From NCBI GenBank assembly GCA_001051155.2, contig JYIP02000009.1, positions 620,001 to 684,000 on the forward strand: a stretch of DNA of 64,000 nt, written 5' to 3'. Both the position numbers and the translations under genes were made by a program. Source of the stretch: Chrysoporthe austroafricana (lineage: Eukaryota; Ascomycota; Sordariomycetes; Diaporthales; Cryphonectriaceae). Below are positions 1 to 64,000 of this stretch, piece by piece. Numbering within the stretch: position 1 is the first letter of the stretch; every line of letters begins with the position of its first letter. Under the pieces are notes generated by a model. It ran no database searches. It had not been told where the DNA came from and worked only from the letters and a program-made list of their open reading frames with translations.

Positions 1-1572
1 GCTTCCTGGTGGGTTGTTTTGTCCAGGAGCTGCAGCTGCCCGGGTGGTCTGTCGTATAGCTGCGAACGGCATCTCAGCAGGACCGGTTGGCGGTTTCACT
101 CTGAGAAGTGGCACAAGCGCAGAAGGGGCGGGAGCGGGCAGCGGCTGCATACAATGCCCACCCTCGCTCGCGAGCACTGGTCCATGCCCAGTCATGGCTC
201 CGTCATCAAGGTGGACTATAAGACAGAATATTCATGCTTCGTCTAGACTAGAGTGGAAAATTGTCTGCCATTTAAAATGATGTGTCTCCCATTATCGATG
301 GTATGGTGGCGGTATGCCGTTGCGTTCTATCATTTTGCGTATGTAACCGAGCGGGACTCGGATTGGTCGCCTCGTGTAAGACACTGCCCCACGATAGAGT
401 TCGTCCCAACGGGAACACCACCAGCCTGCCCTGGCTCGCTTCTACATGGCCTCTTTCAGGGTCGAGACTTAGGGAGAGAACTAGGTCCGATCTCAGAACA
501 AGTGCAGAAGATCTCAGACTTGGGTTCTATGAACACACCGAGACCGCAGGCCGCCATCAGTAATGCTGTAGAATACTCGAGCACATCGGCTGTCAGAGTC
601 AATGCGCATCTCTCGATGATGGCATCCCTGCAGTCACCTGGTGAACCACCGGGAGAGTCAGAAGAGGTCATATCCAGATGTGCCAGCTTTTCTCGGCCTC
701 CGCAAGCATCGGTACCAGCCCGTGTCTCGACCCCGGCCTCAACTCCGTCTCAAGCTCTAGCTCGGTCACAGGACCAGTTGCCACCGGGTGTGTTTATGCG
801 ATCCCTGTCGCTGGCTCCAGATCAGGGCGATCTAAAGAGTAAACCATATGGCGGGAGCAAGCGACTACACCAGGTATGCATTGAAGTGGGCTCCAGGAAC
901 GTGCCAGAGTGGAGCTGTCAACCTCGCAACTAATGCTATCGCCATTTTCAGACAGGTAAGCTTTAACAACTTATTGTTCGTCACGAATACATCTATCGCC
1001 TCTGGAACTGTCCTCCTCTCCGTTGTTTATGTGTCCGCTCATTTGCCTGGGTGCCAATTGAATGAGGAGACAGCCGCGCCTTACCAGGCCACATTTTCCG
1101 GCATCCTCTTATGCTGACAAGCTTGGCTCGTCCTCCACCTTCTCAATCTCTATTCTAGCACCTCCTAACTGACATCTGAATGAGCAGATTCAGACTTTCA
1201 AGGTTAGGAATGGGTTCTGTATAATGAGTCTTAGTATACGAAGACGGCATGTTACATATTCACCAAGCATATGCTTCCTCTGTTGGTAGGGCTGCAGTGA
1301 ATAACCCAGGACGCATTGACTGACTGACGCTATAAGCGTGACCAAAGGCTAGGTCTGTCACCTGGGGTTGTTTGGCAGAGCGGTCGGTTAATCTGTCAGC
1401 TATATCTGTTCAGCGCTTGCCTGACCAGCCACTGAGCAACCTCACGGAGCTTCAGTTCGATTTCCCATGGCAGCGGAATCGCAAGCAACTTTTTTTTTAT
1501 TTTTTCCTTTCTTTCTATGCCTTTCCTCTCTCTCGCAACTCTCTCGCAACCATGGTTATCTCTAGCTCTACT
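1..1572. other. gene-free stretch
   Basis: I see no supportable gene here. Open frames on both strands are short and low in coding character. A 26-nt ATG-to-donor segment on the plus strand near 848-873 (ATG, then AG|GTATGC) could be a first exon, but I find no matching second exon. Confidence 0.4.
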
Positions 1573-2268
1573 TTAGACAAGGTTCCAACGGCCGCATCTC
1601 AATCTTGCTACGCTACACACCCTGGATCCTTCAACCTCTTTCTCGTGGTCTGCTACTTGGGCACGGCTCTTCTCGGCAGCCTCCCGAGCACTGCTGGCCT
1701 CGTTGCAGTCGAGCTTGGCCGAATTCAGTGATTCGGCCACGGTCTTGCTGCTGGCTGACGGTCTCTCCAAATTTCTTCTCTCGATATCCTCTTGTGCCTC
1801 GCGTAGGCTGGTCTGCGCCTTGGAAATGTTCAATTCCCTCTTTGCTTGTAATGGCACTTGGGCCTCAAGTTCGGGGTCCCTGGATTCGGCCTTTGACGGC
1901 CTCTCTTCGAACAACGCTTTTTTGGTTTCGAAGATTGCCGTGATGGACAACAGATCTATTCCTTTGTCTATAGCACAAGACTCTATGGTGTTGAGGTCCG
2001 ACCCTCTGGTTTGGACATTCGGCCTTCTGACCAAAGGCTCCGTTCCGTGTCTTTGGGCTTAGACTTAGAGTCAAGGGAATCCATGTTTGTCTCTTGTGCC
2101 GCCAACATGGACACTTGGTCATCGAGCTTTCATGTGAAAATGTCCAGTCTTGCCTGATCTGCCCGCATATCAGCTGTCTGCCTTCTGAGCGCAGACTTGA
2201 GCTCTGTATGCTCGCCCTTGTCTAGCAAAGCGGCTCAGACAGCGCTATCGAGCTCGGTTTAAATTTCG
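1573..2268 (-). pseudogene. decayed coiled-coil protein gene
   Basis: Read on the minus strand, this stretch encodes charged, helix-forming sequence rich in Glu, Lys, Ala, Gln and Arg, as in coiled-coil proteins. The frame is broken by stops. From about 2268 to 2040 one frame carries two TGA stops and then two TAG stops around otherwise good coiled-coil sequence (for example LKSALRRQTADMRADQARL). The helix-like sequence then continues in another frame down to 1573 (for example LREAQEDIERRNLERP), so at least one frameshift lies near 2030. The stops are of the kind made by C-to-T changes in CGA and CAG codons. I cannot name the parent protein; it could be a cytoskeletal-type coiled coil or part of a longer gene cut by the AT-rich block next to it. 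Confidence 0.5.
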
Positions 2269-2545
2269 ATCACTATTATGTTGTATATAAATAGAATTAG
2301 TTTGTGTACATTTATACTGATAAATGCACTTTAACACAACTCTTATATACACTCATCCTGTGATATTATTGAAATATATGTAAACAAACCTATATATTTA
2401 TTAACATATATAAACACGCTTCACTTAATTCGATTTGTGCACATTTCAGTTGACTTGTTATATTTTATATACAAGTGAAATCAACAAACATGTATATATT
2501 CTTTTCATATAATCCTTTTCATACATATATCGAAAACATTGCTCG
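2262..2545. other. AT-rich block
   Basis: An abrupt run of AT-rich sequence (many TATATA, TTTATA and ATTAAC words, very few G or C) starts directly beside the decayed coiled-coil gene. In filamentous ascomycetes such blocks are typical products of repeat-induced point mutation. I see no transposon domain left in it. Confidence 0.5.
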
Positions 2546-3201
2546 GCTCAGTAATCATACAATGGCCACTTTGAGCTATCTTGACCAGGCACATGGCGCT
2601 GCGTAAAGAGATACTACCTCTTATGTAGATGCAGGTGTGCAGAAATGAACCGGATGTCATAATTCATACGAGGCAATGTGCATCCAAAGTAGGCAACAAG
2701 AATTCTATGGATGTTTACAAAGACCTTTTACTGTGAGCATCGTAACAAGCACCTGTCCCAGACTTCTGTTCAATGATCGAACTACGGTAATGGCTATGAA
2801 ATCACTCGATAAACGCCTAGTGAATTCACCTGATGAATTCGCTATAAGAATATTAGGTGATTTCATTGCATGATTTCAGATTCGCTGTTGTGGAAGGCTA
2901 AGCCTATAGTACAGAGGGTAGGTTGTAGCTGTTCAAGGACAGAAGATCCAGCATAAAGGCGAGCACAGAATGCCCATTTTATACCCTTGCAATCGGCATT
3001 ATATCTGGCTTTTCCACAGTTGTGTATATATATTCCATAATCCATCAACTTGAATCCTTCACCTATCACGACAAACAGCAACTTCAACCTTGATTTGAGC
3101 TAGATTGCTCCCTCCGACTTTAAGTCATAACACACGCCAACACACGAACACATACACAAAACTATCCTCCCGCTGGGCCGAGCGCAGAAAAACCACTGAA
3201 G
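2546..3201. other. gene-free upstream region
   Basis: This lies between the AT-rich block and the orphan gene that starts at 3202. It contains only short open frames. The last 100 bases are CA-rich and run into the ATG, as fungal 5' leaders often do. Confidence 0.4.
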
Positions 3202-4512
3202 ATGGATCAAACAACAGGCGCCGAAAAATTGCATCAAGAGAAAAAGGCAGCCTTACTCGACAGCCTCAGCGCCTGGATAGACAAGGAGTTGGGCGAGACC
3301 ACAGAACGCGTGGAAAAGAAGTTCCCGAGCCTGACGGATGACGAATTCAACCGCCTCAGATACAAACCCTTCTATGACGATTATGGGATCTGGACAGAGG
3401 CCCTGGAAGACCAGTTGATGCAGGGCTGGGAAGATTTTCCCGAAAAGGATGAGTATCTGGATCGTAGCCCGCGGGAGCTATTCTTGTACAGATACGTCGC
3501 CAGATTCTTCGGCTGCCTACCCCCAGACATAGTTGGGGTGGCATTTCACCTTCAATTTCTCCGAGACCAGGATGGAATACGGAACAACGAAGAAGACCGT
3601 AGCGGCTTCGTCGAGACCTGGACTGAGGAGTTCTGCCAGCGCCTGCATGCCATCATAATGCACCCCCTCTTCGAAACTAGCCCATCGAAGATCGCCCTGG
3701 CCATCCAATACGCGGTCATATTCCGCACCGGTGACCGTCGCAAATGGAAGATGGGCAAACACGCCGACGTCTTCCTGAGTATGCTCCAGGACAGGATCGG
3801 CGCCAAGCAGGACGGAACCAAGCCGATCACAGAGCTGAGGAACTCAGCGGTCCGCTTGTACATGAGAGCATACGCCCCGGCGGAGCTTCCCCCCTGGGCA
3901 AAGCTTCTGGATGGTATCGAGAGACATCTCAGACCGGACCCGGGTCAGATCACTAACGCGGACGGTAACTTATGGAACCAACCATATGTCTGCCGCACAC
4001 GTGACCTGGAGGCCATCGAGAAGTCTCTGGACGATCTCCGACAGGCCGAAGTCGCCACACACCTCCCAGTTGAGGTGATGAACTTTCCCCTGTGGGGGCT
4101 CATGAGCGGGGGCGATCCTCCAGAGCATGACGGGCTGCTCAAAGACCTTGCCAAAGAGACAATGCTCCACGAAATCAGGCAGACCGTGATCGGTAAGATG
4201 TGCAAGATCAGGGGGCTAGACTACAAACAATACCTGGCGAATGTGCCCCCTCGGGTGGCGAGGCCAACTGGAGACTCGGAAACAGGTGAAGACGGCTCAG
4301 ACAGCGGGTCCGACTCAGACAGCGGGTCCGACTCAGACAGCGGGTCCGATTCAGACAGCGAGTCCGATTCAGACAGCGAGTCCGACTCAGACAGCGGGTC
4401 CGACTCAGACAGGGAGTCCGCGGGCGAAGACGGCTCAGACAGCGGGTCCGACTCAGACACCGAGGCCATGGTCCGATTTACGTTGGAATATATGCTTCGC
4501 GACCTTTTATGA
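3202..4512 (+). CDS. orphan protein with C-terminal Ser-Asp repeat tail
   Basis: This is a single open frame of 436 residues with no intron needed. Residues 1 to about 350 are a mixed, soluble, mostly helical sequence with many Trp, Phe, Asp and Glu and no signal peptide or membrane segment. Residues about 365-420 are an acidic tail of GSDSD units encoded by an 18-bp tandem repeat. After the tail comes a short hydrophobic end ([11 protein letters not shown]). I do not recognise the family. The long open frame and fungal-looking codon use support a real gene. ATG 3202 is the first good start and follows a CA-rich leader. The repeat tail could vary in length between strains. It is isolated, with decayed sequence on the left and the gene-poor island on the right. 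Confidence 0.75.
4294..4461 (+). repeat. 18-bp coding tandem repeat (Ser-Asp)
   Basis: About eight imperfect copies of an 18-bp unit (core GACTCAGACAGCGGGTCC) encode the acidic tail of the orphan gene. Variants change GGG to GAG or CAC to CAT-type codons without breaking the frame. An interrupting segment (GEDGSD) separates the last copies. Confidence 0.9.
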
Positions 4513-4724
4513 GCGTCCAAGCTCGCCGCGGCCAGCTCAGCATACTCCTACACCCACGGGTGCCGGCTGCCAGAACCTGACGCGGCCAATCAGGCAGCTG
4601 ATGTGACCCGCGGAGCATGATCAATCCCGGCAACACGATACCGGAACCACCGGTCTTGGATCCTCTTATGACTCGCCTAATCTACTAGCTAGTAGTACCT
4701 AACAAGGGAAAAGGAAGACTTTTG

Positions 4725-4755
<31 letters not shown>

Positions 4756-4888
4756 AGAAAAAAAAAAAAATCAAAAAACCCGGATAATATGACAAAAAGG
4801 ACCCAGTAAAAATACAAAAAGAATTTCTAAATTTACCAAAAACAACGAGNGAACCACCGTGTCGTAAACATCAATAGACCGAACAAAA

Positions 4889-4960
<72 letters not shown>
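4725..4960. repeat. poly-A tracts flanking an ambiguous base
   Basis: An A run at 4725-4752, a second at about 4758-4770 and a third of about 71 A's at 4890-4960 enclose A-rich sequence with an N at 4850. Runs this long plus an N suggest a low-quality join or gap-fill in the assembly. A poly-A tail of an inserted retroelement is possible, but no reverse transcriptase or target-site duplication is visible. Confidence 0.8.
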
Positions 4961-4962
<2 letters not shown>

Positions 4963-5685
4963 TAGAAAATAGAAAACATTCAAAGTGCCGGATTATATGG
5001 CCCAATGGACCCCGTGTATGTATCAAGTGCATTTAGCAAATCATCACAACGACACGTCGTTTGTGGCCGAGTTAACGAGGAGAGGGGCTCTCCTGGCGTA
5101 TGAGCTGGCTCATCTGGGGTTAGTGAGCATCTGCCTCGTCATCAAGCGAGCCCGAATTAGGTGCCGGAGGCAGTAGCCCCAGCGGATCGTGAGCGCTAAG
5201 ACCTGGTCCATAATAATACAGGAGGCGTCGACGCGGGGGCTGGCTGCTCCGGGGACCGCAGAGAGTACGCTAGCTGGCTACGTTAAACGCCTGTATATAC
5301 GCATATGTCGTCAGATATGACCCGCAGCATGAGGAATCAGGATCGTGTCAGGGGTGCCCGACAGGCTCCTTCAGGTAGCAGTAAGAAATAGATTATCCAC
5401 GCTGCAGCTGCAAGCCCGAAGCTGCTAGTCCAGGTACGCAAGTGATCCCCCTGTCTTGTCTTCCCTGCGCCCTGCTGTCTTACCGTGCGTCACGAGACGC
5501 GCACTTAGCTCTGGTTTGTTCTCGACCCCTGCGGTTCCACCCGGCCCGCGCCGCCGTGTGCTAGCTAGGAGGAAGCTGTTCGTCCAGACCCCACAGCTCC
5601 CGCTCGAGTACCCGAGTACCATGGTATGTCCAGCCCCCGCAGCTCTTACTCGCGCATGGCGTGTTGTCACCGAACCCACACCGCA
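4961..5685. other. gene-free stretch
   Basis: Sequence between the poly-A block and small-gene copy A. I see no feature I can support. Confidence 0.4.
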
Positions 5686-6384
5686 TCACGTCTCCCGTGT
5701 ACCGCGTCCGGAAGGACGGCCTCGGCTCGTGAGCTGGCCGGCGAACTGCGCGCCGATGCCGAGGAGGAGGTCGTCGACCGGCTGGGGGCCGGCGCCGGCG
5801 ACTGTACCTCTCACGGCCAGGCAGCGGGGCGCCGTCGGGGCAGGCCCGGGCGACGCAATAGCCGGACCCCTTCCACTGTCCTGAGAGGCATGTCCGCTGG
5901 TGTGGACAGGAATGCCGGGAGGCGCAGCGGTGTTGGCAGGCGTAGGGGTGGGATGCTGAGCGTGGCCCTGCTGCGATCCTGTCTCCTGGTCGCCTCCGAT
6001 TGCGCTGCGGCTGGAGTATTAGACCCGGCTCTCCCCAAGAGGTGAGGCGTAGCGCCTAGTGGCGCTGCAGAGTGTCTGAAGATGGAGCTGCCGCTGGCGC
6101 CCACTGTTCCTCACCGGGGGATAGAGGCAGCGAAAGGAAATAGTTGTGTAAAGAGGAACCAGGTTACTCAGAGCCATCGCTCTCAGTGTAACAGCGGCTC
6201 CGCGGTATCGAATCTTGAAGACTAAAGCGAGCGCCGCATGGTCCCGGTTGCGAACGCGACGAGAACTTTCCCGACAAGGTGTAAAGAGCGCCTGAATTTA
6301 AACGGTGAAAGACGCAAATCGGATATGGAAAATGGAGTGAACATGCCTTGACGGAGCCGAACCCTGCAGTGCCCGGGCTGACAT
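5686..6384 (-). CDS. small hypervariable-family protein, copy A
   Basis: A two-exon minus-strand gene: exon 1 is 6384-6347 and exon 2 is 6010-5686, giving 120 residues. Exon 1 encodes MSARALQGSAPS and ends AG. The 336-nt intron ends in a CTAAT branch site and CCAG, and exon 2 begins with C, so the split codon is AGC (Ser), exactly as in copies B, C and D. The donor reads GC (AG|GCATGT) instead of GT, so this is either a GC-AG intron or a mutated donor. The middle is rich in Pro, Gly, Ala, Gln and Ser (for example HPTPTPANTAAPPG). Residues 95-104 carry the family motif LLGIGAQFAG, followed by a 16-residue tail. No signal peptide or membrane segment is seen. Function unknown. The match of exon phase, split codon and both conserved ends to the other copies is the evidence. 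Confidence 0.65.
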
Positions 6385-6860
6385 TTCTGTTGTGATCAAG
6401 TCCCTGAGTTAGGCAGGACGGCGAAGGGGTGCAGGCAGGTAGGAGTTGATAGGTAGCCTTGGGAAAAAAAACAGGCAACCGATGCGGAGAGCCTGGAATT
6501 GAGGCAGTAATCTAACGAGGGAGCGTCCCTGGGGCCAGGAAGACTTGAGGACTTGTTCAAGTTGATGTCGTGATCCGTGGGTAGTTTTCTTCATAATCTG
6601 CCTACGAGGGGGCCATATAGAACAGGTAGGTACTGTATCTTTAAGCTTGAAGTAAAGGTAAAGATAAAGAGTCTAAAGAGATGTAAGGATGATAGTGGTC
6701 GGATGAAGGGTCCTATACAAGATGTAAATATTCACTTTGTTAACTCGCTTAGATACTTGGTGAAGATGATCATTAGGGTTCTTACAGATAGTGCTACTTC
6801 ATTGGGCGTAAAGACCCTGTAGCGCCATGCAGCTGGCGTGATTGGGTTGCATGCTCCAAC

Positions 6861-6959
6861 ATATCCAACATATCCAACATATCCAACATATCCAACATAT
6901 CCAACATATCCAACATATCCAACATATCCAACATATCCAACATATCCAACATATCTAAC
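6861..6959. repeat. 9-bp minisatellite (ATATCCAAC)n
   Basis: Ten perfect copies of ATATCCAAC run from 6861 to 6950, followed by a variant ATATCTAAC. Two more perfect copies resume at 7100-7117 on the far side of the hairpin element, so the element sits inside the array. Confidence 0.95.
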
Positions 6960-6962
6960 ATA

Positions 6963-7068
6963 CCCGGACCCTTGTTTACAGCAAACCAGGGCTGTGGGCG
7001 CCTACACCCACACCAGGAGTACTATTAGGCACCCACAGCCCTGGTTTTGCTGTAAACAAGGGTCCGGG
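6963..7068. repeat. near-perfect inverted repeat (hairpin) inside the minisatellite
   Basis: The left arm 6963-7002 and right arm 7028-7068 are reverse complements over about 40 bases, with one mismatch and one extra T, around a 25-bp loop. The loop sequence with its edge (6996-7027) is repeated directly at 7066-7097 with two differences. The direct-inverted-direct arrangement resembles a small non-autonomous element or a fold-back duplication. Confidence 0.9.
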
Positions 7069-7136
7069 CGCCTACATCCACACCAGGAATACTATTAACA
7101 TATCCAACATATCCAACCATCCAATATGATCCAACG

Positions 7137-7149
7137 TAACCCTAACCCT
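7137..7149. repeat. telomere-like motif
   Basis: The sequence TAACCCTAACCCT is just over two units of the fungal telomere repeat (CCCTAA/TTAGGG), about 20 bp beyond the minisatellite. It is too short to be a chromosome end. Confidence 0.7.
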
Positions 7150-9202
7150 GTATTATGTAATGTTGGACCCGGGCTAAAGTGGTACATACTGAACCGGCTG
7201 TTCTCGGGACCTTTCCGATTCTAAGTCATAATACCAAGCACCCATCTCACCGAATGACATACCACGTATAACCATACTGATACAAGGACTAAATGGAGAA
7301 AAAAAGAAAGAAAGAAAGAAAGGAGAAGAGAAGGGAGAAGGCTAAAAAAAAAAAGCCGGTCATAGTCCGATTGATTCTACGTGGTTATGCAGCAAGCCGC
7401 ACCATAGGAACGTTAGATCCGGGCCGCAGGCAGCTAAGATGGTGAGCCCTAGCACCAACAGCACGCAGGTGCGGCCGCGGTCGCGCATTGCCCGAGTAAG
7501 CTCGGGCGATTACGCCTCCGATGCGCCCACTGGTGCTCCCTTGCGTCGCCGGGAGGGCGGCGCGGGAGTGTGTCCTTGACCTCCTGGCAGCGCCTGAGGG
7601 GGCCACATTCGGCGCAAGCAGGTTGCTGATGCGATGCTGATGAACGTGCAAGCCAGCTGCCGGGGTGCCGCAGCCCGCCCGCCTCGAGACATAGCATAGC
7701 TTCCATCCGGCGTCCTTTCCCACCCGTCTAGGAAATGGCTGCACGCCAGCAGGCCTCGGAGCCCGATACACCAGTTCCGATCAACTACAAATCGGGACTA
7801 CCACACGTCTGAACCACACCCGGGTTTCATTCCCAATTACGCGGCTCTAGCACGGCATGGAGATATCTTAATAATCAGGTGGGCTGAACTAGCTCCACTT
7901 TGACGGTTCTGAACCGCGAAAGTGGAGCCATGACGATATCTACTGGTAACAGGGGTTCTCAGCGCGCGGGGGCTAGTACCAAGCGCTGAGGACCCTGTCG
8001 CCGGCAAGACAAGCGCGCGGACCCGGTAAGCATAAGGACTCCTTGCAAAGGGGATAGTGATTGAATTGAAAACCTCAGATTCTGCCTCTATATACCTGGA
8101 CTCGATCACCATAAGGCTCGTTAATGATTAATAGCAGGCGGTGACTACTCTTCTATGAGCATTACAATTTCTTTTTTATTACCGAGGAACCAACGGGTCT
8201 AGGGAGACAGACGAGCTTATCGATGCAAAGACTGGATGCAACATGACTGAGTCCCAGAAGGTATCTGCGGTAATGATGGAGGAGCCCTAGCAGGGCTACT
8301 GAAAGATAATTTGCGTCGATAAGCTAGCGCAAGTGGAGTTCACTTCGGTGAAAGTGGCGAATGTTCGTCCACGAGAAATACGGAATGGAATCGAGCTTTC
8401 AGGGCCTCAATGTCAACGAACGCGGTCCTGCTAACCCAAGCGTCATACTATGTACCGCTGATAGCTACTGCAACATATAGGCGGGGGCCGGTTTGCACAA
8501 TGACTTGCACATGACCAGATTTCGGATGAAAGCAAGGTTGAACGTGTTGTTTACCGCGTACTTAGCTGGGGATGGGTCAGTGCGCGCGCGCCCGCTCGCG
8601 AAAAACAACCCTGAACCCCCCCCCCGCCGCGGGAGAACCGTGTAAGATGATTGGGTAGAAATTTCCCTAATAGCGTATAGAAGCCCTGAAAAGATGCGGC
8701 CGGACCCTAGGCCGTACGTATAACGCCCCAAGTCTAGTAAAACCAAAAACCAAACGATTCGTCGAAAACTGTGTGGCGCTGTATAAGGGAGTCCCTCTCC
8801 CCCCGCCACCGCCCGGGCTGCATAAGGACCAAAGTGGTTTTTCTTTGGAGCGTTTCGCAGGCCGGAACGCTGAGACCCAATACCGGTTGGCCCGCCCCGC
8901 CAACAGCACCGGCACCCCATTCTAAACCGAGCCCTCGTGGATATCCAAAGATACAAATGAAACCAAGAACCAAAAGAAAAAAAAATTGGACCTCCAGAAC
9001 GCCGGAATCCATTAATCCCTAGTGGGTTTCGGCGCCTAGACGACGTCGGCGCAGGCAGACCCCGGCGGCCCCAAGTGGTGGTGGTCAGCAAGTTGGGCTG
9101 CGGCGTTGCTGCTGCCGCTGCCGCTGCTGCTGCAGATCGACATCAGCGTCAGCACGCATCGCGCGGTTTGGAGGGGGGGGGCGGTTGGTACTGACAAGAA
9201 TC

Positions 9203-9983
9203 TCATTGGCCGTATCCGCGCCAGTAGCCGGGGCCGGCGGCGCCCGGCGGGTAGCCCTCGAACTGGGCGCCGATGCCGCGGAGGGCGTCGGCGCGGGCGC
9301 CGGGGGCCTGCGCCGGGGGCTGGCCGGTGGACGACGCCGCGTGTCCTCCGGCGCCGGAGCGCGGGCCGGCGACGCCGTTCACTGCGGCGGCGGGGCGGTG
9401 CTGGGCGCCGTGCGCGTGGGGGGTGCGCCAGGTCGCGCTGGGGTTGTACTCGCTGTTGGGGGGGGGGCAATCAACTCGACCGCATCAGCCACGGCTCTAA
9501 GCGCAGGGGGGAGGGCGACTGGCGACCCAGTCTTGAGAGACGACGAAGGACTACAGGACAGCTTGGGGAAAAAAAAAATTGTTGGTCGAGAGAAGTCTGC
9601 GTCAAGCCGCTGCGAGCCAAGAGCACAGTCAAGGTGGGGATGCAGGTAGAGAAAGAGGATCACGGTCCGAGCAGCCATGATGCTCGAGGGCATGGGACAC
9701 GGACGCACCTATCTGGAGAAGGGACAGGCCAGAGGGTACGCGTCCCGTCCAAGGTCCGCGGAGCATACAGGTCACCCAGCTTTGCAGTAGAAAGAAAGAC
9801 GGGGCCCCAGCACAAGGAAAGCCGGTTTACACAGATCACAGGAAAAAAATCATCCTCATGAGAGAGAGAGAGACAGCCCCGACGTGGGGGGAGGGGGGCG
9901 CAATGCACCGAAGGGGGGCAGACTGAAGAACGAACACAAGTATACCTCGTCGCGGTGGAACCTTGCTCCGCCTGGGTAGACAT
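9203..9983 (-). CDS. small hypervariable-family protein, copy B
   Basis: A two-exon minus-strand gene: exon 1 is 9983-9946 and exon 2 is 9452-9203, giving 95 residues. Exon 1 encodes MSTQAEQGSTAT and ends AG|GTATAC. The 493-nt intron contains a CT microsatellite and ends in a CTGAT branch site, a C-run and AACAG. Exon 2 starts with C, completing an AGC serine. The middle is rich in Gly, Ala, Pro and His. Residues 69-79 are the family motif ALRGIGAQFEG, followed by a 16-residue Gly/Tyr/Pro tail (YPPGAAGPGYWRGYGQ). No signal peptide or membrane segment is seen. Exon lengths sum to 288 nt, a multiple of three. Exon 1, intron phase, split codon and motif all recur in copies A, C and D, which makes chance unlikely. 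Function unknown. Confidence 0.75.
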
Positions 9984-10490
9984 GCTGCCTGCGACGCCTG
10001 GCTTTTAGAAAGACAACAGCGGACGCGTGCCGATAAGGGACCGTAGTAGTTCGGGACGAGACCGACGCGTCTCAGGAGGGCACAATGGCGTAGGATGTGG
10101 TTTGGGGGGGGGGGCGATCGATCGTGTGCCAACGTGGCTGCTGAGGGACAAGGGGGGGGGGAATAAGTAGATAATGAATGATTGCGGGCGGGCGTGCGAT
10201 GATGCGCGGCAGCTGGAGAAAATACCAGTATCATGGCTGGGGCAGTCGCTCGGTTTATATAGTCGGACTGGAAGGAGAGGTGTCAACGCGCGCGCCGTTG
10301 TATCTTGCACCTACAAGGCTGAGACAGCGCGATCCGTCTCGACCCCCCCAGAGCCCAAGTAGTATCGAGTACCTGCGGCATTAGGAGATCACCGGTCAGG
10401 CCAGTCAGGCAGAAATGGGACACGCCCACACCCACACCCGCGTGCAGCCAGCGCTCGGATCGCCAGCGAGGCCAGGAGGGCTGGGCTACT

Positions 10491-10520
10491 TGACCGGCTG
10501 ACCGGCTGACCGGCTGACCG
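10491..10520. repeat. 8-bp tandem repeat (TGACCGGC)n
   Basis: Just under four tandem copies of TGACCGGC in non-coding GC-rich sequence. Confidence 0.9.
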
Positions 10521-12552
10521 CTGCTGTCCCTGCCCAGTCCCGGATCTCTGGGATGGGGCGGGCGGCGGCGCACCCCCTGTTATGGCCCTTGTTCGCGCTG
10601 CAAGCAGTTTGGCCGTTTCCCCCACCGGTGGGCTCCACCGCCAGGGCCCCACCTTGTTAATCTGTCCACGATCCGTGACACCTGTAGGATATCCATCTAT
10701 CAAACATGGGGAGGCATGGACCACACACACGCGCGCGCACACACGCAACATACACGCACACACACGCATGTACACCACCACCAGCACCGCTGCGGCTTCG
10801 CGCAGGGAAAAAAAGCAGTTCGACACACACCCACGCCCCTGACCGCCAGAGCAGCACAGCAGGTGCTCCCGCCTCGGCCCTCGCAAACGACTGGCGGTGG
10901 GGCGGAGCGTCGCTGGCCCGCAACGGCACGGCACCCCCCCCCCAGAGCGGCGCGGATTGGCGCGCAGGGATGCACGTCATTGGGCCCCCCCTCCGTCCCC
11001 TACCGTCGCCTGCGCAGATGGGGAACCGAGCGCGAGGCAGCCTTGGGGCCTCGGGGACTGGCCCCAGAGTTGCTATTCTCGTGTGTTTGAATCTTCCCCT
11101 GGCTGCTGCGATCTCGAGGCCTGTCCCCCGCAGGCGCGAGGCCGGCTGACTGGCGGCTTTCTGCAGCCTGAAGGGCCTCGGGCTCGACGCTCGCGCTGAT
11201 CAGGTGGGACGGCGTGCCTGATCTGCACCGAGACAGCTCGAGTGATTCCAGAGCCGCAACTGATCTCGAAGCGGTGTTGTCTCTATGGATGGAAATACGG
11301 AGATAGGGTAGTGGGAGGGGGGGTGAGGCCACTATGCTCCCCTCCCCTCCCTCCAGAAGGTGGTGCAGTGAGGCCAGCATGCTCCCCTCCCCCAGAATCT
11401 CGTAAAGTGCCACATGTCCGCACTGTCTGCGCGTGAGGGGATGGGTACAGCCGATCCGACCTGAGCGGTGAGGACCTGTTCGCGGCCTCGATTCATACAC
11501 TGCATCCGAGGGGCGGCGGGAATCCATCGTGTCGCCGTCCGCAGGAGGCACATGCAGGGCGCGTCTTGCCTCGAGGTCGAGTTCGAGATAACCGACGTGA
11601 CCTGTAACTTTTGGGGCGACCACGACCAATAGCGGGGCCCGCCGGGGGCCCCAAGGACAGCGGGTCTGGGGGGTCGGGACCAGGAGTGATAGGAGGATGT
11701 GTCCAGAGGGCTTCTTGTACCGCTCTAGGTGGCTAGTCCCGCCTGGCGCTGCCCTCGGCCTGCCAGAGACCCTGGTCGAGCGCCGCGGGAAATGCCACAC
11801 CAGCAGTAGGTCTCACTCACCGTGCGGTCCATAGAGCGTCACGGCCCTGCCTCTGCCTCCGGAGCCGTCAGCAGGCCGCACCACCCTCGGACGACACGAG
11901 CTGCTGCTGGCATTGCTACTGTACCCAGGTACCCTGCGCGGTTGGCTGCCAGGAACTGCACTTCTGCTGGAGATTTCAAGGCGGCCCCCCCCCGGCTCCC
12001 CTTTTTTTACGGCCAACCGCGCGATGCGAACAGCGCGGTCCTTGGTTCTTGCATTGCGCCCTCCGAGCGGTAGTACAGGTCACGGGACTGCGCGTTGGCC
12101 AGCGCATCGCCAAGGGGGGGTGACGTCTTGTCGCGCAACCGTGCGCGCGCGCACACCTGGCCTACCACCGCCTGGTATTCGCCACCGCCTGAGACCGTCC
12201 GCGTTGCAAGTTTCTGCACTTTTGCTGTTCCCCGGGCAGGGACTGGGGGATCGGGGAGCGCAGGCGGGGGTTGCCGGATGGGACAGCTCCAGCGGCGTGA
12301 TATGCTGGAGGTCGGGAGGGCCAGGTAGCGTTCTGCGGGAGACGATGAGAGCGTTTGGTCTCGAGGGCTGCTCTCCCACGGCAGGGCGGCGCCCACATTC
12401 CGTGGGATCGGTGGGATCTGTGGAACGACACAGCATGAGGATATCGTTGCCTGCCAGCGGACGAGGAAGAGGCGTTGAGAGGCGTTTATGACGATGATGG
12501 AGCCCGCCTAGGCCAGCGGGGCAGGCTGGCAACCCACCAGACAGAGAGACAG

Positions 12553-12557
12553 GCGGG

Positions 12558-12588
<31 letters not shown>
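12553..12588. repeat. GGCA tetranucleotide microsatellite
   Basis: About eight copies of GGCA, followed by degenerate CAGACAGTCAGACAGG units. Confidence 0.9.
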
Positions 12589-13967
12589 ACAGTCAGACAG
12601 GCACGCACAGACAAGACACTGCCATCTGGTCCCGCCGGCCCTGAGCGTGGGAGCGGCCCGGAGGTGTGCCATTGCTACCGAGGAGCAGACCGGGGGCCCG
12701 GCAGCGGAGCTTGACCGGATCTGGAGGATGGCGTGCGGGCCCGCATCCCGCAGCGAAACGTTTCGTCCGCTCGCCACGCGACGGCCAATGGATCGCGGGT
12801 GGCAGACGGGTCCGCTCATGCGGGTGTTCACGAAAGGGGCAGAATGTGCATTTCGGGGCTGGGCGCCGCGAGGGGGCTTGGACCCCCACGAGAAGCCCAC
12901 TTGCTCTCCTGGACCGGAACTCGTACTGTGGTGCGTCATAGGAAACAGCGCGCTCGATCACACTCTTACCATATGCTTACTGGTTCTCCGCAGCAGGGCA
13001 TGGGAAATTCAGTGGGTGTTGGCCCTGTCCGACTCCCTGTAGCTTCAGAGACACGCCGATATATGCCGTCTTCGGAACCAGATCTGTGTCGAGTCTGAAA
13101 GCCCGAAGTCGATCCCAAGAGCTGATTGCAATATCCGGCAGGGACGGACTTACATCTGTTGCGTGTGCTTTTCTCCTCTTTTTGTTTGGTCCCCTTCTTC
13201 TTGTCCAGGGCCAGGGCTGCTCAGCTCATCCCAGAGCTGAGATGCAGCTAGGCTCAGTATGGCACGGCTCGCGATCCCTCAATACGATGTCTTCCCTGTG
13301 ACGGTGGCATCCGTGGCATCATCTCGACTGGGATCCCCCGTTGCATCATCACACGACGTGACCGACTTAGTTGGTTTGGCGAAGGTACCGGTGCGAGGTC
13401 CCTCCCACAGCGAGCCAAGAGTCCCCGTCACCTTTGCGCGACCTGTCGACTGCCTGGGCCAGTGGAGCCGCGGCGGCCACGGCAGGCGGCGTCGAAAGGG
13501 CCATCACGCATGGTCCTACCCTTCCCACACGAGTCACCAGGGACACAATAGTAGAGGCTGTGCCGAGTCAGTGGGCTCTCTCGTTCCCCACCGTCGGTCA
13601 ACACGGCGCAGCCGGGCTCGTCGTACGTGCAGCAATCCCACGACCCGCCGCTCATCCTCTCACCGTCGCCAGGGGATGCGGGAGGTACTAAAAGTACGGC
13701 TCTGCGTCCCGCGGAGATAGCGCTCTGTCATCGCCCCGGCTCGAAGGGGGGAGGGGCTGGTACGGCGGCGCACCACACAATCTGCCCACCTGCACTGCGC
13801 TGTTGTTTCTCGAGGACGAAAGCAAGAGGGCCACCGCCTGGGAGTTTCGGCCGCACGACGTCACCTCGCAGCGACCTGCTTCTTCTTCGCGGGGCATGCG
13901 ACGCCACCCGCCGCTCGACGACCCCAAGGCCCCGCCGGCGTGTCCTCGCCAGGTCCCTTCGTGCGAC

Positions 13968-13988
13968 CTCTCTCTCTCTCTCTCTCTC
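13968..13988. repeat. CT dinucleotide microsatellite
   Basis: A run of about ten CT units in non-coding sequence. Confidence 0.9.
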
Positions 13989-14965
13989 ACAACGGCCAGG
14001 GGCCCCGCCGCCGTGCAGCAGGAACGCTTGCGCCATACGGCTGAACCGCGACGGCGGCGGGCAGGGCCGGGCTTCGCTGGGACGGCGTAGGCCGCAGGGG
14101 ACCGGCCAAAGAACTGGCTCGCGCTAGAGTATTGTCCCAAGCAGGCGTGCATGCGTGATGCTCGGGCTTTTGCCCAGCGCTGGCAACCTCCATCCCTGCG
14201 CTGCGGCGTTCAGCCCGGGTGCGCATATGCAGCTTCCCTGCCTGTCTTTCTCGAGTCCCGGCCCTCTTGGATCTCCCCGCCTCGAGCCCTCCAGGGAGGA
14301 CGATATGGTGCTCTCCTGCGAGGTTCTCGCGGTGGATCGGCGCCGCGCAGCAGGCTTCGCAGGTGCCCCCGAGGCTCTCGCTGCTCATGGCAATCTTTTT
14401 TCTCTCCGTGAAACCTTATCTACGATGATCGTGGAATCTGAGATTCAGATGGGTATACGCACCTTCGAGCAGGCTGTGCTGTGCTGGGTTACGCCGGTGC
14501 GTGGTTCGTCATGCAAGACTTCGAGCGGGCTGCATTGCTTTCGGCCAGGTGCCGGCGGCAGCACACGTCTCTTGCGCACGTCCCGGCGGTGTCAGCTGAA
14601 ATTGCATGTGATTAGGCTCAGCGCTACGAAACTGGTCAACGCGTGTGGCCAGGGCGGCCACAGCTGCACGCAGGTGGGTAACCCAGAGCATGGGTCGCCG
14701 TCCCGCATGGCTGCTGCTGTTGCTGGTGCACCACCGGCCGACCGCCTGTCCGTCCGTGCCCTGCAGCGCCTGGGTACGACTTCGGCCAGGCAGCTGCGGT
14801 GTCGCGAGGAGGGGAGAAGAGAGAGGGTTCCTGTCGCTGCCTGTGGCGTGCAGCCCCCACCCCCAGGCCGGCGCCAATCTTGTGTCGGTGTGCTGTTGCT
14901 AGCGGCGAGACATACTCTAGAGGCGCCCATCGAGAGCACGAGTCTCGCACTCGAGCCAGGATGGC

Positions 14966-15029
14966 ACCTGGTCGGACGATAACCTGGCCGGACGACAACC
15001 TGGCCGGACGACCACCTGGTCTGGCGACC
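14966..15029. repeat. 16-bp tandem repeat, four copies
   Basis: Four tandem 16-bp units with core ACCTGGCCGGACGACA. The outer copies carry one to four substitutions. It lies in non-coding sequence. Confidence 0.9.
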
Positions 15030-16038
15030 GATCCCCCAGTCTGGTCCTGTGGCGGCACGGTCAAGGTTCGCTACCGGTTTTCCAGGACGACGGACGGGCG
15101 AGCAGGCGGAAGCATCCCGCGAGAACTGCAGCAGTGCTTCCCCAGACGGTCGTCCAGCTGACTGGCAGGGCTCCATGCCATGCCGCACTGCCTGGAGCTT
15201 GTCGTGCCGGGGCGTCCAACCCCCATGCTCTGTCTGCTGCTAGCACGGCTGCGCGCACCCACCGCATGTGACCCTGAAATGATGTTCTGCAGGCCAAGCT
15301 TCTCCTACGGTACTTGCATTAGCTGTCGGCGGCGCTACGGGAATATCGCCGGATTCAGGCGCCCCGTCTGTCGTCTCCGGGTTTACGCTCCCAGTTCTTG
15401 GCGCTTTCGCCCGGTGATCGTCCCACCGGAGGCGATTCAGTCCCCAGACCGCTGCTAGCAGCTTGTGGCCGTCGACCACGCTGGGCGGCGCCGGAGAGAG
15501 CATGGCCGCGCGAACAAAGAGCCTGTGTCTACCCAGTATCCGGACCTATAGAGTTCTTTCTGAGACATAACCGGCTAACAGGAGATACCTGGGTCCATGT
15601 CGCTGCCAATAAGCAGTAGATTGGTGGAAGCCTTGGGCTCCCTGGCCGGTCAAGCAGGCACTTGGCACGTACTATGTACACAGTCGATCTTGATGTGGGT
15701 ACTCGATGTACTGCACAGGTTTGACAGCCCTATGCAACCTTGTCCTGCCGTGCTGCCGTGGGTCCGCCTCTGCCCCTCCACCTAGCTATCCAGTACGACC
15801 CAGTAGGCCCGTGACGTGGCCCGCTTACTCAAAGTACATAGTACATCAACCCGATGCCATGAGCCTTGGTCCCAACGCGCGACCACTGAGCAAACCCGCT
15901 CATGCACGATGCCCCACCTGTTGGATGTCAACTTTGATTTTTTTTTTTCTTTTCCCCGTTTTGTAATATCCCTTTTTTTCTTCCCGTGCACGCACCCCAC
16001 GGCGACCGAATGGGGGAGGCTTACATACATAATAGAAC

Positions 16039-16718
16039 CTAACGCCGGCAGACAGGCGGCTCGGCCTCGCCGTCGCTGCAACGCTGCCCCTCGAACTGCG
16101 CGCCGATCCCGCGGAGGTCGTCGTGGCAGCTGGCCGCGACCGCGCCGCCTCGAGGAGCTGCTGCTGCTGCTGGGGTTGTCGTTGACGGGCGGGCCTGCTG
16201 GGCCCCGCCGGTTCGCTGCTGCTGCGGGGCGGTGGGCACCGCCGAGGGTTTGACCCCGTGCGCGCTGCAGGACCCAGTAAACGTCAGATGAGACTTTAAA
16301 CTTAGTTAAAAAAGAAAAGCAACGCCCAACCCCTCCATCCCCCCCACGCTGACCGACGGAGACGATATAGCGGGCGCAGCACGTCCCGCGCCGTCGAGCC
16401 TGCAGCGCGAGGCTGCGCGGTATGGGTAGCTCAGCCGCGGCGGCCCCGTGTGGGGCCCTGCGGCATGGGATGGACCACTGGCCGCAGAGGCGTGAAGGGC
16501 AGGCAGGGCAGGCAGGGCAGGGCAGGGATGGCACGACATGTCGGCACTGGGGGCCGGCAGCCGAGAGCCGTCGCCGGGGTGGCAGGCCAGAGGCAATCAA
16601 TTCCTGCGAGCTGGGCTGCTCCAGTCCGCAAGCGGGTACCGGCCCCAGGCAGGAGGCCCAGATTAGAAATCGGGAGGACGTACCTCGTAGCTGAACCCTG
16701 GGTCGCCTGATCGGACAT
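16039..16718 (-). CDS. small hypervariable-family protein, copy C
   Basis: A two-exon minus-strand gene: exon 1 is 16718-16684 and exon 2 is 16264-16039, giving 86 residues. Exon 1 encodes MSDQATQGSAT and ends AG|GTACGT, an excellent fungal donor. The 419-nt intron ends with a CTGAC branch site 20 nt before CTGCAG. Exon 2 starts with C, again making AGC (Ser). The middle carries Gln and Ala runs (PTAPQQQRTGGAQQ, TTTPAAAAAP). Residues 59-71 are HDDLRGIGAQFEG, followed by a 15-residue tail. There is no signal peptide and no membrane segment. Exon lengths sum to 261 nt, a multiple of three. Its exon 1 differs from copy D at a single residue, while the two middles are not alignable. Function unknown. 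Confidence 0.75.
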
Positions 16719-18506
16719 CACCGCGACGGACGCACGATTTCTTGGGGCCGGGCTGAAGATGGGCTGAGGAGTTGGGGGGGGGTTAGGGGGAATGTACAGG
16801 AAGCCGGCGAGTTGCGTACGGGATACGGCACAGAAGAAGAGATATGGTGTTAGGTGCAGTGCAGGGCAGAGGATGCCCTCAGTCTAATGTCGGTAGTCAA
16901 CGAAAAGTCGTCAGGGTTGAGATAGATCTCGGCAGGGACTAGTAGACGAGGAGGTTAGCTCGCACGAGGACGAACGACGAACGGGACGAAGATGAAGTGC
17001 ATTAGCAGGTGGCGACAAAAGCCTCTTATATCTTTTTAAACAGTGTCGTCTCCTCATGCGTGTTTGCCTTTTCGAGCCACCCGACCTGCTCAGCGCTAAA
17101 CATCGCAAAACCCCTGGACGTGCTCGACTCGCATGCCACAGGCCTGCGACAGAAGACGGTGAGAAACAGACGACGCCATAGCCGATGCCGCAGGGGGCCT
17201 TTTGTGCCCTAAGGCCGGGATTCGCGCATGGAGGCTGCCACACGGGCTGTTGCGGGGCCAATCCGCGGCCGTCGTGCGACGTGAGCTTCGACAATTCCTG
17301 CCAAGGCCGGTATACCGAAGAGCCTCATCGCCAGGGCTGAGCTGCTTCGCGCTCGCGCGCCCCACGGTCTCGTGGGATCCGTTAGGGGGTCCCGCCGTGG
17401 CTCTCGCTGCGGAGCGGTGACGGGCCCACGGGGGGGGGGGCGAGCGAGACCACCGCCGTGCGTGTGACGTCTCGAGGGACCTGGGGAAAAGCGGGTAGGC
17501 CTTCCTCTTCAGAGCAACCGAGCTCGAACAGAAATATCTGGGCCCTAAGCACAGCCCAGCCCAGCCCAGCCCAGCTACTGATCGTGCGTCCGGGCGGTCG
17601 TGGGGAGCCCTCGTGACGTGGCACTGGCAGTTATGTCTCACCCGCAGGGCCAGGAAGCACAGCAGGAGAGAAGCCACACGGTTGTGTGATCATGGGCGCC
17701 GATCTGGCCCCCATCAGATCTCTGCGGCTGGGCCCAGGGCCCGGATCGTGGGAACAGGGCCCGGCGATTGGGCCGCAGCATGGTCGTGCAGCTCCCTGTG
17801 CCGTACAGACCACGAGTCTCTCGAGACATTCGGACCCCTGTCGGGGCAGGCAGGTGGAGAAGGGAAGATCTTCTAGAACCTGGCCGGCCCACTGCGGCTG
17901 CGCAAGGATGGTTGCGTCAAGGGACGAACCAGTGGGCTCCTCGAGGCCAGCGTGATCTGAGCAGCAAGCATAGTTGCTGGGGTCGAGCGCGGGCTGAAGA
18001 CCAGGGCAGCCTATGCCCATGTACTACTATTACTCTGGTGCAAGGGGGTGGGGGGGTGGCCGCTGCATACCGGGGCCGAACCCTTACGCAGCGCTAATAC
18101 TGCAAGCAAGCGAGAATATCACATCGAAGATGGATACAGGAAGGAGGGCGTCGTGAACTCGAGGGAGACGGTCTCCAGGACACGATCAGGAGCTTGGCCA
18201 GTCGAGCAGACGATTCGAGGTTGAATTGGCAGTTCTTCTGCTCTCTTAAAGCAGGGATGTTCCCGGCACCCTACCGCGCTCTGCCGTCCCACTCCGGCCC
18301 GCGCCGCCGAGGGCTAAGGCCCTCCGGGGGTCCGTCCTCGGCGCCGGGACAGCGCTCTCCATGCGTGCTCACCACGACTGACTGAGCAATCCGCAGCAGT
18401 GATGCTTTCTTTCCTCGCAGCGACATGTCAGTTGTATGCTACATAGACGACGGGGCAGGAGGGGGTGGGGCGAAATAAGAAATTGACTGGTCTATTCTTA
18501 CCGGTT
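16719..18506. other. gene-free stretch
   Basis: GC-rich sequence between small-gene copies C and D. It contains a run of about four CCCAG units at about 17551-17575 and a G-run at about 17432. I see no gene. Confidence 0.4.
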
Positions 18507-19116
18507 CTATCGCGCAGTACCCTTTGCGATGGAGTCATTCGCCAAGCTTAACTCGAATTGCCCACCGACGCCCCGGAGTGCATCTTCTTGGCGCTCCTGA
18601 GCAGGTGCTCCAGCGTATCCCGTCGTGGCTGACGTCGGGGGCGTCCCCCCACCCTGGCGCGCCGGGCGCTGCGATCCCTGGACACCACCCATTACGGCGG
18701 TGCCGACAACTGGGTTGCTGAGGGCAGACCCATGTCAGTCCTCTGGAGCCACAAAATCGTCGGGGCCGAAAAGGCAGCACTGAGGCCGGCCGAGATGGCC
18801 TCACGATGCTCATGCTCGGGCGCTCGGGCGCTCAAACCAGGCGAGCGAGCGCGAGAGAGCGCTCGTCTTGGGAAGAACAACGACGGTAATGAAAGAGCGA
18901 GACGCAAGCGGGAAAAACACAAAGAACAAAGAGGCAAACGACACAGCACGAGTCCCCACTAGAAGCCAGAAGCCGGAAATTGCGCGATGAGGGTTAGGGC
19001 AACAAAGACATAAAAGCCAGCAGCAACATACAACGAGATCAGAAACAGGATGAAGTGATTTAATAAAGTAGAATATCGTACCTAGTAGCAGATCCTTGAG
19101 TTGCTCGGTCCGACAT
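18507..19116 (-). CDS. small hypervariable-family protein, copy D
   Basis: A two-exon minus-strand gene: exon 1 is 19116-19082 and exon 2 is 18717-18507, giving 81 residues, the shortest copy. Exon 1 encodes MSDRATQGSAT and ends AG|GTACGA. The 364-nt intron contains one GGGTTAGGG telomere-like word and ends with a CTGAC branch site and CCTCAG. Exon 2 starts with C, restoring AGC (Ser). The middle is rich in Gly, Thr, Gln and Ala. Residues 57-67 are EDALRGVGGQF, a slightly diverged form of the family motif, followed by a 14-residue tail. There is no signal peptide or membrane segment. Exon lengths sum to 246 nt, a multiple of three. Function unknown. Confidence 0.72.
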
Positions 19117-22100
19117 GCCTGCGACGCGTGGTCCGTATTGAGGAGGAGGGAGCAGTGAGCAGTGTACAGGGGGATTTGGTAAGAGGCCGAAGGCGAGCCT
19201 GTCGTCCGATGACCTAGTTGTGTAACGAGATAATAGGGACCGTGGGTATCAGGAGCGGATAGATTCTCTAAGAGGATAGAGAGCAAAAAGGGGCTAAAAC
19301 CCCGAGAGACACGGAGTGGGAGGTGTTTGGGCTGCCCTGTCGTGGGAGTGCTCTTTCGCCCATGCGCTGCTAGAGAGAAAGGGTCTGCCTACCATTTTAT
19401 AGCCGCGACACAGCGCATGCCGAGCTGATCATTGATCTACAAGCTTCACGGTGATCCTCAACAGTTTTCCAGCAGGATTTTCATTTACCGCTCTTACGCC
19501 TGTCCATCGCACGGCTTAGGCAACCAGACTCGGGAGAGATTTCAAAACAATTTCTCGACTCCGAGTGGACGATGGGCCGGGTGGGTACAGCTGCACGCCG
19601 CCAGACAAACTGACACTGGCAAACAGCGTGGCGGTGACCCTGACACCGTCGCGAGAGGCGCAGCCACCAAAGGTGTAAAGGGGGACCGAGGGAGCGACGG
19701 CCGCGATCAGCGCTCCCGGTAATTGACACCTGGGCCACGTGGTGCACGACGACATCTACGTTGTTCGTCTGACAACAACCAGGCAGGGAGAATGCTCCTG
19801 AGGCCTACGTCTCGGTATTGGGAACCGCGTTTGCCCGGATGGAGCCCCTTGCCAGCAGCCCGCACCTCAACATACGGCAGCGCACGAGGGCCGCGAGACA
19901 GCGACAATTAGACCGCCATACGCAAGAGCCCTGGATTGGGTATCCAAAAGCAAGACTAGTTCTAGCACTGCCAATCGAGTCGATATTCTGTCTAGACACA
20001 GCGTGTGGCGACAAGGCATGGCGGCCGTAAGTTCTGCGCAGGCAAAAGTATGTCCGAGGCTGTTATCGATACAACATCTTGATATTTTTTCCTCTTTCCC
20101 CATTTTTTAGGGCGGGATGTCAGATGCGCATCATATTTCTGGCAGGATCAACGTGCGAGCGACGTGGTTGACGCGATCACCTTAAAGTGGGCCATCGGGC
20201 ACGAATGGCCGGTCATGAGGAACCTCCTGTAGGTTCACTCTGATCGCGAGCTGCAGCCTACAGGGCTGTCAATGGCCGTGTGCGACGGTCACGAGTGCGG
20301 TATTCGCCTTGCTCGTGCCGAATATCGATACGGGCGATTCCGGCTACGGCGATGCGTATTCGTTCCCGGGCCTGGGGGTGGTCGCTTGCATCGATGCCAG
20401 ACATGGCCGCTGCAGCCGACTGATTATCGCAGCAGGCGCAGCCACACGCAAGATCAAGAAAATTAAGTTTGCCATAAGCGAGGGCGTCGGCTCCCGCACG
20501 CCCTGATCTGCCCGCTAGGGCATGAGTCAACAAATCCCCGTGGAATTATATGTGCTGATGAGCCCCAAAGACCCGATCCACGTGGCGTCCTCCATACAAT
20601 ATAGCATGCATGCATTTCAACCACGACCAGGGGGTGGCAAGACGTGTGAAACCAAGTTTCATTCGGCGCGCTTGGTCTGCTGCTACCATGGCATGCATTG
20701 TCGCCCGGTCGGCGGTCACATGCGCTCGCTGCCTCGTAGCGCGCCGGTATTGGTATATCGATATGTATGAATGCGACAACGCCTTGGTCGCCTCACCGCA
20801 AGATCGAGGAGGGCGAGCTAGTCGGCCAAGCCGTCAAATGTAGCTTTTTCGCAAAAGCAAACGTGACACGTCGTTCGGTTCCAGTTGCCGTTGCAGACCG
20901 AGAACTGCTGCAGCCCGGCGAAATCTGAAATGCTGCCCCGCGGGAACCCCATACCAGATCTGGTTGCGCAATACCTGTCAAAATTCTGCCCCAGATTCTC
21001 GGAACGGGCTACTCGATGACGGCGGGAGCGCCCAAGTGCCCCTCTCGCTGCCCCTCTCGCCCGCCCAGAAAAAAAAAAAAAAAAATTGTAGACAGCGTGA
21101 GACCCCGAGCTTCGAGCGCAGCAGCTTTCTGGCCTGCAGCCGAGGTTCGGGTCCTCCGACCGAGCACCACTCCCTTGCAGCGCAAATCTCATGCATCTCT
21201 GCGCATTTCCGAAGAGCCTTCTGCGGCTTTTGCAGGCTGCACGCGGAATGAAATCCACAGTCGCGCTCTGCTAGACGGGGTCATATCCCTGGCGAAGATC
21301 CCAAAGTACCTCCGCGGCGGGGAGGGTGGACGGTGCTAATGGTGCCTCGCCGAGCAGGTGCCCAAATGCAGGATGGGCAGCAGCACAGGAGGGGCGGTCA
21401 GGTCAGGTCTGAACAGCGGTTTTATCTGCGTCGGTATTCGATCGGCGGAGGCTCGGGGCGAAGCCAGGCTGTCGCAGCAGCGCCGAGTCGAGCATCAAGT
21501 GACGCGTAATCAGCGTATAGGGAGGGACGGACGGGGGGGGGGCAGTGCCAGAGCGTCACAAAAAAAAAAACCTGTCGTCGAGAGTGCCGACGTACCTAGT
21601 AGGCACCTGGACAGGTGTGCAGTACCTGGTATGGGGGGTTTCAGCATCGACTTGTCGGCAAACTTAAAGATAACGGACGCTGCCGAGACACTGACAGGTG
21701 ACAGAAGAGGGATGCCCCCTGCAAGCTTGCTGCGCAACATCGGCCCCACCCCAATCAGCACGCTCTCCCCAAAGTCGATGCCCCTCCTCCCCTCCTCGCA
21801 GAGCCGTCGCCTTGCTGGGGGCCGTGCCTCGTGACCCGGTAGCAGCAGTCTCGGCTCAAGGGAGAAGCGGAGCTGCTGCACGTCAACGCTTCATCCTTGC
21901 ATACAGGGACGGAGGCAGCGTTGGGCCGAGACACGCTACTATAGGTAGACGGTGCTCGCCAGTGTAGGAGATAGGGCTGCGTGTGTGTTGTACTACCGCC
22001 GCCACACCGTTCTGTCGATGTTTGAAATACCCGTCTGACGACCAGCTGGCCTCTGGAGTTTTACGGAGAAGAAACCGAGTGCTAGTATCAACCTAAGTGG

Positions 22101-22929
22101 GGACGTAAATCCTTCCCGGAGTCCGCGGATTATTGATGACAACAGAGTCGACCTGTGAATATGCACCTACAAGAGAGGTCCGTCTCCTCAATCAGCCGTA
22201 TAGTCAGGTCAGGGCTCGATGCTCCAGTTTCCTTTCCCCCGCTGTGGAATCTGTTACCTAAAAGATACCTCCTACCATCTCATCTGACGGCATGGGTCGC
22301 TGATCATAGGTGTACTGAGCATGTTCACTAGATAGGGAGCAGCGCCAGCCACATTCTACATAGCGACCGCTTCACCATGACGTCGGACGTACCGCACACT
22401 AACAGGTGCCTACCTAGGCATAGGCATATGGTCGAGCTGAGATACATCTCCAGGCCGGATTAACCCCGTAGATCACTCACGCGCTCAGCAGAAGACCTAA
22501 ACGAATCAACGCAACGTAACATTCGCAGACTATACAGCACTAGTGCAGGATCGTCATATCGGTCTACACGTTGAGCACTGCCGTGCTAGCGGTCTGACGG
22601 ACATACGATCTGGAGGATGCAAGTGGCCCCTCATCGAAGACGATTTTGAGCACAGCTGTCCCCGGACCGCGCCGCCCGTCAGATCCCTCCGTCAAAGATA
22701 CAGACTATGCGACGTAGTAGCTCCTACACAGTAGCTGCAGAATCCTTCCCGCGAAACCTCGTGGCCAAGCCTTGGGGGAGGGGGGAACCTTGATCCCTGT
22801 CCGCAGTTATTAGCCTGTATCCCTGTGCCACAACGCAACCGCGCTAGACATACTGGTATGAGGCTCAAACTGTCAAATCCGACGTCATCCGTACACGTTC
22901 CTCGTCTGTTCTGGACCCCGATCAGACAC
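19117..22929. other. gene-free stretch, possible relic of a fifth small-gene copy
   Basis: I find no intact gene. On the minus strand at about 21634-21593 a segment ending CTACTAG|GTACGT resembles the family exon 1 end but has no ATG. About 600 bp further, near 20993-21010, there is a weak GQNFD echo of the family motif. A poly-A run lies at about 21069-21085. Confidence 0.35.
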
Positions 22930-24311
22930 TCAGTCGTCCTCACGCTTCATCAGCGGCCACTCCCCCAGGAATGTCTCATCCTGGGTCTCGGCGTCGAAGT
23001 CCGTATCGTGAAACTCCTGTGGCAGGGCGCGGTTGTAGGGCCAGCTTCTCCAGAGGTAGGTGAACACACGACCGTACTGGCCGCTGCTCAGACGTCTGAT
23101 GTGGTCCCTGGTCATTGGAGTGGCGGCTTGGGGCTGCTCAATGTCAACGTACAGAGTCTGGTGCGGCAGGCCACACTGTTAGCATTCAATCTGAAGAATA
23201 TTCGTGAGGATTTGGATAGGGGCTTTAGGGAAGATTGGTCCTCGGAGGTTAGGTGTGATGAGCGATGAGGCTCAAGGCAGGAGGGTAGGCAGGAGGGTTT
23301 GGAAGGACATATACGAACCCAAGGGTAGAAGAAGCTTCGCACGCCTGGCTTATCGGCACCCCTGTCCAGAAGGAGCTCCTGCTGCTCCTCGTAGGACATT
23401 CCCTTCGTGAACTTGTCGCAATCGTCGATGACATGCTTCTTGTTGTTGCAGGCGACGCACACCAGCTTGTCGAAGTGCTGAGGGTCCCACCTGATGCAGT
23501 CGACCGCCTCGTGGCCGCGGCGTCCACACCACCTGCAGAGGTTGGTACCAGAGTAGTCGCCGCGCGGAGTGTCTGACTCGATAAGGAGAGCGTCCGCATC
23601 CCGCTGCCGCTGGGTTCTAGAGAGTGATTTCACGACAGAGCCTGTGCTCTCCTCCTCAGACTTGATGCCCGGCTGGGCCTGTGGCTCAGAAGGAAAGGTC
23701 ATGGCCTTTTGAGCATCTAGAAAGCTCTGATAGGCCTCAAACTGCTGAAAGAGCTGGGAGTCGCGGCGCCCCTGTTGGTCGGATGCCTTCGTCTGTTCGT
23801 TCTGACCACTGTTGGTCTGAGATACCCCAGTGTAGCTTCTGGTGGCGGCGGTCGGGTTGTTGGCTGGGACTTCGTGACTATTGCGCCTATGAGAATTGAC
23901 CGAACCGCCGTGCGCCGAGTTGTTGCCGTCGCCGACGTGCTGGGCCTGACTACCTTGGGAGTTGTGCGTGTCATGATGCTCCGAGCCTGACAGCGGGCTT
24001 TGTCGTAGGTCCTTGGCGAGCTGGACGTGGCTCTCTGGAATACCAATGATGTGCCAGTTCTGCTGGGGGCGCGTGCTGAGTTCCGCGTCGAGGAGGCTTA
24101 GAATGTGGTCTTTGTCCCCGCCGATGGCGAACTCATGACCACTACGGTTGATCCTCGAGGCAACATAGTTCCCCGCGGGTGTGTTGTTCAAGACGAGATA
24201 ATTTGTGCCCTGCCGGTCTGTGTGTTTGGCGACGGACACGGCGCCGTCGGGCAGGTGCAGGTCCACGAACTCACCGAAGGTGAGGCCCATGTAGTTTTGC
24301 TCCTGATCCAT
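22930..24311 (-). CDS. protein with two CCHC zinc knuckles
   Basis: A two-exon minus-strand gene: exon 1 is 24311-23319 and exon 2 is 23157-22930, giving 406 residues. The intron has donor GTTCGT, a CTAAC branch site and CACCAG acceptor, all in phase 0. Residues 1-100 are a compact domain I do not recognise. Residues 105-180 are a low-complexity, polar His/Ser/Asn/Gln linker. Two zinc knuckles follow: C259-C262-H267-C272 and C285-C288-H293-C298, both CX2CX4HX4C. Such knuckles bind single-stranded RNA or DNA and occur in Gag proteins and in cellular RNA-binding proteins. No protease, integrase or reverse transcriptase lies nearby, so a cellular RNA-binding protein or a domesticated Gag are both possible. 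The start is ATG 24311; the upstream in-frame codon at 24329 is TTG. Confidence 0.75.
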
Positions 24312-25012
24312 GATGCTGAGCTTGAGCAATGCTTTATCGGATGGGTGTCAAAGGCGAGTTGATTTGACGCGTTTCACGTCTGCAAATGGAGCGCGTTTTT
24401 GCGTGTTGACGACGCGCAGGTATTTGGTGGGTAGCCTGGCTGATAGAGTCTGCCCGCCTCATATCAACACGATAGTTAGGCTGAGAGTACAGTGCAGCAA
24501 CCAAGCTATGCCTCACTAGCATCGAATTGCATCCAGTCAACGTACTTTACCAAGGACCCGTTTTCCAGAAGGCCGTCCCACACAGTCTGTTGCGCTACAG
24601 GTCATCTCGTGGCCTTGAAGGGATTGTCAAATTATGCGAACTCCAGGATTTGATATGCGAAGCTGATATACTGCTTTGTCGACATTTAAGAGATTCCGAT
24701 CAGTCTCAATGTAGAGATGGAGCTGGAATGGAGAGATCTATGGGTTTGATCAAGACGAGAACGAACTCTGTCACCAGCCACGAGAGGTTCAATTGTGTGG
24801 TCGGCTCAAGATCTAAACCATGTTACCTGCACAGAGACAGCTTTCTTAAAATTATCTCCTGGGCTGCAGCTGGGATAGGACGGTGTTACTACAATGCTAG
24901 TATGAATGAGACCTCGTTAGATCCCTTGTCATCTACCTGTTGCGTCCAAAGGCGAACCCTTCATCGATCCTCGCACGGCAGATTTCGGCTTGAGAATCCC
25001 CCGGCGTATCAT
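24312..25012. other. gene-free stretch
   Basis: The upstream region of the zinc-knuckle gene. A short minus-strand open frame at about 24933-25005 contains GILKP, which may belong to the remnant to its right. Otherwise I see nothing. Confidence 0.35.
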
Positions 25013-26033
25013 CTACAACCTATGTGAGACTGGACTCATCCACGCCAGACGTTTGGAATGGACAGAGGCCGCTTCTTCGAATTGTACTGTCTGACCCCCC
25101 CTATCTCCGCTCTTCAGCGCAGAAAGCTCTGGTTCGTCCATCGTGGATACATCCATATTCTCTGCAACGTCGTCCTCTGCCATCTCATCAACTCCCATTC
25201 CACGAGCTTCCTCCTTCAGGTACCCAGAGTCTACGAGATCTGACACCTCTTCTTGCGTCCCGTTCATATTAGTTATTGTCCTTTTCGAGATTTGAAGCTC
25301 AAAATCGGTAGGATCATCAGACTGGTATTTGCGTGGCTGCTTATGAGGAAGCAGCGACTATAGGAACTCTCCCGGCAGAATCGAACATGTCACCTGGGTC
25401 GTTCTCTTCTGGGCTTTATCGTACTTTTGGCACCTGTAATCTTCGGTAATGTCGTAGAGGTACCTGTCATACACGTTCTGGAGCTTCTGTCGGATTATGA
25501 AGCATGTCTTGTCTCCTAAGACCCAGGTCCTCCGCAAATCGCCCAATCCGGATGTCACCTAGTTACGCGCACGAGTGGGCCTTGACAGTTAGCGGGTGAA
25601 GCACTCTTCGGTCTGCTGGAAGCCCTGGGATAAGAATTTCAATATCTCTAAGAGAAGACCTATATCGCACTCGCGAAGCAGGAAGAGACCCTCACTGTCG
25701 CCTCAACCTGGTTCAAGGACTTATAAACGCGACAGCATCATAATCTTCAAACCTAGAGCCTCATGACACTCCTAGCATGGCTCATTCAACTTTAGACGCA
25801 CATAATTGCCAGTGACTCGTTCCCGTGGATGCAGAGGGTCGAGTATAGAAGCCATTCTCGAGTGTGAGTTGCAAATGGCAGGGTTTAAAATGCTGCAGAC
25901 ACCGTTTAGTGCCAAAGCGGAAAGATTCATGAGCTCCTCTTCCGACCGTCGCTCTCCACGCTCGGGATTCTTGAGCTCATCGTTTAAATTGACACGTCCT
26001 GGATCCAGTCAAGGAGAGGTAGCTCGCTCTTAA
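25013..26033 (-). pseudogene. probable remnant of a multi-exon gene, identity unknown
   Basis: Read on the minus strand, several stretches look coding and are joined by plausible splice signals. A frame at about 26000-25812 (containing LMNLSALALNGVCSIL and MASILDPLHPRERVTGNY) ends at a GTGCGT donor. Another frame at 25558-25358 (TWVLGDKTCFIIRQKLQNVY) is preceded by a CTAAC branch site and CTAG acceptor, and ends in TAG. The same frame then continues open from 25357 to 25013 through an acidic segment (VDEMAEDDVAENMDVS). The in-frame stop at 25358-25360 and the lack of one clean gene model suggest decay. An intact gene with introns I have not resolved is also possible. I do not recognise the family. 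Confidence 0.35.
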
Positions 26034-26911
26034 ATTAATACCTCTCACCCGTCTCCATCCCAGACAGCTGGTATAGAAACCAAAAGCAAGGGCTCTGGGA
26101 AGAGCGCCAGTTTGTCATTTAGGCCATCAAGCTTAGTCCCAAGCACCTCAGAACCAAATAGGAAACTGTTTGGCCTCCCATACTCATAATCATAGACACT
26201 TATTAGATATACGGTAACGCGCCAAAACTACCTGATATACCGTATTCTAGATGGCAGTCATTACACCAAGGCCAGCATACTTACTATCTTCAAACATAAT
26301 ATTCAAAACCCCTATCTATGCCTGCAAATTATAGTGGACAATGATGCTCAGTGACGTAAATGGTACTTAGTAACAAAGATATCTTCAGTGACCAAGTCTT
26401 TGCTTCAGGAGAGGTATTGGGCTCTGGGAGGCATTCCTTTCTCTGCAAGGCTCTTTCATAATACGCACACATATAGCAAGGGTCCAAAGGAGCTTGAAAT
26501 GCATGCTTGGCTGATGAAAGAGAGCATCGAGCTTTTGATAATCAACAATTTTGGTGAACCTAGCATCGCCCCTTGCTGAATACATCACCTGGGTTCCTCA
26601 TGCAGATTGTTTACTTCTCATCACAGCGAACCCTCACGACTCTCTCTGAACAAGTCAACAGTACGCTTTCAAGAGGATTTCTGTGAAACCCACATGTTGT
26701 GTAGTCCTCCAATCGTCATTGGGGGTCTGGTAGTGAGCCTTGCAATCGTGCTTCCGGAACCATTCGCCGTGTAGTCTGCACATGACCTTCTTTTGCGGAG
26801 CCCTCAGATTGATCGCAGCCTGCGATCTTTTCACTGCGCACCATCGACAAACACAAATCTGCTCCAGGAGAACCAAGGCTGCCACCATCCAACAACGGCA
26901 CCACCATCACC
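26034..26911. other. gene-free stretch
   Basis: Sequence between the remnant and the Myb-like gene. It is AT-richer around 26180-26350, with a small inverted repeat (ATATACGGTA and TACCGTAT). No supportable gene. Confidence 0.4.
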
Positions 26912-28159
26912 ATGGCTCCTGGTATCTGTCATCCCGATCAGTTTGAGGTCCCTGGCCCCTCTATCTCTAGTAAGTACTTTGGGAGCATATTCTGTCCTTT
27001 CCTAGCATCTCCTGTATCCTATCATGCTTCATACTACCCTATTTTCCCTACCTGTTGTCATTACCTTGGATCTCTGCTGTATTTGACATACTTCGCTCCA
27101 CCCCTTCGAGGTTGCAAAGTTTTCACGTCGATAAACATTCCTCCTGCACCGTAGCCAACGCACTTCATCCTGCTTGCCTTTTTCGTCAAAGCTGTCCCCG
27201 TCCAGCCCTCTCCCGTTGCTGCTTTCCCCCCCGTATAGGTCAACAGTTTGATACACTTAGATGTCGTTGAGATTGCTGACTTCAACGCATCTGGTAGCCA
27301 TTGAAGTCCAGTACTTCAGAGAGAATGGGTTCTACCCGGACCCAGAGACGCGGCGCGAGCTCGTCAACAAGTACTGGGACGAGAAGGCGCGCGAGGAGGC
27401 CGAGGCCGAGGCTGGGGCGGCCAACGCGCCTCAGGGCCCCGTGGTCAACGAGGCCCAGCAGCCTGCCCTCGGCCTGTGGGAGCCCCAAGAGGGCGTCTCT
27501 GCGGCGGCCCACCTCCGCTTCGCGGAGCGGCGACTGGAGCTCGTCCCCTTCCTGGGCCCCTCCCCCGCCGAGGTCTACGGCGGTCCTCTGCACCTCCCCC
27601 AGGCCGGCCCAGGTGCGTACACAACGGTCGATCGTGTGAGTCTCGCGCTAATTCCAGCTATCCAGACTTCCTGGGCTTTGAGTACCTGGGCGTTGCCCAG
27701 CCCGTCGAGCAGGCTCTGCCTGCCGAGCTCGCCCTCCCCGTCCTGTCCGCCCTGCCCGTGCCCGCACAGCCTGCCCTGCCTGTGCCTGCCCTGCCTGGCC
27801 CGTCCGCCGTGCCCGCCGTGCCCGCCGTCGCTGCTTGCCCCGTCCTCCCCGCCTCGCCAGCCCCGTCCCGCCAGACCAACGCGCGGCCCAACCGGGCCAA
27901 GCGATCGGGCAAGCACTACTGGCGCCCCGAGGAGATCGAGCAGATCACCGATCTGCACCGCCAGGGGCTGAACTGGCGGCAGATCCACGAGGCGAGTTTG
28001 AACCCTGCGCGCTGCGCCATCAGGATGGTCGTAACAAACATGTTTATGCTGACTCCCGAACCTCTGCGGCAGATCCTCGGCCGCCACACCCCGGGCTCAA
28101 TCCGGGACAAGTACCATGCCGAGAGGAAGAAGCGGGAGAACGGCGAGGGCCGCAGTTAG
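26912..28159 (+). CDS. uncharacterised protein with a Myb/SANT-like C-terminal region
   Basis: A three-exon gene: 26912-26969, 27298-27612 and 27666-28159, giving 288 residues. Intron 1 (328 nt) has donor GTAAGT, branch CTGAC and acceptor GGTAG. Intron 2 (53 nt) has donor GTGCGT, branch CTAAT and acceptor TCCAG. The phases agree at both junctions. The ATG follows a CACCATCACC leader. Residues about 45-60 are Ala/Glu-rich. The middle (about 130-195) is a Pro/Ala/Leu/Val low-complexity segment. The C-terminus has a tryptophan-spaced helical region (HYWRPEEIEQITDLHRQGLN and following WRQIHEA), reminiscent of Myb/SANT-like folds that bind DNA or histones. It ends in a basic tail (RDKYHAERKKRENGEGR). 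The domain call is by spacing of Trp and helices only; the function is unknown. Confidence 0.7.
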
Positions 28160-28845
28160 GCCAGGGAGGGAGTGTCGTCGCGCGTGGTGAGTGTCGAGTC
28201 AGTACTTCACCTCCCTCCCCCCGGCCCCAGCTTAAAGTGTGAGAACAAAAGAAGGAAAGTTTTATGAACTCGACTGACTAGATGTTGTAAGAAACAGATC
28301 AGATGACACGTGGAAACGTTTGTGGGCTCTCAAGAGCCGAAACCTTACGGAGAGAAGAACCTTTTTTTTTTTTTTTTTCTTTGACGGACACACCTGGCCA
28401 GGTGGGCTGCTCCAAGCTAGGGAGAAAGTTTAATCCAAACCTCGGTTCTGTGTTGTGTCAAGTTTTGTTTGACAAGATTTAATCTGTGAACCTGGAATAT
28501 TCACCGTGAACACCCCGATGCTTCTCAGAAGAGACCGACCTCCCTTAGGATCTTCCCAGCTCGAGACACCAAGCTCCAGCACGGAGTGCAGGTAACTGCC
28601 CCATCACGGACAACAAGGCTCATGTAAAGACTCCAAGGTAATGCATCACACAGCCCATTCGAAGGAATATTCTCTTGTATGGGCCTGCATTCTGAAGGAG
28701 GCGGCACAAAGTCGTCGGGTCACAGACGGCAAAATACTCAGATGCCACACAATTCCGTTGAATAGTTAACGCATCATTAGGATTTATTTAGGACCGTGTC
28801 ATATCACACTGACAACGTGGATCTATAGGGCCTGATAAACACAGC
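28160..28845. other. gene-free stretch between two gene 3' ends
   Basis: This holds the 3' flanks of two convergent genes. It has a T-run of about 17 at 28362-28378 and nothing else I can support. Confidence 0.45.
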
Positions 28846-30558
28846 TCACGCCAGCCAGAACCAGAACTTCTGCGCCCAATTTTTGGCCACTGGAGGGACA
28901 TCCTCGGCCTCCAGCGCATCCATCTCCCTCACGCCGGTGATGACGTCGACATCCTCCGTCCTGCGCGCGAAGGGCGTTCGGAACCAGGCCTTGTGGCCTA
29001 CATAGAGCACGACGAAGATCGGGATGGTGACGTACGCCGCGAAGAAGTCGGCCACGCTCCAGTTGCCGGGGAAGAACACCGCAAAACCGTTTGTCAGCGT
29101 CACGACCACCAGCACGAGAAGCGAGAACCACGTGGTGTAGGGCTGCAGCGGCGTCTTGTAGGGGAGGGTGTGCAGCAGGTTGCGAAACCGCATGGCCGTC
29201 CGGAAGCGGAGGTAGGTAATGATGCAGACGATCCACGCGATGAGCCCCGAGATGGTGCTGATGTTGACGAACCAATTGAACGCGACCTCGCTCGACGCAC
29301 TCACGCTGAGGAAGGCCAGGAGCCCGATAGCCCACGTCGCCAGAACTGCCACGTAGGGCACGCCGAGCTTCCCGGTCTTTGTGAAGATCTTGGGAGCCTG
29401 GCCGCTCAAAGCAAGGCTGTAGAGGACGCGGGCTCCGGAATAGAGGAAGGCGTTCCCGGCTGACCAGGCAGACGTCAAGACCGCAGCGTTGATTATATGG
29501 TTGAGAACGGGGATCTGAGCCAGGGAGATGCCGATCACCCACGGACTGGCCGCCGCGTTCGACTCTGCGGAGAGCAGATTGGGGTCCGTTGAGGGGCATA
29601 TCGAGCCGATCATGAAGGCTCCCAGTCCGTAGAAGATAGCTAGTCGGTACACGAAGCGGCCAGCTGCCTTCGGGATATTGCGTCTCGGGGCGACCGTCTC
29701 TCCGGCCGCGAGGGCGATGAGCTCGGGCGAGGTGATGAACGCGAAGCCGGCCTTGATGAAGGCGGCCCAGAAGGCGAGGAAACGCCCGGTGCTGCCTCCG
29801 ACGAGATACTCATTGATCGGGCCGTTCTCCTGCCAATACCAGAAACCGATGGCCGTGTGGTCCGGTGCCCCGCCGCACATGATGATGAGGCCGACGAGGA
29901 TGAGGCCCATGATCGTGATGAGCTTTATGCTGGCGAACCAGAACTCGGCCTCGCCAAAGATCCTGACGGCGAAAATGTTCAGCGCGAGGTTCACGCCCAG
30001 CACGATGGCTATCCACACAGCCGTTGGCACTGCCGTCTTCCAGTAATCTAAGATGATCGACGCTGCAGAAGCTTCGGCGCTCAGAAGCACACTATAGGCA
30101 AACCAATAGTTCCACCCGGCGGCAAAGGCCAGACTTGGCTCGACGAACCGCTCGACGAAGTAGGGGATGGTCGCGCCCTTGAGGGGCAGGTAGACGACGA
30201 TCTCGGCGAGGAGGTTCATGATGTTCCACACGATCGCCATCATGCAGAGATAGCCGAGTAACAGGGCGAGCGGTCCGCCCATGGACAGGATGGCGCCAGA
30301 GCCGATGAACAGACCGGTGCCGATGCTGTGCAGACTGTCAGTCCCGTCTCGGGGGAGAGCAGCAAGGATACTGCGGACTTACGCGCCCCCAAGAGCGAGG
30401 AACTGGATGTGTCGGCTTTTCAGGCCGCGCTTGAGCTGGTCTTGTGCCGCAATCACGTTCTGCGTGCCATAGGTGATCGTGACCTCGCCAACGCCGATTT
30501 CCTCGTCCTTGGATCCCGGCCACTGCTCCGAGCCGCCCACCGGGCTGTCTTTCTTCAT
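28846..30558 (-). CDS. amino-acid permease (APC superfamily)
   Basis: A plasma-membrane amino-acid/proton symporter of the fungal amino-acid transporter type. Exon 1 is 30558-30383 and exon 2 is 30325-28846, giving 551 residues. The 57-nt intron (donor GTAAGT, branch CTGAC, acceptor CACAG) falls inside the first membrane helix, and splicing restores the family signature GGAIGTGLFIGSG at about residues 57-69. A cytoplasmic N-terminus of about 50 residues precedes about twelve hydrophobic segments. The central region has FITSPELIALAAGET followed by RRNIPKA, the usual permease motif. The length is normal for the family. The start at ATG 30558 (MKKDSPVGG) is the first in frame. The substrate cannot be told from sequence. 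A second, separate permease lies at 43795-45460. Confidence 0.92.
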
Positions 30559-32198
30559 GTTGGCGGCGCGCGCAGAGCGTCTGGAGAACTTCCTCGGCGC
30601 AGGAGATCCTGAATGTCAGCGGTCGGGCTCCGCAGTCTGTTTTGGGGGCCGTGTGGCTGGACAGCTTGGCCGGAGAAGCACCAAAGCAGGCTGGAGGTGT
30701 CTGGGAGCGGCAACCCAATAGGAAACCGTCGACAACAAGGGTTCATACGCTACCAAACAGGAGAGAGGGACCTTTTGACTCAAATGCTCTCTCGTTCTTA
30801 GCCTTGAGCAGCTCGAAGGATTCGCCTGCACTTACTAATTAACCCCATGATACCGGGGACCAGTGGGGGAGCTCGCTGATCCATGACATTGGTATCTATT
30901 CTCCACAGATACCGCGGCGGAGATCTGCATCCTTTAGTCAGAGCAACGTAACTATGGACACTAATGTGGCACTTGGCAGGTGGTACTCAGTAGCTGTACC
31001 GTCCTTAACCGAGAGCCTAAACAAATGGGCGATGGCAGGTTAGTTAGCGTAGGGCTCGAGCACAGGCGAGGGATGACAGACAACCACTGTATATCTGGGC
31101 GGGGAGCTGTGCCTTTATACAGAAAGGCTCACTTCAGCCACTTGGCTGCGGCATCACCAGAGTAGACCGAAGCACTTGCCGCGCCCCGCCGCCGCCCAAG
31201 AGTAGCCGGATGCATTCAAGCTCGAGTATTCACTCCGGTCCCACTACGGAACGGTCCGAATCATGCTAGTCAGATGATGATGTGTTCGCGCCATGACTGA
31301 CGGGGGAGCAAAAAGCACGGAGCAAAGCGTACGAGACACGATATCAGCAGCGGGTGGATCCGGAGAGGGGACTTATCCTCTACAAGACCTTTCTACACGA
31401 GTCTCAGTGTCAATACCGCTCATTTGATAGCCAGTCTGATTAATCGCTGTTACGAGCCAGAGTGAAGCAGAGCAGCACGGTGAAGATGAATGATAATTAC
31501 GTGGAGGGATTCTAGTAAGAATTCAAGGCCGTACCACCGCGACTCATCGATACAGAAGACAAGAAACCAGGAAAAGAGAGACTAGTAAACATGAGATAGA
31601 CGGAAGCTCCAGGAGGAGTTTAGAAAGTCCGGTTTGAAGTGGTGGTGGTGTAAAGAAGGCTCGCCGACAAGGCCGCTTAGAGTAGATGTGATCACTTTAG
31701 GTGTTGGCATTGAAGGTTGCTACTATAGCACTTTCATCATTGTTTCTCATGTCATCTAAAGTGTGATATCGTTACTTCATTCTTCAGCTTGAGGTATCAA
31801 TCATAGGATGGAATGCGCATCTACAACGTCAACACGCGCTAGAACGTCCTGCCGGGCGATGCGTGCAGCCTAGACTGATCCAGAGGTCTTCAACTCCTCA
31901 AGACCACCTCAAGTCTACCGAGGGTGTAGAAGCCACGACGAAAGAGACGCGACTCGTTAAGCAGTGCTTGAGGATTTTGTTGGGCAGCTAATCAGTGATA
32001 TATCTCCATCGAGCTAGATGCTGTCTAGTAGCAATACGCAAAATTGAAAAAAGCTGTTGTTTCATTTTGGCTGAAAGACCTCCCTGCTCAGTGCAGTCTA
32101 TATGTAACCACATGATATGTTCAAGGTGAGCTAGAATAACAAAATCCTCCGTAGGGTATAACACAAATATTCAGGCAACTCTCAGTTCTTCACAATTT
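30559..32198. other. gene-free stretch
   Basis: The upstream region of the permease and downstream region of the protoglobin gene. An imperfect inverted repeat (TGATCACTTTAG and CTAAAGTGTGAT) lies at about 31688-31767. No coding frame is supportable. Confidence 0.45.
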
Positions 32199-33177
32199 CT
32201 AAGATCCGTTGACCACAACTTCCGGTTTCGGTGATTCCTCCGATTGTGGGGCCTTCTCCTGCTTGGGCGATGCACTCTCGGTCTTTGATCGTATAGGAAT
32301 GCCTGAAAAGGGGCACGTTGTTGGGCTCCTCGGTGTTTTTGGCGCGGCCTCGGCCTCCTTCTGGGCGTCCTCGTCAATGTCGTCCAGGATTTTCTCTCCA
32401 TCTAGGTAGCCTTCTTGCTCGAACACGGGCTTCTCCATGTCCTCCGCAAATTCGTCCCCGTCACGAACGTACCACTTAGCAAAGAGATCGTTCTGGATCC
32501 AGATCACCTTGCCAAGGGCCTTGACCAGCGCAATCTTCTTGTCCATCTTGATGCGGGGATGCGACAGGAGTGCTTCCGTCAGCGTGTCCTGGATGAATGC
32601 TAGGCAGGCGCCGATATGCACGTATTCTACATGGAGCGGGTGCTCGCGTCCTCTACCGACGTGCATCATCCTTAAGTGGAGCAAGTTAGTCCCAGGTTGT
32701 ACCGAGGATCGCAACTCGGGTCAAAATGTACCTACCCAACTTTGTCCAAATAGTACCAGAACTGCATGGTACTGGGATCACTGCAAAGCTTGTTGAGGTA
32801 TGCCCTCAGAAACATCTTCCGGTGGAGGATCTGCGGGCTGTTCTCGTTCAAGCTTGGGTCTACCGGGCCCTCGGAGGACGTATTCCTGGTCTCAAAGGCT
32901 CGAGCCGTGATATCATATTGTAACAGCTTATGATAGACGATGTTGACGATGGCTGGGATTAGCTGCTTGATGTACTTGGAGCCTGAGATAAGCGCCTCGA
33001 TATCATCTGCCGTCGTATGAGCTTCGTTCTTGCATCCGATCAAAGCATACAGGGACACTTACTGGATCCAAAATCCAGAAACGTATGCAGATACTGAATT
33101 CTGGCCTCCAGGTTCGTATAGAGGTCTTTTCTGTCGATGTGTTGCCTCATCGGCCGAAACCCCATGAAAGGTGCCAT
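32199..33177 (-). CDS. fungal protoglobin-domain protein
   Basis: A heme-globin of the protoglobin family, as found in globin-coupled sensors and archaeal protoglobins; a short fungal form without a signalling module is common in moulds. There are three exons: 33177-33063, 33006-32736 and 32670-32199, giving 285 residues. Introns of 56 and 65 nt have donors GTAAGT and GTAGGT, and the phases match. Exon 1 holds IDRKDLYTNLEARIQYLHTF, exon 2 holds SKYIKQLIPAIVNIVYHKLL, and exon 3 opens with MMHVGRGREHPLHVEYVHIG, which contains candidate heme-ligand and pocket histidines. The last 70 residues are an acidic, Pro/Ser-rich, probably disordered tail. ATG 33177 is the most upstream in frame; ATG 33150 (MRQHIDRK) is an alternative. 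A role in binding O2, CO or NO is inferred from the family. Confidence 0.85.
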
Positions 33178-33876
33178 TCTGATGCAGCCTTAGCGAGAAT
33201 ATGGTCTCCCAACTATGAAGGCGGTGTTGCACTTAAAGTCGACTTGCACCGTTGCCCCTTGAGAGCACTTGAGGATGCGGAATGCTGTGGAACGACCGAA
33301 CAGAGGTGTCTACCTGTGTCCTGCTCCAGTCCAGAGTTGGCAAGAATATTGCTTCTTATAAAGGAGATATGAGGAACTCGTCGCGACGCGACAATTTTCC
33401 AGTTTTCGCGCTTCTGAAGGCTGACATCATGTGTTTGCTGCGCTCTGCTGACAATTGAGTCTGCCTCTACGGGTCGGACGATGGTGGTCTGACGAGGTGG
33501 ATCCACCGTCCCCGGATCGAACCACCGGCGCCGTGGAGGCGGATCCTCACGCCTGAAACAGAGCGATATTCCCTTGGGCGCCAATATCGACGCATAAGAC
33601 GACTGACCAGAGCGCGGCGATTATTTCCGTTGCTCAAGACAATTTCTAGGAACGTTTACTCCAAGATTATTTCTTGTGGATGGTACTTGGCGTTGAAGCT
33701 CGACTCCCTCGGCGAATCAACAAGGTTCAGGCTAAAAGTCACGGTCTTTAGGACATTCTCCCGGACTTCTCTATCTCTCCAAGCTCGAAGCGATCCTGGA
33801 TTAGCTTTCACAGCTAATGCTTATGGGTCTCATTGTATTCTCATCGGGACTGAAAGATCCGCTCGGAAATCATACT
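33178..33876. other. gene-free stretch
   Basis: The upstream region of the protoglobin gene. There is no supportable feature. Confidence 0.4.
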
Positions 33877-34262
33877 AGCACGATGCTGGTATGACGGTTT
33901 TACGATCTCTCTTACTACCACTGGTAAACGACCCAGCTCGACTAGCCAGGTAAAAAATGGCTCCAGCCATCTCCTCCCTTCCAGCTTCTTGCGGGGGTCC
34001 GAAGATAGTATCTGGGAATACGATTTCCGCGCTCTAATTATTACTTCGTTGCTCTTCCGGGGCCCCAGAAGCATCGCCTTTCGCGTACAATGCAAAGATG
34101 CCACCATCGTGAATAAAGTTCCGGCCACGTTAACATGGAATGCACTGGCGAATCTATCTGTCGGTGTCGCTAGAAGGTGGGATCGAAGGTCGGACAAGGA
34201 AGCCGGCAGGTTGTACCTGCGTTCTGGGAATCTGGACCACCGATTTCGCTGCTGAAGATGGC
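33877..34262 (-). pseudogene. relic of a short-chain dehydrogenase/reductase
   Basis: On the minus strand one frame contains ASAFHVNVAGTLFTMVASL, matching the SDR segment with the active-site Asn. About 130 bp downstream in another frame comes EEMAGAIFYLASRAGSFTSG, matching the SDR C-terminal segment (usually preceding NG..L..DGG). The catalytic Tyr-x3-Lys region between them is missing or unrecognisable, and frames must be changed at least once. This is a fragment of a dead gene. It is not a piece of the intact SDR at 37595-38660, whose corresponding segments differ. Confidence 0.7.
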
Positions 34263-34412
34263 ATGAAGATAGCACTTCGGTATGACTACGAACTCTGCGG
34301 CTAACCGTGCTGTTTCTTTAGATGCTGCATCATAAGGTATAAAAAGGCGAGAAACAGCCTTAGATGCCACCAGTCATCGCTTTGGCCCGACTTGTGAGTG
34401 CTCTTCCGGCTA

Positions 34413-34447
34413 ATGCCACCATGCTTCTGAAACAGGAATGGTGGCAT
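34413..34447. repeat. perfect 10-bp inverted repeat
   Basis: ATGCCACCAT (34413-34422) and ATGGTGGCAT (34438-34447) are perfect reverse complements around a 15-bp loop, about 140 bp upstream of the HET-gene start. It could be a regulator site or a hairpin; nothing else supports either. Confidence 0.6.
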
Positions 34448-34585
34448 GCGGGCAGGCGCAATTTTCCGAGCTGAGACTTACAACTGAGGGGCCTGGCTCT
34501 ACTGATAAGGAGAGCGAAATACATCGCTCCTCGAGAGACTTGATCGGAAGTATAATACGAAACAATCGCTCATTGTAGAGCATTC

Positions 34586-37390
34586 ATGGATCTCCTCATC
34601 ACTCCGGATGACCCGGCTTTCCCGACAGAACCAGCTCCTTTCTTTGGCAATGACGAGCGTTGGACTGGAGAGCCCTTCCTCACGTACGGCTCGAACAGGC
34701 GCCTTTCCACCGTCGAAGAGCTGAAGATGCTCGAGCCAGACGCATTGTGTGGGTTTTTGCAGACATGGTTCTTCTTCGGCCTTTTAGCCGAAATGCTGGG
34801 CTTGAACCAACAGCAGGATGGACAGCATATCATCGACCCAGTCGACGCAAAGCGCGAGCTCGGTGCTCTGTACGAGGAAAGTGTATTCGAGGTCAAGGGG
34901 GAGAAGTTCCTCACAGGAGCTAAAGCTCTGGTATCTGGACCTTTGATGTTGGAACGCACCCGGAAAGCCGCCGCTGTCACAAACAATATCGTGCAGCGCC
35001 TTGCCTTCCTCGACGAGTGCCTTCGAATTGCTCACCGGAAGGTGTTCTTCCCTGAGCTAGCCGACATAATAGATCATGATGTCAAATATTCTTTGGCGGC
35101 GCTCGGCGAGCTACTGTCGATGGCGATTCATACTGTTGTAGCGGGCCGGGGCTTGCCTGTGAAGTTCAACTCCCCCAGCCTCGCGTGGCCTTACGGCTAC
35201 CTTTCCGAAGGTGGGCTCCTCGAAGCACAAATGTTGGATCACGGATGGTGCCCAAGCGAGATTGAGAAGGTCAGAACGGAGTGCTGGGGCCTCAATGGTA
35301 TACACTATGTCAGCAGACTGAGGAAACACGGACGACGGAGGAGTCACGCGAATTGTCACAAGTACAGATGCTCGAGCTTCCAGATTAAACTGGACGAGTA
35401 TCGACCTGCGCACGCGGAGTCTAGCTGCCAGTGTGATCTATTGAGCGTTGACTTGGACGGCGTGATGAGGATTCTGAAGGACACTCAGTCATACCCGGTG
35501 ATCACGGGCAAGATCTTGCGGAGTGCAACCCGCGAGAGGGAGGAAGTGCAGGTAGAAACTTTCGAACAAGCCATGCCGTACGTGGCCATTTCTCATGTAA
35601 GAGGTTGGCACCCAAAAGTTTCACCCGAAGTGGCTGACGCGGCTGATCAGGTCTGGGCTGATGGGCTCGGAAATCCCCACGACAACTCCTTGCCACGATG
35701 CCAAATTGCACGGGTCAGCCGCCTAGTAGCCGACCTGCAGCGGCTCGTCGACCCAGGATGGGAGGAAGCAGGGAGGCCTGCATACCGTGTCTGGATCGAT
35801 CCTCTCTGTTGTCCTGTGGAATGGGAAGGCAAGAAGATCTCCCTCGAACGCATCGCCGATGTCTACCGCAAGTCGACACACACCTTGGTTCTGGATAATT
35901 CTTTTACGACCATGACGTCGGAGAGTGTCCACCCGGCAGAGCTGCTCTTTCGAGTTCTCATCTGCTCCGCATGGATGCGCAGACTCTGGACCTTTCAAGA
36001 AGGAGCTCTGCCTCAATCGTTGTATTTCCAGTTCGCTGATCGATCCGTCACAGCCGAAGATCTGACTCTCCAGGTACACGAAGCAAGCTTCGGGGACTCA
36101 CGCTACTCCAGGCTGTTGAGGGATCTCTGGCGGTCAATGAGCGCTTTTGCCAGGTTCTCTCCACGAAAGACGTTGGGGCCTCCCATGGATCCCGTCGACC
36201 CGCATGAGAATTCCTACGATGTTCTCATCAAATTGCAGTGGGCTCTCAACTTCCGCTCGGTGTCTGTTCCGAAGGACGAAGCACTCTGCATCGCAACGTT
36301 ACTGAACCTTGACATCCCTCGGATCCTCCGTGAGGATGGCGAAAATGCGGCACAGAAGCGTATGGCAATGGTCTGGGACATGTTGGCTGAGAGGCTGGGC
36401 GGCCTGCCCCCTAAGGCGATATTCTTTGTTGACAATCCTCTCGATGTTGAGGGCTTTCGATGGGCGCCGAGAAGCTTCCTCGCCGGGGAATTTGAGCCGT
36501 CGACGCCAGACGACGAGGATGATCCCTATGCGGAAAGACAGTTCTTTGAATCCTCGATGGGTCTGACCTATCGCACTGTTAGATTCTTCAGGCCGGACCC
36601 GGGTGTGAAGCTCGGTGAATTAGTCCGGGAGACTGATCGCAGGGGATTCCGGGTCGCCTTCCCGGGCTACAGACTGCACGTGCGTGCTCACAGAATCGCA
36701 GGCAATATCTGTGACGAGCGAGCCCTCCACCCATGGGATGTGCTCTTGCCGGTGATTCCTGAGGACAGAATCCTCCTAAAGGAAGAGCAGACAGGAAAGT
36801 GGTTCCAGCTGTACAATTACGACTACACGTGGAAGGCTAGAAAATGGACCAGAGAGGATAAGCATCGGTGGTGGAAGGCGACCGGCCGTCAGCTGTGCAA
36901 GAATGCTGAGTCAGGACAGTCTGCGCTGATCAGAAGAGTGGGAAACTATACGCCAACGCTTTGGGGCGGGCCTGAAATACCCGAGGCCTGCCTGCTGGTA
37001 CTTATCGACCAGGAGGGCGACCAGGAGCTGCGTGTGCATAGACAATACAACGCACTCCTCACAGAACTCTCGCCAGCAGGAGTACTCGTGGCCGAGACGA
37101 TGACAGGGCTTGCGGCAGAGCTCGCCGGCAAAGCGATCACAGCTGAGTTGCTTTCCCTGCAGGACCAGGAACTCACACAAGACCTTGCTGTGGTCAAGGG
37201 AATGAAGGAACGCATGAATACACTGATCGCCAAAACCGAAGTCGAGAAGCCTGAATTCGCCAAAGCCAGATCAGAGAGCATATTTAAATATTTTGGGGAG
37301 GATCTAGGCTGGTCAGTGATGGTGATATATTTCTCACATTACATCAGCTTGGAAAAGACTCCGGACAGCCAGGTCTGGTTGGTGGACTAG
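34586..37390 (+). CDS. HET-domain protein (heterokaryon-incompatibility type)
   Basis: A large cytosolic protein of the HET family, linked in fungi to non-self recognition and programmed cell death. The frame is open from 34586 to 37390 (934 codons), but it hides a 54-nt intron at 35597-35650 (donor GTAAGA, branch CTGAC, acceptor ATCAG). The intron has no stop and a length divisible by three. Removing it joins AISHV to WADGLGNP, giving the family motif SHVWADGLGNP. The spliced protein is 916 residues. Other HET motifs follow: RVWIDPLCCP, ISLERIADVYRKSTHTLVLD and WMRRLWTFQEGAL. The roughly 330 residues before the HET domain are typical of this subgroup. The C-terminus has no NACHT, ankyrin or WD repeats that I can see. 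ATG 34586 starts MDLLITPDDPAFP, as expected for the subgroup. Confidence 0.88.
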   Translation: MDLLITPDDPAFPTEPAPFFGNDERWTGEPFLTYGSNRRLSTVEELKMLEPDALCGFLQTWFFFGLLAEMLGLNQQQDGQHIIDPVDAKRELGALYEESVFEVKGEKFLTGAKALVSGPLMLERTRKAAAVTNNIVQRLAFLDECLRIAHRKVFFPELADIIDHDVKYSLAALGELLSMAIHTVVAGRGLPVKFNSPSLAWPYGYLSEGGLLEAQMLDHGWCPSEIEKVRTECWGLNGIHYVSRLRKHGRRRSHANCHKYRCSSFQIKLDEYRPAHAESSCQCDLLSVDLDGVMRILKDTQSYPVITGKILRSATREREEVQVETFEQAMPYVAISHVRGWHPKVSPEVADAADQVWADGLGNPHDNSLPRCQIARVSRLVADLQRLVDPGWEEAGRPAYRVWIDPLCCPVEWEGKKISLERIADVYRKSTHTLVLDNSFTTMTSESVHPAELLFRVLICSAWMRRLWTFQEGALPQSLYFQFADRSVTAEDLTLQVHEASFGDSRYSRLLRDLWRSMSAFARFSPRKTLGPPMDPVDPHENSYDVLIKLQWALNFRSVSVPKDEALCIATLLNLDIPRILREDGENAAQKRMAMVWDMLAERLGGLPPKAIFFVDNPLDVEGFRWAPRSFLAGEFEPSTPDDEDDPYAERQFFESSMGLTYRTVRFFRPDPGVKLGELVRETDRRGFRVAFPGYRLHVRAHRIAGNICDERALHPWDVLLPVIPEDRILLKEEQTGKWFQLYNYDYTWKARKWTREDKHRWWKATGRQLCKNAESGQSALIRRVGNYTPTLWGGPEIPEACLLVLIDQEGDQELRVHRQYNALLTELSPAGVLVAETMTGLAAELAGKAITAELLSLQDQELTQDLAVVKGMKERMNTLIAKTEVEKPEFAKARSESIFKYFGEDLGWSVMVIYFSHYISLEKTPDSQVWLVD

Positions 37391-37594
37391 AGTAGATGCT
37401 GAGCGGGTGCCGCAGAGCTGCTGCTCCTGAGGATGAAACACAGTCAACAGTGGGATTGGCTTCAGGGTTTCAGCCGACAATCCTTCGAAAGATGAGTCGT
37501 ATGAGTACTACCTAGCTAGAGTCATCCTTCACGTTTGATCCTCCCAAAAGCAATCAAAATCACTAAGATATTGACATATCAAAGTTTAATCGTT

Positions 37595-38660
37595 TCAAGA
37601 AGACCACGGATATCCGCCCACCTGAAGCTGGCTGTTGAGGAACCCCAGCTTTATCAGCTTCTTCTCAGCAATCTCCTTCTGATGCTCCTCCAGTTCGACC
37701 ACATCCCAGTTGGCATGGATATACCCTCCTCGTAGAAAGTCTGCTTTGCTTGTGGAGAGATAGACAGCCAAACCTCCCGTGAGAGCAGCTTTGTCCTTTG
37801 AGAATGGCAGCAGAGGCTCGACAACCATGCCACGGCCGTTCTCAGCCTCGACCATGCCGGGATGGACAGAGAAGACGCGAATGTTCGGCTGCTCGAGATC
37901 GATGAACTCCCCAAGCTTAATCACAGCTAGCTTCGAAGCACTGTATCCTGACATCCCTGGTACCAAAAAGGACGCGCCGAGGCTGACTATATTGATGATG
38001 GTCCCTTTGCCGTTTGTAGCGTTGATGAAGCTATGGCACATGTTGTAAACACCATGGACATTTGACTCCTAGTTTCCGGTTTCAAGGTCAGGACCGCAGA
38101 CTCCCAAAATGCAGGATCCGGATTCGCTTACAAAGTTCTCCCACCAATCCGATGATTCTAGAGTACCAATGGATCCAAGATTCATGGCGCCAGATGCATT
38201 GACCAGGATGTCGACACGGCCGAACTTGTTTAAAGCCTCTTTCATCACAGAATCCGCCTCGTCTTGAACAAGGGCGTTCGCGGCGATTGAGAGGAGCCTG
38301 TCGTCAGTGCCGAGCTCCTTCGATACGGACTGCAGCTTTCCTAGGGTGCGACCAACGAGTACAACACCTGTCGCCCCAGCAGAGTAGAAAGATCGAGCAA
38401 TAGCCTATGTATCCTGTCAGTGTTCTTGAAAACGCCAAGTCTGCGTACTATTCGACTACTGAAAAAAAAAAAGGGGGGGGGGCAACACTTACGAAGCCAA
38501 GGCCTCCAGTAGCACCCGTGACAACAACAACTCTCCCATCGGCATTGACACTAGGGTTTTTGGCCGGGTCGATAGCCGGATACACATCGCGATGCATGAT
38601 TTTAGTGAGCATGAACGGCGAAGTATACGCGTCCGGGTTGACTGTTTCTGGTGCAGCCAT
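37595..38660 (-). CDS. short-chain dehydrogenase/reductase (SDR)
   Basis: An NAD(P)-dependent oxidoreductase of the classical SDR type. There are three exons: 38660-38493, 38404-38132 and 38068-37595, all phase 0, giving 304 residues. Introns of 88 and 63 nt have donors GTAAGT and GTAAGC and TAG acceptors; intron 1 carries a C-run and T-run. The nucleotide-binding motif TGATGGLG is at residues 48-55. NASG (125-128) stands for the usual NAG. The catalytic residues are Asn150, Ser176, Tyr189 and Lys193 (YSASK), followed by VHPGMV. All key residues are present, so it is probably active. The substrate is unknown. The start is ATG 38660; the upstream in-frame codon is TTG. It converges with the HET gene about 200 bp away. 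Confidence 0.9.
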
Positions 38661-40242
38661 TTTCGACAAATCAGGTCGAGGAGTATATTGATCAACTCTC
38701 GCTAGGTTGTGCGAAATTAATATGTCAAGAAGGACTGGAGTCGTTCGATCGAGATGCTCAGGAAATCTGGATGGAGTCTACGAGGAAATGCCGATAGCAA
38801 CTCGATCTGAAATGGCCATCTTTATATTCAAATTTGTTATGCTAGCTCATAGGCGACAATTGTGATCTTTGATGTAAAACTGATTGCGAGAATGATCATT
38901 ACAAACCACGCGGAATGGTGCCGCTAAGACAGATTCAGTATTACAAAGACATTATCATGTAAGCTTCTAAGCTATTCGCGCAGTAGCGGAATTGAGCCGC
39001 TCTCCTCTCTTCCACCTGAAAGACTTGCTTTACAATCACATTGCTTTCGTCTATTTCGTTCTAAATGGCCTTCTTGATACAAATAGGCCTTTTCTTTTCT
39101 TTTCCTTTTTTTTTTGTGCCCTCTTTGCAGATGGGGGGGCACTTCTCTTCGTGACTGGGAGGGCGGCATTTTGCAGGCGAGTGACACTAGCCTTCGGGGA
39201 CTTGGCCTTTACATAACGCAGTGTTGGTGAAGTTAGTGCCGGGTTGGCAGCCTTGAGCAGGGAGATACGGCGTGAGATGATATCTCAGGAGGCCGTGGGA
39301 GGTTTGCCGATGGCGCTGTACCTGTTCTGGAGATATGAACTCCCAAGGCTGGTCCAGCTATTTCAACCATGAAGTACGTTGAATTCTCCATATTGAATCA
39401 CTTTCATGAGTTTCATTTAGCCCCGTTCCCATCATAGGAGCAAATATTTTATGTCCAGGGAATCTCAGCTTCTCTTTCTTTTGGTGATTTTGAAGCCCCA
39501 TCATGCAAAGTCCACCTACTTCCTCAGGTCGAGGGCTGCCTCTGTTACCTAGATATTTTTTCAGGAGCTTAGAGAGACCTAAAGACCCTTATATAGCTAG
39601 CTAATATAATCTCTAGGTAAGAATCACTCCACATCCGTGGAAAGATGTTGGCCATCCTCCTGTGCACCGCCCCCAACCCCCCGTACTGGAAAAGAAGGGG
39701 GATCACAGTCTCATCTTCTCATGAGCTCCCAACCAGGTTCATTCTCGGTGAACTTGAGTTCAGTAGCACAGCAACATTTTTTTCCGTTCTGTCCGCGACC
39801 TGCTACACGCAGTTATGCAATAGTCTTCACTTGGGTATAGCATTTTATTCGTCTTCGGCTTGAAACGACCTCTCACTTATGATCAGAAGATACCAGACTG
39901 GAATGACCGCAAGATTATCCATGACTTAGATATCAACACTAGAAAAGTGGTCTCAGTGTAGAGCCCTAACCCTGACAGCCCACAACAGTGACTCCTCCCG
40001 CGAGGAAGGAAGATAAGCGCCGCGCTTGACTCAATCCATCAACGTCACGATAGCATCTTACGGCACCGTGGCCCCCCCACTTGAGAGACCGCTTGCAGTG
40101 ACCGAGGCGAGGCGCTTCAGAAAGTGTGACTCATCACGTAGGCATCCATCTACGGCACTGGCTACACAAAATCCCCCACTCGGTCACGGCAGGGTAGTGG
40201 GCACTCACCTAAGGGCCTAGCCTCCCAGAGAAGACTAACACC
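38661..40242. other. gene-free stretch
   Basis: The divergent upstream regions of the SDR and the NmrA-like gene. It has pyrimidine-rich and T-rich patches near 39090-39115 and an AT-rich patch around 39580-39620. No gene is supportable. Confidence 0.45.
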
Positions 40243-41157
40243 ATGTCCATCGTCAACGTAGCCCTCGTGGGCGCGACCGGCAACCTCGGGGCCCACATCC
40301 TCGACGCCTTCGTCAGCGACGGCAGCTTCACCGTCACTGTCCTCCAGCGCGCCTCGTCCAAGTCCGCCCCGGCACACCAGGACAAGATCCGCGTGCTGAC
40401 CCTCTCCGACGGCCTGCCCCTGGACGAGCTCACCGAGCAGCTCCGCGGCCAAGACGCGGTCGTCGTCTGCTACCGTGCCAAGGACGCCGCGGAGCAGATC
40501 AAGCTCGGCAAGGCCGCCGCCGCGGCGGGCGTCAAGAGGCTCATCCCCGCCGACTTCGGCAGCTGCGACAGCAACGGCCAGCGGGAGCGGGAGCTGGTGA
40601 AGCTGTTTGACCGGAAGGTGCAGATCCGCGAGAGCCTGCAGCAGCTGGCGGAGGAGCACCCTGGCTTCTCCTGGACGTCCCTGGTCAACGGGCACTTCTT
40701 CGACTGGGGCCTGCGGGAGAACTTTCTGCACTTTAACCTGCAGACGAGGAAGGCGGATATCATCGACGATGGGGACTTGAAGAGCTCACAGGCCACCCTG
40801 TCCCAGATCGCCAAGGCGACGGTCAGGATCCTTCAGAGGCCGGAGGAGACCAAGAATAAGATGTTGTTCATACAGAGCTTCAGCGTAAGCCAGAATGAGG
40901 TGCTCAGGTCGCTGGAGAAGGCTATGGGTCAGAAGTGGGAGGTCGAGAGGTTCGACTCGGAGACATTCATTAAGGAGAAGAAGGCCCTCGCTGATGGAGG
41001 TGATCTGGACGCCATCGAGGATCTGGTGTTCGTCTTGGGGGCGCTGTATGGCAATTGGGAGGAGAAAGAGGATTTTTCAATGGAGATGCTGGGTCTTGAG
41101 GATGAGGATCTGGACGACGTCGTTCAGAGCGTCGTCGACGAGCTTGGCTCTAGTTGA
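40243..41157 (+). CDS. NmrA-like / isoflavone-reductase-like NAD(P)-binding protein
   Basis: An atypical SDR of the NmrA/PCBER group: either a small-molecule reductase or a redox-sensing protein without catalysis. It is a single exon of 304 residues. The dinucleotide-binding motif GATGNLG is at residues 10-16, with a strand (VNVALV) before it. AAAAGVKRLIPADFGS (about residues 97-112) is the characteristic segment after the fourth strand, and WTSLVNGHFFDWGL matches the substrate-pocket region. The C-terminal about 80 residues are acidic and helical. ATG 40243 lies in a good context (ACACCATGTC). The function within the family cannot be set from sequence. It has normal length and GC-rich codon use. 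Confidence 0.88.
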   Translation: MSIVNVALVGATGNLGAHILDAFVSDGSFTVTVLQRASSKSAPAHQDKIRVLTLSDGLPLDELTEQLRGQDAVVVCYRAKDAAEQIKLGKAAAAAGVKRLIPADFGSCDSNGQRERELVKLFDRKVQIRESLQQLAEEHPGFSWTSLVNGHFFDWGLRENFLHFNLQTRKADIIDDGDLKSSQATLSQIAKATVRILQRPEETKNKMLFIQSFSVSQNEVLRSLEKAMGQKWEVERFDSETFIKEKKALADGGDLDAIEDLVFVLGALYGNWEEKEDFSMEMLGLEDEDLDDVVQSVVDELGSS

Positions 41158-42949
41158 AGCGAGCCATTACCAACCGCTTGCTGCCCGAGGGTTGATTTGA
41201 TGGGTTTTCAGCTGTTGATCGGGCATGCGGTTTATTTCGAGGTCCTCACCACACTTGAGATCGAGACGGCAAAATCACAAAGGTATTGTCTCGCTTGAGA
41301 CGATTTTGGTCAGATACACATCATTACGCTTCGCAACCAGCAGCTGCTGGTGGAAGGGGAGATAGGGTATCCATTGGCGCGCTGCTGATGTTTAATCCAT
41401 CGGGTAGCCTCACAATGACACTATAACATCCATGCTCTGACCTGAACATCCTCTACTTCAAGTTCGTCCAGAATCTACCAACACGATCCTACTCGTGACA
41501 TTCAGTGGCAGTGCTAGCTGAAAGGATCGTGACCGATGTTTGCGGCTCAACTTAGCACAGGCCCCGCGTCTAACCTGCATACCAGATGACCCAACCGGCC
41601 CAACCGACCCAGTTGGCAACTGACCCAACTAATTCTCAATGTTCGCAGCGAGGTGCTATGGGCAACTAAGTAGCTTAGCTAGCAGGCTTATCTTCGGTCT
41701 GACTCAACGTTGGACGACGCGCCAACCGCATATTCTATAAGTTGACCTTGGCCTCATCACTAACACGGTACTTTTAACTGGAGATCAGTCATACCCGGCG
41801 ATGCGGCCGGGCTGACTAGGTGCAAACGAGAAAGTGTAAGACGAAGCCATGTGACCGGCCTGTAGGCTCACACGGTAAGCGCAGCCGGCGATTTTTAGAT
41901 TTTGTGGTCCTCTCCACATGTGTTCTTACACAGATTGGCGTTTGGAGTTATCGTCCTGGACGACTTCGGGGAGGCTGTTCACACCGCTCAAGACTCAGGC
42001 ACAGCAGGTACTCAAGGACCTGACAAAAACTATATGCATATTCGCGTATCGTGATGCACCATGCGTAGAAGGGGTTAGATATCAAAAAAGAACCGCGAGG
42101 ACTCGCATCCTGAAGGGTGTTCAAGCTAGTATGACCTGAACTTAACATAACGATACCACCATCCAGAGCTACGATCATTACTCGTCTAGAGTCTTAACTA
42201 TATTGCAGGCATCTTCACATTGAATAGTCTGTGTTAGAGGCTCCACCTACTCTGCCAAGACCACAGAGCAGCCTAGTGACGGCGACCGAACCTGGTCGGA
42301 GGATAGTTGACGATTGCGCCGTGGAGGTCGGTGGCTACGGGACCAAAGCAGCAGTTGGAAGCAATGAGGCACTGCGACTTTATCATAAGGACCGAACATA
42401 ATTATATTATTGAAATATCGTTTCGCAGCAGGAACCGCTGTAGTGCAACGTTTCAAGACCACGTGCCGCAGTTTGTGCACTGCCAACTATTTTTACACAT
42501 GCTGGCGGCGAGGCGTTTCGCGGGGCTCCGCTCCTTTAAAGGCCGGGTGAGAGGCCTCCGGTGGCGCCTGCAGGCTATAAGCCTACATAACGCCCCCCAA
42601 TCACGACAAGATTAGTCCATTCCTTTATAAATATACGATACAACGCATGTGAATAAATGGCAGTGAGCCGCAAAGTACCATTAAATCGTCTGGTCGTCCT
42701 TCTATCCACGAACAGCTCAAACAACGAACGCAACTCTCTCAAGAACTCGAACCCTTGCGGCGTATAGAAATGAGAGTGTTGCAGACATCGCGTCACGAAG
42801 CTGAAAATACGTCAGACCCGATGTCGGGTTGGGCCGATTCACCAATTTTTAGACGTTGCCAGAGTCTTCAGATCTCACCCCCAAATCACAGAGGATTGTA
42901 TCGCTCACACACACTCTCACCAATTCTCCGAAGAAAGACAGGCAGTAAG
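41158..42949. other. gene-free stretch
   Basis: About 1.8 kb with no gene I can support. It includes a short run of degenerate ACCCAACCGGCCCAACCGA-type repeats at about 41587-41630. Confidence 0.45.
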
Positions 42950-43507
42950 ATGAGCGCGGAACGCAGCGGTAGTCATGGCAGAAAAAAGTCGACCCTGATC
43001 ATCTCGGGGTACACATGTATCGGCAAGACAACATTCTCCCGCCTCAAAGGCTCCCTGGACGACCACGGCTTTTCCGAGGTCGTCGACATGGACTCCAGCG
43101 GATATAGCCGGGACGGACGGTTCCCAGAAAACTATCTAGCCGACATACGGCAGAAAGCAGACGGGGACGAACCACGCGTACTCTTAATCGCGACATTCCC
43201 CGGCGTTGCGACAAGGTTAAAAGAGGAAGGGTATTATGTGGCCCAGGTCTACCCGGAGAAGAGCCCGGTAACAAAACAAGAATGGCTGCGGAGGCTTGAG
43301 AACCGCGAAGGCAAAGACTCGCGCCTCTACAAGCTGGTCGACCAGAAGTGGGATGAGTGGTTTGACGAAATGGTCACAAGAGACGTGTCGTGTTCGATAG
43401 AAGTCTCCTCGGAACAGTATTTGAGTTCTGTGATTGAAAAGGTGTATGCGGAGTTCAGGAAGGAACAAGGGGACACCAAGGCTGCCGAGTCGAATCTCGA
43501 GAGCTGA
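42950..43507 (+). CDS. P-loop nucleotide/uridine-kinase-like protein of phage-like type
   Basis: A single-exon gene of 185 residues. The Walker A motif GYTCIGKT is at residues 20-27 (Gly20, Gly25, Lys26, Thr27). It is followed by VVDMDSS (44-50), with an Asp-x-Asp that probably serves as the acceptor-site or Walker-B-like acid, and then FPENY (58-62). ATFPGVATRLKEEGYYVAQV and VYPEK, an Arg-rich segment (EWLRRLENREG) and WDEWFDEM follow. This order (GxxxxGKT, D.DSS, FP.NY, change of fate near a VYP segment, WD.W) matches, from memory, small P-loop kinase-like proteins common in tailed phages and firmicutes. The start is ATG 42950, with the longer upstream frame judged to be leader. The substrate is unknown. 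It may be an old transfer from bacteria or phage, but fungal homologues would have to be checked. Confidence 0.75.
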   Translation: MSAERSGSHGRKKSTLIISGYTCIGKTTFSRLKGSLDDHGFSEVVDMDSSGYSRDGRFPENYLADIRQKADGDEPRVLLIATFPGVATRLKEEGYYVAQVYPEKSPVTKQEWLRRLENREGKDSRLYKLVDQKWDEWFDEMVTRDVSCSIEVSSEQYLSSVIEKVYAEFRKEQGDTKAAESNLES

Positions 43508-43794
43508 CAAACGGCGGTACTGGGAGCATCTCGCCGGGCGGCGTTGAGGATGGCAGGATGGCATATTTCGCCGCTTATGAAGAAGTTACGTAAAGCTTTG
43601 GCTCCAGCCCGCCGCGATGCAAATCAGGAACTCGCGCCGTTCGCCAAAATCTCCCCACGCCAAATGACGTGCTAGCCAAGGAACGGATCATGTGAAAAGA
43701 AAGACGCCCAAGCGAAAAATTTCGTCGGTGATGTTAGCTCTACCAGGAGTCCCGGGTCCAATACTGCAGTGCGGATGCGCCAACAGTGCCAGCT

Positions 43795-45460
43795 ATGGAC
43801 GCCGACCTCGAGAAGAGGGCTCACCCGAAAGAGTCTCCAGCCGAGTCGAAGCCCGACCGTAATGAAGCCGCAAGCGTCGTCCACCGGGTGGCAGCCGACA
43901 ACCTGCGGCGGTCCCTCTCCCCCCGCCAGGTGCAGATGATCGCAATAGGAGGGACGATCGGGTGAGCCCCAGCGCCAGATTGACGATAGTACGTGGACGA
44001 AGCAGCTGACGCGGGGGGGGGCCTTCAGCACCGGCCTGTTTCTCGGTACAGGAAAGGCTCTCGCGACAGGCGGGCCCGCGTCGCTGCTCATCTGCTACAC
44101 GGTCGTCGGCGGCATCGTCTTCGTCACCATGCTGTCCCTGGGCGAGATGGCGGCGTACGTGCCGGTGGCGGGGAGCTTCTGCACCTTTGCCGGGCGGTAC
44201 GTCGACGACGCGCTCGGCTTTGCCCTGACCTGGAACTATTGGTTCAACGACGTCGTGTCGACGGCCTCGGACCTGGTTGCGCTTCAGCTGCTCATGCAGT
44301 ACTGGACGTACGACTTCCCCTGGTACGCCCTGGGGATCATCGTGTGGGTTCTCATCGTGTTGACCAACGTGGTTCACGTCCGTGCGTACGGAGAGCTGGA
44401 GTACTGGCTTTGCCTGCTGAAGGTGGTGACCATCGTGGTTTTCATCCTGGTGGGCATCGCTGTGAACTGCGGAGGCAACACGTCGCACGAGTACATCGGT
44501 GCGAGATATTGGTATCTCCCGGGGGCACCCTTTGTTGGAGGCATAGGCGGCTTCGCCAGCGTCTTCGTGACGGCGTCGTTTGCTTATGGTGGCACCGAGA
44601 GCATTGCCATAACGGCAGGGGAGACACGGGACCCAGCGCGCCAGCTGCCCCGCGTGGTCAAAAATGTCTTCTTCCGCATCCTGGGCTTCTATCTTCTGTC
44701 CGTCCTCCTCATCGGCCTGAATGTACCGTACAACTACCCTGACCTGGATACCAAGACCACGAGGACGTCACCATTCACCCTGGCCTTCCAAATGGCTGGA
44801 TCGAAAGTCGCAGGCTCCTTCATGAACGCTGTCATCATGACGAGTGCCATCTCAGCAGCGAATCACGCCCTCTTTGCCGGCAGTCGTCTGCTCTACACGC
44901 TGTCTGTCAATGGCCACGCGCCGAAGGTCTTTGGACGGCTCACTGGTTATCAGATCCCCTTGTTCTCCGTTCTCACGACGTCAATCCTTTCCGGGCTCCT
45001 CTTCGGATCGTCATTCATTGGCGCCGGCCAACTGTGGACCTGGCTGCAGAACATCGTCGGCGTGTCAAACCAGCTGTCGTGGATCAGCATAGGAATTGCA
45101 TCTCTACGATTCCGCGCCGGCCTCAAGGCCCAGGGCCGGGAGCATCTTCTGCCCTTCAAGAACTGGACATACCCCTACGGCCCAATCATCGTTGTGTCTC
45201 TCGGCACAGTGATTGTGCTCGTGCAGGGATGGAGCTGCTTCAGCCCAACGTTCAGTCCCGTTGACTTTGTTAGCTTCTATATTGAGTTGCCGATTTTCGC
45301 TGTCATGTTTGTAGTCTGGAAGCTTGTAAAGAGGACGAAGTTCCAGAAGGCCTCAGATATGGATTTGGTGACTGATGTCTACACGAAAGACGATGTCGAT
45401 GCTGAGGAAGCAGGCTGGAGGGCGAAAGCGGGGCGTCTTGGGACATGGTTCTGTTTTTAG
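43795..45460 (+). CDS. amino-acid permease (APC superfamily), second copy
   Basis: A plasma-membrane amino-acid permease. Exon 1 is 43795-43961 and exon 2 is 44029-45460, giving 532 residues. The 67-nt intron (donor GTGAGC, branch CTGAC, acceptor TTCAG) sits at the same place as in the permease at 28846-30558: inside the first membrane helix, splitting the signature MIAIGGTIGTGLFLGTG. About twelve hydrophobic segments follow, with SFAYGGTESIAITAGET and ARQLPRVVKNVFFRI as the central permease motif. The C-terminus (ASDMDLVTDVY) is normal for this group. It is clearly diverged from the first permease, so it is not a recent duplicate. It converges on the MFS gene, with 41 bp between the two stop codons. 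Confidence 0.93.
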
Positions 45461-45501
45461 TTTTGATACCTCCGAATGAATTGATTTGAAACCTGAAGTG
45501 T

Positions 45502-47036
45502 CTACTGCAGTACTATGCGACCGAAGACAATTGTTGCCACAGTATAGCAAGCCGAGCTGACAAAGTACGGCATGCCCAACGCCATCCCCCCAAGTCCGAT
45601 GCCTTTAACCCATAAAACCGCCATCAACGGGGCACCAATGAGAGAGCCGAGCGTCTTGACCAACATGACGATGGAGAAAATGTGGGTGTCGGCTTCGCCA
45701 GTAGGCAACACTTCGTCGTCCTCGGTCGAGTTCCCGGTGCTAGAGACAATCGATGGCGACTTCAGCAACGAAAGCGTGAAGATAGGAAGTGCCGAGCCCA
45801 AGGCGTAGACGAACATTGCCGGTATGAGAAGCCAGACAGTAGCGGATAGGGCGATGGCGAGGGCTCCGACTATGGAAACACCGAAACACATATTGGCGAA
45901 ACGGGTGTTGATTCGATCTGACGCGGTCGGCGATGCTTCGCCGGAAGGTCTAGCAACAGATCGAAGGATGTGGGGAACAACAAAGGTCAGAAGCGTGAAG
46001 TTGACCACTGCCTTGCCAGAGATCAGGTACCCGGCCGAGGCGAAGGTCCAGTGATATCTCTTGGATATGTACTGGACCAAGAGCTTGGTGTCAGAGCTTG
46101 CCAGGGAGGCGAGCAGGAAGCAGATCAGCATCAGCGCAAAGTTGCGCGAGTGGCTCTTCAGCACCCTTTGCAACGTGCGGAACCGTTCCACCACTGACTG
46201 CACCAACGAGGGGTTGGCGTCCCGTGCTTTTAGAACCGGAGACGATAGTAGAGGCTGCTCCTGGTCGTTTGGATACCTTGTGGTGAACGTATGGTCAGGG
46301 ACCGTCCAGACCACCAGCGCCGCTATGAGAAGCAGAGCTATGCCGATCCAGAATGGAAGCCACAAGAGTATCGTCATGGATAAGGATGCCAACGCGGGTC
46401 CCAGCAGGTTCACGACGTAAGAGATGGAGCTCATGTAACCGAAGTAGGAGGCCCGCAGAACATAGTCGTCTGTCATGCCAGCTGCTAGGGAGTAGGTGAT
46501 AGAATTGAAGACACAGTCTCCGCCGAGAAATGACAGCACGGGGCCCGCGATGATAGCCTTGCTTGGTATTGCCTGGTCGAAGTAGCCGACGAGGACAGCC
46601 CAGGAGAGCATGAAAAGCCGAGGGACTAGATTCAGCCACAGAACCACACGTCTTCCATATCGTTCTGCCACAAATCCCAGCGGTATAGTCATGAGAAAGT
46701 CTATCGTCGGTTAGATCACACGTCAAGAGTCGAGGAGGGGACGCATCAGTTTCGCATACCTCCCACAATCCAGATGGTGTCCATCGTCCCCTGAAGCCGC
46801 CCTAGACCTTGCTGAACGGTATCGATCTTGCAAAGCGCCTCGTCGATGACGCCACCGGGGAGAATGCGTGTGGGATCATGCTGGCGGTAGTACTCCAGAC
46901 AGAGGCGTCTCTCGATCACCAGATTCAGCGGCAGCTGGTAGAGGCTTGCTGCAAGGTTGACCAGAAGGAGCAGGCTTAGCACTGCGACGACAGCGGATCT
47001 TGGAGGGCTCCTGGGGTCGGTGAACCTATCCATCAT
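45502..47036 (-). CDS. MFS transporter
   Basis: A major facilitator superfamily carrier with about twelve membrane segments. Exon 1 is 47036-46760 and exon 2 is 46700-45502, giving 491 residues. The 59-nt intron (donor GTATGC, acceptor GATAG) is phase 1. Splicing gives VGDFLMTIPLGFVAERYGRR, the family loop 2-3 motif (GD....IP.G..AERYGRR). The first loop contains CLEYYRQHDP and CKIDTVQQGLGRLQG, typical of a large fungal MFS subgroup with a long first external loop. The middle cytoplasmic loop is about residues 220-270. The substrate is not predictable. The start is ATG 47036 (MMDRF). It is convergent with the permease. Confidence 0.9.
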
Positions 47037-47570
47037 ATTCCCCTTTTGAGCGCTGCCGGTGCAGCCTGGCCTGCAGGATCTAACACGGAGCCCGTGATGC
47101 CGGTAGGAGGCTGTGCTGGCCGGTCAGTGGCCGCGGCGTGCGACGTGCGCCGCCGCGTAGAAAATTTCACTGGGTAGGACTAGGCAGACACTGCCTCAAG
47201 ACCAGATCCTATGTCAGTGTCGATTGCTAGTGTTGCCTGCACGTTGTATGTATGTTCGGTGATTAATCAAACGAATGCCAACAACTGATAAACGGCGATT
47301 AGATGTAGGAGGATTTAAACCGATATCCCGGTTTATGGACAGTGGGTGACAGCTCCTTTTACGTCATAACCCCGCTTACTACATATTAACGGACGATCAC
47401 AAGCACTCTACGCCCTTCATCCATAGTATTCCGGAAACAGTGGTAGAGATTAATTGACCTGGGTGCTTGGGTGAGTCCTCAAACTCAAAGACGCCTCTGC
47501 GGACACGTAATTTTAAACCGTGTCTCAGTCCCCAAGGTCCTTACTCTCCCAGAAAGCGACCACCAATGTC
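47037..47570. other. gene-free stretch
   Basis: The upstream region of the MFS gene and 3' side of the dehydrogenase. There is no supportable feature. Confidence 0.45.
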
Positions 47571-48721
47571 TTACAGCCTGGACGACTCGATCCTCTCTCC
47601 GGCCTCGTTGAACTTGATCTGCTTGCCAGTCACCAACGATTCCTGCAGCCACTTGCCGATCTGCAGCGCCTTGTGCGCATCGCCGATGTCCAGCGGCACG
47701 GGCAGGTTGTCCAGACACGCCTCCGTGAACTCGTTCGCCTCCTGGACGAAGGCCATCTCGAAGCGGCCGTAGTAGTGCGCGGGGACCTCCCTCGTGATCC
47801 CGGCGCTGTGGTAGTAGTTGACGAAGTTCTTCTGCGGGTTGCAATTGATGGCCAGCTTGCCCTCGGTGCCGATGACCTCGGTCGAGTCCTCCTGGCCGTG
47901 CGCCATCATGCGGCTCGAGTAGTAGAAGGCGAGCTGGCCGCCCCAGAACTCGACCACGCCGACGGCGTTGTCGCGGTCATCCGACTCGCGCAGCTCCGGG
48001 TGCACGGCCGTGATGCCGTGCGCCGAGATGCTCCGCGGCACCACGTCGCCGCCGAAGAACCACAGCGTCAGGTCGATGTCGTGCACGTTGCAGTCCACGA
48101 AGATGCCGCCCGACTTGGCCGCGTACCGGACAAAGAAGCCCGACGGGTCGTGCTTGTCGCACGTCTGGCTGCGCAGCACCGACGGCCGCCCGATCTTGCC
48201 CTGCTGCATCATCGCGTGGGCTTCGCGGTACGACTCGTCGAAGCGCCGGGAGAAGCCGCACATCACCTTGAGGTGGGGCTTGTTCCGGGCCTTTTCCACT
48301 ACTCTTTGGGACTGCTCTGGCGGTCAGTCGCTGGGTTCTTGCTCGTCCTCAGGGAAGGGGAGAGGGGGCTGGGGCAGGGGAGACCCACGATACTTAGGTC
48401 GGTGGACAGGGGCTTCTCGCAGAGGACATGCAGGTTCTTGTCCATCGCCTTGATGGACTCCTCAGCATGCACCGACGTGACTGTCGCAATGAGGACGGCC
48501 TCGAGGCCCTGGTGCTCGAGCATCTTGTCGTAGTCATCGTACAGCTTCACGCCGTGAGGCTCAAGGTTGGCCCTTGCCCACTTCATCTCCTCGGCATCCG
48601 GCGTGAAGGCGGCGACGAGTTCTGCCCTGGGCGTCCTGTTTAGAAAGTTTAGGGCGTGGCGCTTGCCCATGCGGCCCAGGCCGGCCGTGGCGACCTGGAG
48701 TCTTCTGGGTGAGGTCGGCAT
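47571..48721 (-). CDS. Gfo/Idh/MocA-family dehydrogenase (inositol 2-dehydrogenase-like)
   Basis: An NAD(P)-dependent oxidoreductase acting on polyols or sugars. Exon 1 is 48721-48389 and exon 2 is 48311-47571, both phase 0, giving 357 residues. The 77-nt intron has donor GTGGGT, branch CTGAC and acceptor AGCAG. The Rossmann motif GLGRMG is at residues 14-19. CEKPLS (101-106) holds the conserved catalytic-site lysine Lys103. GGIFVDCNVHDIDLTLWFFG carries the catalytic Asp/His motif. The arrangement matches bacterial-type inositol 2-dehydrogenases and related enzymes. The exact substrate is inferred only. The length is normal, and its three core motifs look complete. Confidence 0.9.
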
Positions 48722-50039
48722 CTTGGGACCTGAAGCGTGCTCGGAGGTGCTTCTACCTAGCTTCGCGAGCAGTCTGGTGGCTTGGCTGGACGTTGGCCCC
48801 TACAACTGGGTGCAGGAATCTTGTCCAAGCGTCCGCAGGCCTTGGGCGAAGAGCGGCCCAGGCGGGTTTTATACACCCAGACCAGTTGGCAAGGGCGACA
48901 CTGGACCGCAGACACGCGCTAGAATATGCGGTGTCAGGTTCAGTCCTCTGTCATTGCCTCCGTCCCGTGCGTTCCCCGCTGACACCGCTGCAGCTTGGGC
49001 CAACGGCGGCGATCTGCACCGGTCAACATTTCCTCATCGTCAACGTTTCGGGAGCCGCAGGGTCTTGCCAAGGCCAGAGACGCTATGCCGATCGGCGCAT
49101 GATCCAGTGAACAGACGGCGATTCAATCATCAGCTCGCTAACACCCTATGTGGATTTGTTGAGGGACGATGATCGGGGAGATTTACCTAGTGTGGCGGCT
49201 GCAGTAGGTATGCACGGCTGCGACAACCGGACAAAATTGCCCCAGATTTTGAGGGGTCTTCTCAGCTCGCTTGCCCCCAGCCCCGGCTGCGGTAGTGTCC
49301 GACATCTGGAGAAGTGACGACCGAGAATCATATAGATGGCACCTCGCTGCAGCTTGACGGCGAGAACCCCCTGAGATGTTTATTTTCTTCCCTTTCGGAA
49401 AGGCGTGGGGCATTTTTGCGATCCAATGATGCCTGCTGCAATGTTGCTCCCGGCGAGACTTGCCCAGTCCGTGCCCCACTACCCCAGATCTGCCTTGGAT
49501 CTAGGGTATTAGTAGGGACGGCGCAGACATCCGGGGTAAAGTGCTCCCAGTATAGTAGAGGCTGCGGCGGATTCAAACCCGTGCCTTGCGCTGCGCGCTC
49601 TGCTGACGGCAGAGGAGGGAGCAAGATGTTTGGGATTGCGGGCGCTGTCGCCCTTGCCAGAAGGACATACGTTCGGTGCACCGACACGTGGACGATTGTA
49701 CGTCGGTCTGCCCAGTGACCGGTCGTATACCAGCTATGCGTTCCGCGATCAGCCTTGTACTGCTGTATGCGGTGAGCGTCCGCGACCTCCAAGCCAGATC
49801 TGTCATGACTCGTGGGTCCCCCGGAGGGCCAAATGGCTATAGACACGCACAATGCTGCAAGACTACGTATAGCATACAGCACCATAGTGGACAAAGCACG
49901 GAGGGGGCGAAGACCATGGCGCCGCAGATAAAACGAAGTTGTTGCGGCTTCAAAGAGGCAGGACGCTGTGAATAAGTTCCATGACGCCCTAGTCACAACA
50001 GTATAGTATGATCGAGACGACGCGATTATCAAAATTTTC
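48722..50039. other. gene-free stretch upstream of the tRNA gene
   Basis: Long open frames exist on both strands but show no domain and overlap each other. A minus-strand GGGTTTGAATCC word at about 49570 resembles a tRNA B box but cannot form a T-arm. Confidence 0.4.
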
Positions 50040-50110
50040 GGTCCTTTGGCGCAATGGTAGCGCGTTACTTTCCGGTGGTAAAGGCTCACGGTTCGAGTCC
50101 GTGGAGGATC
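50040..50110 (+). tRNA. tRNA-Arg (anticodon CCG)
   Basis: A 71-nt cloverleaf with no intron. The acceptor stem is GGTCCTT with GAGGATC (two G-U pairs), U8 is present, the D stem is GCGC/GCGC, and the anticodon stem is TTACT/GGTAA with loop TTCCGGT, placing CCG at 34-36. The variable loop is AGGCT, and the T stem is CACGG/CCGTG with loop TTCGAGT. The A box (TGGCGCAATGG) and B box (GGTTCGAGTCC) are good. It reads CGG codons. Confidence 0.93.
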
Positions 50111-50120
50111 GTAGCGTCTC

Positions 50121-50125
50121 TTTTT
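50121..50125 (+). terminator. RNA polymerase III terminator
   Basis: A run of five T's begins 10 bases after the end of the tRNA. Confidence 0.8.
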
Positions 50126-50724
50126 GAGTGTTTTTGGACCCACAAAGGACAACACATTGATTTTGGCAAGGAGCATGTATTTTTGCGATCCTCGCTAAAA
50201 GTGACAAAGCGAACAGGTGCCGGATAGTCGTGTTTGGTAGTACTTGGGTAGCATACAGATCAAGCAACGATAAGACTGGAGAACAGAGTACGTTGGAAGG
50301 TTAGATTAGGCAGTCGAATTGGCGCGGCGTGAAGTTGGATACGCCTCCAAGCGCAAGAGGCCGAAAAAGCGGCACTCGGAGAACATGCGCGTGAGAAGCA
50401 TCTGCAACCGTCTTCCTCTGGGACAACCTGGTTCGGTATAGTGAACCTCGCCGTTGGATCGCAATTTGCCTCCAGGGGTATCGCATTCTGTCGCGCTCTA
50501 GCGCGCGTGTAGATAACAGCAGTAAATAGTTCGTCAAATCGTCGTACATGTCGGTCTGAAATGTCATCAGTCAGGTCCAAGCCAGCCAGAACGCCATCGA
50601 AGTAAAGGACGGACGCAGCCGACAACGCCTTGCTCAAAGCATTACGTCTTGACAGTCACAAACACCATTTCCTCTGTCTCAGGTCGTTCAACGAATGTGA
50701 GACAGGCCAGCACAAAACTGTCCC
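50126..50724. other. gene-free stretch
   Basis: This holds the 3' flank of the transcription factor gene. A minus-strand open frame at 50260-50637 has no recognisable motif and probably is chance. Confidence 0.4.
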
Positions 50725-53259
50725 TCATCTGATGAAACCGCTTCGCGCCATCTTGTGCTGCTGCTCCTGGAGGTCGGCCCAGTTCCGAAGCTCCTGCTCC
50801 TCATCCTCTGCCGTCATCGTGCCCGTGTCCTGGCCGACGGGGCTCGGCGTTGTGCCCGTGCCCGTGCCCGTCTTCTCCAGCCTTGTCAGGATGTCGAGGA
50901 ACGCCCTGAGGTACTCCTCGTTGCGCAGCTCATGCTGCCCCTTGCGGTCAGGTCGGTCGCTGAGCAGCGTGCAAGCGACCTGTCGGATTTTGCTGATCAG
51001 AGACCCGCCGTTTGGCTCCATATTTCGCTGGTCAATCGATCCGAGCACGCTAAACAGGTTTTCCACGACCTCCTCGCGCGCATTCAGGAACATGTGATCG
51101 ATGCTGTCGTTAGCTTGCTCGGCGGCAGCCTGAACGGCTGCAGCCGCTAAAGAGGAAGACGAAAAGTCGGCCGCAGTGCGGTACACGATGCTACCAGAGG
51201 CATCCGCCTGGGCTTTGGCGCGCTGATTAGCAAGGTGGATGTCACGCAGTGATAGGTAGCGCTCCACGTAGTGAGACCGGGTGGCCAGCAACGAGGCGTA
51301 GATATTCGCCTTCTGGATCTCGTACTGCACCTTGCGCTTCTTAGACTCATCCTGCGCAAACAGATGTCGCACGTCATGGGTTGGCTGATTGTTGGGATAG
51401 GCGGCTGGGACATATTGGTAGTCTGATGGGCTCGAGCCGTCCTGGCCCGTCTTCGCATAGGGAGAGTTCACTGCCGATAGCCGTGTCATGTCGACCTTTA
51501 GCTCCGGCGGTACAGTTTCGGCGACCTCTCTCACTTTCACAAGAGCAGAGTGCAGATACTGCTTCTGTTGGTCCCACGTGTAGGCGGAGATCCCGTGCGC
51601 GAGCTCAATTCGGACGAGGTCATCCATCGTCCGGTAAATCTGGGCGCATTTCACAAACCCAGTCAGGGTAGATACGGTTCCTTCAGGCTGTGGAAGGATT
51701 CTGTCCGCGAGGATGTAGGCATCATCGACTTCACGAGGGAAGTCTGGGTAAGAAGTATTGGGTGTAGCTGGCGGGATGATGGGGTCACGCGAAGAGGATC
51801 CCAGTTGGGACATGGACCTACGACGATATCAGCACCTATCTCACGAGATGATAGCATCGACTTGTCGCTCACCGAACGCCCAGAAAAATGCACCAGAAGA
51901 TCCGCTTGCCAATCTCATCGCTTATGAAGTCATTGGACTGGTCGTCAGGTCGATCAGAGCCAAAGGAAAGCGATGTCGGAGGGGGTCTCCTCCTGTGGAA
52001 TCCCATCTCACGCAAAAACTGCAGTGACTCTCCTAGAAATCGAAGGCAATGATTCAAACGCGCCGTGTAGGCAGCACCAAGACAGAGGAAGTAGCTAATA
52101 GCAGCATCGTTCACAGTAAGAACGTCTCTCAACATATACTCCGAGGTGCGCATGGCGAGGGCTACCTTCATACATTGATCGACCAGTATAATAGCCCGGG
52201 GGAACTTCTCATAGCTGTGAGCGGCCTTCAGATGGAGGCGTGCCGAGCGCGGGAAGGAAGCAACGAGACACCCGATCATGCTGGCCAGAAGAGCCAGGAA
52301 GTCTGGGTTTGTCCGATCCTCACGATTCTTAAATGCCTCTCGGAAGGTAGGCTCGTGAGGGAAGGGCGTCAGAGGATGTATGTAGGTGAAGAAGTCATCG
52401 ACAAGAAGCTGCAGTACACCCAGAGGCGCGATACATTGTTCTGCGTCCATGACGACCTGACCATTCGGGGTTCCGAGCGAGACGAGCGCTTGTGCGGCAT
52501 TTTGGAGGGGAGGTGTGGTCTCGTTCGGCGCATCGACACCGAGCTTCCTTCTTTTCTCAGCTTCTCGCGCAGCTGCGGCAGCTCGGTTGGGAGGGCCTCT
52601 TCGTTTCTTGACACGGTCGTAGGTACAGGCTACGTTTAGCTCACGGCAGGGCCGACAGGGCGGAGGGCCTCCTTCGCACTGGGTGAAGGGGGGCTGTCAG
52701 TTTGCATCATCCGGAGCAACTGGCTATGGGAGCAGAGGCCACCAACCTTAACTTTCCTCTGGCTGCATAGGTCACAAGCCCGCGGGATCCTGGTGTTCTT
52801 CTTGTTGTTGCGGGGAGGTGAGACAGACTCGGAGGCGGCCTGCGCCTGGAGACTGGTAGGAGTCGTGGGCCCGTGGTTCCCGGCCGGAGAGTAGTGTTGG
52901 ACTGGGGAGGCATCCTGGTGATGGTGGGTATGGTGTTGATGGGACAGCTGGTGCTGCTGCTGGCCATGAGGGTCCTGTCCAGCCTGGAAGGCAGCGTTCA
53001 GCCTGTTATCCACAGGAGAGGTAAAGGCGGCCCCCTGGCTCTGGCCGTGTCTGCTGCTGTTGACGTTGAGATTCTGAGGGATCGGTAAGCCATTGTGAGG
53101 GTAGGCCGAGGGCGAGTGGTGTCCTGGTGGGGTGGGATTGGAGCTGTAATGGTAGGGCGCAGTGCTCGCGGTCAGGAGCTGTGGAAGCTTGATGGAGGCC
53201 GTCGTGGAGGCAGGAGAGGTCGATGGGCGGTGGTCCTGGCCGTCATGGTACCCAGACAT
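50725..53259 (-). CDS. Zn2Cys6 fungal transcription factor
   Basis: A nuclear, DNA-binding regulator. There are three exons: 53259-52747, 52678-51873 and 51817-50725, giving 803 residues. The first intron (69 nt) cuts the zinc cluster just before its third Cys; the second (55 nt, branch CTGAT) lies in the middle-homology domain. Residues 1-150 are low-complexity (Ser, Pro, His, Gln). The zinc cluster is C162-C165-C172-C178-C181-C188, with basic RKVK and then TYDRVKKRRGPPNR as linker. A basic/coiled region follows (AAAREAEKRRK). Residues about 240-560 match the fungal transcription-factor domain (LLVDDFFTYIHPLTPFPHEP, EIGKRIFWCIFLGVRSM). The target genes are unknown. The ATG 53259 (MSGYHDG) was chosen; in-frame ATGs further up exist in Met-rich low-complexity sequence. 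Confidence 0.92.
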
Positions 53260-54180
53260 GATGGGTAACTTTTGGCAGGGCTGTCGAAGGCAAAATATCG
53301 GTGATTGTCCGGGAGAAGTACGGTTGAATAAGAAGACGCGCATCAATCTGGAACGTTGACGCGGGGCAGCCTGCATCTGCATTGGCATTGGCAGCCAGGC
53401 GGCGAATGGACGTCCAGTCCCGTCCATGTCCAACCCCGCCCATCCCTGCCGAGGGTGTCCCACCCAGGACTTATGTAATGTCTCGAGGGTGTGACATGTC
53501 AGACCGCTGCACTGATACCCTCCTGCATTCGCAGGTCAGCACGCGAATCAGGTTGCCAGGTGGAGAGGAGGCTGACGGTCTCATCCAGTCATACTACCTT
53601 TCGCATTTACCATGAAGAACTTGGCAAACACATCGGGCTACTGATATCGAGCCTTAGTATCAATATAGATCTCGTCCGTCGCAATAGTCTCTCGCGTGAG
53701 CCTTGTGCAGGTCTCTGGGCTCGCCGCGTCCAGTGTCTCAATGCCGGTCGAGGGGCAGGCTGATGCAATGTCGACCCCAGAGTCTGCCCTTTCGATCGTC
53801 AAGCTCATGTTGATTTTTGATGTCGGACCGATCACGCTATCGATATCTTCACCAGTAGTGGAATAGGGAGCAGGACTTTTCAAACGCATCATGAGGCCTT
53901 CATCGACGATTTGGTCCTTCTTCCACTCCCGACTGTAATTCGAGACGACAGACTGATCTCGTTTCTAGATAGACGTACGAAATCTTGGACACCATCGATG
54001 GAATGTTGTGTCAAAGGGGTGAGGCACTTCAAGCCACGCGGCCCTGGCCGTCCTACCCGCCATCCTTACAGCTGGGTTAGCAGTAAAGAGTACGCCTACC
54101 GCAACCTTGGAGACGACAAGCTCGTCGAAGACGGCAGCAGGCCCAACCAGCTCGGGTACTCGAGAAGCCACCTCTCCGGC
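53260..54180. other. gene-free stretch
   Basis: The upstream region of the Zn2Cys6 gene. Nothing is supportable except possible N-terminal relic sequence of the acyltransferase pseudogene after about 54030. Confidence 0.4.
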
Positions 54181-54476
54181 ATCATGATGGCTCTGCTGCC
54201 TTGCTTCGCCGCCTCTTATCCAGGCCGCCAACAGTACGGCCCCATGGCCCCTACGGTGAACGGCATCTCGTATCTGAGTGGCGTGCGCGGCCTCCCCACC
54301 CTGGCCGTCGTGTTCCAGCACACCCGGGCACAGTACGGTATGCTCATCTGATCGGAGTACGGGACAATGCCCTAGGATGATCACTTCATGCGCCTCTTCG
54401 TGTCGAGCCAGTGCGCCGCGCACGCGTCTTCGCCCTCAGTGGCCTCGTGCTGTCTTACGGGCCCCTGAAGAAGACC
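54181..54476 (+). pseudogene. relic of an acyltransferase-3 family gene
   Basis: The plus strand reads MALLPCFAASYPGR, then ISYLSGVRGLPTLAVVFQHT, matching the N-terminus of fungal acyltransferase-3 membrane proteins (usually YLDGLRG.AAL.V..QH). The frame ends in a stop at 54349-54351. About 75 bp later another frame reads RVFALSGLVLSYGPLKK, matching the next conserved segment (usually FFVLSGYVLSYKPLK). At least one stop and one frameshift separate them, and the remaining eight or so membrane segments are absent. It is a truncated dead gene. Confidence 0.65.
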
Positions 54477-55138
54477 CAGCAGAGAACCTGCCTACCGCGT
54501 AGGGATGACTCAACTGGCGCGCCATCTTGTGCCTGAGAGAGCCAAGCTCTGGTAAATACCTAATGCGCTGACCCGTGGTATACAGTGTTGGCGAGAGGAG
54601 CATCGTCCACCCGTGGACTCTGGGCTATGATCAATTCTGGTCCGCCCTGACTGGAGGAATCCTTTCCCTCGTGCCGTCCATCCGGGCCAGTGACGTCTAC
54701 ACGCGACTTGTCGAGCGTAATCGCGTTAGGCGATTCAACTGAGTCGCTCGAGTCACCCGAGATTTAGGATCTTTCTTAGAATCGGGCGTCTGAAGATAGA
54801 GTGTTTACAGCACGTATAGGGGATACATGTTTCGCGAGGATCGGCGTGGGCCTTAATTGAATTTCTATAACTTTCTCTGCGTAGCATATTAGACCAGTGA
54901 TCCTGTTGACCATCACAATTACTGAACGTATGGATGCTCCAATAACCAATGCGCTGCGAAGCGAATCCCGCACTTACAACCTGGGTATGCCAGCGCTTCG
55001 TCTTAGGTTACCGTAATGAACTCCGCATCTTCCCGTGACACATGCGGCCATCGACGGTTGGATTAAACCGCATCGTATCAGATATCCGACCTGCTAACTC
55101 GAAAACACTTCCTCCCCTCCCCCAGACTCCTCACCGGG
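54477..55138. other. gene-free stretch
   Basis: A plus-strand open stretch at about 54602-54741 (containing HPWTLGYDQFWSALTGG) may be more relic sequence, but I cannot assign it. Otherwise nothing. Confidence 0.4.
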
Positions 55139-56541
55139 CTAGTACCCGAGCTTGTCGTGGGCCCGGGCGGCCGCCTTGCGGGCGGCCCTCCTACTCCGGA
55201 TGGCGTCCGCCCAGGCGAACGTCCAGAACGCCAGGACGACCAGAATGAGCGCGAAGGCGGACCACGACATGGCCAGGAACCGGCTGCCCCGGTACGCGTA
55301 CAGGCCATACGTGGCGCCGTGGGCGCGGACCTCGGCGACGACCTTCCGGCCGCCGAGCGTGGTGACCATGTTGCCGGCGAAGAGGGCCACGGTCGCGGCG
55401 AGGGCGCTGCCCAGGTTGCCGTAGATGGCGAGCTGCTTCGTCCGGTGGGACATGGCCCCGGTCACCTTGATGGCGAAGACGGACCAGGCGGAGAAGCCGA
55501 GCGACAGCGCCGTGAAGACGGCGCCGAGGATGTACATGGCGAGGATGGCCCGGAGGCAGTCGGCGAGGAGCTTCATGGCGTCATTGATGCCGTCGACGGT
55601 GTCCTGGACGAGGCCGATGTCGCTCAGGTCGAGCTGGTAGGGCCCGACCTCGAGGCTCTGGTTGAGTATGGACGAGAAGTTGAGGATTCCTACAACACGC
55701 ATCAGCACAATGCTCCTCCGGGTTCAGAACACGATTACGAGCAAGGGGTGTACTCACTGGTATAGTCGGCCGGCGTCGTGCAGTTGGTGGTGTTGTACGA
55801 AGCGCCGGCAGAGGTCGCATTGGGGGTGAAGTTTCCGTAGCAGAGGTCAAGCAGGTGGACCGAGTACCACTGCTGGATGTTCAGCTTGGCGTACAGCTCA
55901 TCCGCAAGGTCATCGGCGATCTTCTCAAGCTCGTCCTTAGCCTCATCCACCAGGTGCGCAAGCCCGCTCGAGGCGGCACTGGCGGCGCTCTCCACCGCAG
56001 AGGCGGCCTCGGTCGCGGCAGAGCTGGCCGCAGATGCAGCCTCAGCTCCGGCAGACGTCGCGGCGGTGGCAGCCCCGGCCGCGGCGGATGTGGCGGCGCT
56101 CACTCCCTCGCCAACCGCGGACGTGACGTCGCCAATGCTGAAACGCTTGTCCGGGGAGGCATGGTAGCGTCTGAGGAGGTTGGGAGGGTCCGTAACCTGT
56201 GGCATAGCTGCCGAACGGACTTTTAGACTTGTGTCGTTCAAAAGGCCCTTGCCTAGGGTGGAAGTGTTGAACTATAGACGGCGTTAGCACGTAGGAGGGG
56301 GTCTAGGTCGGAGAGGAGAGAGGTAACTCACGTAGACGACATGGTAGTCCTCCATATAACCGGGACTATGCCCAGGGAGAATGGTGAATATCACCAATAT
56401 GAAGCTAATGGCGGCGAACAGGGCAGAACCTGCGCCAGGCCAGAAATACTTGAGCAGCAATGGTGGCTTCTGCACATATTGCTGTTGCGGCGGATAGCCT
56501 TGCGGCATCCCGTCGGCCTCGAACCTCTCTGTGAAACTCAT
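55139..56541 (-). CDS. SUR7/PalI-family plasma-membrane protein
   Basis: A four-pass membrane protein of the SUR7/PalI group, which organises eisosome membrane domains or takes part in pH sensing. There are three exons: 56541-56332, 56271-55758 and 55689-55139, giving 424 residues. Introns of 60 and 68 nt have GTGAGT donors, and phases match. Membrane segment 1 is at about residues 38-56. A long external region follows, with an Ala/Ser/Glu-rich helical stretch. Then comes the family signature QQWYSVHLLDLCYGNFTPN, followed by potential N-glycosylation sites (NAT, NTT). Three further hydrophobic segments are in exon 3 (for example ILAMYILGAVFTALSLGFSA). The Ala-rich insert makes it longer than typical SUR7 proteins. 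The C-terminal tail is short and basic. Confidence 0.85.
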
Positions 56542-57921
56542 CTTGCTTGAAAATCAGAACGACGAGGACCTGCTCGTGAGGAAATAAAGAATGGGGTATT
56601 AGAGTTAGGGCGAATTCACAGCAACGAAGAAAGGGAAAAAGAGAGTGAGATGCAGATCAAGAGTGGTGGTGAGGCATCAAGTTGCGGAGACGGAGCAGCG
56701 TGGAGCAGAAAGCTGGAGATAAATGCCACTGGTCTAGATCACTCAACCGGAACAATAGAGGTCCATACACATCTCAGACAAGAGGCCTCACAGAGACAAT
56801 GAAACCGGCTCTACTGGTATATTAGCTAGTGAGGCTGGCCGCGACGTGCCAGGGCGGGCGCCTGCTGGCGGAGAGCTGGCCAAGCCCCAGTTTCCGCGGC
56901 GCCACGAGTGTCATTGTTGGAGACGCGGCACAAAGAACATACAAGAGCCAATGCATCGACGAGAGCAAGGGACGTCTCGAATCCGTTGGCAGTGTGGATA
57001 AGGAGCTGCACGTCCTGCTGGCCACTCGATGGTCGCGGCCAGGGCAGGCCGGGGCGAGCGGACGTGGCCGCGAACAGAGAGGCCGTCATATCCTTGTTGG
57101 GTGGGTCAACCGCAGTAGAGACCCCGGGGGCCACAGCTGCAGCGGTGAATTCCGGTTGGGCGGCATAACCGCGAGTTTCAGACTGCGGCGGCGCATCGCC
57201 AATGGATTTGGCGCTGGGTTGCGTGGCGGCTGCTCAATTTCTGCAAGCCATCGCGGGCCCTGTTTCAAAACACACAGACCGGTGGGACGACCTCCGCGGC
57301 CCTTCTGTCATGTCTCTATTTGAACGCGTGACGGGCCACTGCCAGCGAGCGCAATCATCCTGCGGTCGAGGCCACCGATCCTGGCCAGCTGTCGTCGTCG
57401 TCGAGCGGATTGGCCGGCACCAGTCGTGCAAGAGGGCGCAGGGCATGCGTCGACTGAAACCGAGAGGCACGAATTCCGGGGCGCTGCACTCTCCATCTCG
57501 TCCCATCGCAACGTGTTGCCGTCGTTCGGATGGCCTGCCATGAGCCCATATATCAGCTCCTAACCTGCGCTTCCCTGGGGAACCCAGGCTTGGGTTTCCT
57601 CGGACCTTGCTGCCTCGATCCTGAGGCGTCGAATGCTTGATCCGAATACGCCTGTACTATTCCGCAGGTCACCCTCAGGCCTCGAAAGGTGGTTTGATTG
57701 TCAGGATCATCACTTATCCAAGATGGACCGCGTCATCGCCTTTGCTGCCGCATGTCTGCTCTCAGCCTTTCGGTCTTGAATGCACTTCGATATACATTGA
57801 ATTCCCCATTTCTCTCTCTTCTTTGCTCTTCCTCTTTCACTGTCCTCCTCTCCAGCGGCTCATGGAAACCCTTTCGTTTCCTTGGGTGTCTGATTAGCTT
57901 TTGAAATATAACCTGTATCGT

Positions 57922-57944
57922 CGCAGTCTGGCGTTGAGACTGCG
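57922..57944. repeat. perfect 8-bp inverted repeat
   Basis: CGCAGTCT and AGACTGCG form a perfect stem around GGCGTTG. A second small stem (TCACCAC/TGGTGA) lies about 20 bp further. Meaning unknown. Confidence 0.6.
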
Positions 57945-58428
57945 GCTTTCCGGGGATAGTCACCACCCAGTGGTGAGGGAAGAAGAGGGTCGCCTTAGCT
58001 GATTCTTCGATCTACGATATCTGAGCCGCCCTTCGGAGAATCGAGACGTCTTTTCTGTCAAAGACCTGAACGTCTTGCTGATAGCAGACCTCGATCTCCT
58101 CCGCATTGAAAATGACCCGTCTCGGAACGTACTTCGGGATGACGGCGGCCCGGCACACGAAATACGTGCCCTTGACTTTTGAGGCCAAGCGAGTTCAGTT
58201 GTGCCACAGCAATCTTGGTTCTCAGTGATTTCAAAGCATGCATGCACTCAAATTCAGAAATCCAAAGGTTGAAAAGCCCAGGCCATGGCTAATGTCAATT
58301 TCCGGAGTGTTGAGATCGTGACCGGCCAGTCGATCGTATCTGCTGCAGAATGCCGGACCCGGCCCGGGAGCGGACCATCAATGCCGGGTCCGATCGACGA
58401 CAATCGAACCCACATGATCGAACCCCTC

Positions 58429-58434
58429 TATAAA
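58429..58434 (+). promoter_or_regulatory. TATA box of the HAD gene
   Basis: TATAAA lies 126 bp upstream of the ATG at 58560, followed by a pyrimidine- and CA-rich leader. Spacing fits a fungal core promoter. Confidence 0.5.
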
Positions 58435-58559
58435 CTTCACGCTTGAGCCGTCTCGATCAGAATCATTGCATTCCCACGAGCTTCAGGGTATTTCCAAACC
58501 AAACACATTCGCCAGTTCACCAAGTTCTCATCCCGTGGTCCAGCCGCACAGTCACCAAC

Positions 58560-59364
58560 ATGGCTACCGGTGGGAAGCACGTCGTCTTCGACATCGTCGG
58601 CACATGTGTCGGATACGAGGCGTGGTACGAGACGATCGATGCTCGGATCGGCGACCGCCTGCGGGTCCACGGGATCAACACCAGGCTGTTCGCCCTCGCC
58701 TGGATGGAGTGCGCCGAGCGCGAGTTCACCTTCCTCGACCTTTCGGGCCGCTACAAGCCCTACTTCCCCATCTTCCGCGCGCTCTTCCACCGCGTCCTCG
58801 CGCAGGTCGGCGTCCCGAACGCGCGGCAGGAGTTCAGCTACGAGGATGCCGATGTGTGCGCCGGCGGCTACGCCGCGCTCAGGGCGCGGCCGGGCGTCCA
58901 GGAGGCTTGGCAGAAGCTGCGGGACGCCGGCTTCACGGTGTGGGCGCTGACCACCGGCGACAAGGAGCGGGTCAGGGGCTACCTGGCCCGCGCGGGGCTG
59001 GAGGTCGCAGACGAGAACTTCGTCACCTGTGATGGGCTGGACGTGAGGAAGCCGGTGCCGAAGGCGTACCGGCACGTCCTAGACCAGTTCAGCGGCACGG
59101 AGCAGACTTGGTTCGCGGCTGCGCACATGTGGGATGCGTCGAGCGCCAAGGCCAGTGGGTGAGTTGATCCCTCCGGGTCTGCACGAGCAGCCCTCTACGC
59201 GGGTTTGCGGCCATCACTAACGCTGAGGGGTGGATAGGTTCAAGGCGGCGTGGTGTTCGGTATGGGAGTTCGAGGCTGTTCCCGAAATCTTTGGTGAAGT
59301 GGATGTGGTGGCGGACTCGCTGGTTGAAATGGCGGAGAAGATCATTGAGCAATCGCAGAAGTGA
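58560..59364 (+). CDS. HAD-superfamily hydrolase (2-haloacid dehalogenase type)
   Basis: A cytosolic HAD hydrolase of the type II haloacid dehalogenase group. Exon 1 is 58560-59158 and exon 2 is 59238-59364, giving 241 residues. The 79-nt intron has donor GTGAGT, a CTAAC branch site and GATAG acceptor. Motif I is VVFDIVGT with nucleophile Asp11. Motif II is TTGD (131-134). Motif III Lys164 lies in RKPVPKAY. Motif IV is AAHMWDASSAKASGF (about 187-201, Asp192), which the splice completes. An all-helical cap lies between motifs I and II. The second acid of motif I (usually Asp in phosphatases) is Val, as in dehalogenases, so a carbon-halogen or related substrate rather than a phosphate ester is expected. 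The true substrate is unknown. Confidence 0.9.
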
Positions 59365-59708
59365 AGTGATACAGAACTATCCAGCCCATCGTCAAGGTTC
59401 ACGAGGTCGTCATAAAACATCAGTTGGGTACTCAGAAGACATAGAGCGCTTCTCTTTTTGGCAAAAGCACAACGGCGGTCTTGTTTTCCACCCGTTTATC
59501 TGGCTCTATTGCAGAGGCTCTCAGCTTTGCCCTGGACTAACCAACTGTGTCACGTCTCCGAGATAATCATTCGGCCAGGTAGTAATCGCCCCAGGGATTC
59601 AGTACTGCAACAGCCCACGCCGTTCTGTGCGAGGCCTATCCGAGCACTTGTATGCTAACATAGGTTGTTGAAATGAGTCCCGCCTTGATACGGTAATGTA
59701 TTGCCAAA
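59365..59708. other. gene-free stretch between convergent genes
   Basis: The 3' flanks of the HAD gene and the next gene. I see nothing else. Confidence 0.5.
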
Positions 59709-60705
59709 TTAGTCAACCTCGGGAGACTCTAACTTGACCGCGGCCCCCTCCCCATCACTCGACGATGATGTTGCCTGTTCGGAAACATGAGGCTTTTCCT
59801 CTGGGATGGCAGGCTTAGGTGCTCTCATCTCGATCCTCCGCAGCTCGACCTCGATCACCGGAGTCCCCGCGGCCACTTTCGACCGTAATCGGTCGTCGTC
59901 AAGGTCAAAGTACAGGGCGAAGAAGTCTCCTTCTGGCACAACCACAAAGCCCTCCCAGCCCCCCAAGGTCAGCCTACGATCTTGTCTCGTAGCGTCGAAA
60001 GGACCCTTGAAGTTTTGTTCTGCGAACAGACGGTCCCCGTATTGGACCTCGTATGTTTGACGGTTCACACATATCCAATTCCTGCAATGTGGGTGTCAGG
60101 GCTATCATCATGATATCTCTTGGAAGTGACAGGACTGAATGCACGGGGCATGCTACTCATGCATCTTCGCCCAAACCATAATTGAGGGGATAGGGACCCA
60201 GGGGCCATCTGAGACCTACATGATCGGAGGGTCGTCATGGATGGTCGATACCAAACCTTCAAATTGGGTACCAGGGAAGGGAAGATAATACCCAGTAAAG
60301 GGGTGGCCAAATGGAATGTCGTGCTCCGTTCCCGTGTCGACGTACAGCTGGCCAATGTTGCGTAATCAGCGCAAAGTTTCGGTGGCCTCCGCGGAGAATG
60401 CGGGCAGCGGGCGTTTGAGGGTAGTTTCAACTAATCACAAACCTTGCCTCCCGAAAGGACCACATGTTTGCCCTCGATCATAGCACTGTATCGTGAAGAC
60501 TTGGGACAGTGCACCACGAGGTGATTCTTCCTACGCGTCGATTAGCTCGACGTTGCATTATCATATGACGGCCACGGAATCATGTCTGGTCAATTTACCT
60601 GCTACGGTGTTCTTGTCTCCTCGCTTTCGCTTGCACCTGGCGAATTGCTTCGACTCCGCCAACAACGGCTGCAAATGCGACGAGAAAGTCAAGCTGTTGA
60701 GACAT
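59709..60705 (-). CDS. conserved fungal protein of unknown function (four exons)
   Basis: Four exons: 60705-60599, 60530-60443, 60347-60220 and 60081-59709, giving 231 residues. All phases agree, and donors (GTAAAT, GTTTGT, GTAGGT) and branch sites (CTAAT, CTGAT) are reasonable. Exon 1 encodes a hydrophobic helix (LDFLVAFAAVVGGVEAI) followed by a basic stretch (RQVQAKARRQEHRSRKN), consistent with a signal anchor. Then come HLVVHCPKSSRYS and GHPFTGYYLPFPGTQFEGLV, then DDPPIMNWICVNRQTYEVQYG, and WEGFVVVPEGDFFALYFDLDDDRLRSK. I recall this as a widespread uncharacterised ascomycete family, but no enzyme motif is apparent. The C-terminus is acidic and disordered. Only the last exon forms a long open frame, so simple ORF calling would miss three quarters of the gene structure. 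Confidence 0.85.
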
Positions 60706-61621
60706 TGCGTGGTTGAGGAGCGGGCGCATCCACTGCCGGCTATTGTTGCGCATAGGGGACGGTCTCGCAGATGCCCGACTGCATATATGTCGAACATTAA
60801 ACCCATGCGGTTGGATCCATATTGACTCGATCGACTAGACGCGTAGTACAACGGTGCCCCATCATTCGATTTTCCTTCCCGTGTGTGCACCTGTGTAACG
60901 GTGAAGCAGCCCAATCGTTATCCAAAACGTGGTTGATGTCGAGGAAAGCGTCGATGACCGATATCTCCGCTCTATATGCGGTGTCGTCGTAACACGGCGA
61001 GATGCGTCCGGGCGGGACGGGTGCCGGTCTAGAGAGATCGGTGGATTTCGTGTTTCTAGGGTGGCGCCGCCTTGCGGAGCCAGGAGCTGCTTCTGTGAGC
61101 TGACTCGGTCTGTGCTGCTGCTACCAATTGCCAATATGTAATATGCAACCTCACCTTAATTTAGTAGCTATAACCGTCATGTGAAGCCCGACAACCCTGA
61201 ATCATCCGATGTGGCTGAGTCGAGCCGCATGAATTTGATTGAAGGCCTCTTATCCGACCCGAACAACGGGCTCTTCCGCCGGCTCCGGTGAGGAACGGTG
61301 ATCTCGTGCTGCATACTCTGCCAGACTTGTGGCTGGACGGACCAAAGGTCTCGACCTTTGGCCTTGGGCATCGCTTGCCTCCGGCCGGGAGGTCATGAGC
61401 TGGGAGAAGGACATCCGCCAGAGCGAAGGACAGAAGAGACACGACGCGATCAGACTCAGCTATAAAGAGGACTGCTCTGCCTCTGTCTACGGACTGGATT
61501 TGTTCTCAAGCATCTCATCCAAACAACACAGATCACTCTGGCTGAATCACCTGAAAACACTCAACAAAACCCGCCAAGCATCCAATTCTCTCCAACTTTT
61601 TCCACCTCAACTACATCCAAA
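60706..61621. other. gene-free stretch (divergent promoters)
   Basis: The divergent upstream regions of the four-exon gene and the small gene at 61622. The right end is a CA/CT-rich leader. No gene is supportable. Confidence 0.45.
61461..61467 (+). promoter_or_regulatory. TATA box of the 100-residue gene
   Basis: TATAAAG lies 161 bp upstream of the ATG at 61622 and is followed by a long CA-rich leader, as expected for a strongly expressed fungal gene. Confidence 0.5.
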
Positions 61622-62043
61622 ATGTCTTCCCCGTAAGTCCTCTTCCTACTTCTTCTAGTCCGCCTGCGCTGACTTGACGATTACACATAGTACCAAGGTC
61701 ACTCCTGCGGTCGTTGATCGTCCCCAGAGCGCTTTGAACAATGCTCCCCGCTTCGGCGAGGACTCCCGGGACCGCGAGGTGAAGATGGTTCCTCACCACC
61801 TTCCCATGCCCGGTCTCTCTGGCACCGCCAATAGCTCCGTTGGTAGAGTCACCATGTTTCTTGCTGTGTCTACTCATCCGGACCCTTGCTCACATATGTC
61901 CAGGCAACCTCCTCAAGGGACCGGTCGATCACGAAGGCAACCTCAAGGACGCTTCACTTACGGTTGGAATCAAACTTGACCTTGAGGCCGAAGTCCACCT
62001 CACCGCCCGCGTCCGAGGTGATATCCTTGTTGGCCTTTATTGA
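61622..62043 (+). CDS. small conserved-looking protein, 100 residues
   Basis: Three exons: 61622-61632 (only 11 nt: Met-Ser-Ser and part of Pro), 61691-61842 and 61904-62043. Introns of 58 and 61 nt have donors GTAAGT and GTAGAG and acceptors ATAG and CCAG; phases 2 and 1 agree. The N-terminal half is polar (AVVDRPQSALNNAPRFGEDS, then HHLPMPGLSGTANSSVG). The second half is regular, alternating hydrophobic and charged (DASLTVGIKLDLEAEVHLTA, then RVRGDILVGLY), suggesting amphipathic beta strands. There is no signal peptide or membrane helix. I have seen short ascomycete proteins of this layout but know no function. The TATA box and long leader suggest good expression. Confidence 0.82.
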
Positions 62044-64000
62044 AGGGTCTAAGAGGAGGGACCTGCTAGTTTCGGGCGATGTTCATCTCGGAATTTGGTC
62101 GACATGTCGGGGCGTCTTAGCACAATTTGGGGAGACTGCCGTAGCTCTTCTGACTTTCACTTGGGATATTTGCATTTTGGGACCTGCAGGATTCGCTATA
62201 GGCTCGGTCACGTTGTCACTAGCTACTCTCGTTTAATGTGATGACACAACTTTACCAGCCGACTTTATGACTTCAGTTCCAGTACACTTGCCATTCTCGT
62301 GATATACAAGATCTCCCAAAGGATGACTTCCACATGGCTTGACCATCAGTGGGCAGTACTAGCGGCGGTCAAAGCAGAGAATCTCATCACCAGCCTCTCA
62401 CGGTGGCGTAGACCTAACTTCAGTCTAGAAATCTGATCAAACTTGAATTGGGATGATGGATCTCTACACGATGGAAGGTAGAGCGAACTGTCGCGCTCAG
62501 TTGAGTGTCCACTGACCGCGACACAACGGGTCATGACGTTGACTGCGGAGTAGCTAGAAGACCATGCATCTGCCATTGTAACTATTATTAGTTATATTAG
62601 TTTGTGCGATGTAGTACTCGATATCTACCGAGGAAAAGTGGGAATATGGCAAGGGTCGGCTGAGGACGCCGAGACGACGCTTCCCCGGCGCCACAACGTT
62701 GGAAGCCACAGATTGGCTTACTTAGAATCATGTGTTACGAGTGTGTTTGTATATGATAGTCGAAACGATATATTGGTGGTCTACACAGCTATAGGACCTC
62801 GCGGCTCAAGGTGAACAACCGGCCTACTGAAGTAGTAGTCATTCCTCGATGGTTACATCGGGATGCCTCCACCTATGGCGGCAACTATACCTTTTTCCCC
62901 TCTTTAGCTTTGACAGCGCTAATCCTCAGGGTCTCAGGCACCGCTCGTCTGATCTACATACCCACAAGCAGACCTGGAGCTTTCAGCCCTGCATGCGACA
63001 TCAAATGCCCCGCTAACCTCGCCAATTTCAGAAGAAAAAGACGTAAAGGTGCACCTATTGAAGCCTTTCAAATCTGGTGCAGCGCAAGAACCAGATTCAG
63101 CGGCATGGAATACTAATTATTATGCAATGTCGCAAGGGGGCAAAAGGCACAGGCATCGTCGGATTCTCAAACTTGACAATGATGAGTATGGGTTGGATGG
63201 TTGCACTCACTACTGTTCCGAGGATACGTCTTTCGTAATGCCGGCGTATCAAGTCGAAGTCCCGAATGCGTACTACTTCAGCGCCAAATGCCGAGGGTCT
63301 AGTAATCCGCCTAGCGTGCAGCACACGGTGTAGGGTGTGATATAGACCGAACGATATGCTCAAAAAAGGCTGCCTACTGCCTATGCATAGTCAGCATGAG
63401 CTACTGCAATAGTCACGCCAGTATAGGTGGTATATTTACTTGTCCCGCTCGCCACGGCGCAGCCGTGGGCTGATGTCGAAGCCATTCGCGTCGGCCTAGA
63501 CCTGCGTCCCTAGAGCGATGGAAGAGGGTCAGGTCAGACGCGCTACTAGCTGGCGCTGTGCCCGCGCGACATAAATAGCGGCTGAAATAAGATCTTGGGG
63601 CCGCACAAGCGCCCAGTTGGAAAGAAGCTTCGAAAGGAGCGCGGCGCAGGCCGAAAGCGATGCCGTCCATCGATAGTTCGGCATTAGTTGGGGGCGGGAC
63701 TTTCAGCCGAGCTGGTTCTATGCGAGGGGCCGCACGGCAGCAAGACCTTGCTGTTTGTCTTGTAACCACCAAAATTTCAACCTCTGCAGACTTATTTGCT
63801 TCAGCCCGCTCCTCAATATGGTTACTATAGAAGCTTTTCTTCATCCTTGAGACCGCTTGACTATCACGACTATCGCATCACAACTCAAAACCAATCCGCA
63901 TCACATTGTGTTGTGTGCGCAAAAATCTGTCCCCGCATTCCCTCGTCAGCAAAACAGATAACGAATTTCACGGACTGCTGGACGTTTGCCCTCGAGTAAC
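62044..64000. other. gene-free stretch to the window end
   Basis: About 2 kb with no gene I can support. A plus-strand stretch at about 63125-63215 reads hydrophobic in one frame (TGIVGFSNLTMMSMGWMVAL), but no flanking exons were found; it may be a relic of a membrane-protein gene. Confidence 0.4.

Follow-up and report, generated by a model that had tools for sequence, protein, structure and literature searches.

Lineage-restricted (orphan) families of small disordered proteins occur in fungi. Fungi also encode ribosomal natural product precursors, in which a variable core lies between a leader and a follower; in dikaritin-type RiPPs a UstYa-type oxidase gene lies beside the precursor gene. 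For the MSDIN precursors of Amanita, a length of 33 to 37 residues, a core of 6 to 10 residues, two processing prolines and the enzyme POPB are described, and four MSDIN genes of A. bisporigera are reported with a GC-AG intron (PMC5159998). Two known docking motifs also come close to sequences described below, and their consensus forms are taken from two papers: the SHP box, h(x)1-2F/W(x)0-1GxGx2L (PMC5389986), and PAM2, xxLNxxAxEFxP, which binds MLLE domains (PMC9249222).

Here we compare these systems with a cluster of four genes, g1 to g4, from Chrysoporthe austroafricana. The cluster lies in the window, by which we mean the whole stretch of 64,000 nucleotides that was analysed (bases 620001-684000 of contig C22, in a genome of 48.15 Mb and 22 contigs). 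Judged from their sequences, g1 to g4 look like real genes of one family with conserved ends.

Four two-exon genes in one cluster

Enumeration of splice models in the window placed four two-exon genes on the minus strand, at the positions proposed by an earlier sequence-only reading of this DNA. Their exons are as follows.

g1 exon 1, 6384-6347, minus strand: start block MSARALQGSAPS; donor AAG/GCATGT
g1 exon 2, 6004-5686, or from 6010, minus strand: end block 5743-5766; stop TGA
g2 exon 1, 9983-9946, minus strand: start block MSTQAEQGSTAT
g2 exon 2, 9452-9203, minus strand: end block 9260-9283; stop TGA
g3 exon 1, 16718-16684, minus strand: start block MSDQATQGSAT
g3 exon 2, 16264-16039, minus strand: end block 16093-16116; stop TAG
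g4 exon 1, 19116-19082, minus strand: start block MSDRATQGSAT
g4 exon 2, 18717-18507, minus strand: end block 18555-18578; stop TAG

In these models the first exons are 35 to 38 nt long, the proteins have 81 to 120 residues and the reading frames are open in all four genes. The enumeration bore out the claim that each of the four introns is in phase 2 and interrupts an AGC codon, as well as the spliced lengths given for g2, g3 and g4 (288, 261 and 246 nt). For g1, the proposed length of 120 residues holds with the first acceptor, while an alternative acceptor 6 nt away is equally in frame and gives 118 residues. The g1 donor reads GCATGT, so that its intron would be of the GC-AG type. Within the limits of the script, the number of in-frame splice models was 54 for g1, 38 for g2, 61 for g3 and 1 for g4; the choice of model for g1 to g3 is therefore based on the quality of the splice sites and on consistency with g4. 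The final 60 nt of every intron contain a single CTRAY, a branch site that had also been predicted from the sequence; relative to the acceptor it lies at -18, -36, -23 and -21 in g1 to g4 (g1 with the second acceptor). The T content of the introns is 0.22 to 0.34, versus 0.06 to 0.15 for the second exons.

At the patterns used, start and end blocks pair only in the cluster

The two conserved segments can be written as M-S-x-[QR]-A-x-Q-G-S for the start block and L-x-G-[IV]-G-[AG]-Q-F for the end block, which lies near the end of the protein. That the conserved ends are real was upheld by degenerate DNA patterns: the end-block pattern matched 4 times in the window and the start-block pattern likewise 4 times, each against 0 in 100 shuffles. 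Across the genome, 6 matches were obtained with the strict end-block pattern and 7 with the strict start-block pattern, against none for either reversed control, and in both cases four of the matches were those of the cluster. Relaxed patterns gave 27 start-block matches (control, 4) and, for two forms of the end block, 6 and 11 matches (controls, 0 and 4).

We counted blocks as paired when they lay on one strand, on the correct side of each other and no more than 1450 nt apart, with end-block loci taken as the union of three patterns. By this measure 4 of the 27 start-block loci and 4 of the 12 end-block loci in the 48.15-Mb genome carry both blocks, and all are g1 to g4; the count holds at the patterns used, which more diverged members could escape. 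No fifth two-block gene was found with the strict and relaxed patterns genome-wide, nor did a motif scan of the window and 60 kb of flanking DNA (40 kb on one side and 20 kb on the other) reveal a further one.

Outside the cluster, the relaxed end pattern has 7 matches, versus 4 in its control. A stop follows within 19 codons in 7 of the 8 end-block matches outside the cluster, which is near chance by our own estimate of about 0.6 per match. Open reading frames that contain the end block are found at C1:737095 (L005) and C21:1591099 (L006), and a pattern search upstream of both loci detected no start block. Of several splice models that are conceivable for L005, one has a phase-2 first exon of 44 nt. 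Searching the genome with the second exon of g2 returned the query itself and weak matches (E of 0.135 and 0.798), and the L005 exon returned itself and one weak match (E of 1.12). The end block alone may occur in further proteins, for which the reading frames on C1 and C21 that end with it are candidates.

The blocks are kept as amino acids, and the duplications look old

Between g3 and g4, 17 of the 21 residues in the two blocks are identical, versus 4 of the 21 codons, and 15 of 19 nucleotide differences fall at third positions (P=6e-5; 21 codons, both blocks). The same excess is seen in g2-g4 (P=0.006) and g1-g4 (P=0.02); it is not significant in g1-g2 (P=0.33), g1-g3 (P=0.26) or g2-g3 (P=0.09). 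The codon comparison thus indicates that the blocks are kept at the amino-acid level, most clearly in the pairs with g4, where the effect is significant for all three.

Local alignments of the 400-nt upstream regions and of the introns stayed within the shuffled controls for all pairs. The strongest upstream pair, g2-g4, has a 15-nt match immediately 5' of the start codon and a score reached by 9 of 200 shuffles; the strongest intron pair is g1-g3 (21 of 200). Because neither the introns nor the upstream DNA score above the shuffled controls, the duplications look old. Second exons retain more: in local alignments g1-g2, g1-g3 and g2-g3 scored above all 200 shuffles, with the scores of the three pairs that include g4 reached by 84, 16 and 9 of 200. 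Global alignment placed g1-g2, g2-g3, g2-g4 and g3-g4 above all 100 shuffles, and g1-g3 and g1-g4 not.

A low-complexity middle, with a possible change of frame between g2 and g3

Gly, Pro, Ala, Gln, Thr and Ser make up 65 to 71% of the residues of g1 to g4, and hydrophobic residues 9 to 16%. The sequence-only reading had described the middles as rich in Gly, Pro, Ala, Gln and Thr and as impossible to align. The composition is as described, and poor alignability stands for five of the six pairs; g2 and g3 share DNA similarity. With the middles cut just before the end block (163 nt in g2 and 142 nt in g3), the g2/g3 alignment score was reached in 6 of 500 shuffles by codon and in 5 of 500 by dinucleotide, while for the other five pairs at least 65 of 500 shuffles reached the score, indicating no similarity.

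The aligned g2/g3 bases lie mostly in different reading frames (30 of 40, in blocks of 23 and 7), with 10 of 40 in the same frame. This evidence comes from one pair of six in low-complexity DNA and has a probability of about 0.06 after allowing for six pairs. Shared DNA that is read mostly in different frames fits a spacer with little letter-by-letter constraint, and the frame difference, modest evidence as it is, suggests lost constraint rather than selected change.

A shared element downstream of g1 and g4

An element of about 36 nt is common to the DNA downstream of g1 and g4 (local score, 45; maximum in 200 shuffles, 25). Local alignment and a core pattern search place it as follows.

Similar element 3' of g1, 5529-5563, minus strand
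Similar element 3' of g4, 18281-18316, minus strand

Its 23-nt core, searched with up to 2 mismatches, has two sites in the genome, 3' of g1 and of g4, both with 0 mismatches (reversed control, 1). The best match 3' of g2 was reached by 12 of 300 shuffles and that 3' of g3 by 242 of 300. Unlike the coding blocks, the g1 and g4 copies are identical over a 16-nt core, which points to a role at the DNA or RNA level, or else suggests that the copies exchanged sequence at a later time. A TAG that could serve as an acceptor precedes the element, and a possible phase-1 donor lies near the stop of both genes. We rejected the element as a third coding exon, given the identical 16-nt core and, by reading, no CTRAY at a fitting distance.

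Homology, fold, and literature searches

The sequence-only reading knew of no described family of this kind, and protein, family and literature searches agree, with nothing similar beyond a subthreshold Pfam match to LPD22. That match, in one of the four genes (g3), scored 16.5 bits where the cut-off is 28.6, and Pfam gave nothing above cut-off for g1 to g4; NCBIfam had no match above cut-off for any of the four. A database of 5.8 billion proteins yielded no match at E<=10, either with the four proteins as queries or with a query in which the blocks alone were retained. These protein searches are of limited sensitivity (2726 word-sharing candidates for query A1 and 1 for query A2). As a control, the NmrA-like protein encoded in the window was 88% identical to a protein from Cryphonectria parasitica EP155, the top match among the 120 listed; the database thus contains annotated fungal proteins. 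Going by this one protein, the fungus probably belongs to the Diaporthales and is close to Cryphonectria. A sequence search of the PDB returned one match for g3 (E of 0.1) and none for the end-block peptide of L005. In the literature, GIGAQF occurred in no paper, and LRGIG or QGSAT in 9 papers, all with unrelated subjects as judged by title; no paper matched at least four of five general terms, and Cryphonectria searches showed no such family by title among the matches listed.

AlphaFold2, run on the second exon of g3 with the three paralogous exons, gave a mean pLDDT of 59 and a pTM of 0.14, with no strand and no helix of 4 or more residues. The input comprised four sequences only, from which alone low confidence is expected. 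Reading of the protein starts of g1 to g4 revealed no hydrophobic signal stretch.

DISCUSSION

Fixed ends around a variable middle, in several copies with an intron, are what one would expect if g1 to g4 encoded precursors of ribosomal natural products laid out like Amanita MSDIN or ascomycete dikaritins, and the GC-AG intron of g1 has its parallel in the four such MSDIN genes reported. The details make this origin quite improbable. The MSDIN core has 6 to 10 residues against a middle of about 50 to 80 residues here, and the MSDIN intron lies near the last codons, whereas that of g1 to g4 directly follows the start block. The first proline after the start block is residue 11, 17, 18 and 14 in g1 to g4; it has no shared place, and the MSDIN prolines are not recovered. 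An exon-by-exon search of the genome for PF02897, the only domain of a prolyl oligopeptidase that was looked for, gave 0 matches, and this counts against MSDIN-type processing. For a dikaritin-type cluster, the 50 UstYa match rows in the genome include one on contig C22, 1.3 Mb away, and none adjoining g1 to g4; by reading, we noted no repeated core. A different possibility is that the end block belongs, in variant form, to the class of the SHP box (Cdc48/p97) or to that of PAM2 (PABP-binding), which would make the proteins peptide cofactors of the machine in question. All four genes have two invariant glycines at the spacing of the SHP GxG, and in all four Leu and Phe lie seven positions apart, as in PAM2. 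Against the consensus forms, however, all four genes have Leu in place of the aromatic F/W of the SHP box and Phe in place of its final Leu, and at the PAM2 positions Asn is replaced by Arg or Leu, Ala by Gly, Glu by Gln and Pro by Gly or Leu. Compared by sequence, each of these two readings fails at defining residues, and we regard such a cofactor role as improbable.

The sequence-only reading had proposed diversifying selection on the middle, with a fixed binding or recognition motif at each end; in the form of this model weighed here, the middle would contribute to recognition and the ends would anchor it. Conserved ends and a poorly alignable middle would agree with this, but the composition of all four proteins is a similar low-complexity mix, and the reading of shared g2/g3 DNA mostly in different frames argues modestly against it; we consider selected diversity of this kind unlikely. 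One could also suppose that g1 to g4 are decaying copies or chance open frames whose ends are leftovers of duplication. The GC donor in g1, the numerous alternative splice models of g1 to g3, the unusual composition and the lack of a homologue in protein-database searches would suit such decay, but the introns and upstream DNA have diverged to the level of shuffles while the residues of the blocks persist through codon changes (g4 pairs), and none of the four reading frames is interrupted in the chosen models. Decay or chance is, in our judgment, highly improbable.

We see about an even chance that g1 to g4 arose by ancient duplication and encode small, disordered proteins in which a spacer under little constraint joins two docking motifs. 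That no fold is predicted with confidence for the second exon of g3 would be weakly in line with this. Under the proposal of two docking motifs, one short linear motif would be kept at each end, with a spacer rich in Gly, Pro, Ala, Gln, Thr and Ser between them, and the letters of the spacer, and partly also its reading frame, would have drifted between paralogues. We speculate that both motifs fit into grooves on a conserved, folded partner inside the cell, so that the protein would act as a two-point tether or a competitor and the spacer would set its reach. The proteins have no evident secretion signal. The earlier suggestion of a fixed motif at each end fits well here, the blocks being kept and, at the patterns used, paired only in g1 to g4. 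A stricter form of the idea, in which selection acts on the terminal docking motifs alone and leaves the middle so free that its frame can differ between paralogues, we consider fairly unlikely.

With a first exon of 35 to 38 nt and a low-complexity middle, such a family is easy to overlook, and it would be a gene family missed by common searches despite sharply kept ends. If the proposal is true and the same layout occurs in other Diaporthales, there would be a class of two-point tether proteins invisible to ordinary homology search. The cluster would offer a test case for how disordered spacers can diverge in sequence, and even in frame, between terminal motifs that do not change, and the two motifs are ready bait peptides for a partner search.

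Among described systems, the MSDIN genes resemble g1 to g4 as a multigene family with a short conserved start and end, a variable part, and introns that can be GC-AG; they differ in having 33 to 37 residues with a core of 6 to 10, against 81 to 120 residues here. The SHP box, known as binding segment 1 of p97/Cdc48 cofactors, shares a GxG core and flanking hydrophobic residues with the end block. Orphan fungal families are likewise small, clustered, of low complexity, and devoid of any homologue found; g1 to g4 differ from them in their two sharply kept terminal motifs and in the phase-2 intron directly after the first.

ORFs with the end block or a similar ending outside the cluster

The end block, the conserved motif near the C termini of the small two-exon genes g1 to g4, or a sequence close to it, also occurs at the following loci elsewhere in the C. 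austroafricana genome (G000).

C1:737083-737256, minus strand: L005, an exon-like ORF, rich in S/T/D/E/Q, with the C terminus ...DLLGIGAQFEYRE followed by a stop
C21:1591099-1591122, plus strand: L006, an ORF with the C terminus ...LLGVGAQFSGTGDASSRNKKN followed by a stop
C16:4760386-4760409, minus strand: L053, a 181-codon open frame with the C terminus ...ESDLIGVGSQFWY

The ORFs at L005 and L006 carry the end block without the start block, and the former is possibly a distant relative. At L053, ...ESDLIGVGSQFWY closely resembles the end block and sits at the extreme C terminus of the open frame.

Sequences surrounding the genes

Similar elements of about 36 nt lie downstream of g1 and g4.

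5529-5563, minus strand: element downstream of g1
18281-18316, minus strand: element downstream of g4

With ≤2 mismatches allowed, their 23-nt core occurs twice in the genome; the reversed control gave one match.

Between g1 and g2 (6855-7147), a tandem repeat with a nine-base unit (TCCAACATA) adjoins a 23-nt perfect inverted repeat with nested copies, and a CCCTAACCCT stretch lies close by. These repeats may be the remnant of a small repeat element. The G+C content of positions 10001-18000 was 0.62 to 0.65 (four 2-kb steps), compared with 0.46 to 0.60 elsewhere in the window.

UstYa matches

UstYa (PF11807), the oxidase domain sought in weighing a dikaritin-type RiPP explanation for g1 to g4, gave 50 match rows across several contigs of the genome. 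Several of these matches lie near one another on C4 and C16, and such groups may mark dikaritin-like clusters.
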